From Nitrospira sp. (GTDB lineage: Bacteria; Nitrospirota; Nitrospiria; Nitrospirales; Nitrospiraceae): DNA of 64,000 nucleotides. The notes under the pieces were generated by a model. That model made no database searches and was not told the DNA's origin. It saw only the letters and a program-made list of their open reading frames with translations. Of the stretch, positions 1 through 64,000 are shown piece after piece (the stretch's first letter is position 1; each line of letters starts with the position of its first letter). Location: positions 1 to 64,000 of the forward strand of contig JAHBWU010000003.1 of NCBI GenBank assembly GCA_019636835.1. Reading direction: 5' to 3'. A program made the translations under genes and the position numbers.

Positions 1-417
1 CCGGATCAGCATGAGCCCGCATTGAACGTGGTCGGAACAGAGGTAACGGTGTTGGCGTCGAACGCGGCGACGCAAAGCTATGGGATCACCTTGCAGCAGG
101 GCGCGGAAGGAACCGGCCCTCCGCCACATTGCCACGATTGGGACGAAGCGTTCTACGTCTTGAAAGGCGAGATTCACTTCCTATGCGACGGGAAAAACTA
201 TGCCTGCACCGCTGGGACTCTCGTGCACGTTCCTGGAGGAACCGTACACGGCTTTCGCTACGGAAGCGGCGGAGGTCAGATGCTCGAGATTACGGGAGCC
301 GGCGCGTTAGCGGCTCAGATGTTCACGGCCATCGACAAGGAGATTCCCCCTGGATCGCCGGATATTCCAAAGCTGCTTGATGTGCTCACGCGTAATGGGG
401 TAACTGTTGCGGTGTGA
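1..417 (+). CDS. Cupin-domain protein, 5' end cut by window edge
   Basis: Small single-domain cupin. The conserved barrel motifs are visible: PPPHCHDWDEAFYVLKGE carries the two histidines and the glutamate of cupin motif 1, and VHVPGGTVHGF carries the histidine of motif 2, so a metal-binding beta-barrel is expected. The frame is open back to base 1 (PDQHEPAL precedes the first TTG at 22), so a few N-terminal residues probably lie outside the window. The substrate cannot be told; similar small cupins are often annotated only as 'cupin domain-containing'. It stands alone: the next gene starts 130 bp downstream behind its own ribosome binding site. Confidence 0.8.
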   Translation, partial: PDQHEPALNVVGTEVTVLASNAATQSYGITLQQGAEGTGPPPHCHDWDEAFYVLKGEIHFLCDGKNYACTAGTLVHVPGGTVHGFRYGSGGGQMLEITGAGALAAQMFTAIDKEIPPGSPDIPKLLDVLTRNGVTVAV

Positions 418-547
418 CCATCACCGTGCTTGAGGGACGCACGCCCGATTGCGTGTTCGGGGAGACTCAACCGGCAAGGTTCACAAGGTCACGGTCGAAC
501 AGAAGCAACAACAGCGCACTTCCACATTCTAAAAAGGAGCAAAACCC

Positions 548-811
548 ATGGCAGACGCAAAAGAACAGATGACGAAAGCGGTGGAGTATCTCAAGCAGCA
601 GCGCGACGAGCTTCAAGTTCAACTTCACCTGGCGAAGGCGGACGCCAAGGACGAATGGGCCGGCCTGGAGAAGCAGTGGGAGGAGATAAGACCCAAACTG
701 GAGGCAGCGCGGGAGGAAGCCGGCAAGACCGCAGAATCCGTCAGCACCGCGCTGGGCCTGGCCATCGACGAGTTAAAGAAGGGCTATGAGCGGCTGAAGG
801 GGCGGCTGTGA
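548..811 (+). CDS. Small coiled-coil protein of unknown function
   Basis: 87-residue, strongly charged protein rich in E, K, A and Q with no signal peptide or membrane segment; nearly the whole length should be one alpha-helical coiled coil. The start is fixed by AAAAAGGAG about 8 bases upstream of ATG548. No catalytic motif is seen. It resembles small apolipoprotein- or stress-like helical proteins of environmental bacteria, but that is only a similarity of composition. An overlapping frame at 430-789 was judged a shadow because it lacks a ribosome binding site and has arginine/glycine-rich random composition. Confidence 0.7.
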   Translation: MADAKEQMTKAVEYLKQQRDELQVQLHLAKADAKDEWAGLEKQWEEIRPKLEAAREEAGKTAESVSTALGLAIDELKKGYERLKGRL

Positions 812-1015
812 AGGAGACACCACGAGAGTATCGGTGAAGGCGGACGCAAGCAGCGTCCCCTGCTCAAAAACGTTTCACCGCCGAGGCCAAGAGCTACAGT
901 GATCGTTACGGCTATCGGCGGTGACGCTAGCATTGTTCGATCTCGAAACGCTCACCGTTTTGCTCATAGCCTGTTATACTGACTCATCCTTTTTTTCACT
1001 TGAGAGTCGGCAGGC

Positions 1016-2473
1016 ATGAGCGATCCAACTTGGGATGAATTCGCCGAGCTCGCGCTGAAACGTATTGCGAAGTCCGGCGCCGAGTATGCCGATATCCGCA
1101 TTCAGGACAGCAGCACGGAGCATATCGAAGGCGAGGATTGCAGAATTTCTTCGGTTCGAGATGCTAGAGACATAGGCTTCGGCGTGCGGGTGCTTTATCA
1201 CGGGGCCTGGGGGTTCGCCGCGAGTTCGGTCTTGTCGTTGGAAGAAGTACCGCGGGTGGCGGGCCTGGCTGTTGAGATTGCCCGAGGGTCTGCATCGGTG
1301 GCCCTTGAGAAGGTGCGATTGGCATCGGAGCCGGTTCACCGCGATCGCATCGTCACACCGTATCGCATCGACCCCTTCAGCGTGCCGTTGGAGAAAAAAA
1401 CCGACTTATTGCTCAACACCATGGAGGTCTTGCAACGGCAATCCGGCATCGCGCGAAGCAGCGCAAGTCTCTGGGCGCGTCGGGACAGAAAGTTGTTTGT
1501 CTCGACCGAGGGGTCACACCTGGTGTTCGATCTTCTCGCGGGACAGGGTGACTGTACGGCGACGGCGCTGCATGAAGGCCGATTTGCATCGCGCAGCTTC
1601 AATACGCCGCATCTCAGGAAAGGCTTTGAACTGATCGAGGAAGCGGATTTCCTACGGGAAGCGTCACGTGTGGCCAACCAAGCGGTCGAAAAGGTGAAGG
1701 CGCCGGCGGTTGACGCCGGCCAGTATGATCTGGTGCTCGATCCTGAACATCTGTCGTTGACCATCCATGAATCCTGTGGCCATCCGAGCGAACTGGATCG
1801 AGCGCTTGGCTACGAGGCCAATTATGCCGGTACAAGTTTCTTGACGACGGAGAAGCGCGGCACCTTTTGCTATGGCTCGCGGCATGTGAATTTAGTTGCC
1901 GATAACACCGAACCGGAAACTTTGGCCGCGACCGGCTACGATGATGATGGAGTGGCCTGTCAGAAGTGGGACATCGTCCGCAACGGGATCTTCGTCGGAT
2001 ACTGTACGAACCGTGAAGTGGCGCCGAAGATCGGCGAATCTCGTTCCTGTGGCTCCAATCGGGCTGATGGATGGGGAAATATTCCGATGGTACGGATTGC
2101 CAATATCGGACTTGAGCCCGGCGAGGCGACGCGTGAGCAGCTCATTGCCGACGTGAAACGGGGCGTCTATATCGAAGGCCATGGGTCCTACAGCATTGAT
2201 CAGCGCCGCTACAATTTCCAGTTCGGCGGTGACGCGTTCTGGTTGATCGAAAACGGCAGGAGAACCCATATGTTGCGGGATGTGATCTACCATGGGATCA
2301 CGCCGGAATTCTGGAACAACTGCGATGGAGTGGCTGACCGATCTTTTCGCCGGCGGTACGGATTCATTACGTGTGGGAAGGGGCAGCCGGGCCAGTCCGG
2401 CTGGATGACCCATGCCGCCGCTCCCGCGAGATTTCGCCAGGTTCACGTGATCCGAGGAGAAGAAAGCTCATGA
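1016..2473 (+). CDS. tldD: TldD metalloprotease subunit
   Basis: 485-residue TldD/PmbA-family peptidase. The zinc site HExxxH is present as HESCGH at residues 251-256 within the segment TIHESCGHPSE, followed by the conserved LGYEANYAGTSF. In characterised systems TldD pairs with TldE (PmbA) to form a heterodimeric protease that degrades unfolded peptides and trims RiPP leaders such as microcin B17. The partner follows directly with an ATGA overlap (start 2470, stop 2473), so the two are translationally coupled. No RiPP precursor gene is visible nearby, so a general proteolytic role is likelier here. Confidence 0.95.
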   Translation: MSDPTWDEFAELALKRIAKSGAEYADIRIQDSSTEHIEGEDCRISSVRDARDIGFGVRVLYHGAWGFAASSVLSLEEVPRVAGLAVEIARGSASVALEKVRLASEPVHRDRIVTPYRIDPFSVPLEKKTDLLLNTMEVLQRQSGIARSSASLWARRDRKLFVSTEGSHLVFDLLAGQGDCTATALHEGRFASRSFNTPHLRKGFELIEEADFLREASRVANQAVEKVKAPAVDAGQYDLVLDPEHLSLTIHESCGHPSELDRALGYEANYAGTSFLTTEKRGTFCYGSRHVNLVADNTEPETLAATGYDDDGVACQKWDIVRNGIFVGYCTNREVAPKIGESRSCGSNRADGWGNIPMVRIANIGLEPGEATREQLIADVKRGVYIEGHGSYSIDQRRYNFQFGGDAFWLIENGRRTHMLRDVIYHGITPEFWNNCDGVADRSFRRRYGFITCGKGQPGQSGWMTHAAAPARFRQVHVIRGEESS

Positions 2474-3810
2474 CCGTATCGAGCGGCACTTGGCCGAAGA
2501 TGACCGGCTCCGACGAGTTTCGTTTTCTGAGCGATCTGGTCATGACCCGCTCGTCCGCTGATCATACGATCGTCAGGCTTCGCGATCACCATGCCGGAAC
2601 GACCAGGTTCGCCAATAATCAAGTCATTCAAAATGTCGATGCGAGACGAGGCTCTCTGGCCGTGACGGTCGCCTTCGGGGGTCGGCATGGGACCGTCGGC
2701 ACGACGGATTTTACCGCCGGCGCGATTCAGGATGTGCTGGCACGCGCTGAACGGATCGCTCGGGTCTCACCGGTCGATCCCGAATATCTTCCGCCTCCCG
2801 ATCCGTGCATATTCCCTGTTCGAGAGACGGCGAAACCGGAGACCCTGGCGGCAGGGCCGGTCAAACGTCTGGAGTATGCCAATGAAGCGATCGGGCACTG
2901 CCGGATGGAGAACCTCATGGCGGCCGGTATCGTCTCGTCGTCGACGACGGCAGTAGGGATTGCCACCGGCAACGGACTGTTCGGCTACGAACGTCGAGCA
3001 GATGCGAAGTTCAGCCTGACGGTCCAAGCCGGTGATGCGACCGGTTGGAGTGCGACCGCCCATCGGTCGATCGATCACTTGAAGGTTCAAGAGCGGACCT
3101 TGGCGGCCATTGCCAAAGCCAAGCGAGGTCGCTCTGCGCGCGAGATGCCGGCTGGGCGGTATCCCGTCATTCTTGAACCGGCAGCCGTGGCGGGCCTTTG
3201 GGCGTGGCTGATTTGGGCGCTGGATGCCAAGTCTTATGTGAAAAAGACGAGCCCTTTCGCCGGCAAGCTGGGACAAGCGATCGTGGACGAACGGTTAACA
3301 CTCAAAAACGTTCCTGATCATGCCGACCTGCTTGGAGAGGGATTTACCCATGAGGGGTTGCCGAGTACCGATTCGCTGTGGATCGATCAAGGGATCCTAA
3401 CGCAGCTGGCTTACGATCGATTTACGGCGAAGGCGCATGGCGTGAAAAGCATTCCGACCTTGGAGGCCCCTGCTTTGTCGGTCGAGGGGCCTCCGGCACA
3501 TTCGATTCAGGACCTCATCAAAGACACGGAAAGAGCAATTCTCGTGTCGAACTTTTGGTACATCCGCCCCGTGAATCCTCGCGATCTCATGCTGACCGGT
3601 ATGACGCGGGATGGGACATTTTTGGTTGAGAAGGGGGAGGTTGTCTCGGCAGTCAAGAATTTCCGCTTCCATGAGAGTCCCCTCCAGGTGTTTCGACACA
3701 TCAACATGTGGACCTCGCCGATGGAGGCGGTCAATTCGGAAACCGGTAAGATGCTGGTTCCGGCCATGGCCCTGCCCCAATTTCATTTTTCGAGTGTGAC
3801 TCGATTTTAG
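2470..3810 (+). CDS. tldE: TldE/PmbA protease partner
   Basis: 446-residue TldD/PmbA-family protein lacking the HExxxH zinc motif, which marks it as the TldE (PmbA) subunit. An in-frame start exists further upstream inside tldD (2371), but ATG2470 is preferred: it overlaps the tldD stop as ATGA and has GAGGAGAA about 6 bases upstream. Conserved family segments include the N-terminal FRFLSDLVMTRSS region and the C-terminal NFWYIRPVNPRD and EKGEVVSAVKNFRF segments. It should form the heterodimer with the upstream TldD. Confidence 0.92.
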   Translation: MTVSSGTWPKMTGSDEFRFLSDLVMTRSSADHTIVRLRDHHAGTTRFANNQVIQNVDARRGSLAVTVAFGGRHGTVGTTDFTAGAIQDVLARAERIARVSPVDPEYLPPPDPCIFPVRETAKPETLAAGPVKRLEYANEAIGHCRMENLMAAGIVSSSTTAVGIATGNGLFGYERRADAKFSLTVQAGDATGWSATAHRSIDHLKVQERTLAAIAKAKRGRSAREMPAGRYPVILEPAAVAGLWAWLIWALDAKSYVKKTSPFAGKLGQAIVDERLTLKNVPDHADLLGEGFTHEGLPSTDSLWIDQGILTQLAYDRFTAKAHGVKSIPTLEAPALSVEGPPAHSIQDLIKDTERAILVSNFWYIRPVNPRDLMLTGMTRDGTFLVEKGEVVSAVKNFRFHESPLQVFRHINMWTSPMEAVNSETGKMLVPAMALPQFHFSSVTRF

Positions 3811-3933
3811 GATTATCGTAAGGACTCCGAATATATTTCAGCGTCGCATAATAAAAGGGTTGACTCTTCCAGCCACGAAGGAGTAGGTACATCAGTAGCA
3901 ATCTACTAGGTCCGAATGAAGGGGATCCGTCAT

Positions 3934-4599
3934 ATGGCCCCGCGATTCAACAAAGAACCGATCAACCTCATTCATCGCATTCCTTCGCAGAAGCAAATCG
4001 ATGAAGCTCGTCCTGTGCCCGCACCCTATGGTCAGCTCCTGCTCGATGCCGGAGCTGCTTGCTGGCGCAAGATGGTTGATCTCTTTGCGTATGTGACGCG
4101 GTATGAGGACGAGACCTCTCCACGGATTCGTAAACCGCTTGCGCTGCCCGACCGAACGATGGAGCACGCCACGATTCAACAGGATCACCTCCGTCCGAAT
4201 GTTGGGGAAGAGCCGGTCCAGGAAGCAGAGAATTCTCGGGCTGCAACGGTCACAATCCTACAAAAGCCGGTCCAGGCACCGACTCTTGTTCAGTCGGAGG
4301 AAGCCGCCGAACTCCGAGCTTTTCTGGTCGGGCAACAGGATGAGATTGCCCGGCTTACTTCACACATTCAAGAACTCACGTCCTTGGTCAGCTCTCAGCA
4401 ACAGGTCCTCGTTCATCTCGGTAAGGAGCTGGAAGCCGGTTCATTTTCGACAACCTCGACCAGCACGGCGGCCGCCTCCGTCAAGCGAAGCCGTATCGGT
4501 CGGAAGAAACCGACTGAAAATGAAACACCGCATCCGCTTCAGGAAAATGAGCATCCGCACGCTTCTCAGAAAAGTGAAGGCCCGTCACTCAATCTATAA
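3934..4599 (+). CDS. Hypothetical protein with central coiled coil
   Basis: 221-residue protein that I do not recognise. The N-terminal ~60 residues are mixed; a coiled-coil stretch follows around residues 125-170 (EEAAELRAFLVGQQDEIARL and after), then a low-complexity Ser/Thr/Lys-rich tail. No signal peptide, membrane helix or catalytic motif is seen. ATG3934 is preferred over ATG3916 because GAAGGGGA lies 8 bases before it. It sits alone between tldE and the exported TPR gene; the tail suggests a scaffold or DNA/protein-binding role, but nothing proves it. Confidence 0.6.
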   Translation: MAPRFNKEPINLIHRIPSQKQIDEARPVPAPYGQLLLDAGAACWRKMVDLFAYVTRYEDETSPRIRKPLALPDRTMEHATIQQDHLRPNVGEEPVQEAENSRAATVTILQKPVQAPTLVQSEEAAELRAFLVGQQDEIARLTSHIQELTSLVSSQQQVLVHLGKELEAGSFSTTSTSTAAASVKRSRIGRKKPTENETPHPLQENEHPHASQKSEGPSLNL

Positions 4600-4763
4600 G
4601 TTAGACCCTTTGGGGTCGTTCTGTGGCCCCATCGGCTCCGACGCTTTCCCAGCACTTCGCAGGTAAAAGAGAATAAATCCTACTGATCAGCGTTCGTGGT
4701 GCTGTTTACACGTACACCTGTTTCTCTAGCCAGGTGCGGGTCAGGTCTGCTAAAAAACCCTCA

Positions 4764-6401
4764 ATGAGCATCTTTCGCCTCCTCTTGTGGGCGGTGCCGT
4801 GGCTAGGTCTATTCGCGATTGATTTGAGCGCGGCCGCTGAACGCCCTGTCTCCCGCGTCCCTCTCTTTGACAATCTCGGCACGCTTCACCATCCCATCAC
4901 GACGAACTCTAACGAGGCTCAACAATACTTTGATCAAGGTTTGCGGTTCGTGTACGCCTTCAACCATGAGGAGGCCATCATGGCCTTCGAAGAAGCCGCG
5001 CGTCTTGATCCCGCTGCGGCGATGGCCTATTGGGGTGTGGCGCTCGCGTCCGGTCCGAACATCAATGCGACGATGGACAAGGGAGCAGAACGGCGGGCGT
5101 GGGAAGCCGTACAAAAAGCCCGCGCTCATCGCGCCCGTGTGAGCCCGGCCGAGCAGGCCTATATCGACGCGATCGGCAAGCGATACGCTCTCAATACACA
5201 TGCGCGATCGGCTCTCGATAAGGCTTATGCGGACGCGATGCGGTTAGTCTGGCGGCAGTTTCCGAACGATCCGGATGCCGGCGTATTGTTCGCTGAAGCC
5301 TTGATGGATCTGCGCCCTTGGGATTTATGGACGGCGGCTGGTCGGCCAAGGCCCGGCACCGAGGAGCTCGTATCCACATTGGAGTCGATTCTGGCTCGTT
5401 TCCCGGATCATCCGGGAGCTTGCCACTACTATATCCACAGCGTGGAAGCATCTCCGACCCTTGATCGAGCGGTGGCCTGCGCGGAACGTTTGCCCAGACT
5501 TATGCCGGGTGCCGGCCACTTAGTCCACATGCCGGCCCATATCTACATGCGGCTCGGTCGATACCATGAAGCGGTTGAACGGAATGCGCATGCCGCGGAT
5601 GTGGATCGCAACTATTTGACAGGCCGAAAATTACGCGGCGACTATGCCGACGGTTATTACACCCACAATCTGCATTTCCTTTGGGCTTCCTTAGCGATGG
5701 AGGGGCGAAAAACCGAGGCCTTGAAGGTGGCACGTCGACTGACCGGAACGATCACCGAAGACGAAGCGCGGAAGGATAAATGGAAGGAATTGTATCTTCC
5801 CACTCCCTTGTGGTCGATGATCCGGTTCGGACAGTGGGACGATCTGCTGCGCGAGCCGCCTCCTTCCAAGCCGCTGCGTCTGCAACAGGGGATGTGGCGA
5901 TTGGGAAGAGGCATGGCGCTATCGGCGTCAGGCCGCTTGCCCGGGGCCGAGGGCGAGCACCTCGTGCTGGCCGGCATGGCCAAACGCCTCGGCCGTGATC
6001 GAACGTCAGAGGAGAAAACCGAACGGACTCTGCTCAAGATCGCGGAACGACTGTTGGCCGGTGAGCTCGCGATGCACCGCCAGAAGTACGACGAGGGGAT
6101 CACATCGTTTACCGATGCCGTCAAGCTGGAAGAGGGGTTACCATACACAGAACCTCCATTCTGGCCGATTCCCACCCGCCACTATCTCGGCGCTGCTTTG
6201 CTGAGAGCCGGTCAGCCCGGCAAGGCGGAGGCAGTCTATCGAACGGATCTAGAGAAGAGTCCGAGGAACGGATGGGCTCAGTTTGGACTCATGCAGAGCC
6301 TCCGCGCTCAGCGGAAAGGCCGTGAAGCGGACGCAGTGGAAAAGCAATGGCAACAGGCATGGGAGCATGCCGATGTCACGCTCACGGCATCTCGGTTTTG
6401 A
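4764..6401 (+). CDS. Exported TPR-repeat protein
   Basis: 545-residue protein with an N-terminal signal peptide (MSIFRLLLWAVPWLGLFAID... ending near LSAAAERP). Tetratricopeptide-type helical repeats follow: the first is centred on QQYFDQGLRFVYAFNHEEAI / AFEEAARLDPAAAMAYWGVA, others lie in the middle (HIYMRLGRYHEAVERN) and at the C-terminus (GAALLRAGQPGKAEAVYRTD). ATG4764 is chosen rather than GTG4734 because it begins the signal sequence directly, although no strong ribosome binding site is seen. Such proteins are found in many environmental bacteria without an assigned function; periplasmic protein-protein interaction is the inference. Confidence 0.78.
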   Translation: MSIFRLLLWAVPWLGLFAIDLSAAAERPVSRVPLFDNLGTLHHPITTNSNEAQQYFDQGLRFVYAFNHEEAIMAFEEAARLDPAAAMAYWGVALASGPNINATMDKGAERRAWEAVQKARAHRARVSPAEQAYIDAIGKRYALNTHARSALDKAYADAMRLVWRQFPNDPDAGVLFAEALMDLRPWDLWTAAGRPRPGTEELVSTLESILARFPDHPGACHYYIHSVEASPTLDRAVACAERLPRLMPGAGHLVHMPAHIYMRLGRYHEAVERNAHAADVDRNYLTGRKLRGDYADGYYTHNLHFLWASLAMEGRKTEALKVARRLTGTITEDEARKDKWKELYLPTPLWSMIRFGQWDDLLREPPPSKPLRLQQGMWRLGRGMALSASGRLPGAEGEHLVLAGMAKRLGRDRTSEEKTERTLLKIAERLLAGELAMHRQKYDEGITSFTDAVKLEEGLPYTEPPFWPIPTRHYLGAALLRAGQPGKAEAVYRTDLEKSPRNGWAQFGLMQSLRAQRKGREADAVEKQWQQAWEHADVTLTASRF

Positions 6402-6431
6402 AGGAGAGGAAACGGACTGTAGGAGGGAGTG

Positions 6432-6974
6432 ATGCGATTTGTGGTTGGCGTGATGGGCCCGGCCAAAGCTCCAAAGCGGGACCTCGACAATGCTCGGGTC
6501 CTGGGAGAATTCATTGCACGGCGTGGCTGGGTGGTCTTGACCGGCGGTCGTGACGTGGGCGTCATGGATGCGGCTTGCGAAGGAGCCAAGCGGGTGGGCG
6601 GAAGTTTAACCATCGGCATCTTGCCGACGGCCAAGGACAAGGTGTCTCGCCATGTAGATGTGCCGATTATCACGGAAATGGGCAGTGGCCGTAACAACAT
6701 CAATGTTCTGACCAGCCATGTCGTGGTGGTGTGTGGATTGAGCGGATCGGGTACGGTGTCGGAGGTCGCCTTGGCGGTAAAGGCGGGTAAACCGGTCATT
6801 CTCGTTGAAGCCTCTCCCGCCGATGTGGCGTTCTTCCGCAAGCTCGATCAGCGATTGGTCAATGCCGCCGCCTCCCCGGAAGAGGCCATTGAGCTGATCA
6901 TGAAACTTATGGACGGGCGTCAACGACGAGTGCGCCGCACGGGGAAGGATACGTACGGCTACCTTCCGGTCTGA
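6432..6974 (+). CDS. SLOG-fold (TIGR00725/LOG-like) nucleotide-binding protein
   Basis: 180-residue Rossmann-like protein of the TIGR00725/DprA-LOG superfamily. It has the N-terminal FVVGVMGP strand, GGRDVGVMDAACEGAK, and a SGSGTVSEVALAVKAGKPV segment in place of the PGGxGTxxE motif of lysine-decarboxylase-like LOG phosphoribohydrolases. The altered motif makes cytokinin-nucleotide hydrolysis uncertain; nucleotide or nucleotide-sugar binding is safer. AGGAGGGAG precedes ATG6432; a GTG at 6429 is also possible. It lies 30 bp after the TPR gene and may be co-transcribed with it. Confidence 0.8.
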   Translation: MRFVVGVMGPAKAPKRDLDNARVLGEFIARRGWVVLTGGRDVGVMDAACEGAKRVGGSLTIGILPTAKDKVSRHVDVPIITEMGSGRNNINVLTSHVVVVCGLSGSGTVSEVALAVKAGKPVILVEASPADVAFFRKLDQRLVNAAASPEEAIELIMKLMDGRQRRVRRTGKDTYGYLPV

Positions 6975-7121
6975 GGACCGAAACCTACAGAAACATGCTC
7001 AACAGAATCGTTTCCATCGCGAGCTGAACCGATATCAGTCCTCTCCACGATCGCCGTGATCACCGTAGTAAGATGTAAGAACTGTCGTCCTGCGACGACG
7101 ATAGAGAAGGAGGAAATCTCT

Positions 7122-7742
7122 ATGACTACTCTTCAACGTTTGTCCATCATGGTGGTCGGTCTCGTGACTTGTGCGACTCTAACAGCAGGGCTCTCAAGCG
7201 GAGTTCAGAGCGCACCGACCACCGCCAAGGCTTACTTTGCGGGTGGCTGTTTCTGGTGCATGGAAGAGGCATTTGAAAAAGTAGATGGCGTTATCGCAGT
7301 CGTATCTGGCTACATGGGAGGCACAGTCGCCAATCCCACCTATGAACAGGTCTCAGATGGACGCACGGGCCACGCGGAGTCCATCGAAGTGATCTATGAT
7401 CCGTCGAAGGTTACATACCAGAAATTGTTAGATGCCTTTTGGCGCAACATCGACCCGGTCACGCCGAACGCGCAATTCTGCGACCATGGGACTCAGTACC
7501 GCGCGGTGGTCTTCTATTCAACCGATGAAGAAAAACGGCTCTCAGAAGAGTCAAAAAGTAAGATCGAACAGTCCAAGCGGCTTCCTGCCCCGATCGTGAC
7601 GCAGCTGGTCCAAGCGTCAACCTTCTACCAGGCTGAGGACTATCACCAGGATTACTACAAGAAGAACCCACTCAGGTATAAGTATTACAAATACAGCTGC
7701 GGCCGAGCCCAGCGGTTGGAGGCCTTGTGGGGGAAGCCGTAG
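7122..7742 (+). CDS. msrA: Peptide-methionine (S)-S-oxide reductase, exported form
   Basis: 206-residue MsrA. It reduces methionine-S-sulfoxide in proteins. The catalytic GCFWC motif is at residues 42-46, followed by the family segments VDGVIAVVSGYMGG, GHAESIEV, FCDHGTQYRAVVF and QAEDYHQDYY. The first ~31 residues form a signal peptide (hydrophobic stretch ending at SGVQSAP), so it should act in the periplasm on oxidised exported proteins. The start at 7122 is supported by GAAGGAGGAAA just upstream, rather than an earlier in-frame start at 7056. It stands alone; a 7-bp hairpin follows at 7777-7793. Confidence 0.95.
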   Translation: MTTLQRLSIMVVGLVTCATLTAGLSSGVQSAPTTAKAYFAGGCFWCMEEAFEKVDGVIAVVSGYMGGTVANPTYEQVSDGRTGHAESIEVIYDPSKVTYQKLLDAFWRNIDPVTPNAQFCDHGTQYRAVVFYSTDEEKRLSEESKSKIEQSKRLPAPIVTQLVQASTFYQAEDYHQDYYKKNPLRYKYYKYSCGRAQRLEALWGKP

Positions 7743-8059
7743 GAGCGATGGGAGTCAGCACGACAAAGACAATTTCAAGATCATCCTGATCTTCATTTCC
7801 ACCAATGATTCGACTCTACAGTCGGCCGTCGACACATCCAACACGGTAGTCTCTGATGTCATGATGGCGCTCTTTTCAAAGGAAGATCAGGCTGACAGTC
7901 TTTGGTGTGCGCATAGAAAAGACATGAGCAGGCATAATCACGACTTCCCTGCGTAGACTTCAATTACCGCTCCCATCGCGCTTCAAATTCTGACCCCCTT
8001 GACGCTGGCCCAATCCTCTGCCACAAAGGACCCGATCCAGAAGGTAAGAAGGAGTAGCG
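7743..8059. other. 317-bp non-coding gap between msrA and the aminotransferase
   Basis: No convincing gene. A perfect 7-bp hairpin (AAGATCA/TGATCTT, 7777-7793) could be a weak terminator for msrA but lacks a T-tract. The aminotransferase ribosome binding site AAGAAGGAG lies at about 8048-8056. No strong sigma-70 promoter was recognised. Confidence 0.5.
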
Positions 8060-9217
8060 ATGCGAACAGTGAGTCGACGGATGGTGGATCTCGCCCAATC
8101 GGAAATTCGGGCGATGACCCAGGCTTGCGCGAGCGCGAAGGGTCTCAATATGGCACAGGGTGTCTGTGACACACCGGTGCCGTCGATCGTTCTCGAAGGG
8201 GCGGAGAAGGCCATCAGGGATGGGCACAATGTCTACACCCGCTTCGACGGTGTGCCTGAATTGCGCCAGGCCATCGCCGACAAGCTGGCGCACTATAACG
8301 GTATTGAAGCCGATCCAGAAACGCAGATCACCGTCAGCGCCGGGGCAACCGGCGCATTTCACTGCGCCTGTGAGGCGTTGCTTGATCCGGGTGACGAAGT
8401 CATCCTCTTCGAACCATACTATCAGTACCACATCAGTGCCTTGCGCGCGGTCGAGGCTGTGGCGGTGGTTGTGAAGATGAAGCCCCCGAAATGGACGTTC
8501 GACCCGGCTCAGCTCGAAGAGACGGTGACACCTAAGACCAAGGCCATCATCGTCAACTCGCCCGGCAACCCATCGGGCAAGATATTCAGTCGAACGGAAC
8601 TTGAGGCGCTGGCAGATTTTGCGTGTCGGCACGATCTGTTCGTCATGACGGATGAAATCTACGAATACTTTCTCTATGACGGGCGGCGGCATGTGAGCAT
8701 GGCCTCCTTGCCGAATATGGCCGAACGGACGGTGACCATCGGAGGGTATTCCAAGACGTTCAGCGTGACGGGGTGGCGGATCGGATACAGTGTGGCTGCG
8801 CAGCCCTGGACAAGAGCTATCGGCGCGATGAACGATCTCCTCTACGTCTGTGCTCCGGCGCCGCTTCAAATGGGTGTGGCTCACGGGATCCGAAAATTGT
8901 CCGATGATTTCTATGGAAGTCTGGCTCGAGAATTTCAGCTGAAGCGCGATAAGTTTTGCAGCGCCGTGGCCAAGGCGGGACTCGCTCCATCGATCCCAGA
9001 AGGGGCTTATTACGTATTGGCGGATGTGTCTCGGCTTCCTGGTAACACAGGGAAAGCTCGCGCCATGTATCTGTTAGAGAAAACCGGCGTGGCTGGTGTA
9101 CCGGGAGAAGCCTTTTTCTCCGGTGCGGCAGGAGCCAACTACATTCGATTCAGTTATGCCAAGACGGACCAAGATCTTGATGAGGCTTGTCGGCGGTTGA
9201 CGGAAGCCGACTTTTAG
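8060..9217 (+). CDS. Pyridoxal-phosphate aminotransferase, class I/II
   Basis: 385-residue fold-type I aminotransferase. PLP-binding features are visible: the NSPGNPSGK segment, TDEIYEYFLYDG with the cofactor aspartate and tyrosine, and SKTFSVTGWRIGY with the Schiff-base lysine at about residue 232. The length and N-terminal YTRFDGVPELRQAIA segment fit the aspartate/aromatic/glutamine transaminase group (AspC/YbdL-like). The exact amino donor cannot be told from sequence. ATG8060 has AAGAAGGAG about 5 bases upstream. It ends only 20 bp from the convergent cysQ stop. Confidence 0.85.
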   Translation: MRTVSRRMVDLAQSEIRAMTQACASAKGLNMAQGVCDTPVPSIVLEGAEKAIRDGHNVYTRFDGVPELRQAIADKLAHYNGIEADPETQITVSAGATGAFHCACEALLDPGDEVILFEPYYQYHISALRAVEAVAVVVKMKPPKWTFDPAQLEETVTPKTKAIIVNSPGNPSGKIFSRTELEALADFACRHDLFVMTDEIYEYFLYDGRRHVSMASLPNMAERTVTIGGYSKTFSVTGWRIGYSVAAQPWTRAIGAMNDLLYVCAPAPLQMGVAHGIRKLSDDFYGSLAREFQLKRDKFCSAVAKAGLAPSIPEGAYYVLADVSRLPGNTGKARAMYLLEKTGVAGVPGEAFFSGAAGANYIRFSYAKTDQDLDEACRRLTEADF

Positions 9218-9237
9218 TATTCGAGACAGGCGGTCAT

Positions 9238-10029
9238 TCAGCTTTCGTCATCGACCGTGCGAGTCAGCAGCTTGAGAGCATCGGGACAAGACGGGCTGGT
9301 GGCGATGATTCCGCTATAGCGAGGCTCACGTCGGTTAAAGGTCAGGTCCTGTCCGCGGCCGTCAGAGATGGTCCCACCTGCTTCCGCGATGAGGAGAGCC
9401 CCCGCTGCCACATCCCACTCATTCTCCGGTTCGAGCGTTGCCGCGGCATGGATCCGTCCGCTCGCAGTGAGGGCGAGCGCCCAGGCGATGGAACGAATCG
9501 GATGGCTTTCGGTAGACATTTCAAGCGACCTGAAGCGGCCGATTTTGCGTTCCCACGGACTCAACGCGACAATCGGTTTTCGGTCTTCGCACGTATCTTG
9601 TGGAGTAACCGACTTGCCATTGAGACGAAGACCGGCCCCCCGAGTCGCGGTGAATAATTCATCCGTGGAAGGGTTGAAGATACCTGCCACGACCGGCTGA
9701 CCCAGTTCAACGAGAGCGACCGAAATGCAAAACTCCGGTTCACCACTGATGAATGCCTTCGTTCCATCTATCGGGTCAACCACCCAGACTCGTCTTTTTT
9801 GAAGTCGGTCCAGGCCATCAGGCGACTCCTCTGAGAGCCATCCATCCTGAGGAAACACCGACGTCAAGCGAGATTGGAGAACCTGATTCACTGCCAGGTC
9901 AGCCGAGGTCACCGGAGACAGGTCGGGCTTCTGAATCGTCTCAAATCCATCGACGACGAATCGTAAGGCTTCCAGCCCGGCCTTCCGGATCACATCGATG
10001 AGCACATCACGTTCATAGTCCCATGCCAT
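9238..10029 (-). CDS. cysQ: 3'(2'),5'-bisphosphate nucleotidase (CysQ-like IMPase family)
   Basis: 263-residue inositol-monophosphatase-superfamily enzyme. Metal ligands are in the standard motifs: SEES at 66-69, DPIDGTK at 85-91 and the C-terminal ENEWDVAAGALLIAEAGG. CysQ dephosphorylates 3'-phosphoadenosine 5'-phosphate left over from sulfate assimilation; other members act on inositol phosphates, so the substrate is inferred from best family fit. It is a single minus-strand gene, convergent with the upstream aminotransferase and divergent from corA across a palindromic repeat (10072-10197). Confidence 0.82.
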   Translation of the reverse strand: MAWDYERDVLIDVIRKAGLEALRFVVDGFETIQKPDLSPVTSADLAVNQVLQSRLTSVFPQDGWLSEESPDGLDRLQKRRVWVVDPIDGTKAFISGEPEFCISVALVELGQPVVAGIFNPSTDELFTATRGAGLRLNGKSVTPQDTCEDRKPIVALSPWERKIGRFRSLEMSTESHPIRSIAWALALTASGRIHAAATLEPENEWDVAAGALLIAEAGGTISDGRGQDLTFNRREPRYSGIIATSPSCPDALKLLTRTVDDES

Positions 10030-10071
10030 GACGGAAGAGTAGCAGGCTTGGAGACAGATGAAAAGAAATGA

Positions 10072-10197
10072 ACAGGCTGTTGAAAAAGTCCGCCAGCGGC
10101 GTTCTCGCGGCGCTTAGAGGCTCAACGTACGATCCAAAGTACGCTTCGCCTCCTCGCTTGCTGCGGCCTTGCTGGACGGCCTTTTTGAACAGCCTGT
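10072..10197. repeat. Dispersed palindromic element, copy 1 (126 bp)
   Basis: Ends are inverted repeats: ACAGGCTGTTGAAAAAG at the left and CTTTTTGAACAGCCTGT at the right. The core shares GTTCTCGC, CTCAACGTAC and CTGCGGCCTTGC with copies at 11328, 23675 and 57530. It lies between divergent cysQ and corA. Transcribed, it would fold into a long hairpin. No protein is encoded; it is a REP/MITE-like element. Confidence 0.85.
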
Positions 10198-10271
10198 AGG
10201 CTCTTGTGAGATCGGCAGCTGACTTGTACCGGCTTGACCTGGCGCCTGAATCTGCGTACAAGCACGCTACG

Positions 10272-11327
10272 ATGAAACTGCTGCAGAAACGGTCGAAGAA
10301 GACGGGACTCTCACCCGGAACGCTCATTCACATCGGTGAACGGCGAACCGAGGCTGTGTCTATTGCCCTGTTCAATTATGCCGGGGCCCGATGCGAAGAG
10401 CATGTCGTGACGGACATGAATGAACTTCGGCTGCCTCCCGACGAAACCGTCACGTGGGTGAATGTCGGTGGAGTGCATAAGGTCGATGTTCTGGAGGTCT
10501 TCGGAAAACAGTTCGGTCTCCACCCTCTTCTCCTGGAAGACATCGCCAATACGGATCAGCGCCCGAAGCTCGATGACTATGAGACCTATTTCTTTCTTGT
10601 TATGAAAATGCTCATGCTTTCTGAGCGAGGGGACATTGTGGTCGAACAGGTGAGTTTCGTTCTTGGACGCAATTATGTCCTGTCGTTCCAAGAAAACGGG
10701 GCGGATGTCTTTCACTCGGTGCGGGATCGTCTGAGGGGCGGCAAGGGGCGTCTTCGGCAAAATGGGTCGGACTATCTGATGTATGCGCTCATTGATGCCG
10801 TGGTCGATCGATATTTCGCTGTACTTGAAATGCTCGGAGAACGGATCGAATCACTGCAAGAGCGGGTGATCGCCGATCCAAAACCGGATACGCTCAAAGA
10901 CATTCACACGCTCAAACGGCAGCTGTTGTTCGTGCGGCGCGCCGTGTGGCCCCTGCGGGAAGCGATGAACAACCTGTCCCGTTCGGAATGCCCTTTTTTA
11001 CATGAACCCACCAAGCTATTTTTTCGAGATGTCTACGACCATGTGGTACAGATCGTCGATACGATCGAGACCTTGCGTGAAATGGTCTCGGCGAGCCTCG
11101 ACATCTATCTTTCAAGCGTCAGCTATCGGCTGAACACCGTCATGCGAGTGCTGACGGTTATCACGACGATTTTCATGCCGCTCACCTTTATTGCGGGCAT
11201 CTACGGTATGAATTTCGAGTATATGCCGGAATTGAAATGGCCCTGGGGCTACCCGATGGCATTGGGTAGCATGGGAATCGTGGCGGCCGTTATGCTGATC
11301 GGGTTCCGCCGAAAGAAATGGCTGTAG
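10272..11327 (+). CDS. corA: CorA-type magnesium/cobalt transporter
   Basis: 351-residue CorA. It has a large N-terminal cytosolic domain, the long stalk helix (about residues 220-290), and two C-terminal membrane helices separated by the signature YGMNFEYMPEL (GMN at 312-314), which forms the selectivity loop of the pentameric Mg2+ channel. The basic C-terminal tail FRRKKWL is typical. The GTG at 10206 in the same frame is rejected because it would place 22 unconserved residues ahead of ATG10272. The stop codon touches a palindromic repeat that begins at 11328. Confidence 0.93.
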   Translation: MKLLQKRSKKTGLSPGTLIHIGERRTEAVSIALFNYAGARCEEHVVTDMNELRLPPDETVTWVNVGGVHKVDVLEVFGKQFGLHPLLLEDIANTDQRPKLDDYETYFFLVMKMLMLSERGDIVVEQVSFVLGRNYVLSFQENGADVFHSVRDRLRGGKGRLRQNGSDYLMYALIDAVVDRYFAVLEMLGERIESLQERVIADPKPDTLKDIHTLKRQLLFVRRAVWPLREAMNNLSRSECPFLHEPTKLFFRDVYDHVVQIVDTIETLREMVSASLDIYLSSVSYRLNTVMRVLTVITTIFMPLTFIAGIYGMNFEYMPELKWPWGYPMALGSMGIVAAVMLIGFRRKKWL

Positions 11328-11495
11328 CAGGATGTTGAAAAAGCCCTCCAGCTTCGTTCTCGCGTCGCTCAGAGACTCAACGTACGGCAAAAAGCACGCT
11401 TCGCCTCTTCGCTAACTGCGGCCTTGCCTGTGGAAAGGCGCGTCTAGGCGCGCTGGGGTGGGCGGGTGAAAATAACGGTCTTTTTGAACATCCTG
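11328..11495. repeat. Dispersed palindromic element, copy 2 (168 bp, with internal insertion)
   Basis: Begins at the base after the corA stop. Ends are CAGGATGTTGAAAAAG and CTTTTTGAACATCCTG, a perfect 16-bp inverted repeat. The core matches the other copies up to CTGCGGCCTTGCC, after which about 45 extra bases (about 11431-11477, GC-rich) are present. May serve as a transcription barrier or mRNA 3' end between corA and the convergent gene ending at 11506. Confidence 0.85.
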
Positions 11496-11505
11496 GTCTC
11501 TGATA

Positions 11506-11850
11506 CTACTCTTCTTGAATTTCCACCTTATCCACGAAATAGGTCGTCTCACCGAAACAGGTGGTTGGAATATAGCGATACTCTTTGTAATGCAAGATCA
11601 CCCGTTTGCCCATCACCTCTGACAATTGCGCGGTGACTTTATCGTCCCAGATCGTAAAGTCCCAGAGAACAGGCGCCGTTCCCGGCACGGTCGTCATCGC
11701 CAACTCTCCTTCATGCGTCTTACACAGCCAGCCCCTCGTAGAAAATTTTTGGATGTACCCGGCTCGGCTTCCGTCGGAATAGGTCCAGTTGAACACGACA
11801 ATGAGGTAGGCAGCACCGACAAACAAGAGAAGCGTCACAAACAGTTTCAC
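11506..11850 (-). CDS. Small membrane-anchored hypothetical protein
   Basis: 114-residue protein with one N-terminal membrane segment (VKLFVTLLLFVGAAYLIVVFN) followed by a ~90-residue domain outside the membrane containing two cysteines (WLCKTHEG and TTCFGET). I do not recognise the family. The start is GTG11850, preceded by GGAGGAGATATTG, a near-ideal ribosome binding site; an upstream frame to 11892 would overlap leuD. It begins 14 bp after the leuD stop and is thus the third gene of the leuC-leuD operon, although nothing in it suggests leucine synthesis. Confidence 0.75.
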   Translation of the reverse strand: MKLFVTLLLFVGAAYLIVVFNWTYSDGSRAGYIQKFSTRGWLCKTHEGELAMTTVPGTAPVLWDFTIWDDKVTAQLSEVMGKRVILHYKEYRYIPTTCFGETTYFVDKVEIQEE

Positions 11851-11864
11851 CAATATCTCCTCCG

Positions 11865-12488
11865 TTATCGATGGACGTCGCTGAACAGCCAAGGAGCCTC
11901 AGCCTTTCGGCGAGATTCATAGGCCGTGATCGCCTTCTCATGCTGGAGCGTGAGACCGATCGCATCAAGTCCTCGATAGAGACAATCCTTGCGAAAGGGG
12001 TCGATCTCGAACCGATAGGTAGTTCCATGCGGGGTGGTTACCGTTTGGCGGCCCAGGTCTACGGCGAGCTGGTAACCCTCGGTGTCAATCACTTCCTTCA
12101 TGACGGGGAGCACCTCTTCCGCTTTCAACACCACGGGAAGAATTCCGTTCTGAAAGCAGTTGTTATAGAAGATGTCTGCGAAACTCGGCGCGATGATGCA
12201 CCGGAATCCTTGATCCAGCAACGCCCAAGGCGCATGTTCACGAGAGGAGCCGCAGCCGAAATTGTCGCGGGTCAAGAGGATCGTCGCGCCCTGATATCGA
12301 GGCTGATTCAAAAAGAAGGACGGATCAGGGGAGCCGTCCTTCAGCTTTCGCCAATCAAAGAACAGGCCTTCGCGCAGTCCTGTCCGCTTGATCGTCTTCA
12401 AAAACTGCTTCGGAATCACCTGATCGGTGTCGACGTTCACGCGATCCAGCGGAGCGACAAGACCGGTTAGTGTCGTGAAAGGTTCCAT
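11865..12488 (-). CDS. leuD: 3-isopropylmalate dehydratase small subunit
   Basis: 207-residue LeuD, the swivel domain of isopropylmalate isomerase. The family signature [13 protein letters not shown] is present, with [16 protein letters not shown] near the N-terminus. With LeuC it converts 2- to 3-isopropylmalate in leucine synthesis, and citramalate to 2-methylmalate derivatives in the citramalate route to isoleucine. ATG12488 gives the typical length; the frame runs further upstream into leuC but without family similarity. It starts 7 bp after the leuC stop. Confidence 0.95.
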
Positions 12489-12495
12489 TGTGTAA

Positions 12496-13899
12496 TCAGC
12501 TCCAATGTCGGATATCAACAAAGTGTCCTTCAATGGCCGCAGCGACCGCCATGGCCGGCGACACCAGATGGGTGCGACCTCCGGCTCCCTGGCGTCCCTC
12601 AAAATTCCGATTGCTCGTAGAGGCACAGCGCTCACCGGGCTTCAGCACGTCGGCATTCATCGCCAGACACATGCTGCACCCGGCCTCCCGCCATTCGAAC
12701 CCTGCCTCACGGAATACTCGGTCCAGTCCTTCGGTCTCCGCCTGCTGCTTGACGAGACCAGAACCAGGAACCACCATCGCATGCACGGTCTTCGCAACTT
12801 TCTTACCCTTCGCAAAGCTCGCCGCGAGTCGAAGATCTTCGATCCGCGAGTTCGTGCAGGAACCGATGAACACCTTGTCGATTTTGATATCGGTAATCGG
12901 CATGTTGGGTGAAAGTCCCATATAAGCCAAAGCCCGCTCGGTGGCATTCTTTGTTTTTTCATCCGACATCGTTCTGGGATCCGGAATATTCTGGTCCACA
13001 CCAAGTACCATACCCGGACTGGTGCCCCAGCTGACTTGCGGCGCGATCTGTTCTGCTTCCAATATTACGGTCCTATCATACTTGGCATCCGTATCAGTTT
13101 TGAGTTGCCGCCACGCCCGAACAGCCTGTTCGAAAAGATCACCTTTTGGAGCGAGTGGCCGTCCGCTGATATAGGCAATCGTCTTCTCATCGGGAGCGAC
13201 CATGCCTGCACGAGCCCCACCCTCAATCGACATGTTACAGAGGGTCATGCGACCCTCCATGCTGAGTGTCTCTATTGCTGAACCGGTATACTCGATGACA
13301 TAGCCGGTACCCCCGGCAGTACCGATCCTTCCGATAATCGCAAGAATAATATCCTTGGCCGAACAGCGTTCTGAGAGAGTTCCATCGATGCGTATTTCCA
13401 TGGTCTTGGGCCGCTTCTGCACCAAACATTGAGTGGCCAACACGTGCTCCACTTCACTCGTGCCGATGCCGAATGCCAAAGCACCAAACGCCCCATGGGT
13501 GGAGGTGTGGGAGTCGCCGCAGACGATCGTCGTACCAGGGAGAGTGAATCCCTGCTCCGGGCCGATGACATGGACAATGCCCTGGCGGATGTCGCTCATG
13601 TTGAAAAGGGTGATGCCGAAATCCTTACAGTTGTCCTCGAGCGTTTGAATCTGAAGAGCACTCACTTGATCAGCGATCCCCAACCGCCGATCTGTGGTGG
13701 GGACATTATGATCCGGCACGGCGAGTGTGGCGGTAGGTCGTCGTGGACGACGGCCCGCAAGCTTTAACCCTTCGAATGCCTGCGGGGATGTCACCTCATG
13801 AACCAATTGTCGATCTATATAGATCAGTGTCGTTCCGTCCGGTTCCGATCGGACGACATGCGAATCCCAAATTTTGTCGAACAAAGTCTTGCCCGCCAT
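12496..13899 (-). CDS. leuC: 3-isopropylmalate dehydratase large subunit
   Basis: 467-residue LeuC of the aconitase superfamily. The three [4Fe-4S] cysteines are visible: C348 in IGSCTNSR and C408/C411 in CSMCLAMN. The active-site segment [20 protein letters not shown] is intact. Length equals the usual bacterial enzyme (about 466-470). It is first gene of the minus-strand operon leuC-leuD-11506 gene, driven by a promoter with a perfect TATAAT (13930-13960). The citramalate synthase at 55464 suggests this dehydratase serves both leucine and isoleucine pathways. Confidence 0.97.
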
Positions 13900-13929
13900 C
13901 TGCGCTCCTGTTTCGTTAAGCTAACGCCC

Positions 13930-13960
13930 ATTATACAGAGGAGTCCCATGGTCTTGACAA
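13930..13960 (-). promoter_or_regulatory. Sigma-70-type promoter of leuC
   Basis: On the minus strand TTGTCA (complement of 13955-13960), 19-base spacer, then a perfect TATAAT (complement of 13930-13935), about 31 bases before the leuC start codon. The same -35 region read on the plus strand gives TTGACA (13954-13959), which could contribute to a divergent promoter for the 14034 gene, though no good plus-strand -10 is seen. Confidence 0.65.
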
Positions 13961-14033
13961 GGTGTCTGTGTGCCTTCTTTAGATCTCCGGCGACACCTCG
14001 CCGGGGCTTGGTCCCTGCATAGGCGGGTGAGGC

Positions 14034-14540
14034 TTGTCCTGCCACGCAAGACGTGTTACCACCACGTTCGTGAAAACTGCGCCGTGGAACGAACCACGTA
14101 TTGTGGAGTGGAGTCAGCTGTTGTTGGACAGCTATCGTCATTGGATAGGAAAAGATCTGATCGAGCGGACACTCAATGCAAAACAACAGGCACGTATGTT
14201 GTTCGAGGCATCCTTTGTCGTCGTGTCGCACGGTGCGGAGCCGGACCCGATCTTGAACTATGGCAATCAAACCGCTATGGACCTGTGGGAACTATCCTGG
14301 GATCAATTGATCAAGACGCCGTCGCGACTCACGGCTGAGGCGGATGACCGTGCGGAGCGGGGAAAGATGTTGGAACGAGCAAAACTCAACGGCTACTTCG
14401 ATGGATATCGGGGAGTGCGAATCTCTTCAACCGGGAGGCGATTTCTTGTCGAACAAGCCTTGATCTGGAACGTGATCGATCCTGCCGGAAACCCTATCGG
14501 TCAAGCCGCGACGTTTTCACAATGGTCGAACCTGTCTTAA
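14034..14540 (+). CDS. MEKHLA-domain protein (PAS-like)
   Basis: 168-residue protein matching the MEKHLA domain, a PAS-related fold named from plant HD-ZIP III proteins and found alone in bacteria. Recognisable segments are ARMLFEASFVVVSHG, PILNYGNQTAMDLWELSW, TPSRLTAE, YRGVRISSTGRRF and GQAATFSQW. Bacterial stand-alone versions have no established function; ligand or redox sensing is inferred from the PAS relation. Start is uncertain: TTG14034 is the longest, GTG14070 is possible; neither has a clear ribosome binding site. Divergent from leuC. Confidence 0.78.
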   Translation: MSCHARRVTTTFVKTAPWNEPRIVEWSQLLLDSYRHWIGKDLIERTLNAKQQARMLFEASFVVVSHGAEPDPILNYGNQTAMDLWELSWDQLIKTPSRLTAEADDRAERGKMLERAKLNGYFDGYRGVRISSTGRRFLVEQALIWNVIDPAGNPIGQAATFSQWSNLS

Positions 14541-14623
14541 TTTTGAAGACTTCGACACTTCCGGATCGGTTACGGCGACGGCCATTGAATGGAGCGGACA
14601 GTCCTCCGGCTGTGAAGGGGAAG

Positions 14624-15229
14624 TCAAGTCCAGAGTTCGAGAGGGCCGTGGTTCGCGATGCCCTGCAGCAGATCTCTGGTGGTAAGGATGCCGACGAGGT
14701 GGCGATTGTGATCCAAGATCGGAACAGCGTGAATCCGCTCATCCAGCATAGCCCGGGCAATCTCGCGAATTTCTGTCACGGGTGTCGCCGATAGGACTCG
14801 GGAAGTCATGATTTCAGCCAATCGCCGCCTGGAGGCCTGTCGCTTATCGCCTGCCGTGATAAGTTCCGGAACATGGTGGAGTAGGTCACGATACGACACC
14901 ATCCCGACGAGGGTGTCGTGCATCGATGTGACGGGGACATGGTGGAATCCTTTGTGTGACATACCCGCCCAGGCGTCAAGCAAGGTGCTGTCGGATGGAA
15001 GAGAGAGAACCGGAGCACTCATCAGATCACGAGCCAGGATTGCAGGTTTCAAGTGTGGCCGTTCGTTGCTCTGCTGTTGATAAGCCGTTTGGGCCGCCAA
15101 GGCTGAGCGATCCAATGAAGATGAATGTTGATGCTCCCGCTCTCCAGGGGATTCCGCACCATTCCGTGGGCCGACCGGCTTGATCGGATACGTCTCCACG
15201 ATTCCATTGACCGCCAGAATGATGGGCAT
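14624..15229 (-). CDS. Tandem CBS-domain protein
   Basis: 201-residue protein. The N-terminal ~65 residues (MPIILAVNGIVETYPIKPVG...) are variable, followed by two CBS domains: ARDLMSAPVLSLPSDSTLLD...VTSMHDTLVGMVSYRDLL and AEIMTSRVLSATPVTEIREI...PILDHNRHLVGILTTRDLL. A CBS pair (Bateman module) usually binds adenosyl nucleotides and senses energy state; no attached output domain is present, so it would act by binding a partner. ATG15229 is preferred because GAGGAA lies 7 bases upstream. It faces the MEKHLA gene convergently with an 83-bp gap. Confidence 0.85.
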   Translation of the reverse strand: MPIILAVNGIVETYPIKPVGPRNGAESPGEREHQHSSSLDRSALAAQTAYQQQSNERPHLKPAILARDLMSAPVLSLPSDSTLLDAWAGMSHKGFHHVPVTSMHDTLVGMVSYRDLLHHVPELITAGDKRQASRRRLAEIMTSRVLSATPVTEIREIARAMLDERIHAVPILDHNRHLVGILTTRDLLQGIANHGPLELWT

Positions 15230-15577
15230 ACTGCAGTTCCTCAACTGCCGTATCGGAATATTCGGGAAATACTTAAGCGAGGGAGGTTGTAACGGCCCTG
15301 CGGCGTCGTTCTTGTGGGGTACGTCCGCCTCTTGGCGGCGTTAGATTAGATCGGATCAGTTACTATGGTTATTGCCACCTCAGCGTTCCCAATCGGTTGA
15401 TTCCGTTTTGAACCCTATGCTATAAGGAGCGGCGTGTTACATGGTGTGTTGACAACCGGTGCTCTAGACAATAGATGAAAGGCGCAGATTACTAAAAGCC
15501 TGCACGTCCTCCAAGTTTGACATCATAGATTTCACAAGCCTCAATTTATCTCTTCTTTTCTCGCAAGGGGGGTAGTC
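15230..15577. other. 348-bp divergent intergenic region upstream of the cupredoxin gene
   Basis: No gene recognised. A GC-rich stretch at about 15280-15345 (GCGGCGTCGTTCTT and TCCGCCTCTTGGCGGCG) faintly resembles the dispersed palindromic element but lacks its ends. TTGACA at 15449-15454 with TAGATG 17 bases later is a weak promoter candidate for the cupredoxin gene. An AAGGGGGG run lies about 15565-15573 ahead of ATG15578. Confidence 0.4.
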
Positions 15578-16054
15578 ATGGGCAAGACATTGTTGGCGGT
15601 TTTTCTCGGCCTTGGAATGGTGTTGGCCGGGGTTTCTGGTTCGTATGCGCTTCAAGCTGGTGGTGTTGAGACGGGCGATCTAGAAACCGGTACTGTCGTC
15701 GGCCAGCCGTTTAAGGAACTGAAGGTGGATGCTTCGTTCTTCGCGATCGAAATCGGCAATATGAAGATATGGTATCCTCCTACGACGGTCATCGATTTTA
15801 AGTCACGTCCGGGCGCTCCGGTTCTGTTGAAAGTGACGAATAATTCCACTGCCGAACATGGCTTCCATCTGAGTGGCGCGGCCAATCAATCGGGACCATT
15901 TTCCTTAGAAGCTAAGTTAGTGCTTAAGCCAGGGGAAACGCGTTACATCGGTATTCCAACCAGCGATTTGTTTTATGCAGCGGGGAGTACCTTCGAATAT
16001 CGTTGTCACCTGCATCCTGCTCATGTCGGTGGCAAGCTGGTGATGCTGAAATAA
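15578..16054 (+). CDS. Secreted cupredoxin-like protein
   Basis: 158-residue exported protein with a signal peptide (to about SGSYA, residue 24) and a cupredoxin-like beta-barrel. A type 1 copper-like site can be traced: H94 in AEHGFHL, then C143-H-L-H146 and M156 in YRCHLHPAHVGGKLVML. This is the ligand order of small blue copper electron carriers and of cupredoxin domains in nitrous oxide reductase-like proteins. A copper electron carrier of the periplasm is inferred; the extra histidines in CHLHPAH could alternatively give a green or CuA-like site. A strong terminator follows at 16076-16112. Confidence 0.8.
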   Translation: MGKTLLAVFLGLGMVLAGVSGSYALQAGGVETGDLETGTVVGQPFKELKVDASFFAIEIGNMKIWYPPTTVIDFKSRPGAPVLLKVTNNSTAEHGFHLSGAANQSGPFSLEAKLVLKPGETRYIGIPTSDLFYAAGSTFEYRCHLHPAHVGGKLVMLK

Positions 16055-16075
16055 CGTATTTCGATTCAGACAATG

Positions 16076-16112
16076 AAAAGGCCTCGGTGGGTTCCACCGA
16101 GGCCTTTTTTTT
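16076..16112 (+). terminator. Rho-independent terminator of the cupredoxin gene
   Basis: Perfect stem GGCCTCGGTGG/CCACCGAGGCC (16080-16090 with 16094-16104), 3-base loop, extended by A-T pairs and followed by eight T residues. It lies 22 bp after the stop of the cupredoxin gene. Confidence 0.93.
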
Positions 16113-16125
16113 GTCTACCGCAACA

Positions 16126-16159
16126 AAGGGCTCTGGTTCTGGACAGAACCAGAGCCCTT
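16126..16159. terminator. 15-bp perfect hairpin, possible terminator of the minus-strand ferredoxin gene
   Basis: AAGGGCTCTGGTTCT (16126-16140) pairs perfectly with AGAACCAGAGCCCTT (16145-16159) around a GGAC loop. On the minus strand the arm ends in TTT, then G, so a weak intrinsic terminator for the ferredoxin gene (stop at 16252) is possible. A further 8-bp hairpin, CCCCGTAG/CTACGGGG, lies at 16173-16192. Confidence 0.6.
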
Positions 16160-16251
16160 AAACTTGAATATTCCCCGTAGCTTGCTACGGGGTTCGCCTC
16201 TGCATCCGAGAGGTCTGCGAAGCTGCGGGGAGCTTCATTCGCTTGAGGGAA

Positions 16252-16620
<369 letters not shown>

Positions 16621-16826
16621 TCAAAAGACTATAAGAGCATTGACAAGTTCACGCGGCTCACACCATAGTGCCTCGGTCTACTTATGGCGAGTAAGAGCGC
16701 GGAAAAGCATTCTATTCCGTGATTCTTTTCTAAGTCAACTGAACGGAATCCGGGCAGAAGACCTAGGTCATTGTTGTGCATGGGCCATTGGGCCCAACAG
16801 AGAAGAAAACGTCGGTCGTCGTCAGC

Positions 16827-17327
16827 ATGGCATCTGATCAAGTCCAGGCGAGTAATAGAGAACAGCGGAAGAAGCGGATCATTATGATGACCCTGCTCGC
16901 TGTTCTCCTGATGAGTGCTTCGGTGTTCCTCGTCGAACGTAAGGAGTCGAGCATCATCGTCGTGACGTTCCCGAGCGGCGTTGAGCTGGAAGCCGAAGTG
17001 GCGGACACGCCGGAGAAGCTGCTCTTTGGGCTTGCCTTTCGAGATGCATTACCTCCAAACGGCGGCATGCTTTATATCTTTGAGCAAAACGGGATGCATC
17101 GGGTGACGACCAAGGAATATCGATTCCCCATCGATATTCTGTGGGTGGATGAAGGTCATCATGTGGTGCATATGCTGGAGCATGCAGAGCCCTGTGCCCA
17201 AGATCCTTGCCCCCTTTTGGGGCCGCCACCCGAAGCTGTTCGGTATGTGATACAGGCAGAATCGGGGTTCATTAAGAAAGCCGGAGTTGCAAAAAGCGAC
17301 GAGCTCAAGTATGCCCTTCGTATGTAG
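16827..17327 (+). CDS. DUF192 (COG1430) membrane-anchored protein
   Basis: 166-residue protein with one N-terminal membrane anchor (IIMMTLLAVLLMSASVFLV) and a DUF192 domain: FPSGVELEAEVADTPEKLLFGLAFRD, GGMLYIFE, and MHRVTTKEYRFPIDILWVDEGHHVV. Family function is unknown. The usual 'W-M-K-N' start of the second motif is altered here to HRVTTKEY. The start is uncertain: ATG16827 is used; ATG16884 would begin immediately before the hydrophobic helix. It is followed 32 bp later by the Rieske gene. Confidence 0.78.
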   Translation: MASDQVQASNREQRKKRIIMMTLLAVLLMSASVFLVERKESSIIVVTFPSGVELEAEVADTPEKLLFGLAFRDALPPNGGMLYIFEQNGMHRVTTKEYRFPIDILWVDEGHHVVHMLEHAEPCAQDPCPLLGPPPEAVRYVIQAESGFIKKAGVAKSDELKYALRM

Positions 17328-17359
17328 AGGCTAAGAGACTGCAAGAGGAAATACGCACA

Positions 17360-17677
17360 ATGGATGGGTTTCAAAAGGTTGCACAGATCGATGAGTTGCC
17401 TCCGGGAAAGTCAAAGATTGTCAAGATCAATGACCGCCCGATCGCGTTGTTCAACGTCGAAGGAAAGTTGTACGCGATCCATAATAGCTGTCCCCATGAG
17501 GGTGGCCCGCTCATTGAGGGGAGACTCAAAGGATACGTCATTGCCTGCCCCTGGCATGATCTGGCGTTCGATATCAGAAATGGGCAAGGCATCGACGGCG
17601 GCGGGTACTGTGTAGGAAGCTACGAAGTCCGCGTGGACGGGAACGATATTCTGATCGGCGCTAGGCGAAAAATATAA
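17360..17677 (+). CDS. Rieske [2Fe-2S] ferredoxin
   Basis: 105-residue stand-alone Rieske protein, the small soluble type (NirD/BphF-like). The cluster ligands are C44 and H46 in SCPHEGGPL and C63 and H66 in CPWHDLAFD. No membrane anchor or signal peptide is present, so it is cytosolic. It may act as an electron carrier for an oxygenase or reductase not found in the window. The order DUF192-Rieske-chagasin-like-aminotransferase, all on the plus strand with short gaps, suggests a loose operon without an evident shared pathway. Confidence 0.9.
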   Translation: MDGFQKVAQIDELPPGKSKIVKINDRPIALFNVEGKLYAIHNSCPHEGGPLIEGRLKGYVIACPWHDLAFDIRNGQGIDGGGYCVGSYEVRVDGNDILIGARRKI

Positions 17678-17730
17678 AAAGGGAAATCCGGCTGGACGGT
17701 GGTCATCGCGGCACGGATCAGGGGATCGAC

Positions 17731-18069
17731 GTGAGTATTTCCAGTACCGATCACAATCCTGCTTTAGACGGCGGCGACCGTCGCAAGGTCATGGTCGACC
17801 AGTCATTCTTGATCCATCTATGGGAAGATCGCACCAGAGGTGAACAGTGGGTGCCGTCATACGACACCAAAGGACTTGCGCTTCTCAGTGATGAATTCCT
17901 CCGCATCGCAAGCAATAACGCCGTGGAAAACGGGCAGCGCATCTTCGAATTTAAAGCCGTGCACGCAGGTGTGTATCAGCTGATTTTCGAAAAGCGTATG
18001 GGATGGAAATTTACTGCGGAAGATCGGCGCTTGTTCAGCATAGAAGCAGAACCACCATCCAGGAATTGA
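17731..18069 (+). CDS. Chagasin/I42-like putative protease inhibitor
   Basis: 112-residue protein. The segments LIHLWEDRTRGEQWVPSY, GQRIFEFKAVHAGVYQLIFEKRMGWKF follow the pattern of I42 (chagasin) cysteine-protease inhibitors, in which a loop around NPTTGY.W, a GxxG strand and a C-terminal RPW loop grip the protease. Here the first loop is DRTRGEQW, so the match is distant. No signal peptide is visible. Start is GTG17731 with AGGGGATC upstream. The next gene begins 4 bp downstream. Call rests on pattern likeness only. Confidence 0.55.
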   Translation: MSISSTDHNPALDGGDRRKVMVDQSFLIHLWEDRTRGEQWVPSYDTKGLALLSDEFLRIASNNAVENGQRIFEFKAVHAGVYQLIFEKRMGWKFTAEDRRLFSIEAEPPSRN

Positions 18070-18073
18070 GTCA

Positions 18074-18913
18074 ATGCCCGACATCGCGTTCATCAACGGC
18101 CGCTTTCTTCCCTGGGAGGAGGCGACTGTTTCCATCGATGATCGGGGGTTTCAATTCGGAGATGCCGTCTACGAAGTCATTCGGACCTATCGAGGGATCC
18201 CGTTCGAGCTTCCCGCGCATCTTGCTCGGTTGGATCGGAGTGCACGAGAACTCTCGCTTCGCCAACCATACACGACTGTTCAATGGACGCGGTGGATTCA
18301 ACAAGGACTCAGTCTGGCCGGATATCAAGATGCCAAGATCTATATTCAGCTCACCAGAGGGGTGGCTCCCCGTGAGCATAGTTTCCCCTCCGATATTCTC
18401 CCGACGGTCGTCATGACCATCAGAAAGTTTCATCCTCTGGCACCAGAACTCCGTCGTACCGGCGTCAGTGCCTGCACCCGGGAGGATCTTCGATGGGGGC
18501 GCTGTGATATCAAAAGCGTCAATCTCCTGGCCAATGTCCTTGCCCGTGAAGAAGCGAAAAAGGCCGGTGTCTTCGAAACAATTTTGGTCAGAGACGGCTT
18601 TGTCATGGAAGGTGCGCTGAGCAATGTCATGGCTGTTCAAGATGAGGTCGTCATCACGGCTCCCGAAGGTCCTCGAATTCTATCCGGCGTCACCCGGACC
18701 GTGGTTTTAGAATTGGCGAAGAAGGACGACATCGTGATCGAAGAACGATTCATACCAATCGACCTCCTGCACCGCGCGGATGAGGTATTTCTGACCGGAA
18801 CCACGCTTGAAGTACTCGGGGTTGTCCAGATCGATGGGAAAACCATCGGCTCCGGCCAACCGGGTCCTATCACCAAAGCGCTGGCCGCTCGCTGGGCGTT
18901 GTTGACCGGTTAG
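18074..18913 (+). CDS. Class IV aminotransferase (D-alanine/branched-chain type)
   Basis: 279-residue fold-type IV PLP enzyme. Visible marks: FINGRFLPWEEATVSIDDRGFQFGDAVYEVIRTY at the N-terminus, the Schiff-base lysine at about K147 in DIKSVNLLAN, and GALSNVMAV near the phosphate-binding turn. Length and the short N-terminal lobe fit D-amino-acid aminotransferase (Dat) and aminodeoxychorismate lyase better than IlvE (about 305). Substrate therefore stays open among D-alanine, branched-chain amino acids and ADC. It lies ahead of the rimP leader hairpin. Confidence 0.82.
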   Translation: MPDIAFINGRFLPWEEATVSIDDRGFQFGDAVYEVIRTYRGIPFELPAHLARLDRSARELSLRQPYTTVQWTRWIQQGLSLAGYQDAKIYIQLTRGVAPREHSFPSDILPTVVMTIRKFHPLAPELRRTGVSACTREDLRWGRCDIKSVNLLANVLAREEAKKAGVFETILVRDGFVMEGALSNVMAVQDEVVITAPEGPRILSGVTRTVVLELAKKDDIVIEERFIPIDLLHRADEVFLTGTTLEVLGVVQIDGKTIGSGQPGPITKALAARWALLTG

Positions 18914-18958
18914 TACCCTTGCTTTGCTCTGGGGTGCATGGTATGGTGCTCCCTCTGT

Positions 18959-18982
18959 AAGTGGGCTTATGCCCACTTTTTT
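18959..18982 (+). promoter_or_regulatory. rimP leader hairpin with T-tract
   Basis: AAGTGGGC (18959-18966), loop TTAT, GCCCACTT (18971-18978), running into six T residues (18977-18982). It looks like an intrinsic terminator, but it lies just 10 bases before the rimP start codon, as do the short GTGGGC/GCCCAC hairpins known upstream of rimP in other bacteria. It may end the upstream transcript or attenuate the rimP-nusA operon. Confidence 0.7.
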
Positions 18983-18992
18983 GTTTGGACAC

Positions 18993-19499
18993 ATGTCAAA
19001 GGAAAATGGGTTGAGCATACCGGGCAATGGTCCGCAGCCGGTTGCCGACCGGTTGCACGAAGTCATTACACCGATCCTATGGACGCTCGGGCTTGAGTTG
19101 GTTGATGTAGTGTGTGTGGGGCAAGGTCCTCGCGCGATCGTTCGTGTTCTGATCGATAAATCGGGTGGAGTCAGCATCGCAGACTGTGAGCAGGCACATA
19201 AGGCTCTAGGACCGGCCCTCGACGTGGCCGATCCGTTCCCCCATGCCTATACCCTTGAAGTCTCTTCTCCGGGTCTCGATCGGCCCTTCAAGAGATCTCA
19301 AGACTATCAACGGGCAATTGGAAAAGAGGTGAGCCTCAAGCTTCGGCAACCGCTCGAAGGCCAGTGGAGGATCACCGGGCAACTGACGCATGTGGATGAG
19401 CAGGTTGTAGTCCTGACGGTGGCCGCAACGCGAACACCCCAGACGGTGAGACTGAATCGAGACGTCATTGCTGAGGCGAAGCTGGTCGTGAAGATTTAG
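18993..19499 (+). CDS. rimP: Ribosome maturation factor RimP
   Basis: 168-residue RimP, needed for 30S subunit maturation. Characteristic segments: LGLELVDVVCVGQGPRAIVRVLIDKSGGVSIADCEQAHKALG, and EVSSPGLDRPFKRSQDYQRAIGKEVSLKL. It opens the rimP-nusA-infB operon, a near-universal bacterial order. ATG18993 is the listed start; TTG19011, which has AAAGGA 7 bases upstream, is a real alternative (162 residues). A longer frame to 18924 would run through the leader hairpin and is rejected. Confidence 0.93.
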   Translation: MSKENGLSIPGNGPQPVADRLHEVITPILWTLGLELVDVVCVGQGPRAIVRVLIDKSGGVSIADCEQAHKALGPALDVADPFPHAYTLEVSSPGLDRPFKRSQDYQRAIGKEVSLKLRQPLEGQWRITGQLTHVDEQVVVLTVAATRTPQTVRLNRDVIAEAKLVVKI

Positions 19500-19551
19500 G
19501 GGCTGGAAAATTGGAGATTGTAAGCGGTAACCGGATGCAGGAGCGTGATGT

Positions 19552-20703
19552 ATGAACCGAGAACTGATCTCAGTGATCGACGAAATCGGGCGTCAGAAAG
19601 GAATCGACAAAGCCCGAGTCATCGGGGCCATAGAATCAGCCCTGCAGACCGCCGCGAAGAAACGCTTCGGCCAGGCCGAAAACATCCAAGTGGAGATCGA
19701 CCCAAAGACCGGAGAAATTTCCGTTGTTTCCAAGAAGATCATCGTCGAGACGGTCGGCAATCCCAAAGCGGAGATCTCTCTTCAAGAAGCTCGCCAGTAT
19801 GATAGTGAAGCGGAGATCGGTGACGAAATCGGATCGCTGATTGAAATGAACGAATTGGGAAGGATTGCCGCACAGACGGCGAAACAAGTCATCTTCCAGA
19901 AGGTGCGCGAGGCGGAATGGGAAGCGGTTCAAAAAGAATATTCGACGCGTCAAGGGGATCTCATGACGGGAATCATCCTCGGCATGGAGCGGCGGAATTA
20001 CCTTGTGGACCTTGGAAAGACAGAGGCTATCCTGCCTATCCAAGAGCAGATTCCGCGTGAAACATATCGACGCGGCGATCGCGTGAAGGCGATGTTGCTG
20101 GAGGTGCGTCGTACGCCGAAGGATGTGCAAGTCATTCTGTCCCGCAGTCATCCGCAATTCGTGGCGAAACTCTTTGAACTCGAAGTGCCGGAAGTCATGG
20201 AAAAGATCATCGAAATCAGATCGGTCGTTCGAGAGCCTGGAGATCGGACGAAGATCGCGGTCACCTCACGTGAAAAGGCAGTGGATCCGGTGGGGGCTTG
20301 CGTCGGTATTAAAGGGTCTCGCGTGCAGGCGGTCGTGCGTGAGTTACGGGGCGAGAAGATTGATATCATTACCTGGACCCAGGATCCGCGAGTGTTTATT
20401 GCTGAAGCCTTGAACCCCGCGACGATCGAAAAGGTAGGGATCGACGAAGAGAAGAAGTCGGCGCTCGTGGTCGCAGCCGACTCGCAGTTGTCGTTGGCGA
20501 TCGGTAAAAACGGCCAAAATGTCAGGCTTGCGGCGCGGTTGACGGGATGGAAGATCGATATCATCAGCGCAACGGAATACGAAAAAGAAAAAGTCGAGCG
20601 CGATAAGGAAATTAAAGCGGCGCTCGCAGAGGAAGCCGAGGCTCAACGACTGCAAGAAGAAGCTCGGCAGGCTGCCCGAGCTGAGGAAGCAACGAGCGGA
20701 TAG
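19552..20703 (+). CDS. nusA: Transcription termination/antitermination factor NusA
   Basis: 383-residue NusA: an N-terminal RNA polymerase-binding domain, an S1 domain (about residues 135-200, [25 protein letters not shown]), and two KH domains ([24 protein letters not shown] and [30 protein letters not shown]). The C-terminal acidic repeats of the E. coli protein are absent and replaced by a short charged helix, as in most non-proteobacterial NusAs. It modulates pausing, termination and antitermination. Sits 52 bp after rimP and 16 bp before infB. Confidence 0.97.
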
Positions 20704-20719
20704 AAAACGGAACCGTCTC

Positions 20720-23284
20720 ATGGCTATGCGTGTATACGAACTCGCGAAAAAGTTAGGAATGGAAAATCGAGTGCTCATCCCCGAGCTCAAGAAGATGGGA
20801 GCATCGGTTTCCTCCCATAGCAGTACGCTCGACGATGAGATCGTTCAGAAAGTGTTGGATAAACTGGGCTCAAAATCGAAAGGCCAGGGAACGGGAATCG
20901 AAGGAGAATTCGGTGCAAAGTCAGCGGAGCATGCGAGTCATGGTAAAGCCACGGCGGCAAGGAGCCATGTTGTCGAAGAGCCGCCCAAGCCTGACAAGCG
21001 CCGTATCCTGATCAAGCGAAAAAAAGAAGATGAACCGATCGAGGCCATTTCTTCAACGCCGACCGTTGAGAGCGAGCGCCAGGCGCAGCCGGTGTCCTCA
21101 ATCACCGTGCCGACACCGACCCCATCCACCGAGCATGCCGGTGGCGGCCTAGTCGACCCCGCTCCTCTTCCAGCGCAAGAAAGTCCAAGCGAGATTTCTT
21201 CACCTACACCGCTGGTTGCGAAGCAGGAAGCGGTGCCGGTGAAGCCGGTCGTCGCTCCGTCAACGATCGGGGCGCCGACTCCAGAACTTGTGACGGCCAA
21301 AAAGAAAAGCATGGCATTCGAGGCCATCGAGGCCGAGGGACAAAAAGACAAGCTTAAGAAAGCGCGAAAAGTAGGTCGCCCCAGAGATGATCAGCAACAA
21401 GATGTGAAACTCCGCGAGGATGCAGCCCGCTGGCAAGACCTTCGTGCGATTCCAGTGCAGCGACGGGATGATCGATCCAAGCATGTCCATCATAGTACCC
21501 CGGCAGAGATCACCAAACCACGACGGAAGAGCGTGAAAGTCACGCCCCGGACGACGGTAAAAGAATTCGCCGAATTGATCGGTCAACGGCCGGCGGACAT
21601 CGTTCGAAAGCTGATGGACATGGGGCAAATGCTGACGTTCCACCAACCCATGAACCTGGATGCCGCATCAATTTTCGCCGAGGAAAGCGGAGTCAAAATT
21701 GAAATATCGGTCGAGAAAGCTGGGGACGAGTTGCTGCAGGATGTAGTTGAGACGGGCGGTGATGAACGGCCGGAACCTCGCCCGCCGGTGGTGACCATTA
21801 TGGGGCACGTCGATCACGGAAAGACCTCTCTCCTCGATGCGATTCGCCAAACAAACGTGGCGGAAGGGGAAGCCGGCGGCATTACCCAACATATCGGCGC
21901 CTATACCGTCTCGGTGCGTGGTAAACAAGTGACGTTTCTGGATACTCCCGGCCACGAAGCCTTTACGGCAATGCGGGCTCGTGGTGCCAAGGTCACGGAT
22001 ATCGTCATTTTGGTTGTCGCCGCAGACGATGGAGTGATGCCGCAAACCATCGAAGCGATCCGCCATGCCAAGGCAGCCGGAGTGCCGCTGATTGTGGCGA
22101 TGAATAAGATCGATAAGCCGACCGCCAATCCTGATCGGGTAAAAAACGCGCTCTCTGAACATGGGCTGATCTCCGAAGCATGGGGCGGGGATACCATTAT
22201 GGTCGAGGTATCCGCCAAACAGAAAACGGGACTTGACACTCTCCTCGAGATGATTTTGCTTCAGGCGGAAGTGCTTGAACTCAAGGCGGATCCGCACCGA
22301 CAAGCCAAGGGTACCGTCATCGAAGCCAAAATTGAACGGGGGAGGGGCCCTGTTGCAACGGTATTGGTCCAGAGCGGCAGCCTACGCGTTGGGGACGCGT
22401 ATGTCGTGGGTACATTCAGTGGGCGTGTCCGGGCCCTCATTAATGATCGTGGCGAAAAAGCACAGCAAGCTGGACCGTCCATTCCGGTAGAAGTGATCGG
22501 ATTGCCGGGCGTTCCGTCGGCGGGAGATGTCTTCCATGTCGTCTCTAATGAGAGAGTCGCCCGAGAGATAGCGGAAGAACGAGCTCAAAAGCGGCGGGCA
22601 GCAGAACTGACCGGTCCTGCGAAAGTCACCCTGGATGATCTCTTCGCGAAGATCCAAGAAGGATCTGTGAAGGAACTGGCCATCGTCATCAAGGCCGATG
22701 TGCAAGGGTCGTCTGAAGCATTGGCAGGTACAGTCGAAAAGCTGTCGACAGACGCCGTCAAGCTCCGCGTGATTCATAATGGAGTCGGTGGAGTCATGGA
22801 ATCCGATGTGTTGCTTGCCGCCGCGTCACGAGCCATCATTATCGGCTTCAATATCAGGCCGGAGCCGAAGGCGACCGCATTGGCCGAGCACCAGGGTGTC
22901 GATATCCGGCTCTACACGATCATTTATGACGCCATCGCCGACATCAAGGCTGCGATGGAAGGTTTGCTCGAGCCCACCCTAAAAGAGCGCGTGTTGGGAC
23001 GAGCGGAAGTCCGGCAGGTATTTACGATTCCGAAGGTCGGAGCTGTAGCAGGATCTTATGTTATTGACGGGACGATCTCTCGGTCAAGCGCCGGGGTGCG
23101 AGTGATTCGCGACAATGTGGTGGTCTATCAGGGTAAACTCGCTTCGTTGCGGCGTTTCAAGGACGATGTGCGTGAAGTGCAGCAAGGGTATGAATGTGGC
23201 TTGAGCATCGAGAACTTCAATGACGTGAAATCCGGAGATATTGTCGAAGCTTATGCAATCGATAAGATCGCAACGAAACTCTAG
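20720..23284 (+). CDS. infB: Translation initiation factor IF-2
   Basis: 854-residue IF-2. The N-terminus has the IF2_N helical module ([25 protein letters not shown]), then a ~230-residue low-complexity Pro/Ser/Lys linker, a second IF2_N module (about 275-330), and the GTPase domain with GHVDHGKTS (G1, about residue 361), DTPGH (G3) and NKID (G4). Domains II, III and IV follow to the C-terminus. It delivers initiator tRNA to the 30S subunit. The linker is unusually rich in Thr-Pro and is the most variable part. Confidence 0.97.
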
Positions 23285-23392
23285 TAGAAGCTTCAGAATT
23301 TTTAGCGCAGCCGTTGCCCAAAGGCCTGGCGCGCTCATTCAATGAAATCGTAGAGCCTCCATCATGAGCCTACTTTAACTGAACCCTTGGCC

Positions 23393-23674
23393 ATGGTCGT
23401 GGGTCTATGCACGGTAGAATTATTCATCCCAGGGAGCCAATCGCTTAAAGACAAGCGACAGGTCGTTCACGGGCTCAAGGACAGGCTTCGGAATAAGTTT
23501 AATCTCTCAGTCGCCGAAGTAGACGGGCAGGATCTCTGGCAGAAGGCCATCTTGGGAATGGCTTGCGTCTCGAATGAGAGTAGCCACGTGAGCCAGGTGC
23601 TTGAACAAGCGTTGAACCTGATCAAAAGCATGCCGGCGGTTGAAGTCATCCGAACCCAATTGGAATTGCTCTAA
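23393..23674 (+). CDS. DUF503 family protein (YlxP-like)
   Basis: 93-residue DUF503 protein; segments VVGLCTVELFIPGSQSLKDKRQVVHGLKDRLRNKFNLSVAEVDGQDLWQKA are typical. YlxP homologues lie between infB and rbfA in many bacteria and have been linked to ribosome assembly, though the biochemical role is not settled. Start ATG23393 is used; TTG23387 is possible. The stop codon abuts palindromic element copy 3, which separates this gene from rbfA. Confidence 0.88.
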   Translation: MVVGLCTVELFIPGSQSLKDKRQVVHGLKDRLRNKFNLSVAEVDGQDLWQKAILGMACVSNESSHVSQVLEQALNLIKSMPAVEVIRTQLELL

Positions 23675-23793
23675 GGATGTTACAAAAGCCCTCCAGCGTC
23701 GTTCTCGCATCGCTCAAGGTCTCAACGTACCGAAGCGTACGCCTCGACCTTTTGCTCGCTGCGGCCTTGCTGGAAGGGCTTTTTCAGCATCCT
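23675..23793. repeat. Dispersed palindromic element, copy 3 (119 bp)
   Basis: Starts at the base after the stop of the DUF503 gene. Ends GGATGTTACAAAAGCCCTCCAG and CTGGAAGGGCTTTTTCAGCATCC are imperfect inverted repeats. Core shares GTTCTCGCATCGCTCA, CTCAACGTACC and GCTGCGGCCTTGCTGG with copies 1, 2 and 4. It sits inside the rimP-pnp operon, so it is very likely transcribed and could affect read-through from infB into rbfA. Confidence 0.85.
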
Positions 23794-23853
23794 CAGCGGT
23801 CTTGCCCTTAAGGACCACACGATATTTGTGATTGCCAACGTCGGGATAGCAAG

Positions 23854-24261
23854 ATGTCGAAGACGACCTATAAAAGAGCGGACCGGGTGGCCGACCAGAT
23901 CCGGATGGAAGTGGCGGATATACTCATGCGAAAAATCAAGGATCCCCGGGTTCGTGACGTGACGGTCACCGATGTCGAACTGACAGGGGATTTGCGCATC
24001 GCTCATGTTTTTGTCACGACCATGGAAACGGGCGAGGCTGAGCGGAATATCTTTGCCGGTCTCTCAAAAGCCAGTGGATTTGTGCGGTCGGAGTTAGGAC
24101 GGCGGCTCTCGCTCCGCTACCTTCCGGATGTGATTTTCAAAAAGGATGTCAGTGGACCTCGGGGTGACCGTATCATGCGGCTATTGGAAGGATTGCATGG
24201 GGAGTCTGAACAACATGAGGCACAGGACTCTCCAAACGGTAAACAGAGCGCGGATTCTTAA
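23854..24261 (+). CDS. rbfA: Ribosome-binding factor A
   Basis: 135-residue RbfA with the KH-like fold: KRADRVADQIRMEVADILMRKIKDPRV, VTDVELTGDLRIAHVFVTTM and the C-terminal RYLPDVIFKKD. It acts in late 30S subunit maturation and cold adaptation. The ~20-residue polar tail after RIMRLLEGLHG is not conserved. truB follows after 4 bp. Confidence 0.95.
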   Translation: MSKTTYKRADRVADQIRMEVADILMRKIKDPRVRDVTVTDVELTGDLRIAHVFVTTMETGEAERNIFAGLSKASGFVRSELGRRLSLRYLPDVIFKKDVSGPRGDRIMRLLEGLHGESEQHEAQDSPNGKQSADS

Positions 24262-24265
24262 GGGT

Positions 24266-25207
24266 ATGGACCAGGCAGGCATCACAACCGACCAAGGGGG
24301 CGTTCTGGAGGGGGTCCTCATTGTCTATAAGGAGGCCGGCTGGACTTCACACGACGTCGTAGCCAAGATCCGGCGGTTATTGGGCGGCAGCAAAGTCGGC
24401 CATGCCGGCACGCTGGACCCTAGTGCCACTGGTGTCTTGCCCATCCTTGTCGGACGGGCCACAAGAATCGCTGAATACCTGATCAATTGGGATAAGGAGT
24501 ACCGTGCCGTCTTGCGCCTGGGAGAAACGACCGACACGCAGGATGCAACCGGACAGGTTTTGACCAGGGTTGATCCAGGTGAGGTGCCTGAGGACATGCT
24601 TCAGGCGGTGATCGCTCGATTCCGGGGAGTACAACAGCAACTGCCGCCGATGTATTCAGCCGTGAAAGTGGGTGGACAACCGCTTTACAAAGCGGCCAGA
24701 GCAGGCAGAACGGTTGAGCGGGAAGAGCGGTCGATCGCGATTCATCAACTGGATATCGTGGCCGTTCACGGTCGTGACGTGGTCCTGCGCATTGCGTGCT
24801 CAAAAGGCACGTATATACGCACGCTGTGCGCCGACATCGGACAGGCTTTAGGTGTAGGCGGGCATCTCTATACTCTTGAACGTCGCCGTGTCGGTCCACT
24901 GTCGATCGAACAGGCAATCACGGTCGATCAAGTTGCCGGCCATTTCACGACGGGAACACTCCGTGGACGGTTCATTTCGTTGGACCAACTCCTCTTCCAA
25001 CTTCCGGCGGTGGTTGTGAACGATGAGCAGGCGCAGCGTGTCCTGCATGGCTCGCCGGTTTTTCCGGTGGGAGTTGAACAGCTGCCCTCCACTTCCACTG
25101 TACGTCTGAAGAATGAAGCGGGTCAGTTGTTGGCCATTGGAACTCACGAAAGCGGCCGCGTCGGGTCGATAAGAGTTCGTAAAGTGCTGAGTGTGTTGAG
25201 TCATTAA
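24266..25207 (+). CDS. truB: tRNA pseudouridine-55 synthase
   Basis: 313-residue TruB. The catalytic aspartate is in [16 protein letters not shown]; other motifs are [12 protein letters not shown] (motif I), [18 protein letters not shown] and [15 protein letters not shown]. It makes pseudouridine 55 in the T-loop of tRNAs. A PUA-like C-terminal domain follows (about 235-313). ATG24266 is chosen; the frame continues upstream into rbfA without similarity. Confidence 0.96.
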
Positions 25208-25223
25208 TGCGGAAGGAGTAGGT

Positions 25224-25493
25224 ATGGGATTACTGAAGGAAGCAAAGAGCGAACTCATCAAGCAATATCAGCAGCATGACAAGGATTCCGGATCGCCGGA
25301 AGTTCAGATTGCCGTGTTGACCAACCGGATTACGTATCTCACCGAACATTTCAAGACCCATAAAAAAGATCACCACTCGCGGCGTGGGTTGTTGCAGCTG
25401 GTCGGACGCAGGCGACGTTTGCTGGACTATCTCCGCGGTGTGGATGACGCACGTTACCGAGCCGTGATCGATCGACTCGGCATTCGCAAGTAA
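25224..25493 (+). CDS. rpsO: 30S ribosomal protein S15
   Basis: 89 residues, the standard S15 length. Recognisable throughout: [49 protein letters not shown]. Binds 16S rRNA helices 20-22 in the platform. GGAAGGAGTAGGT lies just before ATG25224. The truB-rpsO-pnp order is the classical one. Confidence 0.98.
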
Positions 25494-25605
25494 CCGGTCG
25501 TACTAACAGCGGCGTTTACCGGCGCCATAGGTATCGTTCGAATGTCCCACAGATGAACACCGACATGCGTTCACACGATGTGCGTGGTGTGAAAGTAAAA
25601 GTTAT

Positions 25606-25653
25606 CAAATGACTGAGCAGTCTTAGACTTTCCACCTAATAACTTGTCATTTG
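25606..25653 (+). promoter_or_regulatory. Hairpin in the pnp leader
   Basis: CAAATGAC (25606-25613) pairs perfectly with GTCATTTG (25646-25653); within the loop AGTCTTAGACT (25619-25629) is a second small inverted repeat. It lies in the 213-bp rpsO-pnp gap, 54-101 bases before pnp. In E. coli a pnp leader stem cut by RNase III mediates autoregulation; a similar role here is inference. Confidence 0.45.
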
Positions 25654-25706
25654 TCGTTGAGCGCATCTCAGTGGGCATCTGTGGATCTAACCAGAGGAGA
25701 CCATAG

Positions 25707-27824
25707 ATGGTACACGTCGTCGAAGTAGACATTGCAGGTCGGACCCTCCGCCTCGAAACCGGTCGCGTCGCGAAGCAAGCTGATGGATCAATTTGGGCTT
25801 CGTATGGTGACACAGTCGTCTTGGCGACGGCCGTAGCCGCACAAACGGCCAAGCCTGGTATCGATTTTCTTCCGCTGACCGTCGACTACCAGGAAAAGGC
25901 CTACGCGGCCGGAAAAATCCCCGGAGGGTACTTCAAGCGAGAAGGTCGACCGGCTGAAAAGGAAGTTCTGACAAGCCGCTTGATTGATCGTCCGATCCGC
26001 CCGTTGTTTCCGGAAGGCTACTATTACGAAACGCAGGTCATTGCCTCAGTCCTCTCGGCAGATAAGACCGGTTCTTCCGACGTGATCGGAATCACGGCGG
26101 CATCAGCAGCTCTCGCTGTGTCGAACATCCCTTTCAACGGTCCCGTTGCCGGAGTGAAGATCGGTCGGGTCAACGGCCGGCTCGTTGTCAATCCTGACCT
26201 CGAAACAATGGAGCGGAGCGAATTGCATCTGGTGGTGGCAGGTACAGCTGACGCGGTGATGATGGTGGAGGCAGGCGCCAATGAATTATCCGAGCAGGCG
26301 ATGCTCGAAGCGCTGGAATTGGCTCACGCTGAGATTAAGAAAATCGTCCAGAAGATCGATGAATTGGCCAAGAAGGTCGGTCGGGTGAAGCGGGAGGTGA
26401 TCGCAGAGTCGATCGATCCCGCGGTGCAAGCCGGCATCAAGACGCTGGTTGCACAACCGATTCGTGACGCCATCATGATCGCCAACAAGACCGCTCGACA
26501 GGAACGGTTGGACCAAATTCTGTCCGACGCCATTGAAAGGCTGAAGAAGCCGGATGATCCCTCAAGCGAACGGCACATCAAGATCGTGTTCCATCAATTG
26601 GAATACACGGAAGTCCGGAAGATGATTTTAGAGAATCGTTCACGCGCCGACGGGCGCGGACCGGCCGATATTCGGCCGATCACCTGTGAGGTCGGTGCCT
26701 TGCCGCGTGCACACGGGTCCGCCATCTTTACCAGAGGCGAAACGCAGAGTTTGGCGGTGGTGACATTAGGAACGACCGACGATGAACAGCGCATTGACGC
26801 CTTGGAAGGCGAGTACACCCGGACATTCATGCTGCATTACAACTTCCCGCCCTTCAGCGTCGGTGAGGCTCGGCCGCTTCGCTCACCGGGAAGGCGAGAG
26901 GTTGGGCACGGAGCCTTGGCCGAACGGGCGTTGAAGCCCGTCATTCCGAACAAAGATGTCTTCCCATACACATTACGGATTGTTTCTGAAATTCTGGAAT
27001 CAAATGGGTCTTCTTCGATGGCGACCGTGTGCGGTGGTACGCTGGCCATGATGGACGCCGGAGTTCCTATCAAGGAGCCGGTCGCCGGCATCGCAATGGG
27101 GCTCATCAAAGAAGGGGACGACGTCATTATCTTGTCGGACATCCTTGGTCTTGAAGACCATCTGGGCGATATGGACTTCAAGGTATGCGGGACCAAGAAC
27201 GGCATTACGGCGCTTCAAATGGACATTAAGATCGGCGGCATTACCACGGCGTTGATGCAGCAAGCCTTGGAGCAGGCCCGCCTGGGCCGCGTCCACATCC
27301 TCGACCGCATGTCCAAGGGGCTTGCGGGTCCCCGCACCGACCTCTCGCCGTTCGCGCCTCGCATCTACACGATGAAGGTCAAACAAGATAAGATTCGAGA
27401 CATTATCGGTCAGGGCGGCAAGACGATCCGTGGGATTCAGTCCGACTGCGGAGTCAAGATCAGCGTTGAGGATACCGGTGTTGTGACCATCGCTTCTGCG
27501 GATGGTGCGTCGTTACAAAAAGCCAAGGAGATTATCAACCGATTGACGGAAGAGGTCGAAGTCGGAAAAGTCTACACGGGTACGGTGAGAAAGATTATGG
27601 ACTTCGGCGCGTTTGTCGAAGTGTTACCGGGTACTGATGGATTGGTCCATATCTCACAGTTGGCGCATCACCGGGTGAAAGCCGTGTCCGACGAGGTGGC
27701 CGAAGGAGACCAAATTCTTGTGAAAGTGTTGGAGATCGACAAGCAAGGCAAGATCAGGCTCAGCCGAAAAGAGACCATCCCGGTGCCGACAGCAGGCGGC
27801 GCCAACGATTCAGCGGGCGGGTAA
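25707..27824 (+). CDS. pnp: Polyribonucleotide nucleotidyltransferase (PNPase)
   Basis: 705-residue PNPase. Two RNase PH-like domains (about 1-230 and 300-545), a KH domain (DKIRDIIGQGGKTIRGIQ, about 558) and an S1 domain (VYTGTVRKIMDFGAFVEVLPGTDGL, about 620-690). The second PH domain has the phosphate-binding FNFPPFS-type region (HYNFPPFSVGEARP) and EILESNGSSSMATVCGG. It degrades RNA 3' to 5' phosphorolytically. CAGAGGAGACC precedes ATG25707. The M16 peptidase follows after 3 bp. Confidence 0.97.
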   Translation: MVHVVEVDIAGRTLRLETGRVAKQADGSIWASYGDTVVLATAVAAQTAKPGIDFLPLTVDYQEKAYAAGKIPGGYFKREGRPAEKEVLTSRLIDRPIRPLFPEGYYYETQVIASVLSADKTGSSDVIGITAASAALAVSNIPFNGPVAGVKIGRVNGRLVVNPDLETMERSELHLVVAGTADAVMMVEAGANELSEQAMLEALELAHAEIKKIVQKIDELAKKVGRVKREVIAESIDPAVQAGIKTLVAQPIRDAIMIANKTARQERLDQILSDAIERLKKPDDPSSERHIKIVFHQLEYTEVRKMILENRSRADGRGPADIRPITCEVGALPRAHGSAIFTRGETQSLAVVTLGTTDDEQRIDALEGEYTRTFMLHYNFPPFSVGEARPLRSPGRREVGHGALAERALKPVIPNKDVFPYTLRIVSEILESNGSSSMATVCGGTLAMMDAGVPIKEPVAGIAMGLIKEGDDVIILSDILGLEDHLGDMDFKVCGTKNGITALQMDIKIGGITTALMQQALEQARLGRVHILDRMSKGLAGPRTDLSPFAPRIYTMKVKQDKIRDIIGQGGKTIRGIQSDCGVKISVEDTGVVTIASADGASLQKAKEIINRLTEEVEVGKVYTGTVRKIMDFGAFVEVLPGTDGLVHISQLAHHRVKAVSDEVAEGDQILVKVLEIDKQGKIRLSRKETIPVPTAGGANDSAGG

Positions 27825-27827
27825 CAC

Positions 27828-29093
27828 TTGTACCGCAAGCTCATTCTCGATAACGGGGTTCGCTTGGTCACTGAGCGAATCCCGACCCTCAAGTCCGTGA
27901 CGGTGGGTATCTGGGTCAACACGGGATCCCGTGACGAGACTTCCGCCCAGGCCGGGTATTCACACTTCATTGAACACATGTTTTTCAAAGGGACGACCAG
28001 TCGATCCGCTACGGATATTTCCCGAGAAATCGACGCGTTGGGGGGCGAAATGAACGCGTTCACCACGCGCGAAACGACGACGTTCTACGTCAAGGTCTTG
28101 GATCAGCACCTGCCCAAGGCGTTGGATCTGCTTTCGGATCTGTTCCTTCGCTCTCGTGTTGACCGGAGAGAAATTGAGAAAGAGAAGCAGGTGGTGCTCG
28201 AAGAAATCCGGATGGTTCAAGATGACCCCGAAGATCTGGTCCAGGAACTTCATACCAAGCTGGTCATGGGGCGACATCCCTTGAGTCGGCCGATCTTGGG
28301 GCGGGAATCAAGCATCGTCGGGCTCAGCCGGCAGAATCTGCTTGAGTACATCGACTCGCAGTACCGCCCGGAAGAGATCGTGGTGGCGGTCGCAGGGAAT
28401 TTCGATCAGCATCAGCTTGAAAAAACAATGGCTCGCGCCTTCGGCGGACATCGCAAGTCCTTAAGCAGCATTCCTCGCAGACGTTGGCCCCCCGAACTGC
28501 AGGGCGGCGTGATGATGAAACAGAAGCCGTTGGAGCAGGTTCACATCTGTGTGGGATTCGAGGGCGTCGCAGCGGGGCATAAGGATAGGTACGCAGTCTA
28601 CGCGCTGAACGCGGTGCTGGGCGGTAGCGTCAGTTCACGGCTTTTTCAAGAGGTCCGAGAGAAACGCGGCTTGTCTTATTCGATTTACTCATTTCTGTCG
28701 GGCTATTCCGACGGCGGCACCATTACGGTTTACGCCGGAATTCGAGCACGGGAGGTTGAGCGGGTCCTGGATTTGGTCTACCGCGAAATTCGAAAACTGG
28801 CCAGACATGGTATCAATGGCCAGGAACTGAAACGCACGAAGAATCAGATGAAGGGTAGCCTCATGCTGAGTTTGGAGAGTTCACATAGCCGAATGAACAA
28901 GCTTGCCAAGGACGAGTTGATTGCCGGGACACATACGACACTGGAGGATCTGATTGCGGAGATTGATGGCGTGACTGAGCAGCAAGTATTTCAGACGGCA
29001 CAGAACCTGTTCGCCGGCGACAGAATTGCCTTGACCGGATTGGGTCCTCTTTCTTCACGCCAAGTGGAGGAGCTGAGCGCAAAAGTATCGTGA
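27828..29093 (+). CDS. M16 family zinc peptidase (YmxG/PqqL-like)
   Basis: 421-residue single-unit M16B peptidase. The inverted zinc motif HxxEH is HFIEH at residues 46-50, with the downstream glutamate in the EKEKQVVLEEIRM helix. The C-terminal half has the R/Y motif region (SSRLFQEVREKRGLSYSIYS). The pnp-M16 order is common (ymxG in Bacillus). The substrate is unknown; processing of small peptides is usual for the family. Start TTG27828 lies 3 bp after the pnp stop, so translational coupling is likely. Confidence 0.93.
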   Translation: MYRKLILDNGVRLVTERIPTLKSVTVGIWVNTGSRDETSAQAGYSHFIEHMFFKGTTSRSATDISREIDALGGEMNAFTTRETTTFYVKVLDQHLPKALDLLSDLFLRSRVDRREIEKEKQVVLEEIRMVQDDPEDLVQELHTKLVMGRHPLSRPILGRESSIVGLSRQNLLEYIDSQYRPEEIVVAVAGNFDQHQLEKTMARAFGGHRKSLSSIPRRRWPPELQGGVMMKQKPLEQVHICVGFEGVAAGHKDRYAVYALNAVLGGSVSSRLFQEVREKRGLSYSIYSFLSGYSDGGTITVYAGIRAREVERVLDLVYREIRKLARHGINGQELKRTKNQMKGSLMLSLESSHSRMNKLAKDELIAGTHTTLEDLIAEIDGVTEQQVFQTAQNLFAGDRIALTGLGPLSSRQVEELSAKVS

Positions 29094-29386
29094 CTGATCT
29101 TGAGACAGATGAGAAGCCAATTGATGACCATTCACAACATATTGTTATTCAAAATATTTCTGTACAATATGTCTCGATTCGAACCCATCAAACATTTCCT
29201 TGACAGGACATCGCAGTTTCAGTACCGTTCCGGTACCAGGACGGGGAGCTCCCCGTTCGTTTTTAGTGCCCAGGCTATTGAAGAACGCCGGATTTTCTCA
29301 AGGCTTTGATTTAGTTATATACAATATTGGGACGAGTAACCTTTCATCGGACTATCGGGCTCAATTTGACGAAGGAGGGATTGCGT
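29094..29386. other. 293-bp intergenic region with a GC-rich palindrome
   Basis: ACGGGGAGCTCCCCGT (29241-29256) is a perfect 16-bp palindrome followed by TCGTTTTT, resembling an intrinsic terminator that would end the rimP-pnp-M16 operon about 150 bp after its last stop codon. Just upstream GTACCGTTCCGGTAC (29222-29236) is a second inverted repeat. The rest is AT-rich and contains TATACAAT near 29320, a possible -10 box for the next gene. No coding region recognised. Confidence 0.5.
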
Positions 29387-29902
29387 ATGAAAAGGGCTAT
29401 CGTTCTAGCTGCCGTGGCGGTGTTTTCGGGATTCGGCTTGCTGGCGGCCGAAGTTTCCCTAGCCGCCGACGTAGAAAAATTAGGCCTCGCTGATGCAGTC
29501 GTCGGGGGGAAACCCTTGAAGGCTGAAGCCGCGGCCAAGACACTGCAAGGCCGTGTCTGGTCGCAGTGGGCGGATAACCCGGATGGAGAACTCTTGTTCG
29601 GGATCCAATATTGGAATTCGGGAGAGCCCGGGTCCGGCACGCCTGGGGGCCGATCATCAACGATGTTGGACGTGAAGCTGCCTGATCCGTTGTTCAGTTG
29701 TTGCGCATGGGGTTTTACCGGTGGCAGTGAGAAAAATTCAACCTATTCAGGCTGGTACCATGCGGCCACGACGGTGCGTCTGGCCGTCAAAGATAAAGCG
29801 CTGATGGACCAAATCATCAAGGCCTCTCAAGAATTGATCGCTATGGAGGTTACGCTGGACGGCAGAACCATCACCGGCTTCAAGGTGATCAAGGCGGACT
29901 AA
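29387..29902 (+). CDS. Exported hypothetical protein with a double-cysteine motif
   Basis: 171 residues with a clear signal peptide (MKRAIVLAAVAVFSGFGLLAAEVSLAA, described by its start). The mature part has a conspicuous SCCAWGF motif and the segment TLQGRVWSQWAD. I do not recognise the family. ATG29387 follows GAAGGAGGG. The next gene, 43 bp downstream, encodes another exported protein that contains a similar TLQGRV segment near its mature N-terminus, so the two may act together in the periplasm. Confidence 0.7.
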   Translation: MKRAIVLAAVAVFSGFGLLAAEVSLAADVEKLGLADAVVGGKPLKAEAAAKTLQGRVWSQWADNPDGELLFGIQYWNSGEPGSGTPGGRSSTMLDVKLPDPLFSCCAWGFTGGSEKNSTYSGWYHAATTVRLAVKDKALMDQIIKASQELIAMEVTLDGRTITGFKVIKAD

Positions 29903-29945
29903 CCACTCTCAAGGCGAAGTGATGTTATTGAAGGAGGACGTGATC

Positions 29946-30608
29946 ATGATGTTGCAGAAGCGAGGTGCAGCCGTTCTTGCAGCCGTTGCGCTGGTAGTCG
30001 GCATGGGTTCGACTGCCTCAGCCATTGAATCATTTCAAGAGCGATTTGAGTGGGGTGATATGAGCAAACCGACCACCCTTCAGGGTCGGGTGATCGTCCT
30101 TGATCCCTATGATGAAGCCGTGTGGATTAACATCGCCGTCTTCGGTGGTAATGCCGAGAGCGGCTTGTACTGGCAAAAAATTCATCCAGGTAAAAATGTG
30201 AAGTTCTATGCCGATAAGTCCGCCTGGCAAGAACTGAAGAAGATGGGGCGAACTCATGCCGGACCAGCAGCGGCGAAGGAAGTTCCCCCAGGCAGTACGA
30301 CGGACTTGATCGAATTCGTCGTCACAGAAACCGAACAGAATCATCGGGTGATTTCATCAGTGAAGAAGATTCCTGAGGTTTCAGGTGTGATCGGTAAGCC
30401 CGTGAGCATGTCGGCGCTTCGTCTAAAAGATTGCGCCGGGAAGAGTGAATTCGACAAAGCCTGCGCAGCAGCCAAACAAGGACTCAACACTACACCGATG
30501 GGTCCAGATGGAGGCAGTGTAGGTATGCAGTACGATGTGATGCTGCCTGGAGGAAAAACGCTCGGCGGCTTGGTTCCTTGGACTGCGCAGTATAATCTGG
30601 CGCACTGA
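29946..30608 (+). CDS. Exported hypothetical protein
   Basis: 220 residues with a signal peptide (MMLQKRGAAVLAAVALVVGM... cleaved near TASA). The mature domain begins with TTLQGRVIVLDPYDEAVWI, matching the TLQGRV segment of the preceding gene. Two cysteines near the C-terminus (DCAGKSEFDKACAAA) could form a disulfide. No known motif. ATG29946 has AGGAGG 7 bases upstream. An intrinsic terminator follows at 30625-30661, so the two exported-protein genes probably form a transcription unit. Confidence 0.7.
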   Translation: MMLQKRGAAVLAAVALVVGMGSTASAIESFQERFEWGDMSKPTTLQGRVIVLDPYDEAVWINIAVFGGNAESGLYWQKIHPGKNVKFYADKSAWQELKKMGRTHAGPAAAKEVPPGSTTDLIEFVVTETEQNHRVISSVKKIPEVSGVIGKPVSMSALRLKDCAGKSEFDKACAAAKQGLNTTPMGPDGGSVGMQYDVMLPGGKTLGGLVPWTAQYNLAH

Positions 30609-30624
30609 AGGCTACTCTAGATGG

Positions 30625-30661
30625 AAACGGGCGGCATTCCCACAGGGAATGCCGCCCGTTT
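30625..30661. terminator. Bidirectional intrinsic terminator between the exported-protein gene and mutS
   Basis: AAACGGGCGGCATTCCC pairs with GGGAATGCCGCCCGTTT around an ACA loop: a ~17-bp perfect stem flanked by A on one side and T on the other. It sits between the convergent stops at 30608 (+) and 30689 (-), so it can serve both strands. Confidence 0.88.
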
Positions 30662-30688
30662 CATTTTCACCATTAGATCCACGAGCAG

Positions 30689-33343
30689 TTATCGATTAGA
30701 TGGATCACCGCTGTCCGATCTCACCATCCGCTGCAATTCGGCAAGACGATTCAGTGCGTCAAGCGGTGTCATGGAAAACAAGTCGATCTGCTTCACCTCC
30801 TCAATGACTGGATGAGGTTGGGGAAGGGGCTCAGATGTCTGGAGGGGCTGTTCCTGAATCAACCCGGAACGAGCCGACTCCGGTTGTTCAAGTTGCGCCA
30901 GCACCGCTTGCGCCCGACTGATCACATCGGTAGGGAGTCCGGCAAGTTTGGCGACGTGGATGCCGTAACTCCGGTCGGCCTTGCCCGCGACGATTTTTCT
31001 CAGAAACACAACATCCCCGCCGCGTTCCTGAACGGCCACGCGATAATTCTTGATTCCGGTTCGCTGTTGCTCCAGTTGCGTCATCTCATGGTAATGGGTG
31101 GCGAACAATGTGCGCGCGCCTAATCGTGCGCGGTCATGGATGTGCTCTGCGATCGCCCAGGCGATGCTCAGTCCATCGTAGGTGCTTGTGCCGCGTCCGA
31201 TTTCGTCCAGTAGAATCAGACTGCGTTGAGTCGCGTTTTGGAGAATATTCGCCGTCTCAACCATTTCCACCATGAACGTACTCTGGCCTCCCGCCAGATT
31301 ATCCGAGGCTCCCACTCTGGTGAAGATGCGATCGGTCAATCCGATATGCGCGTCCGCGGCGGGAACGAAGCTGCCGATCTGAGCCATCAGTACAATGAGT
31401 GCGACTTGCCGAAGATAGGTACTCTTCCCCGCCATGTTCGGCCCGGTAATGATCAGCAGCCTGTTCGTTTCTAGATCGAGGACTGTGTCGTTCGGGACGA
31501 ATCCCGAATCGGTGCAGAGTCCTTCGACCACGGGGTGACGCCCCTCCCGTATGGTGATGGCACCGCTTTCTGTGACCGTTGGTTTGGTGTACCGGTGCAA
31601 CGCAGCGGCGTCGGCCAGTCCGGCTACGACATCAATCAGCGAAAGGACGGTCGCCATGGCATCCAATCGATGGGCTTCTTGGGCCAACCGGGAGCGCAGC
31701 TGAATATAGACCTCTTGCTCACGGGCAAGGAGTTTGGCATCGGCTCCGATGACACGTTCTTCCAGTTCCTTCAACTCCGCGGTCATAAATCGTTCGGCAT
31801 TGACCAGGGTTTGCTTGCGAATATAGTCGGCTGGGACACGAGCAAGATTGGCTTTGGTGATTTCGATATAGTAGCCGAAAACTTGGTTATAGCGGACTTT
31901 CAATGATTCAATACCGGTTCGGTCACGCTCCTGCGTCTCAATTGCGGCGATCCAATTTTTCCCTTCCTTGCTGCTCTTGCGCAGCTCGTCGATTGCGGGA
32001 TCATAGCCATCTTTAATGATGTTCCCATCGCGAATGGAGAGCGGAGCATCGGGTCGAATCGCTTGCTCAACCAAGTCGAACAGATCCTGGCCGTTATCCC
32101 ATGATGCCCGCGCTTCGCAGAGTAGTCGACTCCGCAGCGCGGTCAGCTGGACACAAATCTCCGGTAAAACCGAGAGAGACTGTTTGAGGGCAAGAAGTTC
32201 TCTTGGGCCGGCCATACCGAGTACGATGCGACTGCCGAGTCGTGCGATATCCTGAATCTCTCGCAAGCCTGTTCGTAATGCAGTCCGCGCCTGCATGTGG
32301 TTCTTCAATTCCTCCACGGCATCGAGGCGAGCGTTGATTTGGTCACAATGCACCAACGGCCGTACAAGCCACTGCCGAAGGAGGCGACTTCCCATAGCCG
32401 TGGCGGTCCGATCCAGCACACTCAAAAGAGTTGTAGAGTTCAAACCGCCCGTTGTCTCGTTCGGCGCTAATGGTCTGAGAAGTTCCAGATTACGGATGGT
32501 CGCTCCGTCCAGGTGCATGGACTCATTATTATGCCGGACAGTGAAGCGGCGTACGTGATCCAGAGGAACCGTCGGCTGGGTTTCGCGGAAGTACGACAAG
32601 ACAGCTCCAGCCGCGCTGTTGGCAGCTGGGAAGTCGACACAGCCTAGGGCGTTCAAGGTCTGCACGCGAAAGTGTTCAGTCAAGGTGCGAGTGGCCGATT
32701 GTTGGCTGAACGATGCTGGTGGTCGTTCACACAAGCGTGCTCCGGTGATTTGCTGGATCCAGGCGGAGGATTGGGGGGCAAGGTCTGCGGGAAAGAGTAC
32801 TTCTCGAGGATCGAGCCGAGAGACCTCATTCAATACGTATGTAACCGCGTGGGGGCCGTGAAACTCCATACCCCAAAATTCACCCGTTGAAACCTCAAGG
32901 ACGGCCAGGCCTATCGGTAGGTCATGAACCATGCCTGACGGAACGGAGAGGGCAACGAGATAGTTGAGTTCGGAAGGGGCAAGAAATTCCGTGTCGACGA
33001 GTGTCCCAGGAGTATAAAGCCTGACGACTTCACGCCGCACCAGGCCCTTTGCTGCCTTGGGATCCTCGACTTGCTCGCACAACGCGACGATCCGTCCGGC
33101 CTTCAATAGCTTGGCGACATAGCCTGTTGCCGCATGATAGGGAACGCCACACAGTGGAACAGGATGGGCGCTGTTCTTATCACGAGAAGTGAGGGCGATC
33201 GATAAGAGTCGAGAAGCTTCTTGTGCGTCCTCGTAGAACATCTCATAGAAATCTCCGACCCGAAAAAACAGTATGGCCTCGGGGTACCCTTGTTTGATGT
33301 CCCGATACTGCCGCATGAGCGGGCTCAAGTTCGAGTCAGTCAT
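30689..33343 (-). CDS. mutS: DNA mismatch repair protein MutS
   Basis: 884-residue MutS1. The mismatch-reading Phe-x-Glu is in GDFYEMF near the N-terminus; the ATPase Walker A is GPNMAGKST and Walker B is LILLDEIGRGTST, followed by ATHYHEM. Length fits the 850-900 residue family. ATG33343 is chosen; the frame runs 21 codons further upstream without similarity. It overlaps the stop of the LapA-like gene by 8 bases and is last in the pdxJ-nnr-tsaE-lapA-mutS operon. Confidence 0.97.
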   Translation of the reverse strand: MTDSNLSPLMRQYRDIKQGYPEAILFFRVGDFYEMFYEDAQEASRLLSIALTSRDKNSAHPVPLCGVPYHAATGYVAKLLKAGRIVALCEQVEDPKAAKGLVRREVVRLYTPGTLVDTEFLAPSELNYLVALSVPSGMVHDLPIGLAVLEVSTGEFWGMEFHGPHAVTYVLNEVSRLDPREVLFPADLAPQSSAWIQQITGARLCERPPASFSQQSATRTLTEHFRVQTLNALGCVDFPAANSAAGAVLSYFRETQPTVPLDHVRRFTVRHNNESMHLDGATIRNLELLRPLAPNETTGGLNSTTLLSVLDRTATAMGSRLLRQWLVRPLVHCDQINARLDAVEELKNHMQARTALRTGLREIQDIARLGSRIVLGMAGPRELLALKQSLSVLPEICVQLTALRSRLLCEARASWDNGQDLFDLVEQAIRPDAPLSIRDGNIIKDGYDPAIDELRKSSKEGKNWIAAIETQERDRTGIESLKVRYNQVFGYYIEITKANLARVPADYIRKQTLVNAERFMTAELKELEERVIGADAKLLAREQEVYIQLRSRLAQEAHRLDAMATVLSLIDVVAGLADAAALHRYTKPTVTESGAITIREGRHPVVEGLCTDSGFVPNDTVLDLETNRLLIITGPNMAGKSTYLRQVALIVLMAQIGSFVPAADAHIGLTDRIFTRVGASDNLAGGQSTFMVEMVETANILQNATQRSLILLDEIGRGTSTYDGLSIAWAIAEHIHDRARLGARTLFATHYHEMTQLEQQRTGIKNYRVAVQERGGDVVFLRKIVAGKADRSYGIHVAKLAGLPTDVISRAQAVLAQLEQPESARSGLIQEQPLQTSEPLPQPHPVIEEVKQIDLFSMTPLDALNRLAELQRMVRSDSGDPSNR

Positions 33344-33680
33344 CAACGAGGTCCCTCGAAGACTCCATTTGAGTGGAACCCTGGGCCCGTCCGGATATCT
33401 TCTCAAGAGACTGCCGAAGTCGTTCTAAGTTGACTTCGGCTTCCTGTAAGGCTTTCGTCTTTCGTCGTAGATCGATACGCCCACGTACCCAGGGAGGAAA
33501 CAACAAGATCGCCGCGACCAAAAGGCCGATGCCAAAACCGGCCATGATGGGTTTGTAAATGGGAGTAGAGGCTTCGAGCAATCCGAAGAAATAGCGGAGG
33601 GTGACTTCCTGTTCCTGGTTTTGAAGAAAGAAGGCCAACGAAAGGAGTAAAAGAATGCCGATCAGAATCAGTCGAGTCAT
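33336..33680 (-). CDS. LapA-like (DUF1049) membrane protein
   Basis: 114 residues with two membrane helices (LILIGILLLLSLAFFLQNQ and PIMAGFGIGLLVAAILLF) and a C-terminal coiled coil (LRRKTKALQEAEVNLERLRQSLEKI). This is the LapA/YciS architecture, linked in E. coli to lipopolysaccharide assembly control. Start overlaps the tsaE stop (ATGA). Presence between tsaE and mutS is an operon position rather than a functional clue. Confidence 0.8.
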   Translation of the reverse strand: MTRLILIGILLLLSLAFFLQNQEQEVTLRYFFGLLEASTPIYKPIMAGFGIGLLVAAILLFPPWVRGRIDLRRKTKALQEAEVNLERLRQSLEKISGRAQGSTQMESSRDLVDD

Positions 33681-34219
33681 CGCGGTGACGTCTTTCTGCC
33701 GGCTTGGAGGCTTGGCCTGACCGACCGTGGGGTTGGACGCACTATTTTTTGAATTTGGGCGAGAAGTGACCGAGAGCGCGACCCTCGTGCTTCCACCCGG
33801 GCTTCTCTAGTCCTCCTGGTTCGATGGGCAAACCTCACTTCCAGTCGGTCCTCCGGGAGCAATTGGGGAACTCGGTCTGCCCACTCTATGGCGACGGCCG
33901 CGTCGTCCGTAAGGTAATCCGCCAGCCCGATCAATTCGGCTTCTTCAGGTCTCTGCAACCGGTACAGGTCCATATGAATGAGCGGCAGACGTCCTTGGTA
34001 TTCATGTACGATCAGGTATGTCGGACTCGTGACGGAAGCCGCCGGTGTGCCGAGCCCGGCAACGATTCCGCGGACCAGTGCCGTCTTACCTGCACCCAAT
34101 TCACCGATCAAGGCGAGCACCTCGCCCCCCCGAAGCAGCTTGCCGATGGCATATCCGAACGATTCCGTCTCCTCAGGAGATGAGAGGATAAGGTCCAGCG
34201 CGCTGATAGATCTGGCCAT
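33677..34219 (-). CDS. tsaE: tRNA N6-threonylcarbamoyladenosine synthesis ATPase TsaE
   Basis: 180-residue TsaE. Walker A GELGAGKT and the segments TSPTYLIVHEY, IHMDLYRL and AIEWADRVPQLLP are typical. It powers t6A formation by the TsaB-TsaD complex. A ~35-residue basic C-terminal extension rich in Arg/Ser (after RFAHRTRRT) goes beyond the usual ~150-155 residues and is probably disordered. It follows the nnr gene by 10 bp. Confidence 0.93.
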   Translation of the reverse strand: MARSISALDLILSSPEETESFGYAIGKLLRGGEVLALIGELGAGKTALVRGIVAGLGTPAASVTSPTYLIVHEYQGRLPLIHMDLYRLQRPEEAELIGLADYLTDDAAVAIEWADRVPQLLPEDRLEVRFAHRTRRTREARVEARGSRSRSLLAQIQKIVRPTPRSVRPSLQAGRKTSPR

Positions 34220-34229
34220 GGGAACGTCC

Positions 34230-35816
34230 TCACACGGGATCGTCCCATATGTTGTTTGATGGTGCCTGCTGTATCAGCCTGAGGGCATGGGGAATCTCTT
34301 CGATCACGTCTCCCGCGATCATCCCCGCCTGCCCCATTCTGGCTGCAGCCAAATCACCGGCGGCTCCATGCAGGTACGTCGCGGCACAGGCAGCCTCCCA
34401 GGAGGGCATGCCTTGGGCTAAGAGCCCCACCATCATGCCGGTTAACACATCGCCTGTTCCCGCCGTCGCCATCCCGGGATTGCCGGTAGGGCAAATAGCA
34501 ACGGCTCCATCCGGTCGAGCGACGACGGTCCGAGCTCCTTTCAAAACGACGAACAGGCCACGCTCTCGCGCGAAGCGCGAGGCAATACCGATCCGATCAC
34601 TGTTGACGGTTTGAGGGGTTGCGTCAGCCTCCAGTCGCGCCATCTCTCCGGGATGGGGCGTGATGATCGGCGGTGTTTTGCAAGACGCCAGAAGAGCAGT
34701 CCGTCCGGTCAACGCGTTCAGGGCATCTGCATCCAAAACAGCCGGTCGGTCAAGTTGTTTCGTCAAGGCTTGAACGAGTTCAACCGTTTCGGGATGAGTG
34801 GATAATCCGGGACCGATGGCGATCGCGGTTCTGGCCGCCATGAAGGCTACGAGCCGATCCAATGCGGTCCGTGCAAAGGTGCGCGCTTTAGTTTCAGGCA
34901 TCGGAACCGTCATGGCCTCCAACAGCTTTGCTTCCAATGTATCGTTGACACTTGTAGGAATTGCCACGGTCACAAGGCCCGCGCCGACACGCAGGGCCGC
35001 TCGTGCCGCCATGGCGGCGGCTCCGGTTTTTCCAACGGACCCGGCAATAATGCCGGCGTGACCAAATGTACCTTTATGGCTCGATGGCTGCCGTCTCGGC
35101 AGATACGTCCGCACCGCGTGCTCCGTAATCAAGGTCGTTCGGCTCTCAACCGCGTCAATGTACGCCGGTGGAATTCCGATGTCCACGATGGCTACCTCTC
35201 CAGAAAGGTCGATCCCATTGCTTTGATAGAGGCCTAACTTCGGGAGACCAAAGGTCACGGTGAGGGAGGCACGAACGGCTCGGCCCAGGATCGTTCCCGT
35301 ATCAGCATGGAGGCCCGATGGAAGATCGACAGCCACTACGGGACAGTCGGCCTCATTAATACAGTCAATGACCTCGGCATAGCGCCCGGTGACAGCGGAG
35401 GAGAGCCCTGTCCCGAGGAGCGCGTCGATGAGGATATCACTGTCCCGCAAAAGTACTTCCGTCTGAGCCCTGGACGTGTAGAGACGGACGGAAGATTTTC
35501 CTGCACCACGAACGAATTGCCTATACATCGTCGCAGCATCACGGCTCAGTTCGGAGTTGGGTGTCATGGCGAGCACGCGCACGTTGGCATGGCGTCGACG
35601 GAGTAGGCGTGCAGCGACGAATCCATCTCCCCCATTGTTGCCTTTTCCGCAAACAACGGTGACGGTCTTGCCTCGTACAGGCCCCAACCGTTGCTCAAGG
35701 CAAGAGACGACGCCGGACCCGGCACGTTCCATCAATGTCGTCGCTGAAATATGAGCCTCTGAGATCGTTCGGCGGTCGAGCTCCTGCATCTGCGCAGCGG
35801 TGATGATCTTGGTCAT
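34230..35816 (-). CDS. nnr: Bifunctional NAD(P)H-hydrate epimerase / ADP-dependent dehydratase
   Basis: 528-residue fusion that repairs hydrated NAD(P)H. The N-terminal YjeF epimerase domain has GKGNNGGDGFVAARLL; the C-terminal ribokinase-like dehydratase domain (from about 230) has LDADALN, TPHPGEMARL and NPGMATAGTGDVLTGMM. The fused form is common (nnr of E. coli). ATG35816 opens with MTKIITAAQMQELD, the standard start. It lies 51 bp after pdxJ. Confidence 0.95.
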   Translation of the reverse strand: MTKIITAAQMQELDRRTISEAHISATTLMERAGSGVVSCLEQRLGPVRGKTVTVVCGKGNNGGDGFVAARLLRRRHANVRVLAMTPNSELSRDAATMYRQFVRGAGKSSVRLYTSRAQTEVLLRDSDILIDALLGTGLSSAVTGRYAEVIDCINEADCPVVAVDLPSGLHADTGTILGRAVRASLTVTFGLPKLGLYQSNGIDLSGEVAIVDIGIPPAYIDAVESRTTLITEHAVRTYLPRRQPSSHKGTFGHAGIIAGSVGKTGAAAMAARAALRVGAGLVTVAIPTSVNDTLEAKLLEAMTVPMPETKARTFARTALDRLVAFMAARTAIAIGPGLSTHPETVELVQALTKQLDRPAVLDADALNALTGRTALLASCKTPPIITPHPGEMARLEADATPQTVNSDRIGIASRFARERGLFVVLKGARTVVARPDGAVAICPTGNPGMATAGTGDVLTGMMVGLLAQGMPSWEAACAATYLHGAAGDLAAARMGQAGMIAGDVIEEIPHALRLIQQAPSNNIWDDPV

Positions 35817-35867
35817 GGTGAACCGAACGTGGTGAACGGGCGGACTCAACGGGTCGACGGTTTCAGA

Positions 35868-36581
35868 TCAACCGAGCAAGGTCTTCATTTCTTTGACGGC
35901 TTGTACGAGACCGACGAGGACCGCCCGTGCGATGATACTGTGCCCGATGTTGTACTCGACGATTTCGGGAATATGCGTCAGGCGTTTGATGTTGCGGTAA
36001 TTCAGTCCATGGCCGGCATTGACCCCGATCCCAAGTTTGTAGGCCAGCTTGGCGGCATGGGTTATGGCTTCAAATTCCGCATCGGCTTCTTTGGACCGTG
36101 TGGCATTCGCGTAACGACCGGTGTGCAACTCCACGAAATCCGCTGCAATTTTGTGGGCGGCCTTGATCTGATTCAGATCAGGCTCGACAAAGACACTGAC
36201 GGGAATCCCCCCGTTATGTAACAGAGTCACAATGCCCTGGATTCGTTCGCGCTGTCCTACAATATCAAGGCCCCCTTCCGTGGTGAGTTCCTGTCGCTTT
36301 TCCGGGACCAACGTGACAAGGTCGGGCTTGATGTTCAGAGCAATCTTCGCCATTTCGCCGTCGGCCGCCATTTCAAGGTCGAGCTTTGTACGGACTATTT
36401 CGCGAAGGAGATGAAGATCTCGGTCTTGGATATGGCGCCGGTCTTCCCGGAGGTGAACGACCAAACCATCCGCTCCCGCCAGCTCGACAAGTACAGCAGC
36501 AGCCAAAGGATCCGGATCGGATCCCCCACGTGCCTGCCGCAACGTCGCTACGTGGTCGATATTCACTCCAAGCCGAGCCAT
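35868..36581 (-). CDS. pdxJ: Pyridoxine 5'-phosphate synthase
   Basis: 237-residue PdxJ, closing the pyridine ring of vitamin B6 from 1-deoxyxylulose 5-phosphate and 3-amino-2-oxopropyl phosphate. Typical segments: [47 protein letters not shown] and [15 protein letters not shown]36581 is preferred to TTG36599 because AAAGGAGAG lies just upstream of it. First gene of the minus-strand operon ending in mutS. Confidence 0.96.
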
Positions 36582-36762
36582 CCACTCTCCTTTATTCAAT
36601 CAACCTGATCATGAGCGACTGAGACAAGTTAGGTCAGTAATCAAACAATATTAGTAGCAGAAAGGAACGAGAGGGGGCAAGAATTGGTTCACCGATAGAG
36701 GAAAACGGTTGAAAAGCCCTCTGTACGTGGCCATCTCAGAAATCCATACGAAATGAGGCAAA

Positions 36763-36791
36763 TTGACTCGACCAAGGCCCTCCATTAGAAT
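36763..36791 (+). promoter_or_regulatory. Sigma-70-type promoter of the threonine operon
   Basis: TTGACT (36763-36768), spacer exactly 17, TAGAAT (36786-36791), giving a transcript starting near 36798 and a ~70-base leader before ATG36870. It is the best promoter match in the window on the plus strand. Confidence 0.7.
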
Positions 36792-36869
36792 GTGCGCTTT
36801 CCACATCCCTTCGCTCATGTATCGCGATGAGTTAGTTGGGGACTATCGAAAAACCGTCAAAGGAAGTTC

Positions 36870-38066
36870 ATGGGGTTGGGTGAAGGTTTCTATCGAATCA
36901 AGCGACTCCCGCCGTACGTCTTCGCGCAGGTTCAATCCCTCAAGCTTGAGGCTCGGCAACGAGGGGAAGACATTATTGACTTTGGGATGGGCAATCCCGA
37001 TCAACCGACGCCGCCTCATATCGTCGAGAAGATGATCGAGGCGGCCCGCAAGGGAAAGAATCATCGCTACTCGGCATCGCGCGGCATCACGAAACTGCGG
37101 CATGCGATTTGTGGATGGTACAAGCGAAACTACGATGTCAACCTGGATCCGGAGTCCGAAACCATTGTCACCATCGGATCAAAAGAAGGGCTCGCTCACC
37201 TGGCCTTGGCCATGATCGGCCCAGGCGATGTGGTCCTGACCCCGACGCCTACTTATCCGATCCACATGTACAGTTTCATCATTGCCGGTGGCGAAGTCCG
37301 CGGCATCGAACTCCGGCAGGATAGCGATTTTTTCGAGGATCTGACGCGCGTCTATCGGCAGACGTTTCCGAGACCGAAGATTCTCGTGATCAATTTTCCC
37401 CACAATCCCACCACGGCAGTCGTAGATCTGGAGTTTTTCAAGAAGATCGTGGCTTTTGCCAGGGAGCACAACGTCATCGTCATCCACGACCTCGCCTACG
37501 CCGACCTGGTGTTCGATGGGTATAAGGCTCCAAGCTTCCTTCAGATCCCAGGAGCGAAAGACTGCGGGGTGGAGTTCTATACCTTATCCAAGGCCTACAA
37601 CATGCCGGGTTGGCGAGTCGGCTTTTGTGTGGGCAATCGAGAGGTCGTCGGAGCATTGACGAAGATCAAGAGTTACCTCGACTATGGTATTTTCCAGCCT
37701 CTTCAAATCGCCAGTGTGATCGCATTGAACGGCCCTCAGGACTGTGTCAAGGAGACGGTTCTGCGCTACCAGAAACGGAGAGATACGCTGGTGGGTGGGT
37801 TGAATCGAATCGGCTGGCAGGTCGCGAAGCCGTTGGCCACGATGTTTGTCTGGGCACGCATTCCCCTTCCCTATCGCCATATGGGTTCGTTGGAGTTTTC
37901 GAAACTCCTGCTCAAGGAGGCGAAGGTTGCGGTCTCGCCCGGGATTGGATTCGGCGAAGGCGGCGATGAGTATGTGCGATTCGGACTGGTGGAAAACGAA
38001 CATCGTACCAGGCAGGCCGTCAGAGGAATCCGCAAAGTCCTCAAGCTCGACGGGGAAGAAGAATGA
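36870..38066 (+). CDS. Alanine/aspartate-type aminotransferase (AlaC-like)
   Basis: 398-residue class I aminotransferase. PLP features: [39 protein letters not shown] and the Schiff-base lysine in [14 protein letters not shown]. The N-terminal LPPYVFAQV and the length match AlaC/LL-diaminopimelate-type aminotransferases that lie before hom in many bacteria. It may supply aspartate or alanine; which one cannot be told. AAAGGAAG precedes ATG36870; its stop overlaps hom by 4 bases. Confidence 0.88.
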
Positions 38067-39376
38067 AGTCGCGCGTAGGAGTCGGAATTGTCGGGTTCGG
38101 CACAGTCGGCACCGGTGTCGCCAAGATTCTCCTCGATAATGCCGCCCTCATCACTCGCCGTGCCGGTGTGCCGATCGAGCTTGTTCGCGTGGCGGATCTG
38201 GACATTGTGCGAGATCGGGGGGTGCCGCTGAAACCCGGTCTGTTGACCACCGATATCAAACACATTCTGACTGATCCAGACATCGATATCGTGATCGAAC
38301 TGATCGGTGGATATGAAACGGCTAAGCGGGTCATCCTGGAGGCGATCGCTGCCGGGAAACATGTGGTCACGGCCAACAAAGCGCTGTTGGCTCTTCATGG
38401 AGAGGAAATTTTTGAAGCCGCCACGCGCAAAGGTATGGATGTGGGATTTGAGGCCAGTGTCGGAAGCGGTATTCCTGTCATTCGGGCGTTGACGGAAGGG
38501 CTTGCCGGCAATACGATCGAATCCATCTACGGCATCATCAATGGGACGTCCAACTATATCCTGTCGAGAATGACCCATGAAGGACACGGTTTTGAAGAGG
38601 TGCTGAAGGATGCGCAGCAAGCCGGTTATGCCGAGGCGGATCCCACGTTCGATGTGGCCGGGATCGATTCCGCGCACAAACTCGCCATTCTGGTCAGTCT
38701 CGCGTACGGAACGCCGGTCAACTTCAAGGAGATCTACACGGAAGGGATTACGAATATCACCCCGACCGATATCGCCTACGCCAAACAGTTCGGCTGTACG
38801 ATTAAGTTACTGGGGATCGCAAAACTCGTGGATGGAGAAATTGAGGCGCGGGTCCATCCCACCATGCTACCCTCTACTTCCCCTATCGCCCAAGTCGAAG
38901 ATGTGTACAATGCCATCCAACTGGTCGGAGATGCCGTCGGCGACGTCGTGCTGTATGGCCGTGGAGCCGGATCCATGCCGACCGGGAGCGCCGTGGTCAG
39001 TGACGTGATTGCGATCGGGCGGAATCTGCTCAAAGGCGCCGTCGGTCGAGTACCGGTGGCGTCGTTTCAACAGGATCAGCGCCGACCGCTTCGACTGAAA
39101 CCGATGGAAGAGATCAGCTCGCTCTACTATTTGCGGTTTACGGTTGTGGATCGGCCCGGTGTGTTGGCCCAGATCGCCGGTGAGTTGGGCCGTTGTGGAA
39201 TCAGCATTTCCTCTATGGTGCAACAAGGACGCCGCGAAGGGCAGACGGTGCCGGTCGTCATTAAGACACATACGGCGAGGGAGCGCGACGTCCAAACCGC
39301 GCTTCGCGAAATCAATCGGAAGGCCTTCGTCTCCGAACCGACGAGGCTCATTCGCGTCGAGGGCAAGGATGAGTGA
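38063..39376 (+). CDS. hom: Homoserine dehydrogenase
   Basis: 437-residue NAD(P)-dependent homoserine dehydrogenase. Domains: Rossmann [16 protein letters not shown], catalytic region ([29 protein letters not shown]) and a C-terminal ACT domain ([23 protein letters not shown]) for allosteric control by threonine. ATGA overlap with the preceding aminotransferase. thrC follows after 3 bp. Confidence 0.97.
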
Positions 39377-39379
39377 CCG

Positions 39380-40438
39380 ATGAATCGTTGGCGTGGAGTC
39401 ATTGAGGAATACCGAAAATTCCTCCCGGTCACTGAGAAGACCCAGGTCATCAGCCTGGGAGAAGGGAATACCCCTCTGATCAGAGCCACCAGGTTGGCGA
39501 AAGCGATTGCGCCGGGAGTCGAACTCTACCTGAAGTTTGAAGGGGTGAACCCGACCGGTTCGTTCAAAGACCGAGGGATGACATTGGCCATCTCAAAGGC
39601 CGTGGAGAGCGGCGCACGAGCCGTGATATGCGCGTCGACCGGCAACACCTCCGCCTCGGCTGCCGCGTACGGAGCGCGTGCCGGGTTGGCTGTCTACGTG
39701 TTGATCCCTGTCGGTAAGATTGCGATGGGTAAACTCTCCCAGGCGATGATGCATCAAGCGACGGTGATTCAGATCGAAGGCAACTTTGATCAGGCCCTGA
39801 CCCTCGTGAAAGACTTTTCGGCCACCATGCACATCGAACTGGTGAACTCGGTGAATCCGTTCAGGATCGAGGGACAGAAGACCGCCGCCTTTGAGGTGTG
39901 CGATCAACTCGGCGACGCTCCGGCTCTTCATGTCTTGCCGGTCGGGAACGCCGGAAATATTACGGCCTATTGGAAAGGATACAAGGAGTACCGGTCGGCG
40001 AATCAAACCACGAGAGTGCCTCGCATGATGGGCTTTGAAGCCGCAGGCGCCGCTCCGATTGTGCTGGGCAGGGTCGTCGAACAACCGCAGACGATCGCCA
40101 CCGCCATCCGAATCGGCAATCCCGCCAGTTGGTCCTCGGCCTTGAAGGCCGTGGAAGAATCCGCTGGCGTGATCGATATGGTGACGGATGATGAGATTCT
40201 TCAGGCCTACCAGGCAGTGGCGGCCACGGAAGGGGTTTTTTGTGAGCCGGCTTCGGCCGCGTCCGTCGCGGGCGTGGCCAAGCTGCATCGAGCCAAGGCT
40301 CTACGGGAAGGAGAAACGGTGGTATGCACGCTTACAGGGCATGGTTTAAAAGATGCCGATACGGCAATCAGTGTGTCGAAGCAACCACAAACCGTCAAGG
40401 CGACGCGCGAGGACGTTGCCCGTTTATTGAACCTGTAA
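39380..40438 (+). CDS. thrC: Threonine synthase
   Basis: 352-residue class-I-length threonine synthase. The PLP lysine is in NPTGSFKDRGM; other marks are ASTGNTSASAAAYGARAG and LPVGNAGN. Converts O-phosphohomoserine to threonine. The substrate needs a homoserine kinase; no thrB is present, and the next gene is an apgM-like protein proposed for that role in other genomes. Confidence 0.97.
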   Translation: MNRWRGVIEEYRKFLPVTEKTQVISLGEGNTPLIRATRLAKAIAPGVELYLKFEGVNPTGSFKDRGMTLAISKAVESGARAVICASTGNTSASAAAYGARAGLAVYVLIPVGKIAMGKLSQAMMHQATVIQIEGNFDQALTLVKDFSATMHIELVNSVNPFRIEGQKTAAFEVCDQLGDAPALHVLPVGNAGNITAYWKGYKEYRSANQTTRVPRMMGFEAAGAAPIVLGRVVEQPQTIATAIRIGNPASWSSALKAVEESAGVIDMVTDDEILQAYQAVAATEGVFCEPASAASVAGVAKLHRAKALREGETVVCTLTGHGLKDADTAISVSKQPQTVKATREDVARLLNL

Positions 40439-40454
40439 AAGACGCGTGGATCTC

Positions 40455-41663
40455 ATGAAATATGTGATCGTGCATGCCGGAGGAATGGCGGACCACTCCC
40501 GATCGGAACTGGGTGGCCGTACACCGCTACAAGCGTCATCGACGCCCAATCTCGATCGCCTGGCGCAAATCGGAGAGCTTGGTCAGTTGCTGACTCCTAT
40601 GGATGGAGTTCGTCATGGGAGCGGATTGATCGGCGCAGCGATTCTTGGGTATGACCCGAAGAAGTTTTACCCGGGTCCCGGACCGCTGGAGGCGGCAAGT
40701 TTGGGTGTGTCCGTGACGGAACATGATGTGGTGTATCGCTGTACGATGGTCACGCTGCGACCGGAAGGCGGCAAGGGCGGTGATATCAAGAAGCTGGGTC
40801 AGCACGTGATCATGGACGACGCAACGGCCGGATTGATCGAAACCGAAGAAGCCCGCGAGTTGATCGAAGCGATCAATGAACAGCTCGGTTCCGAAACCAT
40901 CCAATTCTACCCAGGAGCGGGTCATCGCCATCTGATGGTGTGGGTGAATGGAAAACCGCGAGCCGTCTGCAATGATCCTCAGACGATACTCGGTCAATCC
41001 ATCGCCGATGCTCTCCCCACGGGAGATGGTGCGGATATTCTCCGGAAGTTGATGGATGCCGCGTATCTGACCCTGCGCGATCATCCGGTGAACGACGACC
41101 GGCTCGCAGCGGGAAAGAAACCGGCAAACTGCGTCTGGCTGTGGGGTGAAGGGCGAGCCGTCATGTGGCCAAGCTTGGTGGAAAAGTACGATATCACCGG
41201 AGCGGTCGTGGCGACCAGTGATGTCTATCGTGGGGTCGGCATCTCCGCCGGTCTCGAAGCGGTGGATGTCGATCGGTTGCCGAGCGGGGATCTCCGGACC
41301 AGAGCAGCGGTGGCGTTGGAAGAATTGGCCAAGAAAGATTTTGTGTATGTGCATGCTGAATTGACGGACGAGGTGATCCACGGGACTGATATCAAGGCCA
41401 AGGTCCATGGCATTGAAGAGTTTGATCGCGACCTGATCGGACCGGTGGTCGACGGTTTAGCCGAACAAGGTCCCTATCGGTTTCTCATCATTTGTGATCA
41501 CGCGGAAGATCCGCAGAGTCCGGCGTTCTATACGTTTGGTGAAGGAGGGGTCACAGGATCGGAGACGGTCGGGCGCCGCTTCACCGAGGCCGATGCGCTG
41601 GCCATGAACATGCCCGCCCGTGATGCCACCAAGTTTGTGAACAAGTTCTTCTCCAAAAGCTGA
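40455..41663 (+). CDS. apgM: ApgM-family protein, proposed homoserine kinase / phosphoglycerate mutase
   Basis: 402-residue alkaline-phosphatase-superfamily protein of the archaeal-type cofactor-independent phosphoglycerate mutase group. Marks: [57 protein letters not shown] and ICDHAEDP. A subgroup found between thrC and lysC (described in TIGR02535 as a proposed homoserine kinase) fits this gene exactly in length and setting. Whether it phosphorylates homoserine, isomerises phosphoglycerate, or both, is not shown by sequence. GTG40446 is an alternative start. Confidence 0.85.
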
Positions 41664-41668
41664 GACCC

Positions 41669-42892
41669 ATGGCGCTGATCGTTCAAAAATACGGAGGAAC
41701 TTCCGTGGGAACGATTGAGCGGATCCACCGCGTTGCCGACCGGGTGGCTCAGACGCAGGGGGAGGGCAATCAAGTCGTCATCGTACTCTCGGCGATGAGT
41801 GGGGAGACGGATCGGCTGCTCAAGTTGGCACACGAAATGACCACTGTTCCGGACGACCGCGAATTGGACATGCTGCTCTCGACGGGAGAGCGGATTACCA
41901 TCGCGCTGCTGTCGATGGAATTGCGGGGACGAGGGATCAATGCCAGATCCTTTACGGGACGCCAGGTCGGCATCATCACCGATAGTGCCCATACCAAAGC
42001 CCGGATCGCGCGGGTCACGGCGGATCGCATCAAGGAGGCCTTGAAACAGGGCGTCATCCCGGTCGTGGCCGGATTCCAAGGGATCAATGAGCAGTCTGAT
42101 GTGACCACTCTCGGCCGTGGGGGGTCCGATCTCTCTGCCGTTGCGCTGGCGGCGGCCTTGAAGGCGGACCGGTGCGTGATCTTCACCGACGTTGATGGAG
42201 TCTATACGGCCGATCCCAATATTGTGCCGGCGGCAAAGCGGATCGACAAAATTTCGTACGAAGAGATGCTCGAAATGGCCAGTCTTGGGGCGAAAGTTCT
42301 CCAGACCAGATCGGTGGAGTTTGCGGCCAAGTTCCACGTCCCAGTGGAGGTGAATTCCAGCTTCAAAGAAGGAAAGGGAACGCTCGTGACGAAGGAAGAT
42401 GCGGACATGGAAGCAGCGGCGGTCTCCGGAGTGACCGGGGACCGGAATCAGGCGAAGATCACGATCGTCGGCGTACCGGACAAGCCGGGGATCGCCGCCA
42501 GGATTTTCGGACCCGTTGCGGAGTCCCATATCAATGTGGACATGATCATTCAGAACATGAGCCAGGCCGCCCTGACGGACCTCTCCTTTACCGTGCCCCG
42601 CGCCGATCTCAAGAAGGCCGTGCCGATCATTCAAGCCGTGGCGAAGGATATCGAGGCCAAGACCGTCTCAGTGACTGAAGCGATTGCAAAGGTTTCGCTC
42701 ATCGGCGTAGGCATGCGGTCACATTCAGGCGTGGCAGCAAAGATGTTCGAGGTGCTCTCCCGCGAGGGCATCAACATCATGATGATCAGCACCTCGGAGA
42801 TCAAAATCTCCTGCGTCATCGATGAGAAATATCTCGAACTCGCCATGCGCTCTCTCCATTCGGCATTTGATCTCGATCAGACTCAGTCCTGA
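41669..42892 (+). CDS. lysC: Aspartokinase
   Basis: 407-residue monofunctional aspartokinase of the LysC alpha/beta type. N-terminal [55 protein letters not shown] and [15 protein letters not shown] are family hallmarks; two ACT domains follow (about 265-400, [21 protein letters not shown] and [19 protein letters not shown]) for feedback by lysine/threonine. It starts 5 bp after apgM and is the last core gene before the accessory island. Confidence 0.96.
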
Positions 42893-43098
42893 AACGGTCG
42901 GGCCAAGGCCCACTGCTCGAACTTCATCTCGCGCTTCTTAACCAGTAGATTGGTGTTCCTTTCCAGTATCCAGGCTCATCTGCTTCCTTTCCGGCTGGCC
43001 AGCTGATTCATCTTGTCTCAGCGAAGGCTCACAGGTGTGAGCCGCCTTCTATGCTAAGCTCTTGCGGCTGACGGAGGACTTCATGTATATACGAGAAC
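42893..43098. other. Left edge of the accessory island; hairpin after lysC
   Basis: No gene. GGCTCAC-AGGT-GTGAGCC (43027-43044) is a perfect 7-bp stem with tetraloop, flanked by GAAG/CTTC that extend it with a bulge; it has no T-tract and may only weakly stop transcription from lysC. Just ahead of brnT lies ACGGAGGAC (about 43072-43080). Confidence 0.4.
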
Positions 43099-43386
43099 GT
43101 GTTCACGTGGGACGTCGCGAAGGCGCTCTCGAAATATGAGAAGCATGGTGTCTCATTTGAAGAAGCCGCGACGGTCTTTGGAGATGCAAGCGCACTGGAT
43201 TGGCAGGATCTTGCCCATTCCCAGCAAGAACCTCGATTCAAACGGCTGGGGGGATCGCTGAACGGACGAATCATACTCATCGTCTACACGAGGAGGAAAG
43301 TTCATGAAACCCACACGATCCGTATCATCAGCGCGAGACAGGCGAATCGCAAGGAGCGTCAGGCACATGCCCGACTCGCAGATTGA
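43099..43386 (+). CDS. brnT: BrnT-family toxin
   Basis: 95-residue BrnT (RelE-like ribonuclease fold). Characteristic: FTWDVAKALSKYEKHGVSFEEAATVFGDA, then E-R-F region QEPRFKRLG and RIISARQANRKERQAH. In the Brucella system BrnT cleaves RNA and is neutralised by BrnA, which is encoded next. GTG43099 is the only reasonable start. First recognisable gene of the island. The gene order toxin then antitoxin, with overlap, is normal for brnTA. Confidence 0.88.
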   Translation: MFTWDVAKALSKYEKHGVSFEEAATVFGDASALDWQDLAHSQQEPRFKRLGGSLNGRIILIVYTRRKVHETHTIRIISARQANRKERQAHARLAD

Positions 43387-43597
43387 TTTTTCCGATATCC
43401 CCGAGGCCACCGATGAGCAACTACGACGCATGCACAGAATTGGGAGACCGGCCAGCGGCGCGGCCAAACAGCTGATTGCCATTCGGATATCGCCCACGTT
43501 GCTCCACCAACTGAGGAAGATGGCAGCGAAGCGCCGGAAGCCGTATCAGACCTTGATCCATGAGCTGCTCGAAAAGGCTGCGTCCCACGCAGCGTAG
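43304..43597 (+). CDS. brnA: BrnA-family antitoxin
   Basis: 97-residue ribbon-helix-helix-type antitoxin. The BrnA signature IDFSDIPEATDEQLRRMHRIGRP is followed by AAKQLIAIRISPTLLHQLRKMA and YQTLIHELLEKAA (the DNA-binding/oligomerising part). ATG43304 overlaps brnT by 83 bases; ATG43367 (MPDSQIDF...) would give a more usual length (76 residues) and is a fair alternative. Presumed to repress its own operon. Confidence 0.87.
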   Translation: MKPTRSVSSARDRRIARSVRHMPDSQIDFSDIPEATDEQLRRMHRIGRPASGAAKQLIAIRISPTLLHQLRKMAAKRRKPYQTLIHELLEKAASHAA

Positions 43598-43796
43598 CGC
43601 AGTGGCAATTCCTCTTTGCGCAAAACTGGACAGATCAGGCGGCGAGCAAACCCACAGAGCTGGTTGAAGGAGTCAATTGGGCTCCGCGCATGTTCCGGCA
43701 CAATCTTCGAAACAAACCAGTCAACCAGACCAGCCGGCTTCGGCTCTTCGTTCTCCCAGTCTTCGCTCAGCGCCTCATCCTAAGCTTGGCGAAGGG
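43546..43796 (-). pseudogene. Gene relic on the minus strand (unrecognised)
   Basis: An open minus-strand frame of about 83 codons, with no good start and a stop (TAG) immediately upstream, reads ...DEALSEDWENEEPKPAG, LVDWFVSKIVPEHARSPID and FNQLCGFARRLICPVLRKE. The composition is protein-like (balanced, hydrophobic spacing) unlike random frames around it, and the coding density is otherwise nil between brnA and the helicase gene. It partly overlaps brnA. I read it as the decayed tail of an older gene; family unknown. Confidence 0.35.
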
Positions 43797-43889
43797 CCAC
43801 ACTTCTTCCCCCATAGGGGGCGTAGTTTCTTCTAAGGAAAACGGGTAAGCTTCGGCGGCTTGTCAGGCAGCGGAGTAGAGGTATCCGAA

Positions 43890-46781
43890 TTGACTGACTT
43901 CACCCCGTACCACGCCAAATACTTCGCCCATGATCTGACTCGTCGGGCTACAACAGGCATGGATCGGTTGTCCGTGTCCCTCTTTGACGCGGCGGTAGAT
44001 CTGAATCCGCACCAGATCGAGGCTGCCCTGTTTGCGCTACAATCACCGCTTTCCAAGGGAGTCATTCTTGCCGATGAAGTTGGCCTTGGAAAGACAATAG
44101 AAGCCGGCATCGTGCTCTGTCAGTTTTGGGCGGAGCGCAAGCGGCGACTCCTGGTGCTGTGTCCTGCCTCCCTCCGCAAACAATGGGCACTTGAGTTAGA
44201 AGAGAAATTTAACCTGCCTGCTCTGGTCTTGGATGCAAAAGCCTATCGCGCAGCCCAACGGAGTGGGCGCGCTCCGCTCGCTGAGAAAGCCGTCATCATT
44301 CTTTCATTCAACTATGGAAATGTGTTGCGCGAGGAATTGAAGGCCATCCAATGGGACCTGGTGGTGATTGATGAAGCGCACAAACTCCGCAATGCCTATA
44401 GGCCGAGCAACAAAGTGGGGCAAGGTTTACGGTGGGCCACCGAGGACTGCCGCAAACTCCTCCTAACCGCGACGCCGCTGCAAAACTCCCTCCTCGAACT
44501 CTACGGGCTCTCGACATTGATCGACGATCATCTCTTCGGGGATATCAACGGCTTCCGGGCACAGTACGCCGGTACAGGCGGCAATCTTCCCGAGCTACGT
44601 CAACGGCTGTCCGGTTTCTGCAAGCGCACGCTGAGAAACCAAGTGACCGAGTACATCCGCTACACCGAGCGACGGCCCATGACGCGTCCCTTCACGCCGA
44701 CCGATGATGAACACGCACTGTACGAGGCCGTCTCGGCATTCTTGCAGCGACCCGACAGCTACGCCCTCCCACATCGTCAACGCCACCTCACCGCCTTAAT
44801 CCTCCGCAAGCTGCTGGCCTCATCATCGCAAGCCATCGCCGCCACATTAGATACGCTCAGAGAGCGTTTAGAAGTACTACAAGATGCGCAGGCCCAAAGC
44901 GATCCGGACTTCGCCGAACGGCTGATCGAAGCGGAAGAGATCGAAGACGAGTTGCTCGATGAGATCCTAGTAGAAGATGAGGAGACGGAGGATACATCGG
45001 CAGCTCCTGCAAGCATTGATGGGAAGAAGCTGCGGGAGGAAATAGACATTCTTGGGCAGCTAGCTGCTGGGGCTAAACAGATTGGCGTCGATACCAAGAC
45101 GCGAACACTCCTGAGCGCCCTGGAAATTGGCTTCGAGCAGATGGCAGCCACAGGGGCAGGCCGCAAGGCGCTCATTTTCACAGAGTCAAGGCGCACACAA
45201 GAGTACTTGAAGCTGTTTCTCGAATCCCATGGCTACCAAGGGCAAGTGGTCATCTTCAACGGAACGAATAGTGGGCCTGAGGCGACGGCGTTCTATGAGA
45301 CATGGGCTGAGAAGAATAAGGACACGGGGCGCGCATCCGGTTCGCGAGCGGTCGATGTCCGCACAGCCCTCATCGAGCACTTTCGGGATACGGCATCCAT
45401 CATGCTCGCTACCGAAGCTGCTGCAGAGGGCATCAACCTCCAATTTTGCTCCCTCGTCATCAACTACGATCTGCCGTGGAACCCCCAGCGGATCGAGCAG
45501 CGTATCGGTCGCTGTCACCGATACGGACAGAAGCATGATGTCGTGGTCATTAACTTCTTAAACGAGCGGAATGAGGCCGATCGCCGCGTGCTCGAGTTAC
45601 TCACAGAGAAGTTCAATCTGTTCAGCGGAGTCTTCGGTGCATCGGATGAGATACTTGGAACCATCGAATCCAGCGTGGATTTCGAAAAGCGGATTCTGGC
45701 CATCTATCAGGAATGTCGGACCCCTGATGAAATCGAGGCGGCCTTCCGCAAGCTCCAGCAGGAGATGGATGAGCGCATCCGCACAAGAATGGACGACACG
45801 CGGCGTCTCCTCTTCGAGCATTTCGATGAAGACGTGCACCAGAGGCTCCGCATGCAACTGGCCGATGCCAAAGCCCAACTCGATAGGTTCGGCAAGAAAT
45901 TCTGGGGCTTGACGAAATATATACTCCACGACCGGGCGCGTTTCGACGAGAACGCCCTAGCGTTCGACCTTCTTCAACCACCGTGCCTCGATATCGCAGC
46001 AGGCCGCTACCACCTGATCTCCAAGTCACAGCCGCGAGTTGACGAGGACGGAGGCGAGGAGCGAAGCCTCTTTCTCTACCGGCTCTCCCATCCACTCGGC
46101 GAGCATGTCGTGGAGGCCGGCAAAACTCTGGACACTCCGGCTGCCCAGATTATCTTTGATGCGACCCACCATCAGCCTCGCGCCCATACAGTGGAAGCCC
46201 TTCGAGGCAAGCGAGGCTATCTGACGCTGACGCGGTTGACGATCGACTCCTATGAGCGCGAAGAGTATTTGCTCTTCTCGGGTTTCGACGAAGGCGGCAT
46301 CTCGCTCGATCAGGAGACGATGGAGAAGTTGTTTGGGTGCGATGGGAAAGCAGACGGCGGGAGGCAGATGCCAGATGCCGTTGCCCAACGACTCGCCGCT
46401 GAATCGGACCGTCATGCCCAAGCGACGGTCAGCCGATCCCTTGAGCAAAACAGCGTCCATTTCAACCAAGCGCGGGAGAAGCTGGAGAAATGGACTGACG
46501 ATATGGTGCTCGCCGCCGAGAAGGCGCTACAAGATACAAAAGAACAGATCAAGGCCCTAAGAAGGATGGCGCGGCAGGCCACCACCCTACAAGAACAGCA
46601 TCAGATTCAGGAAAAGATGAGGAAGCTGGAGCAGACTCAGCGGCGGCAGCGGCAAGACATTTTCAAGGCCGAGGACGAGATCATGGACAAGCGCGATGCT
46701 CTGGTCGAATCTCTGGAACGCCGACTCGCCCAGCGAACCGAGAGTGAGACATTGTTCAGCATCCAATGGGCTGTCGATTGA
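43890..46781 (+). CDS. SNF2/RapA-type helicase of a restriction-like defence operon
   Basis: 963-residue SF2 ATPase. Helicase motifs: Walker A DEVGLGKTIEAG (about 62-73), Walker B DEAH (161-164), LLTATPLQNSLLELYGL, and the C-terminal EAAAEGINLQ...RIEQRIGRCHRYGQ (about 515-548), typical of RapA/SNF2 translocases. An acidic insert (EEIEDELLDEILVEDEETED) separates the lobes; a C-terminal coiled coil follows (about 850-940). TTG43890 is chosen because GAGG lies upstream and homologues begin near LTDFTPYHAKYFA; TTG43860 is an alternative. It likely remodels or translocates on DNA for the downstream methyltransferase-nuclease genes. Confidence 0.88.
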   Translation: MTDFTPYHAKYFAHDLTRRATTGMDRLSVSLFDAAVDLNPHQIEAALFALQSPLSKGVILADEVGLGKTIEAGIVLCQFWAERKRRLLVLCPASLRKQWALELEEKFNLPALVLDAKAYRAAQRSGRAPLAEKAVIILSFNYGNVLREELKAIQWDLVVIDEAHKLRNAYRPSNKVGQGLRWATEDCRKLLLTATPLQNSLLELYGLSTLIDDHLFGDINGFRAQYAGTGGNLPELRQRLSGFCKRTLRNQVTEYIRYTERRPMTRPFTPTDDEHALYEAVSAFLQRPDSYALPHRQRHLTALILRKLLASSSQAIAATLDTLRERLEVLQDAQAQSDPDFAERLIEAEEIEDELLDEILVEDEETEDTSAAPASIDGKKLREEIDILGQLAAGAKQIGVDTKTRTLLSALEIGFEQMAATGAGRKALIFTESRRTQEYLKLFLESHGYQGQVVIFNGTNSGPEATAFYETWAEKNKDTGRASGSRAVDVRTALIEHFRDTASIMLATEAAAEGINLQFCSLVINYDLPWNPQRIEQRIGRCHRYGQKHDVVVINFLNERNEADRRVLELLTEKFNLFSGVFGASDEILGTIESSVDFEKRILAIYQECRTPDEIEAAFRKLQQEMDERIRTRMDDTRRLLFEHFDEDVHQRLRMQLADAKAQLDRFGKKFWGLTKYILHDRARFDENALAFDLLQPPCLDIAAGRYHLISKSQPRVDEDGGEERSLFLYRLSHPLGEHVVEAGKTLDTPAAQIIFDATHHQPRAHTVEALRGKRGYLTLTRLTIDSYEREEYLLFSGFDEGGISLDQETMEKLFGCDGKADGGRQMPDAVAQRLAAESDRHAQATVSRSLEQNSVHFNQAREKLEKWTDDMVLAAEKALQDTKEQIKALRRMARQATTLQEQHQIQEKMRKLEQTQRRQRQDIFKAEDEIMDKRDALVESLERRLAQRTESETLFSIQWAVD

Positions 46782-47191
46782 GTGTTCAGCGTTCAGGTTT
46801 CAGTGTTCAGGGGGAGAGTGATGTATCAGTCGTTTGAGGAGCTAGAGGTTTGGAAACGCGCATGCCATCTTGCGGTGCGGATCTACAAACTGTTACAGGA
46901 ATGCCGAGATTACGGACTCAGGGATCAGATGCAGCGTGGGGCCGTGTCGATCGCCTCGAATATTGCAGAAGGGGCTGAACGTGGAGGGAAGGACTTCATC
47001 CGCTTCTTGAGCATTGCACGTGGTTCCGCTGCTGAATTGCGAACGCAGTGTTACATTGCCGGTAAGATTGGCATTCTCCCGTCCGAACAGATAGAGCAGC
47101 TCGTATCTGAACTCCAAGAGATATCTAAAATGCTCACCGGCCTTGCCCGCTCCATCGGGACAAGAACTGAAAACTGAACACTGAAAACTGC
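46782..47191. mobile_element. Inverted-repeat element A carrying a four-helix-bundle gene
   Basis: Left end (46782-46810) contains TTTCAGTGTTCAG (46798-46810); right end (47165-47191) contains its perfect complement CTGAACACTGAAA (47174-47186) plus further ACTGAAAACTG units. The element starts at the base after the helicase stop and ends 1 base before the methyltransferase ATG. The right end even supplies the stop codon of the enclosed gene. Two cargo-less relatives (B, C) lie inside the methyltransferase gene. Confidence 0.75.
46821..47177 (+). CDS. Four-helix-bundle protein (23S rRNA intervening-sequence protein family)
   Basis: 118-residue all-helical protein: YQSFEELEVWKRACHLAVRIYKL, CRDYGLRDQMQRGAVSIASNIAEGAERG, FIRFLSIARGSAAELRTQCYIAGKIGIL. 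These are the marks of the S23/IVS protein family first seen in spirochaete 23S rRNA insertions and distantly of Avd proteins of diversity-generating retroelements. The fold forms pentamers that bind nucleic acid; the role is unknown. ATG46821 follows GGGGAGAG. The gene lies between inverted repeats and interrupts the helicase-methyltransferase junction, so it looks like a passenger rather than a working part of the operon. Confidence 0.87.
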   Translation: MYQSFEELEVWKRACHLAVRIYKLLQECRDYGLRDQMQRGAVSIASNIAEGAERGGKDFIRFLSIARGSAAELRTQCYIAGKIGILPSEQIEQLVSELQEISKMLTGLARSIGTRTEN

Positions 47192-47192
47192 T

Positions 47193-50100
47193 ATGAGTCA
47201 GAAATACGAAAAGCTAAAGACCCTCCTCAAAGAGTTGTTTCAGCTCGACCAGCCGGACCTGGACTTCGGCCTGTACCGCATCATGCACGCCAAGGCCGGG
47301 GAGGTAACTCAGTTTTTGGAGAAAGATCTCTTACCACAAGTGAGAGAGGCCTTCAGCCTGTACAAGACCGCAGACAAAGCTGAACTGGAGAAAGAACTGG
47401 CAACGGCGATTGAGCAAGCACAAGGGCTCGGTGTCGATCCGGAGACGACACAGAAAGTGAAGGACCTGCGCGCGAAACTCGCCAACGATGCCGTGGACAT
47501 CGGTGCGCTGGAACAAGAAGTCTATGACCACCTCTACAGTTTCTTCCGCCGCTACTACTCGGAGGGCGATTTTCTTGCGAAGCGGGTCTATAAACCCGGC
47601 GTCTATGCCATTCCCTACGAGGGCGAGGAGGTCAAGCTCCACTGGGCCAATAAGGATCAGTACTACATCAAGACCAGCGAATATCTGCGCGAGTACAGTT
47701 TTCAGTGTTCAATGTTCAGTGTTCAGGAAGAGGGGCAACTGAAAACTGAATCACTGAAAACTGAACACTCTCGTAGGGTTCACTTCCGGCTCGTCGAAGC
47801 CACCGAGGGGGAGCACGGCAATGTCAAGGAGGCCGCAGGCAAAGATCGGCGCTTCAAGCTGGCTCCAGCGCCCTTCGCGGCCGTGGAAGGTGGCGAGCTG
47901 GTGATCCGCTTCACCTACGAGCCCGACCCGGCGAAGCAGAAGGAACTAAACACCGCAGCCGAGGCCGCGATCCTTGGCCTGAACGACGCCACGCTCGCCG
48001 ACTGGCTCAAGGCCATGGGAGCGAAGCATATTCGTTCTGATGGCACTGTATCGGATGCTACCCGCCTGCGTGTGCATCTGGACCGATACACCGCGCGCAA
48101 TACCTTCGACTACTTCATTCACAAGGACCTGGGTTGCTTCCTACGCAGAGAACTGGACTTCTATATCAAAAACGAAGTCATGCACCTGGACGATGTAGAA
48201 AGTGAGACGACAGCCCGCGTCGAGCAGTATCTCTCCAAGATCAAAGTGATTCGTCGTATCGCCGGCAAGATCATCGCTTTTCTTGCCCAGCTTGAAGATT
48301 TCCAGAAGAAGCTCTGGCTCAAAAAGAAGTTTGTGGTGCAGACGGATTACTGCATTACACTCGGTTGCATCCCGAAGGAGTTCTATCCAGAGATTGCGGC
48401 CAACGATGCTCAACGCCAGGATTGGATAAGGCTGTTCGCCATCGACGAGATCAAAGGGGAAGCTACGAAGATGGGGTACAGCGTGCCGCTGACGGTCGAA
48501 TTCCTAAAACACAATCGAAATCTTATCCTCGATACTCAGTTCTGGCCGCAGGATTTTAAGGACCGACTTATCGCGGCGTTGCCTGCAATTGATGATAGCG
48601 TTTCAGGGGTTTTAGTCTGTGGGGACAACCGTCATGCACTCGATCTATTGCGCTGCCGATTTAGGAAGCAGGTGAAGTGTATATATATCGATCCGCCATA
48701 TAACACGGGGGAGGACGATTTCCCCTACAAGGATAGTTATCAGCATTCAAGCTGGATGTGCATGATGAAAGAGCGCGCCGAGCTGGCGCGCTCTTTCATG
48801 GCGAATGATGCCCTCTTTGCCGCGCAAATTGGTGATGACGAGGCGGCGCGGCTACGTCTTGTTCTTGACGATGTATTTGCCGAGCGCAAGAACTCTGCAG
48901 TTGTTAGGCGGGGCATTAAGAATGTTCAAGCTCAGTTCACCGACATCGACCGGCTGACGCTTGGTCACGATATCGTGCATGTGTACACGGCCGGAACCGG
49001 AATTCGATTACCGCACCTGCGTCAAGCACTCGAGGCCGATAAACCAGGTAAGTGGGACACCTTCTGGCGCGGAACTGACCGGGAAACTATGCGATACGAA
49101 CTCTTCGGAGAGAATCCGACGACTGGACAGTGGCGCTGGGAAGAAGGCCGCGCGAAGCGGGCCGTTCGTAACTATGAGCGTTATTTGGAAATGGAGGCTT
49201 CTCACAAAGCGCTGGACGAGTGGTATGCGGAGAATCTTCAAGCTGGAGTGGACTTGGACTTTGTGAGATTAAATGAAGACCAAGTTGTACAGTACTACGT
49301 GCCACCGCAAGGGTTCCGTCTGGTAAGTGACAACTGGCTGGATATTCCGGCGGCAGGGAATCTGACGGAGTTTCCTCACGAAAAGTCGCTGTATCTTCTC
49401 CAGCGCATAATCGGCTGGTGTACTACACCTGGCGATTGGGTTCTGGACTACTTCGCAGGCTCAGGCTCTACTGGTCACGCAGCATTTGCAATGCAGCCAG
49501 TAAATCAAGGGAAAAGGCGGTACATTCTTGCCGAAATGGCTTTATATTTTGATTCGACGCTAATGCCCAGAATTAAGCAATACGCCTACTGTGTCGCCTA
49601 TCGAGACGGAAAGCCGCTGAATCGCGACTCGGGAACTTCTCAAACGCTCAAGTACATGCGCTTGGAATCTTATGAGGATGTTTTGAACAATCTGGAGACA
49701 CGCCGTTCCAAGGTGCAGCAATCCCTCTTGGAGTCATCCGACACCCACGGCACTGACGGTCTCAAGGAGCAATATCTTCTCCGCTACATGCTCGACGTGG
49801 AGACGCGTGGGAGCCAGTCACTGCTGAACATCCAGGCCTTCAAGGACCCGACCGCTTACAAACTGAAAGTCAAACGGTCCGGCTCTGACGAGACCCGTGA
49901 GGTCAATGTCGATCTCCTGGAGACCTTCAATTGGCTCATCGGCCTCACGGTCCACCACATTGCCGCTCCACAGAAGTTCACCGCTGCATTCGAACGAGAC
50001 AGCGAGAAACGGCTTCGGCTGCGCGGCCGGCTAAAGCCGGTCGTGAGTGTTCAGAGTTCAGTCGTCAGTGTTCAGAAGGAAAAGACTCGCGAGTCTTCAC

Positions 50101-50405
50101 TGAAAACTGAACCACTGAACACTGAAAACTGTTTCTGGTTTCGCACGGTTACCGGCACGACGCCGGACGGTCGCAAGACGCTCGTGATTTGGCGAAAGCT
50201 GACCGGCAATCTTGAGGAAGACAACCTGGTGCTCGACGAATGGTTTACCAAGCAGGGGTACTCGACGAAAGACTATGAATTCCAGCTCATCTATGTAAAC
50301 GGCGATAACAATCTGGAGAACCTCAAGGCACCAGATGACACCTGGAAAGTCCGGCTGATCGAAGAGGATTTCCATCGGTTGATGTTCGATACGGAGGGGG
50401 TCTGA
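47193..50405 (+). CDS. Site-specific DNA N6-adenine methyltransferase (Mod-like, beta class) with two in-frame repeat inserts
   Basis: 1070-residue methyltransferase. Motif IV DPPYNTG begins at residue 500 and the SAM-binding motif [13 protein letters not shown] at about 752, i.e. the beta order of type III Mod enzymes. Between them lies a ~140-residue presumed target-recognition region. A large N-terminal domain (1-480) and a C-terminal domain (from about 830) distinguish it from short Mods. Residues about 168-193 and 952-980 are translated from palindromic repeats (elements B and C) and read SVQ/LKTE-rich peptides foreign to the family. ATG47193. The next gene is coupled by TGATG at 50403-50407. 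Confidence 0.92.
47696..47770. repeat. Inverted-repeat element B, in frame inside the methyltransferase gene
   Basis: Left arm CAGTTTTCAGTGTTCA... (47696-47726) and right arm CTGAAAACTGAATCACTGAA... (47739-47769) are imperfect inverted repeats made from the same TTTTCAGTGTTCAG unit as element A, around a short GAAGAGGGGCA loop. Length and phase keep the reading frame open; it is translated as FSVQ- and LKTE-containing peptide between YSF and RRVHF, two segments that look contiguous in the family. Confidence 0.85.
50047..50131. repeat. Inverted-repeat element C, in frame inside the methyltransferase gene
   Basis: Left arm 50047-50075 (GTGTTCAGAGTTCAG...) and right arm 50098-50131 (ending CTGAACACTGAAAACTG, identical to the right end of element A at 47174-47190) surround a perfect 16-bp palindrome AAGACTCGCGAGTCTT (50082-50097). 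The frame stays open and encodes [10 protein letters not shown] and [11 protein letters not shown]. The RNA would form a long stem with the palindrome at its tip. Confidence 0.87.
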
Positions 50406-51505
50406 TGCCGAAGCGGAAGGGCTCGCGGTCCTTGCTTGCGCGGCCCACTGAGCCGCTGTATCGGCAGATCAGGACCGTCCTCGACTCGGCCCGCACAGGC
50501 GCCTACCGAGCTGTGAATGCTGCCATGGTGCAGGCGTATTGGCACATCGGCCGGCTCATCGTCGAACACGAACAAAGAGGACGTCAGCGAGCGGGTTACG
50601 GCGAGGCTCTTCTGGAGACCTTGGCGCGCCGACTCACCACCGAGTTCGGGCCAGGATTCGACGTGACCAATCTACGCAAGATGCGACAGTTCTTTCGAAT
50701 GTTCCAGATTCGAGACGCACCGCGTCTCGTTTCCCAGGCCTCGCCGACACGGCCCCTGGTCTCCGAGACCTTGAGCTGGACGCACTACCGCTTCCTGATG
50801 CAGGTTGAAGATGGGGCGGCCCGCGAGTGGTATCTGCGGGAAGCCGCCGATCAGCACTGGTCCACCAGGCAACTGGAACGGCAAATCTCCGTCTTCTACT
50901 ATGAACGCCTGCTGGCCAGCCGCAAGAAAGCGCCTGTCCGGAAGGAAGCCAGGGAGAAGCTTGCCGCCGTCGCGCCGGACCAGTTCATCCGTGATCCGTA
51001 CGTGCTTGAGTTTCTGGATCTGAAGGACTACCCCGCGTTGCGAGAATCGGCGATCGAGCAGGCGATCATCGACAACTTGCAGGCATTTTTGCTGGAATTG
51101 GGCCGTGGCTTTTCGTTCGTGGCCCGGCAGAAACGCCTTCGCTTCGACGATGAGGACTTCTACATCGATCTGGTGTTCTACAACTACGTGCTCAAGTGTT
51201 TTGTGCTCATCGACTTGAAGGTCGGGGCCCTCACCCATCAGGACATCGGCCAGATGGATTCGTATGTGCGGATGTTCGACGCGCATGCGCGACCGAGGGA
51301 GGACAATCCGACGATCGGGCTGATCCTGTGTTCGAAGAAGAACGAAGCCATCGCTAAATATTCGGTGCTGCGCGAAGCCCGGCAGATTTTCGCGGCGAAG
51401 TACCAGAAGCATCTGCCGTCGGAAATCGAACTGCAACGAGAGGTCGAACGTGAACGACGTCTCATTGACGCTCGCCGCGCATCGGGAAAGACGGGTCACG
51501 ACTGA
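50405..51505 (+). CDS. YhcG/DUF1016 PD-(D/E)XK nuclease
   Basis: 366-residue DUF1016 protein. N-terminal winged-helix-like region ([41 protein letters not shown]) and C-terminal PD-(D/E)XK nuclease domain with [13 protein letters not shown] (about 248-260) and LIDLKVG (about 268-274) as the metal-binding core. Such proteins are common accessory genes of type I and III restriction loci. Its start ATG50405 shares a base with the methyltransferase stop (TGATG), and its own stop is joined in the same way to the Res gene at 51505. Confidence 0.92.
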
Positions 51506-54500
51506 TGCCAAGGGGTCGACGTCGCAACGCGGCCTCTGCGACAGCAACGACTCGTCGGCGCCGTGCCAACCGAGCACCCGCCGTCCCGTTTTCGCATAAA
51601 CTGGTGCTGAATCAATGGTTGCTGTCGCTCTTCAATCTGACGCGCTTCGAAGACCTGGCCGAACATCTTCGCAATGAAAAGCTGGAAGGGTTGGACGAAA
51701 ATCACGTCCACTACTTCCACCACACCCTCACGGCCCATTTGTACAATCTGACTGCGCTTCCCACGGAGCTGTTGCTGGAATACGACCAGCGTATCGTGGC
51801 CATCACCCAGCGGCTGAACGAACGGCGGATCACGCGCGGGGAGACGCCGATTGTTTGGAAGTATTTTCAGTACTTATCCCTGTTATTCACGGAGATCTAC
51901 CTCGATCGCTATTTTTGCGATCCTCAGGGATTGTTGAAGGCGCTGAATACTCAGGTCGCTGTCTACAACGCTGACAAGGAGGAAGCCGATCAGGTGTCCC
52001 CGTTCGACGAACAGGCTGAAGCCTGGCCGCAACTCAACAAGCTCGCGTACTGGATGGCAACCGGCAGCGGCAAGACGCTCCTCATGCACGCCAATATTCT
52101 TCAGTACCAGCACTATCTGGAGACGCATGGTCGAAGACGGGAACTGAACCGGATCATTCTTCTCACTCCCAACGAGGGGCTCTCTCAGCAGCATCTGCGT
52201 GAATTTGAAGCTGCGGGTATTGCTGCGGAACTGTTCAACAAGGACGGACGGGGCCTGTTCGCAGGCCAGGCGGTCGAGATTCTGGATATCCATAAACTCG
52301 CCGAGGAGATGGGGGACAAGACGATTGCCGTTGACGCATTCGAGGGGAACAACCTGGTCTTGATCGACGAGGGCCACCGTGGGGCGAGCGGCGGGGAAGA
52401 CGGTACATGGATGCGTTTTCGTGAAGCGCTCTGCGAGAAAGGGTTTTCCTTCGAGTACTCGGCCACCTTTGGTCAGGCCGTGAAGGGAAACAAGGTGCTC
52501 ACGGACCTCTACGCCAAGAGCATCCTGTTTGACTACTCCTATCGTTACTTCTATGGCGACGGGTTCGGGAAGGACTATCAAATCCTGAATCTTGACGAAG
52601 ACACCCAACAACATCACCTCGAACTGTACCTGGTGGCCTGCCTTCTCTCCTTCTATCAGCAGCAGCGGCTGTACCGCGAGCAGGGTCGCTCTTTCCAAGC
52701 TTTTCATATTGAGAAACCGCTGTGGATCTTTGTTGGTGGAAGCGTGACGGCAACCCTTGCGAAGAAGGACGCGTCCGATATCGTCGAGATCCTCCAGTTC
52801 CTTGCGCGCTACGTTGCCGATCGCGCTGGAAGCATCCAGCGCATTGAACGAGTGTTGAATCAGGGACTGATCACAGCGACCGGCAGGAATTTGTTTGCCG
52901 GTCGATTCACCTATCTAAATACCAGTGGTGTGACGGCGCCTCAGGTGTTCGATGACACGCTCGCGACGCTGTTTCACGCGCCTGGCGGTGGGCAGCTCTA
53001 CGTCGAGAACCTCAAAGGTGCTACGGGAGAGGTCGCCCTGAGGCTTGGCGCAGAAAACGATCCCTTTGGTGTGATTAACGTGGGCGACGATGCCAAGCTG
53101 GTGAAGCTCTGCGAAGAGAAGGGGCTAGCGACCGGCAATCGGGAATTCGCCGGCTCACTATTCCATGACATCAACCATCAGGACTCGAAGGTGAATGTCC
53201 TCATTGGGTCCAAGAAATTCACCGAGGGGTGGAGTAGTTGGCGCGTCTCGACCATGGGACTGATGAACGTCGGCAAAGGGGAAGGAGCGCAAATTATTCA
53301 GCTCTTCGGCCGTGGCGTCCGACTGAAAGGCTATGGAGACCCGTGGAGTCTGAAGCGGACCGGCAAAGTTCTGTTGCCAGATGGGATAGAACGTCCGAAG
53401 CACATTGGATTGCTTGAAACGTTGGGAATCTTCGGCATTCACGCGGACTATATGGCGCAGTTCCGTGACTTTCTCCTTGAGGAAGGGTTACAGCCTAACG
53501 AAGAACAGATCGAGATCCTGCTCCCAGTCATCAAACACCTCGGTACTCAGAAACTTAAAACCATCAGGTTGAAGAAGACCATCAACGGTGTGAGCACCGA
53601 ATTCGGCGATGCCTTTCGTAAGCTCGGACCTGTGCCGACCCTTGGGATACCAGATGCCTATCTGCAGAAGAACCAGGTGGTCCTGAACTGGTATCCGAAA
53701 ATCAAGGCGATCAAGTCAGCGGGCGTCGTGGGCGGAGATGGCGACGCCGCGCCGAATCAGACCCATCTCACCAAGAAACATCTTGCCTTTCTCGATCTGG
53801 ACCGATTGTACTTTGAGCTGGAACGGTTTAAGGCAGAGCGAGGCTGGTACAATCTCAATATCTCGCGGGATGGGATCGGGCCTCTGCTCGAGGATCAGAG
53901 CTGGTATCAATTGCTCATTCCGGCTGAGGAAATGGCGCTCGACTCGTTCGAGAAAGTCCGGTTATGGGAAGACATTGCGCTGTCGCTGCTGAAGAAATAC
54001 ACCGAACGTTACTACTTCTTTCGAAAGCGCGAGTGGGAAGAGCCTTATCTTGAATATCAGGAACTCGCTCCCGATGATCCCAATCTCCTCGGCGCGGGTG
54101 ACACGGCGAAAGATCCCTACTATCGCATCCTCCTTGAGCAATCGCAGCAAGAGATCGTTGCCAAGTTGGAGGAGCTGAAGGCTCTTATCGAAACAGGCAC
54201 GCTCAAGCCATGGGAGTTCCAAGGGCTCAAAGCGATCTGGTTTGGCCGACACCTGTACGAGCCGTTGCTTTATCTGGACCAGAACATTGTCGAAATAAGT
54301 CCGGTAGCACTCAACAAGGGAGAGAAACAGTTCGTTGAGGATCTGAAAACTTTTCATGATGGCGGAAGCGGCCTGTTGGCTGGAAAGGAGCTGTACCTCC
54401 TTCGCAACCTCAGTAAGGGTCGCGGCGTTGGCTTCTTCGAAGCTGGGAACTTCCATCCGGATTTCATTCTCTGGTTGCTGACGGGCGATGCACAGCATGT

Positions 54501-54774
54501 GATCTTCGTCGATCCCAAGGGCATTCGAAATATCGGTTTCAGTGATCCGAAGGTCCAGTTCTACGAAACTATTAAGGATATCGAACGTCGCCTTGACGAT
54601 CCGAAGGTCCAGCTGAATTCATTCATCATCTCTTCTACTTCTTCCGCTACCATGAAGATGCTGTGGGGGATCGATAAGAAGGCGATGAATGAGCGGCATA
54701 TCCTGTTTCAGGAGGAAGACACCTATATCCGGTCTATGCTAGAGACTGCTCTAACCAGTGATGTGTCGATCTGA
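51505..54774 (+). CDS. Type III restriction Res-like helicase-endonuclease
   Basis: 1089-residue SF2 helicase with a terminal nuclease domain. Walker A ATGSGKT (185-191), Walker B DEGH (288-291), SATF (about 319) and motif [13 protein letters not shown] (about 599-609). The C-terminal [10 protein letters not shown]...VIFVDPKG (about 985-1004) is the PD-(D/E)XK endonuclease core of Res subunits. An Arg/Ala-rich N-terminal tail precedes the conserved part. With the Mod-like gene it would form a type III restriction-modification pair; the intervening nuclease and the SNF2 helicase are additions. Last gene of the coupled operon. Confidence 0.93.
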
Positions 54775-54985
54775 AGTGTGGTTGAAAACGCTAATTCATA
54801 AAACCATGCCTAATTGTGACCCGTTCACCAAAAGACCGGCAAGGCTGCCATCAAAGTCATCAACCATTACGGAGACAAAGTGCTGAAAGTGTTCGCCGTG
54901 CAATTATTAAAAGACGCGACTGCTCGACGTAATGTTATTAGCTGTGCCAGGACAGAGCGTGTTAGAGTTTGCAAGCGAGGTGATG

Positions 54986-55330
54986 ATGACTCATCAAACA
55001 TTGAACAAGCCTCCTGTTCAGGAGACGATCGCCGAGATGGTGCAGCGTATTGTGTCTCGGTTCAGCCCGGACAAGATCATTCTCTTCGGCTCCCACGCGC
55101 GCGGCAAGGCGGGTCCGGACAGTGATGTCGACTTGCTCGTGGTCATGCCAGTGAAGGGGTCGAAACGGCAAAAAGCCACAGAAATCGACGGGACTCTCGC
55201 AGATCGGACGATACCCTTGGACCTCATTGTCGTGACTCCGGAAGAGTTTGAGCGGGCCCGTGATCAGATTGGATCGGTTTTGCGTCGTGCGGCGCTCGAA
55301 GGACTGGTCATCTATGACCGAGCCGCGTAA
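54986..55330 (+). CDS. Orphan MNT-type nucleotidyltransferase
   Basis: 114-residue minimal nucleotidyltransferase: GSHARGKAGPDSDVDLLVVMP holds the G-S-x10-D-x-D metal site, and a third acidic residue lies in LDLIVV. MNT proteins are antitoxins or modifiers paired with HEPN proteins. Here the normally following HEPN gene is missing: the MNT stop overlaps ATG ACC GAG CCG CGT, a typical HEPN start, but that frame closes after nine codons. Start ATG54986 is preferred (GCGAGGTG upstream). Confidence 0.82.
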   Translation: MTHQTLNKPPVQETIAEMVQRIVSRFSPDKIILFGSHARGKAGPDSDVDLLVVMPVKGSKRQKATEIDGTLADRTIPLDLIVVTPEEFERARDQIGSVLRRAALEGLVIYDRAA

Positions 55331-55351
55331 CGCAGTCCAATAGGTGTATTA
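55322..55351 (+). pseudogene. Possible remnant of a HEPN-partner gene start
   Basis: ATG at about 55316-55318, overlapping the MNT gene end, reads MTEPRNAVQ then TAG. MTEPRNAV-like starts are usual for HEPN genes following MNT genes; the remainder of the gene is absent. Evidence is only nine codons, so confidence is low. Confidence 0.25.
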
Positions 55352-55463
55352 CACGGTGCGTCCCGAAGAACTCCGGCTGGCCGCTAGTGACTCAGACTGC
55401 AGCTAGTCGTTCGGACCTGGGCGTCTCGACAGGGAAGCCCCGCTCCTGATACCCTCTCTTCCC

Positions 55464-57113
55464 ATGGCTCGTAAACCCTCACAATCCGGCTCTTCCCGCG
55501 CTGTTCGTGAGCAACAGCCGGTTCTTGATCGAAAACCGTCTGCGGACCGAATTGCATCATTGGAAATCTATGACACCACCTTGCGCGACGGTGCCCAGGC
55601 GGAGGATGTCAGTTTTTCAGCCGAGGACAAGGTCCTCATTGCGCAAAAGTTGGATAGCCTGGGCGTTCATTTTATTGAGGGCGGCTGGCCTGGGGCGAAT
55701 CCGAAAGACATCGAATTCTTCCGGATGATCAAGACGATTCCGCTGAAGTATGCCGAAGTCATCGCCTTTGGCTCTACGAGGAAAGCCGGCAATACTGTCC
55801 GCAAAGACCCCAATCTTCAGGCATTGCTCGGTGCCGAAACGAAGACGATCACGCTTTTCGGGAAGACCTGGTCGCTGCACGTTACCGATGCCCTCGGCAT
55901 CTCGCTGACCAAGAATTTAGAGTTGATCGCAGACTCTATCGCGTACCTCCACGGGAAGGGACGCCGGGTGTTCTACGATGCGGAACACTTCTTCGACGGA
56001 TACAAGACTAATCCCGAGTATGCGCTCGCCACCATCAGAAAAGCGGTAGAGGCCGGAGCAGAGCGAGTGATCCTGTGCGATACCAACGGTGGGACGATGC
56101 CGTGGGAAATCCGTGAGATCTGCCGCGTGGTTCAAGACGAGTGTCGAGTTCCGCTCGGCATCCATGCGCATAACGACTGCGAAATGGCCGTGGCGAACTC
56201 ACTCGTGGCGATCGACATGGGGATTCGACAAGTACAGGGGACGATCAATGGGATTGGAGAACGGTGTGGAAATGCCAACCTCTGTTCGATCATCCCGAAT
56301 TTAGAACTCAAGATGAAGCGTCCAGCCTTGACCGATCGATTGAGCCATCTGAAGGATGTGTCAGGCTTTGTCACCGAGATCGCGAATCTGATGCCGAACA
56401 AGCATCAACCCTATGTCGGCGACTCCGCCTTTGCCCACAAGGGGGGAGTTCATATTCATGCTGTGCTGAAGAATTCGGCGACTTACGAGCATGTCGATCC
56501 GGCCCGAGTCGGGAATCGACAGCGCATGCTGATCTCCGACTACGGAGGCCGAAGCGGCCTTCTGGACAAGATAGAAGCCTACGGCATCAAACTTCCAAAG
56601 AACCATTCCAAGGTTGATGAGCTGATCCACACATTGAAGGATCGAGAGAGTCAGGGCTACCAATTCGAAGGCGCCGAAGGATCGTTCGAATTACTGATGC
56701 GAAAGGTGATGGGAAGCCATAGACCCTCGTTTCAATTGCTCGGATTTCGCGTGATTGTCGAAAAGAAGCAAGAGGATGGTCCACCCCTTTCAGAGGCCAC
56801 CGTGATGGTTAAGGTCGGCGACGTGGTCGAACATACGGCGGCTGTCGGGACCGGACCGGTCAATGCGCTCGACCATGCGTTGCGCAAGGCATTGGAAAAA
56901 TTCTACCCCCAGCTTCGAGAAGTGAAGTTGCTTGATTATAAGGTGCGCGTGCTGGCGGCCAATCGAGGGACCGAATCAAAAGTGCGTGTCTTGATCGAAT
57001 CGGGAGACCACAAGGATAAGTGGGGGACCGTCGGGGTCTCGGAAAACATCATCGAGGCGACCTGGCAGGCTCTCGCAGATAGTATCGAATACAAACTTCT
57101 AGCCAAGGACTAG
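55464..57113 (+). CDS. cimA: (R)-citramalate synthase
   Basis: 549-residue LeuA-superfamily enzyme of the CimA type. TIM-barrel marks: YDTTLRDGAQAEDVSFSAEDK, FIEGGWPGANPKD, CDTNGGTMPWEI and GIHAHNDCEMAVANS with the metal-binding HxH. The C-terminal LeuA regulatory domain (about 430-545) mediates isoleucine feedback. It condenses pyruvate with acetyl-CoA to citramalate, the first step of the threonine-independent isoleucine pathway; LeuCD (11865-13899) would do the next step. A ~30-residue Ser/Arg-rich N-terminal extension precedes the barrel. Confidence 0.95.
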   Translation: MARKPSQSGSSRAVREQQPVLDRKPSADRIASLEIYDTTLRDGAQAEDVSFSAEDKVLIAQKLDSLGVHFIEGGWPGANPKDIEFFRMIKTIPLKYAEVIAFGSTRKAGNTVRKDPNLQALLGAETKTITLFGKTWSLHVTDALGISLTKNLELIADSIAYLHGKGRRVFYDAEHFFDGYKTNPEYALATIRKAVEAGAERVILCDTNGGTMPWEIREICRVVQDECRVPLGIHAHNDCEMAVANSLVAIDMGIRQVQGTINGIGERCGNANLCSIIPNLELKMKRPALTDRLSHLKDVSGFVTEIANLMPNKHQPYVGDSAFAHKGGVHIHAVLKNSATYEHVDPARVGNRQRMLISDYGGRSGLLDKIEAYGIKLPKNHSKVDELIHTLKDRESQGYQFEGAEGSFELLMRKVMGSHRPSFQLLGFRVIVEKKQEDGPPLSEATVMVKVGDVVEHTAAVGTGPVNALDHALRKALEKFYPQLREVKLLDYKVRVLAANRGTESKVRVLIESGDHKDKWGTVGVSENIIEATWQALADSIEYKLLAKD

Positions 57114-57145
57114 AGTATTTTCGTAAGCATTAGCCAAATTTATTC

Positions 57146-57174
57146 TTGACAGGTTTCGTAACCTCACGTAACTT
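57146..57174 (+). promoter_or_regulatory. Probable promoter of ihfA
   Basis: TTGACA (57146-57151), 17-base spacer, TAACTT (57169-57174): perfect -35 and moderate -10, about 80 bases before ATG57254. Confidence 0.55.
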
Positions 57175-57253
57175 AAGCAAAACTCATCGCATTGTGAGAG
57201 AAGTCGGTCGGACAGAAACGCGGTGAGTTGCAGTGGTCACGTAGGGGGGTGGC

Positions 57254-57529
57254 ATGAGAAAGGCGGATATCGCTGAGGAAATTTTCAAGCAAGTCGGTCT
57301 CTCGAAAAATGAAGCCGCTGATATCGTCGAGTATGTCCTGAATTTGCTGAAGTCTGTCTTGCAGAAGGGAGAATCGGTCAAAATCGCGGGGTTTGGGAAT
57401 TTTGTTGTCCGCAGCAAGGGAGCCCGTAAAGGACGAAATCCTCGAACTGGAGAAGAAATTGGAATTACCCCTCGTCGAGTCGTTACGTTTCGGCCGAGCC
57501 AGGTTTTCAAAAAGTACGTCAATTCATAG
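57254..57529 (+). CDS. ihfA: Integration host factor alpha-type DNA-bending protein
   Basis: 91-residue HU/IHF-family protein. It fits IHF-alpha: RKADIAEEIFKQVGLSKNEA, GFGNFVVRSKGARKGRNPRTGEEI (the DNA-intercalating arm with RNPRTGE) and ITPRRVVTFRPSQVFKKYVN. Bends DNA by about 160 degrees; roles in recombination, replication and transcription. A merR-like gene follows, the usual ihfA neighbour. The stop codon abuts palindromic element copy 4. Confidence 0.93.
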   Translation: MRKADIAEEIFKQVGLSKNEAADIVEYVLNLLKSVLQKGESVKIAGFGNFVVRSKGARKGRNPRTGEEIGITPRRVVTFRPSQVFKKYVNS

Positions 57530-57652
57530 CAGGATGCTGAAAAAAACCACCCGCTTCGTTCTCGCATCGCTCAAAGCCTCACCGTACGACGCATTGTACG
57601 ACTCGGCTTCTCGCTCGCTGCGGCCTTGCGGGCGGTCTTTTTGATCATCCTG
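57530..57652. repeat. Dispersed palindromic element, copy 4 (123 bp)
   Basis: Starts at the base after the ihfA stop. Ends CAGGATGCTGAAAAA and TTTTTGATCATCCTG are inverted repeats with a small mismatch. Core GTTCTCGCATCGCTCA, CTCACCGTACGAC, GTACGAC and GCTGCGGCCTTGCGG match the other copies. It may act as an ihfA terminator. Confidence 0.85.
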
Positions 57653-57725
57653 CGTAAACACAGCAGACAGGTTAACAAGCGCTCGGCTCCATCGATAAAG
57701 TACAAGGCGCACCGTGAGGCCGGTC

Positions 57726-58076
57726 ATGGGAACTGAACCCAGACTGGGGAGCAAGGTCTTCTATAAAATCGGCGAAGTGAGTCAATTGACGAAGCTTCCC
57801 GCCTATGTGCTTCGGTTCTGGGAATCTCAATTCACTTTCTTAAAGCCCAAAAAGAGTCGAGGGAACCAACGCCTCTATGTTCAACGAGATGTCGAAGCTG
57901 TGTTGGAAATCAAGCGTATGCTCTATGAGGAGGGACATACCCTTGAAGGTGTCAAGCGATATTGGGTACGTCGTGGGCGAGCTGCGTCGCGTCGGCTGCG
58001 CCCGAGAGAGGTCGCTAAGAAGTTGAGAGGGGATCTCCAGGTCATTCTCAAGATTCTCGACTCGCATTCATCGTGA
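57726..58076 (+). CDS. MerR-family regulator (ihfA-linked)
   Basis: 116-residue MerR-type HTH protein: FYKIGEVSQLTKLPAYVLRFWESQF is the winged-helix start, followed by KKSRGNQRLYVQRDVEAVLEIKRMLYEEGHTLEGVKRY. It lacks an effector domain, as is usual for the merR genes next to ihfA, which remain functionally uncharacterised. Start ATG57726 is used; GTG57714 is possible. Confidence 0.88.
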   Translation: MGTEPRLGSKVFYKIGEVSQLTKLPAYVLRFWESQFTFLKPKKSRGNQRLYVQRDVEAVLEIKRMLYEEGHTLEGVKRYWVRRGRAASRRLRPREVAKKLRGDLQVILKILDSHSS

Positions 58077-58151
58077 GAGAAGGGTAGTTTCATCGCAGAC
58101 AGTCCCCTTGTTCATCGGCTAAGATGGGTATCTGCGGACCAAAGAACGTGT

Positions 58152-58228
58152 CGGGGCGTAGCGCAGCCCGGTAGCGCACTCGCTTGGGGTGCGAGTGGTC
58201 GTGGGTTCAAATCCCGCCGCCCCGACCA
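58152..58228 (+). tRNA. tRNA-Pro (anticodon GGG), CCA encoded
   Basis: 77-nt cloverleaf. The acceptor stem CGGGGCG (58152-58158) pairs with CGCCCCG (58218-58224), then discriminator A and encoded CCA (58226-58228). The anticodon stem CTCGC/GCGAG encloses loop TTGGGGT, giving anticodon GGG (reads CCC/CCT). The T-arm GTGGG-TTCAAAT-CCCGC (approximate) closes as expected. No integrase lies near, so it is not an obvious island attachment site. Confidence 0.96.
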
Positions 58229-58299
58229 ATCTCCAACGTGCTGAGTGATGAGGGCTGAGGACTGACTGGCTGTATCCACCGGCTCAGTCTTGATTCAGG

Positions 58300-58323
58300 G
58301 AGCTGCCTCGCGCAGCTCTTTTT
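58300..58323 (+). terminator. Intrinsic terminator after tRNA-Pro
   Basis: GAGCTGC (58300-58306), loop CTCGC, GCAGCTC (58312-58318), followed by TTTTT. It lies 72 bases after the tRNA and just before surE. Confidence 0.75.
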
Positions 58324-58337
58324 GTTGAAGGCCGACC

Positions 58338-59150
58338 ATGCGCATCCTCGTGACCAACGACGACGGTATCCATTCGCCGGGAATTGCAGCCTTGGCAAAG
58401 GCCCTTGCTGCGATTGGGGAAGTCTGGATTGTCGCCCCGGATCGGGAGCGCACGGCCGTCGCTCATGCCGTGACATTGCACAAGCCATTGCGTCTTCACC
58501 AACTGGGTCCTCGCACATATGCCGTGAACGGCACCCCGGTGGATTGCGTGAATCTTGCGCTGCTCAAAGTCATGCCGAAACCGCCCGCCATCGTCGTATC
58601 CGGTATCAATAAAGGGGTCAACCTCGGCGATGACGTGATGTACTCAGGTACCGTGTCGGCGGCGATGGAGGGCACTATCCTTGGAATACCCTCCGTGGCG
58701 GTCTCCCAAGAAGGGCTGGACAAGTTTCGCTTTGACGTTGGCGCAACCTATGCGGTTTGCGTGGTCCGGCTTGTCCTTACTCACGGTCTGCCCGAGGAGA
58801 CGCTTGTGAACGTGAATATCCCCAATCTGCCGCGACGTGAAATTAGGGGTGCGCGGGTCACCTGTCTCAGCCGAAGGCGGTTTCACAATCCGATCATCGA
58901 AAAGCTTGATCCGCACGGACGGAAATATTATTGGATTGCCGGGAAGCGGATATCGTGGAGTCGTAGTAAGGACGCCGATCACGAGGCGATCGAAGAAGGG
59001 TTTGTCTCCATCACGCCGATCCATCTGGATACGACGCACTATGGAGTTCTGGATCAATTTCGCGCCTGGGAGCCGATCATGAACCGAGGTATCAAGAAGT
59101 CCTCAACGGCTCGGTCAATGATCGGCCGCACAGGGCGGTTAGGGGCGTGA
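58338..59150 (+). CDS. surE: 5'/3'-nucleotidase SurE
   Basis: 270-residue SurE. The metal site is in ILVTNDDGIHSPGI; other marks are VVAPDRERTAVAHAVTL, VNGTPVDCVNLAL and SGINKGVNLGDDVMYSGTVSAAMEG. Hydrolyses 5'- and 3'-nucleoside monophosphates and acts in stationary-phase survival. Its last base overlaps the next start (TGATG). Confidence 0.96.
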   Translation: MRILVTNDDGIHSPGIAALAKALAAIGEVWIVAPDRERTAVAHAVTLHKPLRLHQLGPRTYAVNGTPVDCVNLALLKVMPKPPAIVVSGINKGVNLGDDVMYSGTVSAAMEGTILGIPSVAVSQEGLDKFRFDVGATYAVCVVRLVLTHGLPEETLVNVNIPNLPRREIRGARVTCLSRRRFHNPIIEKLDPHGRKYYWIAGKRISWSRSKDADHEAIEEGFVSITPIHLDTTHYGVLDQFRAWEPIMNRGIKKSSTARSMIGRTGRLGA

Positions 59151-59788
59151 TGGGAGGATTCATCGAAGCCATCATCAGTGAGTTGAGCCGATTTATAATT
59201 GGGTGTATTTCACGATTTGGCTATGGCGGCATCCTCTTTACGATGGCCGTTGAAAGTGCCTGCATTCCGCTCCCGAGTGAAATTATCATGCCGTTTTCAG
59301 GCTACCTGATTACGACCGGACAGTTTACGATGCTCGGGGTCACGCTGGCCGGCGCGGTCGGCAACGTTCTCGGTTCGATCGTAGCCTACTATGCGGGCGT
59401 CTGGGGTGGACGACCATTTGCAGAGCGCTATGGGCCGTATTTTCTGATTTCGCACCATGATCTGGATGTCGCCGATCGCTGGTTCGCAAAATATGGAGAG
59501 GCGGCCGTCTTTTTCGGCAGAATGCTCCCGGTGGTGCGCACGTTCATTTCGCTTCCGGCCGGGATTGCGAAGATGAATTTCCCACGATTTGTCGTCTTCA
59601 CATTTGTAGGGGCGCTGCCCTGGTGCTATCTGTTGGCCTATATCGGCCTTCGTATGGGCGAACAGTGGGAACATCTTCGTGATTACTTTCATCAATTCGA
59701 CATCGTCATCGGACTTCTCCTGGCGATAGCCATTGGGTACTTCCTCTGGTCTCACTGGCCAAAACGACGAGTGAGCCCAGGGGCTTAA
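59150..59788 (+). CDS. DedA-family membrane protein
   Basis: 212-residue polytopic membrane protein of the DedA/VTT superfamily. Family marks: E-S-A-C-I-P-L-P-S-E-I segment, GNVLGSIVAYYAGVWGG, FFGRMLPVVRTFISLPAGIAKM. DedA proteins have been linked to flipping of undecaprenyl phosphate and to membrane homeostasis; which activity this one has is not shown. Starts one base before the surE end and its stop overlaps the cysS ATG. Confidence 0.92.
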   Translation: MGGFIEAIISELSRFIIGCISRFGYGGILFTMAVESACIPLPSEIIMPFSGYLITTGQFTMLGVTLAGAVGNVLGSIVAYYAGVWGGRPFAERYGPYFLISHHDLDVADRWFAKYGEAAVFFGRMLPVVRTFISLPAGIAKMNFPRFVVFTFVGALPWCYLLAYIGLRMGEQWEHLRDYFHQFDIVIGLLLAIAIGYFLWSHWPKRRVSPGA

Positions 59789-61263
59789 TGAGCATGCTCA
59801 AACTGTTCAATACGCTGACTGGACGGCAAGAAATTTTCGAGTCGATTGAACAGAAGAACGTACGCATGTACGTCTGCGGCGTGACGGTCTATGACTATTG
59901 CCACATCGGTCATGCGCGCAGTGCGTTGGTATTCGACGTGCTCCGGCGATATTTGGAATACAGCGGCTATGCTGTGACCTTCGTCAAGAACTTCACGGAT
60001 GTGGACGACAAGATCATCAAGCGGGCACATGAACAGGGTGTTTCTTATGATGTCGTTACACGCCGATACATTCAGGCCTACCATGAGGATATGGGGAAGT
60101 TGGGAATCCGAGCTGCGACGGAAGAGCCCAAGGCCACGGAGCACATACCCGCCATCGTTCAGCTCACGGAACAATTGGTCAACAAGGGGTTAGCCTACGT
60201 GGTGGATGGGGATGTGTATTTTGAGGTTTCGAAATATCCGGAATACGGAAGGTTGTCGAAGCGACGACTTGAGGACTTGCAGGCCGGTGCGCGTGTGGAC
60301 GTCGATGAGCGAAAGCGTCACCCGATGGACTTTGCCCTGTGGAAGAGCAGTAAGCCAGGGGAACCGGCATGGGAAAGCCCCTGGGGACTCGGGCGACCGG
60401 GCTGGCATATCGAGTGTTCCGCCATGTCGATCCGGCACCTCAGCGAAACCTTCGATATCCATGGTGGTGGGATGGATTTGATTTTCCCGCACCATGAGAA
60501 CGAGATCGCGCAGTCCTGCGGAGCGACAGGAAAAGAATTCGCTCGCTATTGGGTCCACAATGGGTTCGTTCAGATCAACAAAGAGAAGATGTCCAAATCG
60601 CTTGGCAACTTTTTCACGATCCGGGAGGTCTTTGAGAAGTCGGAATGGTCGGAAGAGATCACGGGAGAAATCCTCAGATACTTCCTCCTATCAACTCATT
60701 ACCACGGACCGCTGGATTTTTCCGATCAGGCATTGAAAGAGGCAAAGAGTGCATTGAATGGATTCTATGACCTTTTCAATCGACTGAGAGAAAACAACGG
60801 TTCAGGAGGGTCGGCTGATGGCCTTCTCAAGGCTGCCGTTGAACAGAGGCGCAGTTCATTTGTCCAAGCGATGGATGACGACCTCAATACTCCCGCTGCA
60901 ATCGCAGCCTTGCAGGGCTTGCGAAGCGATGTGAACAAAATACTCGAAAAAGGCCTTTCACTTGAAGCGCGCAAGAACGCCAGGCAAGAATTTCGATCGA
61001 TGGGCAATGTGTTGGGGTTGTTTCAGTTGGACAAATGGCAGTTCAATATCGAACTCGCCGGGACGGCCACTGTGACGGGTTCGGTACGAGCCGACCATCT
61101 AGTCAGGCTAACTGACACCGAAATCGAAAGAATGATCGCTGAGCGAAATGAGGCGCGCGTCAAAAAGGACTTCAAGCGCGCCGATGAAATCCGCAATGAA
61201 CTCGCTGTTCGAAGAATCATCATCGAGGACAAGCCCGATGGCACAACCCGTTGGAAGCGCTAA
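59788..61263 (+). CDS. cysS: Cysteinyl-tRNA synthetase
   Basis: 491-residue class I synthetase. The HIGH motif is HIGHARS, the KMSKS motif is KMSKSLGN; zinc ligands lie in the N-terminal [10 protein letters not shown] and GWHIECS...HHENE. The C-terminal DALR-like helical domain follows. ATG59788 overlaps the DedA stop by one base (TAATG). The following rlmB start at 61238 overlaps its 3' end by 26 bases. Confidence 0.97.
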
Positions 61264-62005
61264 TGCTCAGGAGATTCTCTATGGTCTCCATGCCGTCCGC
61301 GAAGCGCTGAAAGCCGGAAACCGACCATTGCAACGTGTGCTCGTCATTCGGACCGACAAACAGTTCACCGATCTGGTACAACTGGCTCGATCACGCCGTG
61401 TTCCGATTCATGTTCAGCCTCTGACCTCTTTCGACCGTCTGGTTCCCAACGGCAAGCACCAAGGCGTTGTGGCCTTTACGTCGGCAAAGGCCTATCAGAC
61501 GGAGGAGTCGATTCTCGCTCGAGCTGCCCAACGGCATGAGGCGCCACTCTTGGTAGTCCTGGACGGAGTCGAAGATCCCCACAACCTCGGCGCCGTGCTT
61601 CGAACGGCGGAGGGCGCGGGTGCCCACGGAGTATTTATTCCCGAACGACGGGCCGCCGGGCTTACATCCGTGGTTGCCAAAGCTTCGGCCGGAGCGATCG
61701 ATCACATTCCCGTTGCGCGCGTGACAAACATGAGCAGATCGATCGAGTCGTTGAAAGCGGCCGGAGTGTGGATCTATGGCGTGACGCCGTCGGCGAATAA
61801 AGTATTTACGGATCTCGATCTGCGAGAACCGGTTGGGCTGGTTTTGGGAGGAGAGGGAACGGGTATCAGACCTGGTGTCCTACAACATTGCGATGACTGT
61901 GTCCGCATTCCTCTGAGAGGTCAGGTCCGATCGTTGAATGTGTCCGCTGCGGCAGCCATAGTCCTGTTTGAGGCGGTTCGTCAGCGATGTCCGACCCAGA
62001 GCTGA
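61238..62005 (+). CDS. rlmB: 23S rRNA (guanosine-2'-O) methyltransferase RlmB-type SPOUT enzyme
   Basis: 255-residue SPOUT (TrmH) family enzyme. The N-terminal RNA-binding domain starts at LYGLHAVREALKAGNRPL; the catalytic domain has VEDPHNLGAVLRTAEGAGAHG (motif 1), LVLGGEGTGIRPGVL (motif 2) and LNVSAAAAIVLFE (motif 3). It resembles RlmB, which modifies G2251 of 23S rRNA. The cysS-rlmB order is common. Start ATG61238 lies inside cysS. Confidence 0.93.
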   Translation: MAQPVGSANAQEILYGLHAVREALKAGNRPLQRVLVIRTDKQFTDLVQLARSRRVPIHVQPLTSFDRLVPNGKHQGVVAFTSAKAYQTEESILARAAQRHEAPLLVVLDGVEDPHNLGAVLRTAEGAGAHGVFIPERRAAGLTSVVAKASAGAIDHIPVARVTNMSRSIESLKAAGVWIYGVTPSANKVFTDLDLREPVGLVLGGEGTGIRPGVLQHCDDCVRIPLRGQVRSLNVSAAAAIVLFEAVRQRCPTQS

Positions 62006-62007
62006 CT

Positions 62008-62286
62008 TTACCGGATCCTGAGCACGCCGCTCTGAATGGCGGTTTTCAGCAGTTGAGCCGTATTCGACACCCGCATTTTCTTCATCATATTAGCGCGGTG
62101 GGCTTCGACGGTTTTGACGCTGATCTTCAACCGGTGACCGATCTCCTTGTTCTTAAAACCCGCCCAGATCAATTCCAAAATTTCCTGTTCGCGTGATGTG
62201 AGCGACTCAGGCCGTTTTGTGCGAGGCGGCGGTTCAAGATCGGCAAGCGATTTTCGAGGCCGTGACTTTCCAGTTGTCTTCGCCAT
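62008..62286 (-). CDS. LuxR/GerE-type DNA-binding regulator (HTH only)
   Basis: 92 residues: a basic N-terminal linker (MAKTTGKSRPRKSLADLEPPP) and a LuxR-type HTH with TSREQEILELIWAGFKNKEIGHRLKISVKTVEAHRANMMKKMRV. No receiver or sensor domain is present, so it either partners with another protein or acts constitutively. It is divergent from the pilus gene cluster, which it may regulate; that is inference. It converges with rlmB, separated by 2 bp. Confidence 0.88.
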   Translation of the reverse strand: MAKTTGKSRPRKSLADLEPPPRTKRPESLTSREQEILELIWAGFKNKEIGHRLKISVKTVEAHRANMMKKMRVSNTAQLLKTAIQSGVLRIR

Positions 62287-62443
62287 AGTAGGTATTTCTC
62301 CATCTAGTAGATAAGTCCATCAGGTATACTTAGGTACTCAAGCGAGTGTTACGACTATATTATGGAATGATCATTCAAGAATGTAAATAAAGGCACTTCG
62401 GCCCTAGTAGGGTTACTGGGTAGGGAAAGAACTCTGAGCAATT

Positions 62444-63226
62444 ATGCATGACGGAGGACCGTTACCGCTACTGATTGCCGGCCTTTTCGGTGCGCTCATC
62501 GGTAGCTTTCTCAATGTTTGTATCTATCGCTTGCCACGGCAGGAGTCGATCGCGTGGCCGGGCTCTCATTGTCCGAAGTGCTCCCATCCCATTGCCTGGT
62601 ACGATAACATTCCGATTCTGAGTTACCTTGCGTTGGCTGGACGCTGCAGGCATTGTGCCGTACGCATTCCGTTCCGCTATCCCCTGGTCGAGATCCTGAA
62701 TGCAGCAGGTTATGTAAGTCTCCTTTGGTTCTTCGGCCCAAGCTGGATGACTGTGGCGTATGGGTTGCTCTATTCCGCCCTTCTCGTGGTAGCCGGAACA
62801 GATCTTTCTCATAAGATCATCCCCAACGCCGTGACGTTTCCAGGGATCATGCTAGGCCTCGTCTGTGCCACCACCATCTTACCCCTCGGGTTCCTGAACA
62901 GCTTGCTGGGAATCCTCGTCGGCGGTGGAATCCTGTGGCTTTTGGCATGGGCCAGTCCCTATCTTTTCGGGAAAGAGGGGATGGGCGGGGGGGACATCAA
63001 GCTTCTGGCAATGATAGGGGCGTTTCTGGGATGGAAACCTGCGCTGATGACGATCATGGTCGGGTCGTTCCTGGGATCACTCGTCGGGGTTTCCTTGATT
63101 GCGACCCAGGTGATTAAGCGCGAGGACTACATTCCCTTCGGGCCGTTTCTGGTTTGCGGTGCGCTGGTCGCACTATTCTTTGGCCAATCCATCCTCGATT
63201 GGTATCAAGGGATCTTGGCCGGATAA
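62444..63226 (+). CDS. pilD: Prepilin peptidase / N-methyltransferase (PilD-type)
   Basis: 260-residue bifunctional A24A enzyme. N-terminal SFLNVCIYRLPR and zinc-binding CPKC...CRHC (residues about 43-72) for the methyltransferase part; catalytic aspartates in VVAGTDLSHKIIPN and GMGGGDIKLLAM. Six or more hydrophobic helices. It processes prepilins by cleaving after Gly in the G-x-x-x-x-E leader. Pilin-like genes follow at 63518 and 63946. Confidence 0.94.
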   Translation: MHDGGPLPLLIAGLFGALIGSFLNVCIYRLPRQESIAWPGSHCPKCSHPIAWYDNIPILSYLALAGRCRHCAVRIPFRYPLVEILNAAGYVSLLWFFGPSWMTVAYGLLYSALLVVAGTDLSHKIIPNAVTFPGIMLGLVCATTILPLGFLNSLLGILVGGGILWLLAWASPYLFGKEGMGGGDIKLLAMIGAFLGWKPALMTIMVGSFLGSLVGVSLIATQVIKREDYIPFGPFLVCGALVALFFGQSILDWYQGILAG

Positions 63227-63517
63227 CGGCTCTCCTGGCCGATTCCCACCCTTTCGTACTGTATCTCTTCTGTGAGGAACAGTATCTTCTGAGGTACTCC
63301 GGCTATCCACCGTCCGCTCCTTCCGTGAAAGCGTGATCTCTACCAGGTCATTCCAAGCATTTCTCATTTTAGCTTCATCGATTCAATGGTTTAGGAGAGT
63401 TTCAAGGACCCCTTACTCAGCAGGGAGACATCCATGGGGGCCTCGACTATGAACGGCACGAGTCTTGACATAGCGACGGACTACCTAAATCAGTGCAGCA
63501 GAGATAGTGAGGAAAAT
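63227..63517. other. 291-bp gap between pilD and the gspH-like gene
   Basis: No recognised gene. An alternative start for the next gene at 63434 would make a 29-residue N-terminal extension but would spoil the prepilin leader. TTGACA at 63465-63470 and TAAATC 15 bases later form a weak promoter candidate. Confidence 0.4.
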
Positions 63518-63949
63518 ATGAACCAAGAAGGTAAGACGTTGACGGAACTCATGGTGGTCGTAGCGATCATAGGGATGGTAGCGACAATGGCCGCACCCAA
63601 CTACTCGGTGTTTAGTTCACGTGCCCAGGTCCGTTGTACGATCGAGGAAATCGCTTCGGAACTACGCCTTGCACGACAGCTTGCGATGACCTATCGGGAT
63701 CGCGTTCGAATCGTCGTCGACCTGGAGCAGCAGGCCCTTACCACTCAGTTCGTGAACACTGCAACTACACATCACGCATATCACTATGGAGGAAAGGGCA
63801 TTGTTATCGAAGAACCAAGCGCAGGCCCTGAGATCCTCTTCCATCCAAGCGGACGTTCTGCCAGTGCAACGACGATTCAACTTCACAGTTTAGAGGGACA
63901 GATCCAACAGCTCACCGTGAGCATTACGGGCCGAGTATCGGTCTTATGA
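63518..63949 (+). CDS. GspH/FimT-like pseudopilin
   Basis: 143-residue type IV pilin-like protein. The short leader MNQEG is followed by KTLTELMVVVAIIGMVATMAAPNY: the prepilin peptidase cleaves after Gly and the Glu lies at mature position 5. Mature residue 1 is Lys instead of the usual Phe, which is unusual. The remainder shows GspH-like strands. ATG63518 is chosen because GAGGAAAAT precedes it; the upstream ATGs would push the leader far inside. The next gene overlaps its stop (ATGA). Confidence 0.87.
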   Translation: MNQEGKTLTELMVVVAIIGMVATMAAPNYSVFSSRAQVRCTIEEIASELRLARQLAMTYRDRVRIVVDLEQQALTTQFVNTATTHHAYHYGGKGIVIEEPSAGPEILFHPSGRSASATTIQLHSLEGQIQQLTVSITGRVSVL

Positions 63950-64000
63950 GGCGAACCATGAAGAATGATGGCTTCAGTCTGATCGAGGTGATGGTGGCAA
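63946..64000 (+). CDS. Truncated prepilin-like gene (PilV/GspI type) at the window edge
   Basis: First 18 codons only: MRRTMKNDGFSLIEVMVA. The leader ends in Gly with FSLIEVMVA after it, a classic prepilin motif. ATG63946 overlaps the stop of the preceding gene; ATG63958 is an alternative start. It continues beyond base 64000. Confidence 0.85.
   Translation, partial: MRRTMKNDGFSLIEVMVA

Follow-up and report, generated by a model that had tools for sequence, protein, structure and literature searches.

The four-helix-bundle gene at the helicase-methylase junction of this Nitrospira contig most probably belongs to a mobile element of the 23S rRNA intervening sequence (IVS) type, a reading to which we assign a probability of about 0.7. 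Such an element is about 475 bp long and consists of two mutually inverted arrays of short tandem units that enclose one four-helix-bundle gene. The copy that holds the gene is element A, and two gene-less hairpins downstream, elements B and C, would be its local derivatives. The best reading of the 23S rRNA IVS is that it represents one case of this kind of element. The arrangement of a gene within heptamer arms generalizes far beyond the window, which is the whole 64,000-nucleotide stretch of DNA analyzed here.

Element A occupies the exact junction between an SNF2-type, DrmD-like helicase gene (43860-46781, plus strand) and a type III-like N6 DNA methylase gene (47193-50405, plus strand), and lies outside any 23S rRNA gene. 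The left arm (46782-46811, plus strand) is a tandem array of NNTTCAG heptamers with a period of 7 that begins immediately 3′ of the helicase stop, and the right arm (47165-47190, minus strand) is an array of inverted tandem heptamers. The initial annotation placed the gene between a repeat and its exact complement, and TTTCAGTGTTCAG is indeed found at 46798-46810 on the plus strand with its complement at 47174-47186. The same annotation allowed one base on each side of the element. The left array directly follows the helicase TGA (46779-46781), but the right array ends 2 nt, not 1, before the methylase ATG (47193). There are 16 near-matches to TTTCAGTGTTCAG in the window compared to 1.1 expected from shuffling, 14 of them inside 46777-50127. 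TTTCAGTGTTCAG and its complement are portions of longer degenerate heptamer arrays (NNTTCAG; TTCAGTG-type). The TTCAGTNTTCAG pattern has 9 matches in the whole 3.85 Mb genome and 8 are at the element locus, which indicates that the repeat belongs to the element.

The PF05635/TIGR02436 gene (46821-47177, plus strand; 118 amino acids) is the sole ORF between the arms of element A, and the element encodes no transposase and no enzyme. The protein matches PF05635 with E = 2e-34 and also matches TIGR02436 ('four helix bundle protein'). A Shine-Dalgarno-like GGGGGAG adjoins the left arm, and the TGA at 47175-47177 lies inside the right arm, confirming that the repeat provides the stop codon of the gene. 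An Rfam comparison of 46500-50500 yields no hit that reaches threshold and just one miRNA hit at chance level. PADLOC models describe the host operon (43860-54774) as a restriction/defence cassette composed of a DrmD-like helicase, a type III-like methylase, a PDC-S02-type nuclease and a type III restriction enzyme. Elsewhere in the window, at 10072-10197 and 57529-57653, lie ACAGGCTGTTGAAAAAGTCCG and GCAGGATGCTGAAAAAAACC, a related pair of inverted repeats without periodicity that look like another small dispersed repeat family.

The same ends were said to recur twice downstream without cargo, and elements B (about 47695-47770, plus strand) and C (about 50044-50132, plus strand) do carry the heptamer of element A and no gene. 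Both hairpins are read in frame within the methylase and are missing from its homologues. As RNA they fold better than shuffled sequences, with z = -5.4 for B and -3.35 for C. Methylase homologues from the phylum served for the comparison with empty sites. One of them is in G168, whose helicase is 80% identical: its helicase-methylase gap is about 50 nt without element A, its methylase has GRLKQNADGPYWFR where the window carries the insertion of about 26 residues corresponding to C, and it is without most of the loop that B occupies. Two other genomes, G081 and G234, likewise have none of the three. These homologues identify A, B and C as insertions, the latter two in frame. The junction in G234 (L175, G234:C118) spans about 1.5 kb and holds small genes that by eye resemble a HigB/HigA-type toxin-antitoxin pair.

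Inverted arms were called at a score of at least 26 with shifted positions in the same DNA as controls. The pooled PF05635 sample comprised 214 loci in more than 20 phyla, with Methanophagales archaea and CPR bacteria among them. Arms flank 162 of the 214 loci (76%) and 92 of 6595 shifted controls (1.4%), the percentage being approximate because same-genus loci are not all independent and matches were taken best first. The phylum set has arms at 44/58 loci (13/1083 shifted positions), the named loci from more than 20 phyla at 59/80 (53/3716) and the further loci at 61/79 (26/1796). The remaining 24% of the pooled loci have no detectable arms. The question raised earlier, whether relatives of the gene lack flanking repeats, is thus answered in substance by the inverted arrays at these 162 loci. 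A search for repeats resembling TTTCAGTGTTCAG at other four-helix-bundle genes had also been proposed, and here the expectation failed: the period of 7 and the inversion are conserved and the sequence is not. Other PF05635 genes bear other heptamers or 8- and 9-mers, even within one genome. Six PF05635 genes are present in the genome of the window; L002 has clear inverted arms built of a CTCAGTC heptamer, L003 has clear inverted arms built of the TTTGGTTTA nonamer, the heptamer arms of L004 score slightly below the threshold, and L005 has only a direct-repeat resemblance. TTCAGTG was considered as a universal end and rejected; the unit differs from one protein subfamily to the next.

A control with 155 small ORFs from 841 kb of the genus gave 7 that score, of which 4 are PF05635 genes, 2 are one orthologous glyoxalase and 1 is non-periodic. 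The glyoxalase was rejected as a second cargo gene, the two ORFs being host genes between gene-less hairpins beside locus 2. These glyoxalase-family orthologues (L345:917-1321 in G024 and L376:10063-10467 in the genome of the window) have GTCATTG heptamer arrays on both sides, and a full PF05635 element with that heptamer adjoins them. One query protein gave no match in phages, and plasmids gave 22 records, mostly from cyanobacteria. A motif search detected no 23S rRNA motifs at the sampled PF05635 loci.

The period among 159 elements is 7 nt in 128, 8 nt in 21 and 9 nt in 6, with about 4.4 units per arm (4-5) and a median element length of 475 bp. The left arm in the sense of the gene is G-rich (34% G, 12.5% C). 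The arms and the protein turn over together and each subfamily has its own unit, as shown by the cosine similarity of arm 5-mers, which is about 0.03-0.06 below 60% protein identity, 0.24 at 60-70%, 0.50 at 70-80% and 0.84 above 90%. The nearest relative, L040, is 71% identical to the window protein and has arms of the same TTCAGTG type at an unrelated locus. In Capnocytophaga, L107 and L120 represent one locus with flanks that are 87% identical, PF05635 proteins that are only 75% identical and different arm units; here the arms and the protein change fast compared with the flanks.

Gene-less arrays tend to resemble the full element nearby. Arrays with an inverted partner have a period of 7 in 13 of 17 cases in 400 kb of one complete relative plus 377 kb of the genome of the window. 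Of the 172 other heptamer arrays that lie no more than 4 kb from a full element, 58 have the same heptamer as that element, compared to 2.1% for the heptamers of other loci (p = 2e-52), which makes the A-B-C cluster an instance of a general pattern (L080, L088, L092, L094, L108, L137 and L289 are examples). The densest local cluster observed is at L094 in Candidatus Chloroploca, where at least eight AGGTGTC-type arrays, one longer than 130 nt, lie within 4 kb of the PF05635 gene at 4001-4318.

Evidence on movement comes from junctions that exist in three states. The two flanks of each of three elements were joined and used to search 59 genomes of the genus, and the junctions were then read. 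Locus 1, a gene-end/gene-start junction, was found in 33 genomes; 19 are empty, a gene-less hairpin of 90-130 nt, drawn from several heptamer families, occupies 6, and the other 8 contain a full element of either the AGGACTG or the AGTGCTG family. Loci 2 and 3 have a similar mix of states. Empty and filled sites in relatives, the comparison suggested at the outset, are therefore both present. The full site L236 is matched by the empty sister site L322, whose near flanks are 93-98% identical to its own; at single loci, assembly errors in metagenome-assembled genomes are possible. The flank tree rejects a single clade of AGGACTG carriers (p = 6e-5). The element tree rejects a grouping of L229 with L255 (p = 4e-5), and the flanks put both in one clade. 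The genes of L002 and L236 are 95% identical and their flanks are 82% and 88% identical. Repeated entry into one junction, or a horizontal exchange confined to the element, fits these data best. Some of the apparent gains at the same site could instead reflect repeated precise loss or homologous exchange.

The target duplications that were to be looked for at both ends are not seen in L236/L322, L002/L299 or L326/L301, pairs whose flanks are not identical. The comparison at locus 1 shows that about 20 nt located 5′ of the downstream ATG look replaced. Co-conversion of the flanks near locus 1 was considered and rejected, the near flanks being simply conserved. Copying of the heptamer from the target by microhomology was also rejected, since the locus-1 target is no more similar to its own heptamer family than to unrelated ones. 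Many elements sit at orthologous loci across the genus, which indicates that most are old residents and that movement is rare.

These orthologous loci, kept genus-wide while their arms change fast, also speak for a non-mobile explanation. The hairpins would then be mRNA-processing or regulatory structures that arise at junctions by slippage and quasi-palindrome correction, and PF05635 would be an ordinary resident gene whose product binds and regulates them. The occurrence of several heptamer families at one junction and the orientation in the sense of the operon agree with this proposal. It is at odds with the empty sister sites, the in-frame insertion in the methylase, the conflict between the element and flank trees and the closer similarity of L002 and L236 in the element than in the flanks, and we consider it unlikely. 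Of 110 PF05635 genes that lie between two genes of the same strand, 104 point in the same direction as these neighbors (p = 3e-24), and the G-rich arm comes first in 14 of 15 gene-less hairpins in tandem contexts. The shared polarity of the gene-less hairpins means that the bias does not merely reflect the need to express a gene. It also suits an RNA-level retroelement, in which the hairpin RNA would be bound by the Avd-like protein, reverse-transcribed by a reverse transcriptase (RT) acting in trans and integrated as in retrohoming, with the 23S IVS as one product; the residence of IVSs in rRNA known from the literature points the same way. Mismatches between the arms are G:U-compatible in 155 cases and of the A:C type in 172. 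This lack of wobble bias speaks against the retroelement, gives no signal of selection on an RNA stem through wobble pairs, a candidate that was therefore rejected, and means that RNA pairing cannot clearly be named as the property under selection. The arms may instead be kept alike through copying at the DNA level.

The protein structure also bears on the choice of mechanism. The AF2 model of the window protein is a four-helix bundle (pLDDT 96.7) that resembles 2GSC and 2RLD (five chains each), and the Xanthomonas S23p protein is a homopentamer (PMC4990558). The net charge of the protein is about zero. The fold is shared with Avd of diversity-generating retroelements (PDB 4DWL; TM-score 0.82, 17% identity), a resemblance between the S23p-type and Avd folds already noted (PMC10053308), and this likeness favors the retroelement model. 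However, no RT is found between or beside the arms of element A, and TR and VR are likewise absent at the locus. PF05635 copy number does not correlate with RT counts (rho -0.14): an RT is missing both from G005, which has ten copies, and from the complete genome G024, which has six. On this balance the retroelement is improbable. A passenger of the IS200/IS605 or RAYT type, with hairpins moved in trans by a Y1 transposase, is very improbable. By inference from known systems, the hairpin ends, strand polarity, lack of target duplication and gene-less copies recall REP/REPIN systems, but copy number does not correlate with Y1 transposase counts either (rho -0.01), G005 and G017 (five copies) have no Y1 match, and it is the four-helix protein with which the arm sequence is linked. 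Neither an RT nor a Y1 transposase is needed in the resident genome.

The IVS-type mobile element remains the preferred explanation, and a pathway for it can be proposed. The element would integrate as DNA at gene junctions, now and then also in protein loops or rRNA, with replacement of short tracts. The protein, presumably pentameric like its solved relatives, may bind its own heptamer arrays, perhaps with one subunit per unit, and could assist host replication or repair in copying or annealing the hairpin. Gene-less hairpins such as B and C would be products of internal deletion or partial copying that are seeded preferentially nearby, and insertions would persist where cutting of the transcript or read-through does no harm. 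In the window, the helicase/methylase junction would have received A, from which B and C would have derived locally. A wider proposal, which we hold tentatively and rate somewhat below even odds, is that these elements form a distinct class in bacteria and archaea whose short, fast-evolving terminal tandem repeats are recognized through their period and inversion, not through their sequence. A single non-enzymatic, pentamer-forming protein would co-evolve with its own repeat and allow both the full element and the gene-less hairpins to return to the same gene junctions via host replication or repair. The 23S rRNA IVSs, the Nostoc P6b hairpins and many bacterial heptamer repeats would be products of this process.

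The initial annotation compared A with an autonomous element and B and C with its MITE-like derivatives. In agreement with that comparison, the gene is carried as cargo by an element with repeats at its ends, and gene-less derivatives occur nearby and at the same sites, but the ends are not conserved in sequence. Pairs of insertion sequences and MITEs, like REPIN/RAYT systems, combine a coding copy with small gene-less copies that have common ends, as found here; the elements described here differ in having no transposase and in ends conserved in period, not sequence. Rickettsia palindromic elements are palindromes inserted in frame within protein genes, and they form conserved sequence families with no known coding partner. 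They resemble B and C in their in-frame insertion, and the elements here differ by their PF05635 coding partner.

The likeness to 23S rRNA IVSs drawn in the initial annotation proved apt, since these are the closest known relative. In the 428-nt IVS of Coxiella burnetii, the S23p ORF is preceded by three GACAGAT heptamers in tandem, and the ends of the IVS pair in a 28-bp stem that RNase III cleaves (PMC4990558). It has the same protein family, a similar size, stem-forming terminal inverted repeats and heptamers; unlike it, the elements here lie between or inside protein genes of operons, occur several times per genome and have gene-less derivatives. Among rRNA-gene insertions of CPR bacteria, some encode 23S_rRNA_IVP, the family shared with the elements here, and most encode LAGLIDADG endonucleases; the accessible part of that report does not describe heptamer arms (PMC11270868). 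The P6b hairpins of the Nostoc trnL intron consist of 7-nt motifs and have been exchanged many times at one site (PMC4476775). They resemble the gene-less hairpins and differ in lying inside a group I intron with no PF05635 gene reported. TAACTGA heptamers of Beggiatoaceae and cyanobacteria are tandem, adjacent to start codons and patchily distributed; they differ in being mostly direct repeats, and the available portion of the source gives no link to PF05635 (PMC4679880). A figure legend of one survey lists 23S rRNA IVP among the proteins newly associated with CRISPR (PMC10910872), and the heptamer arrays found here could in principle imitate repeat arrays.

Searches confined to an open-access library of papers turned up no publication that connects PF05635 genes as a whole with inverted heptamer arrays. 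The general pattern, an IVS-kind variant reaching far beyond rRNA genes, appears to be new. PF05635 is a very common family best known from rRNA-gene insertions, and the heptamer arms give it a concrete substrate to test. The presence of arms at three quarters of the sampled genes suggests why 23S rRNA IVSs carry PF05635, and it offers one origin for the heptamer repeats known from separate reports on Coxiella, cyanobacteria and Beggiatoaceae. If this is true, a widespread class of mobile DNA would have been overlooked because its ends share a period and not a sequence.
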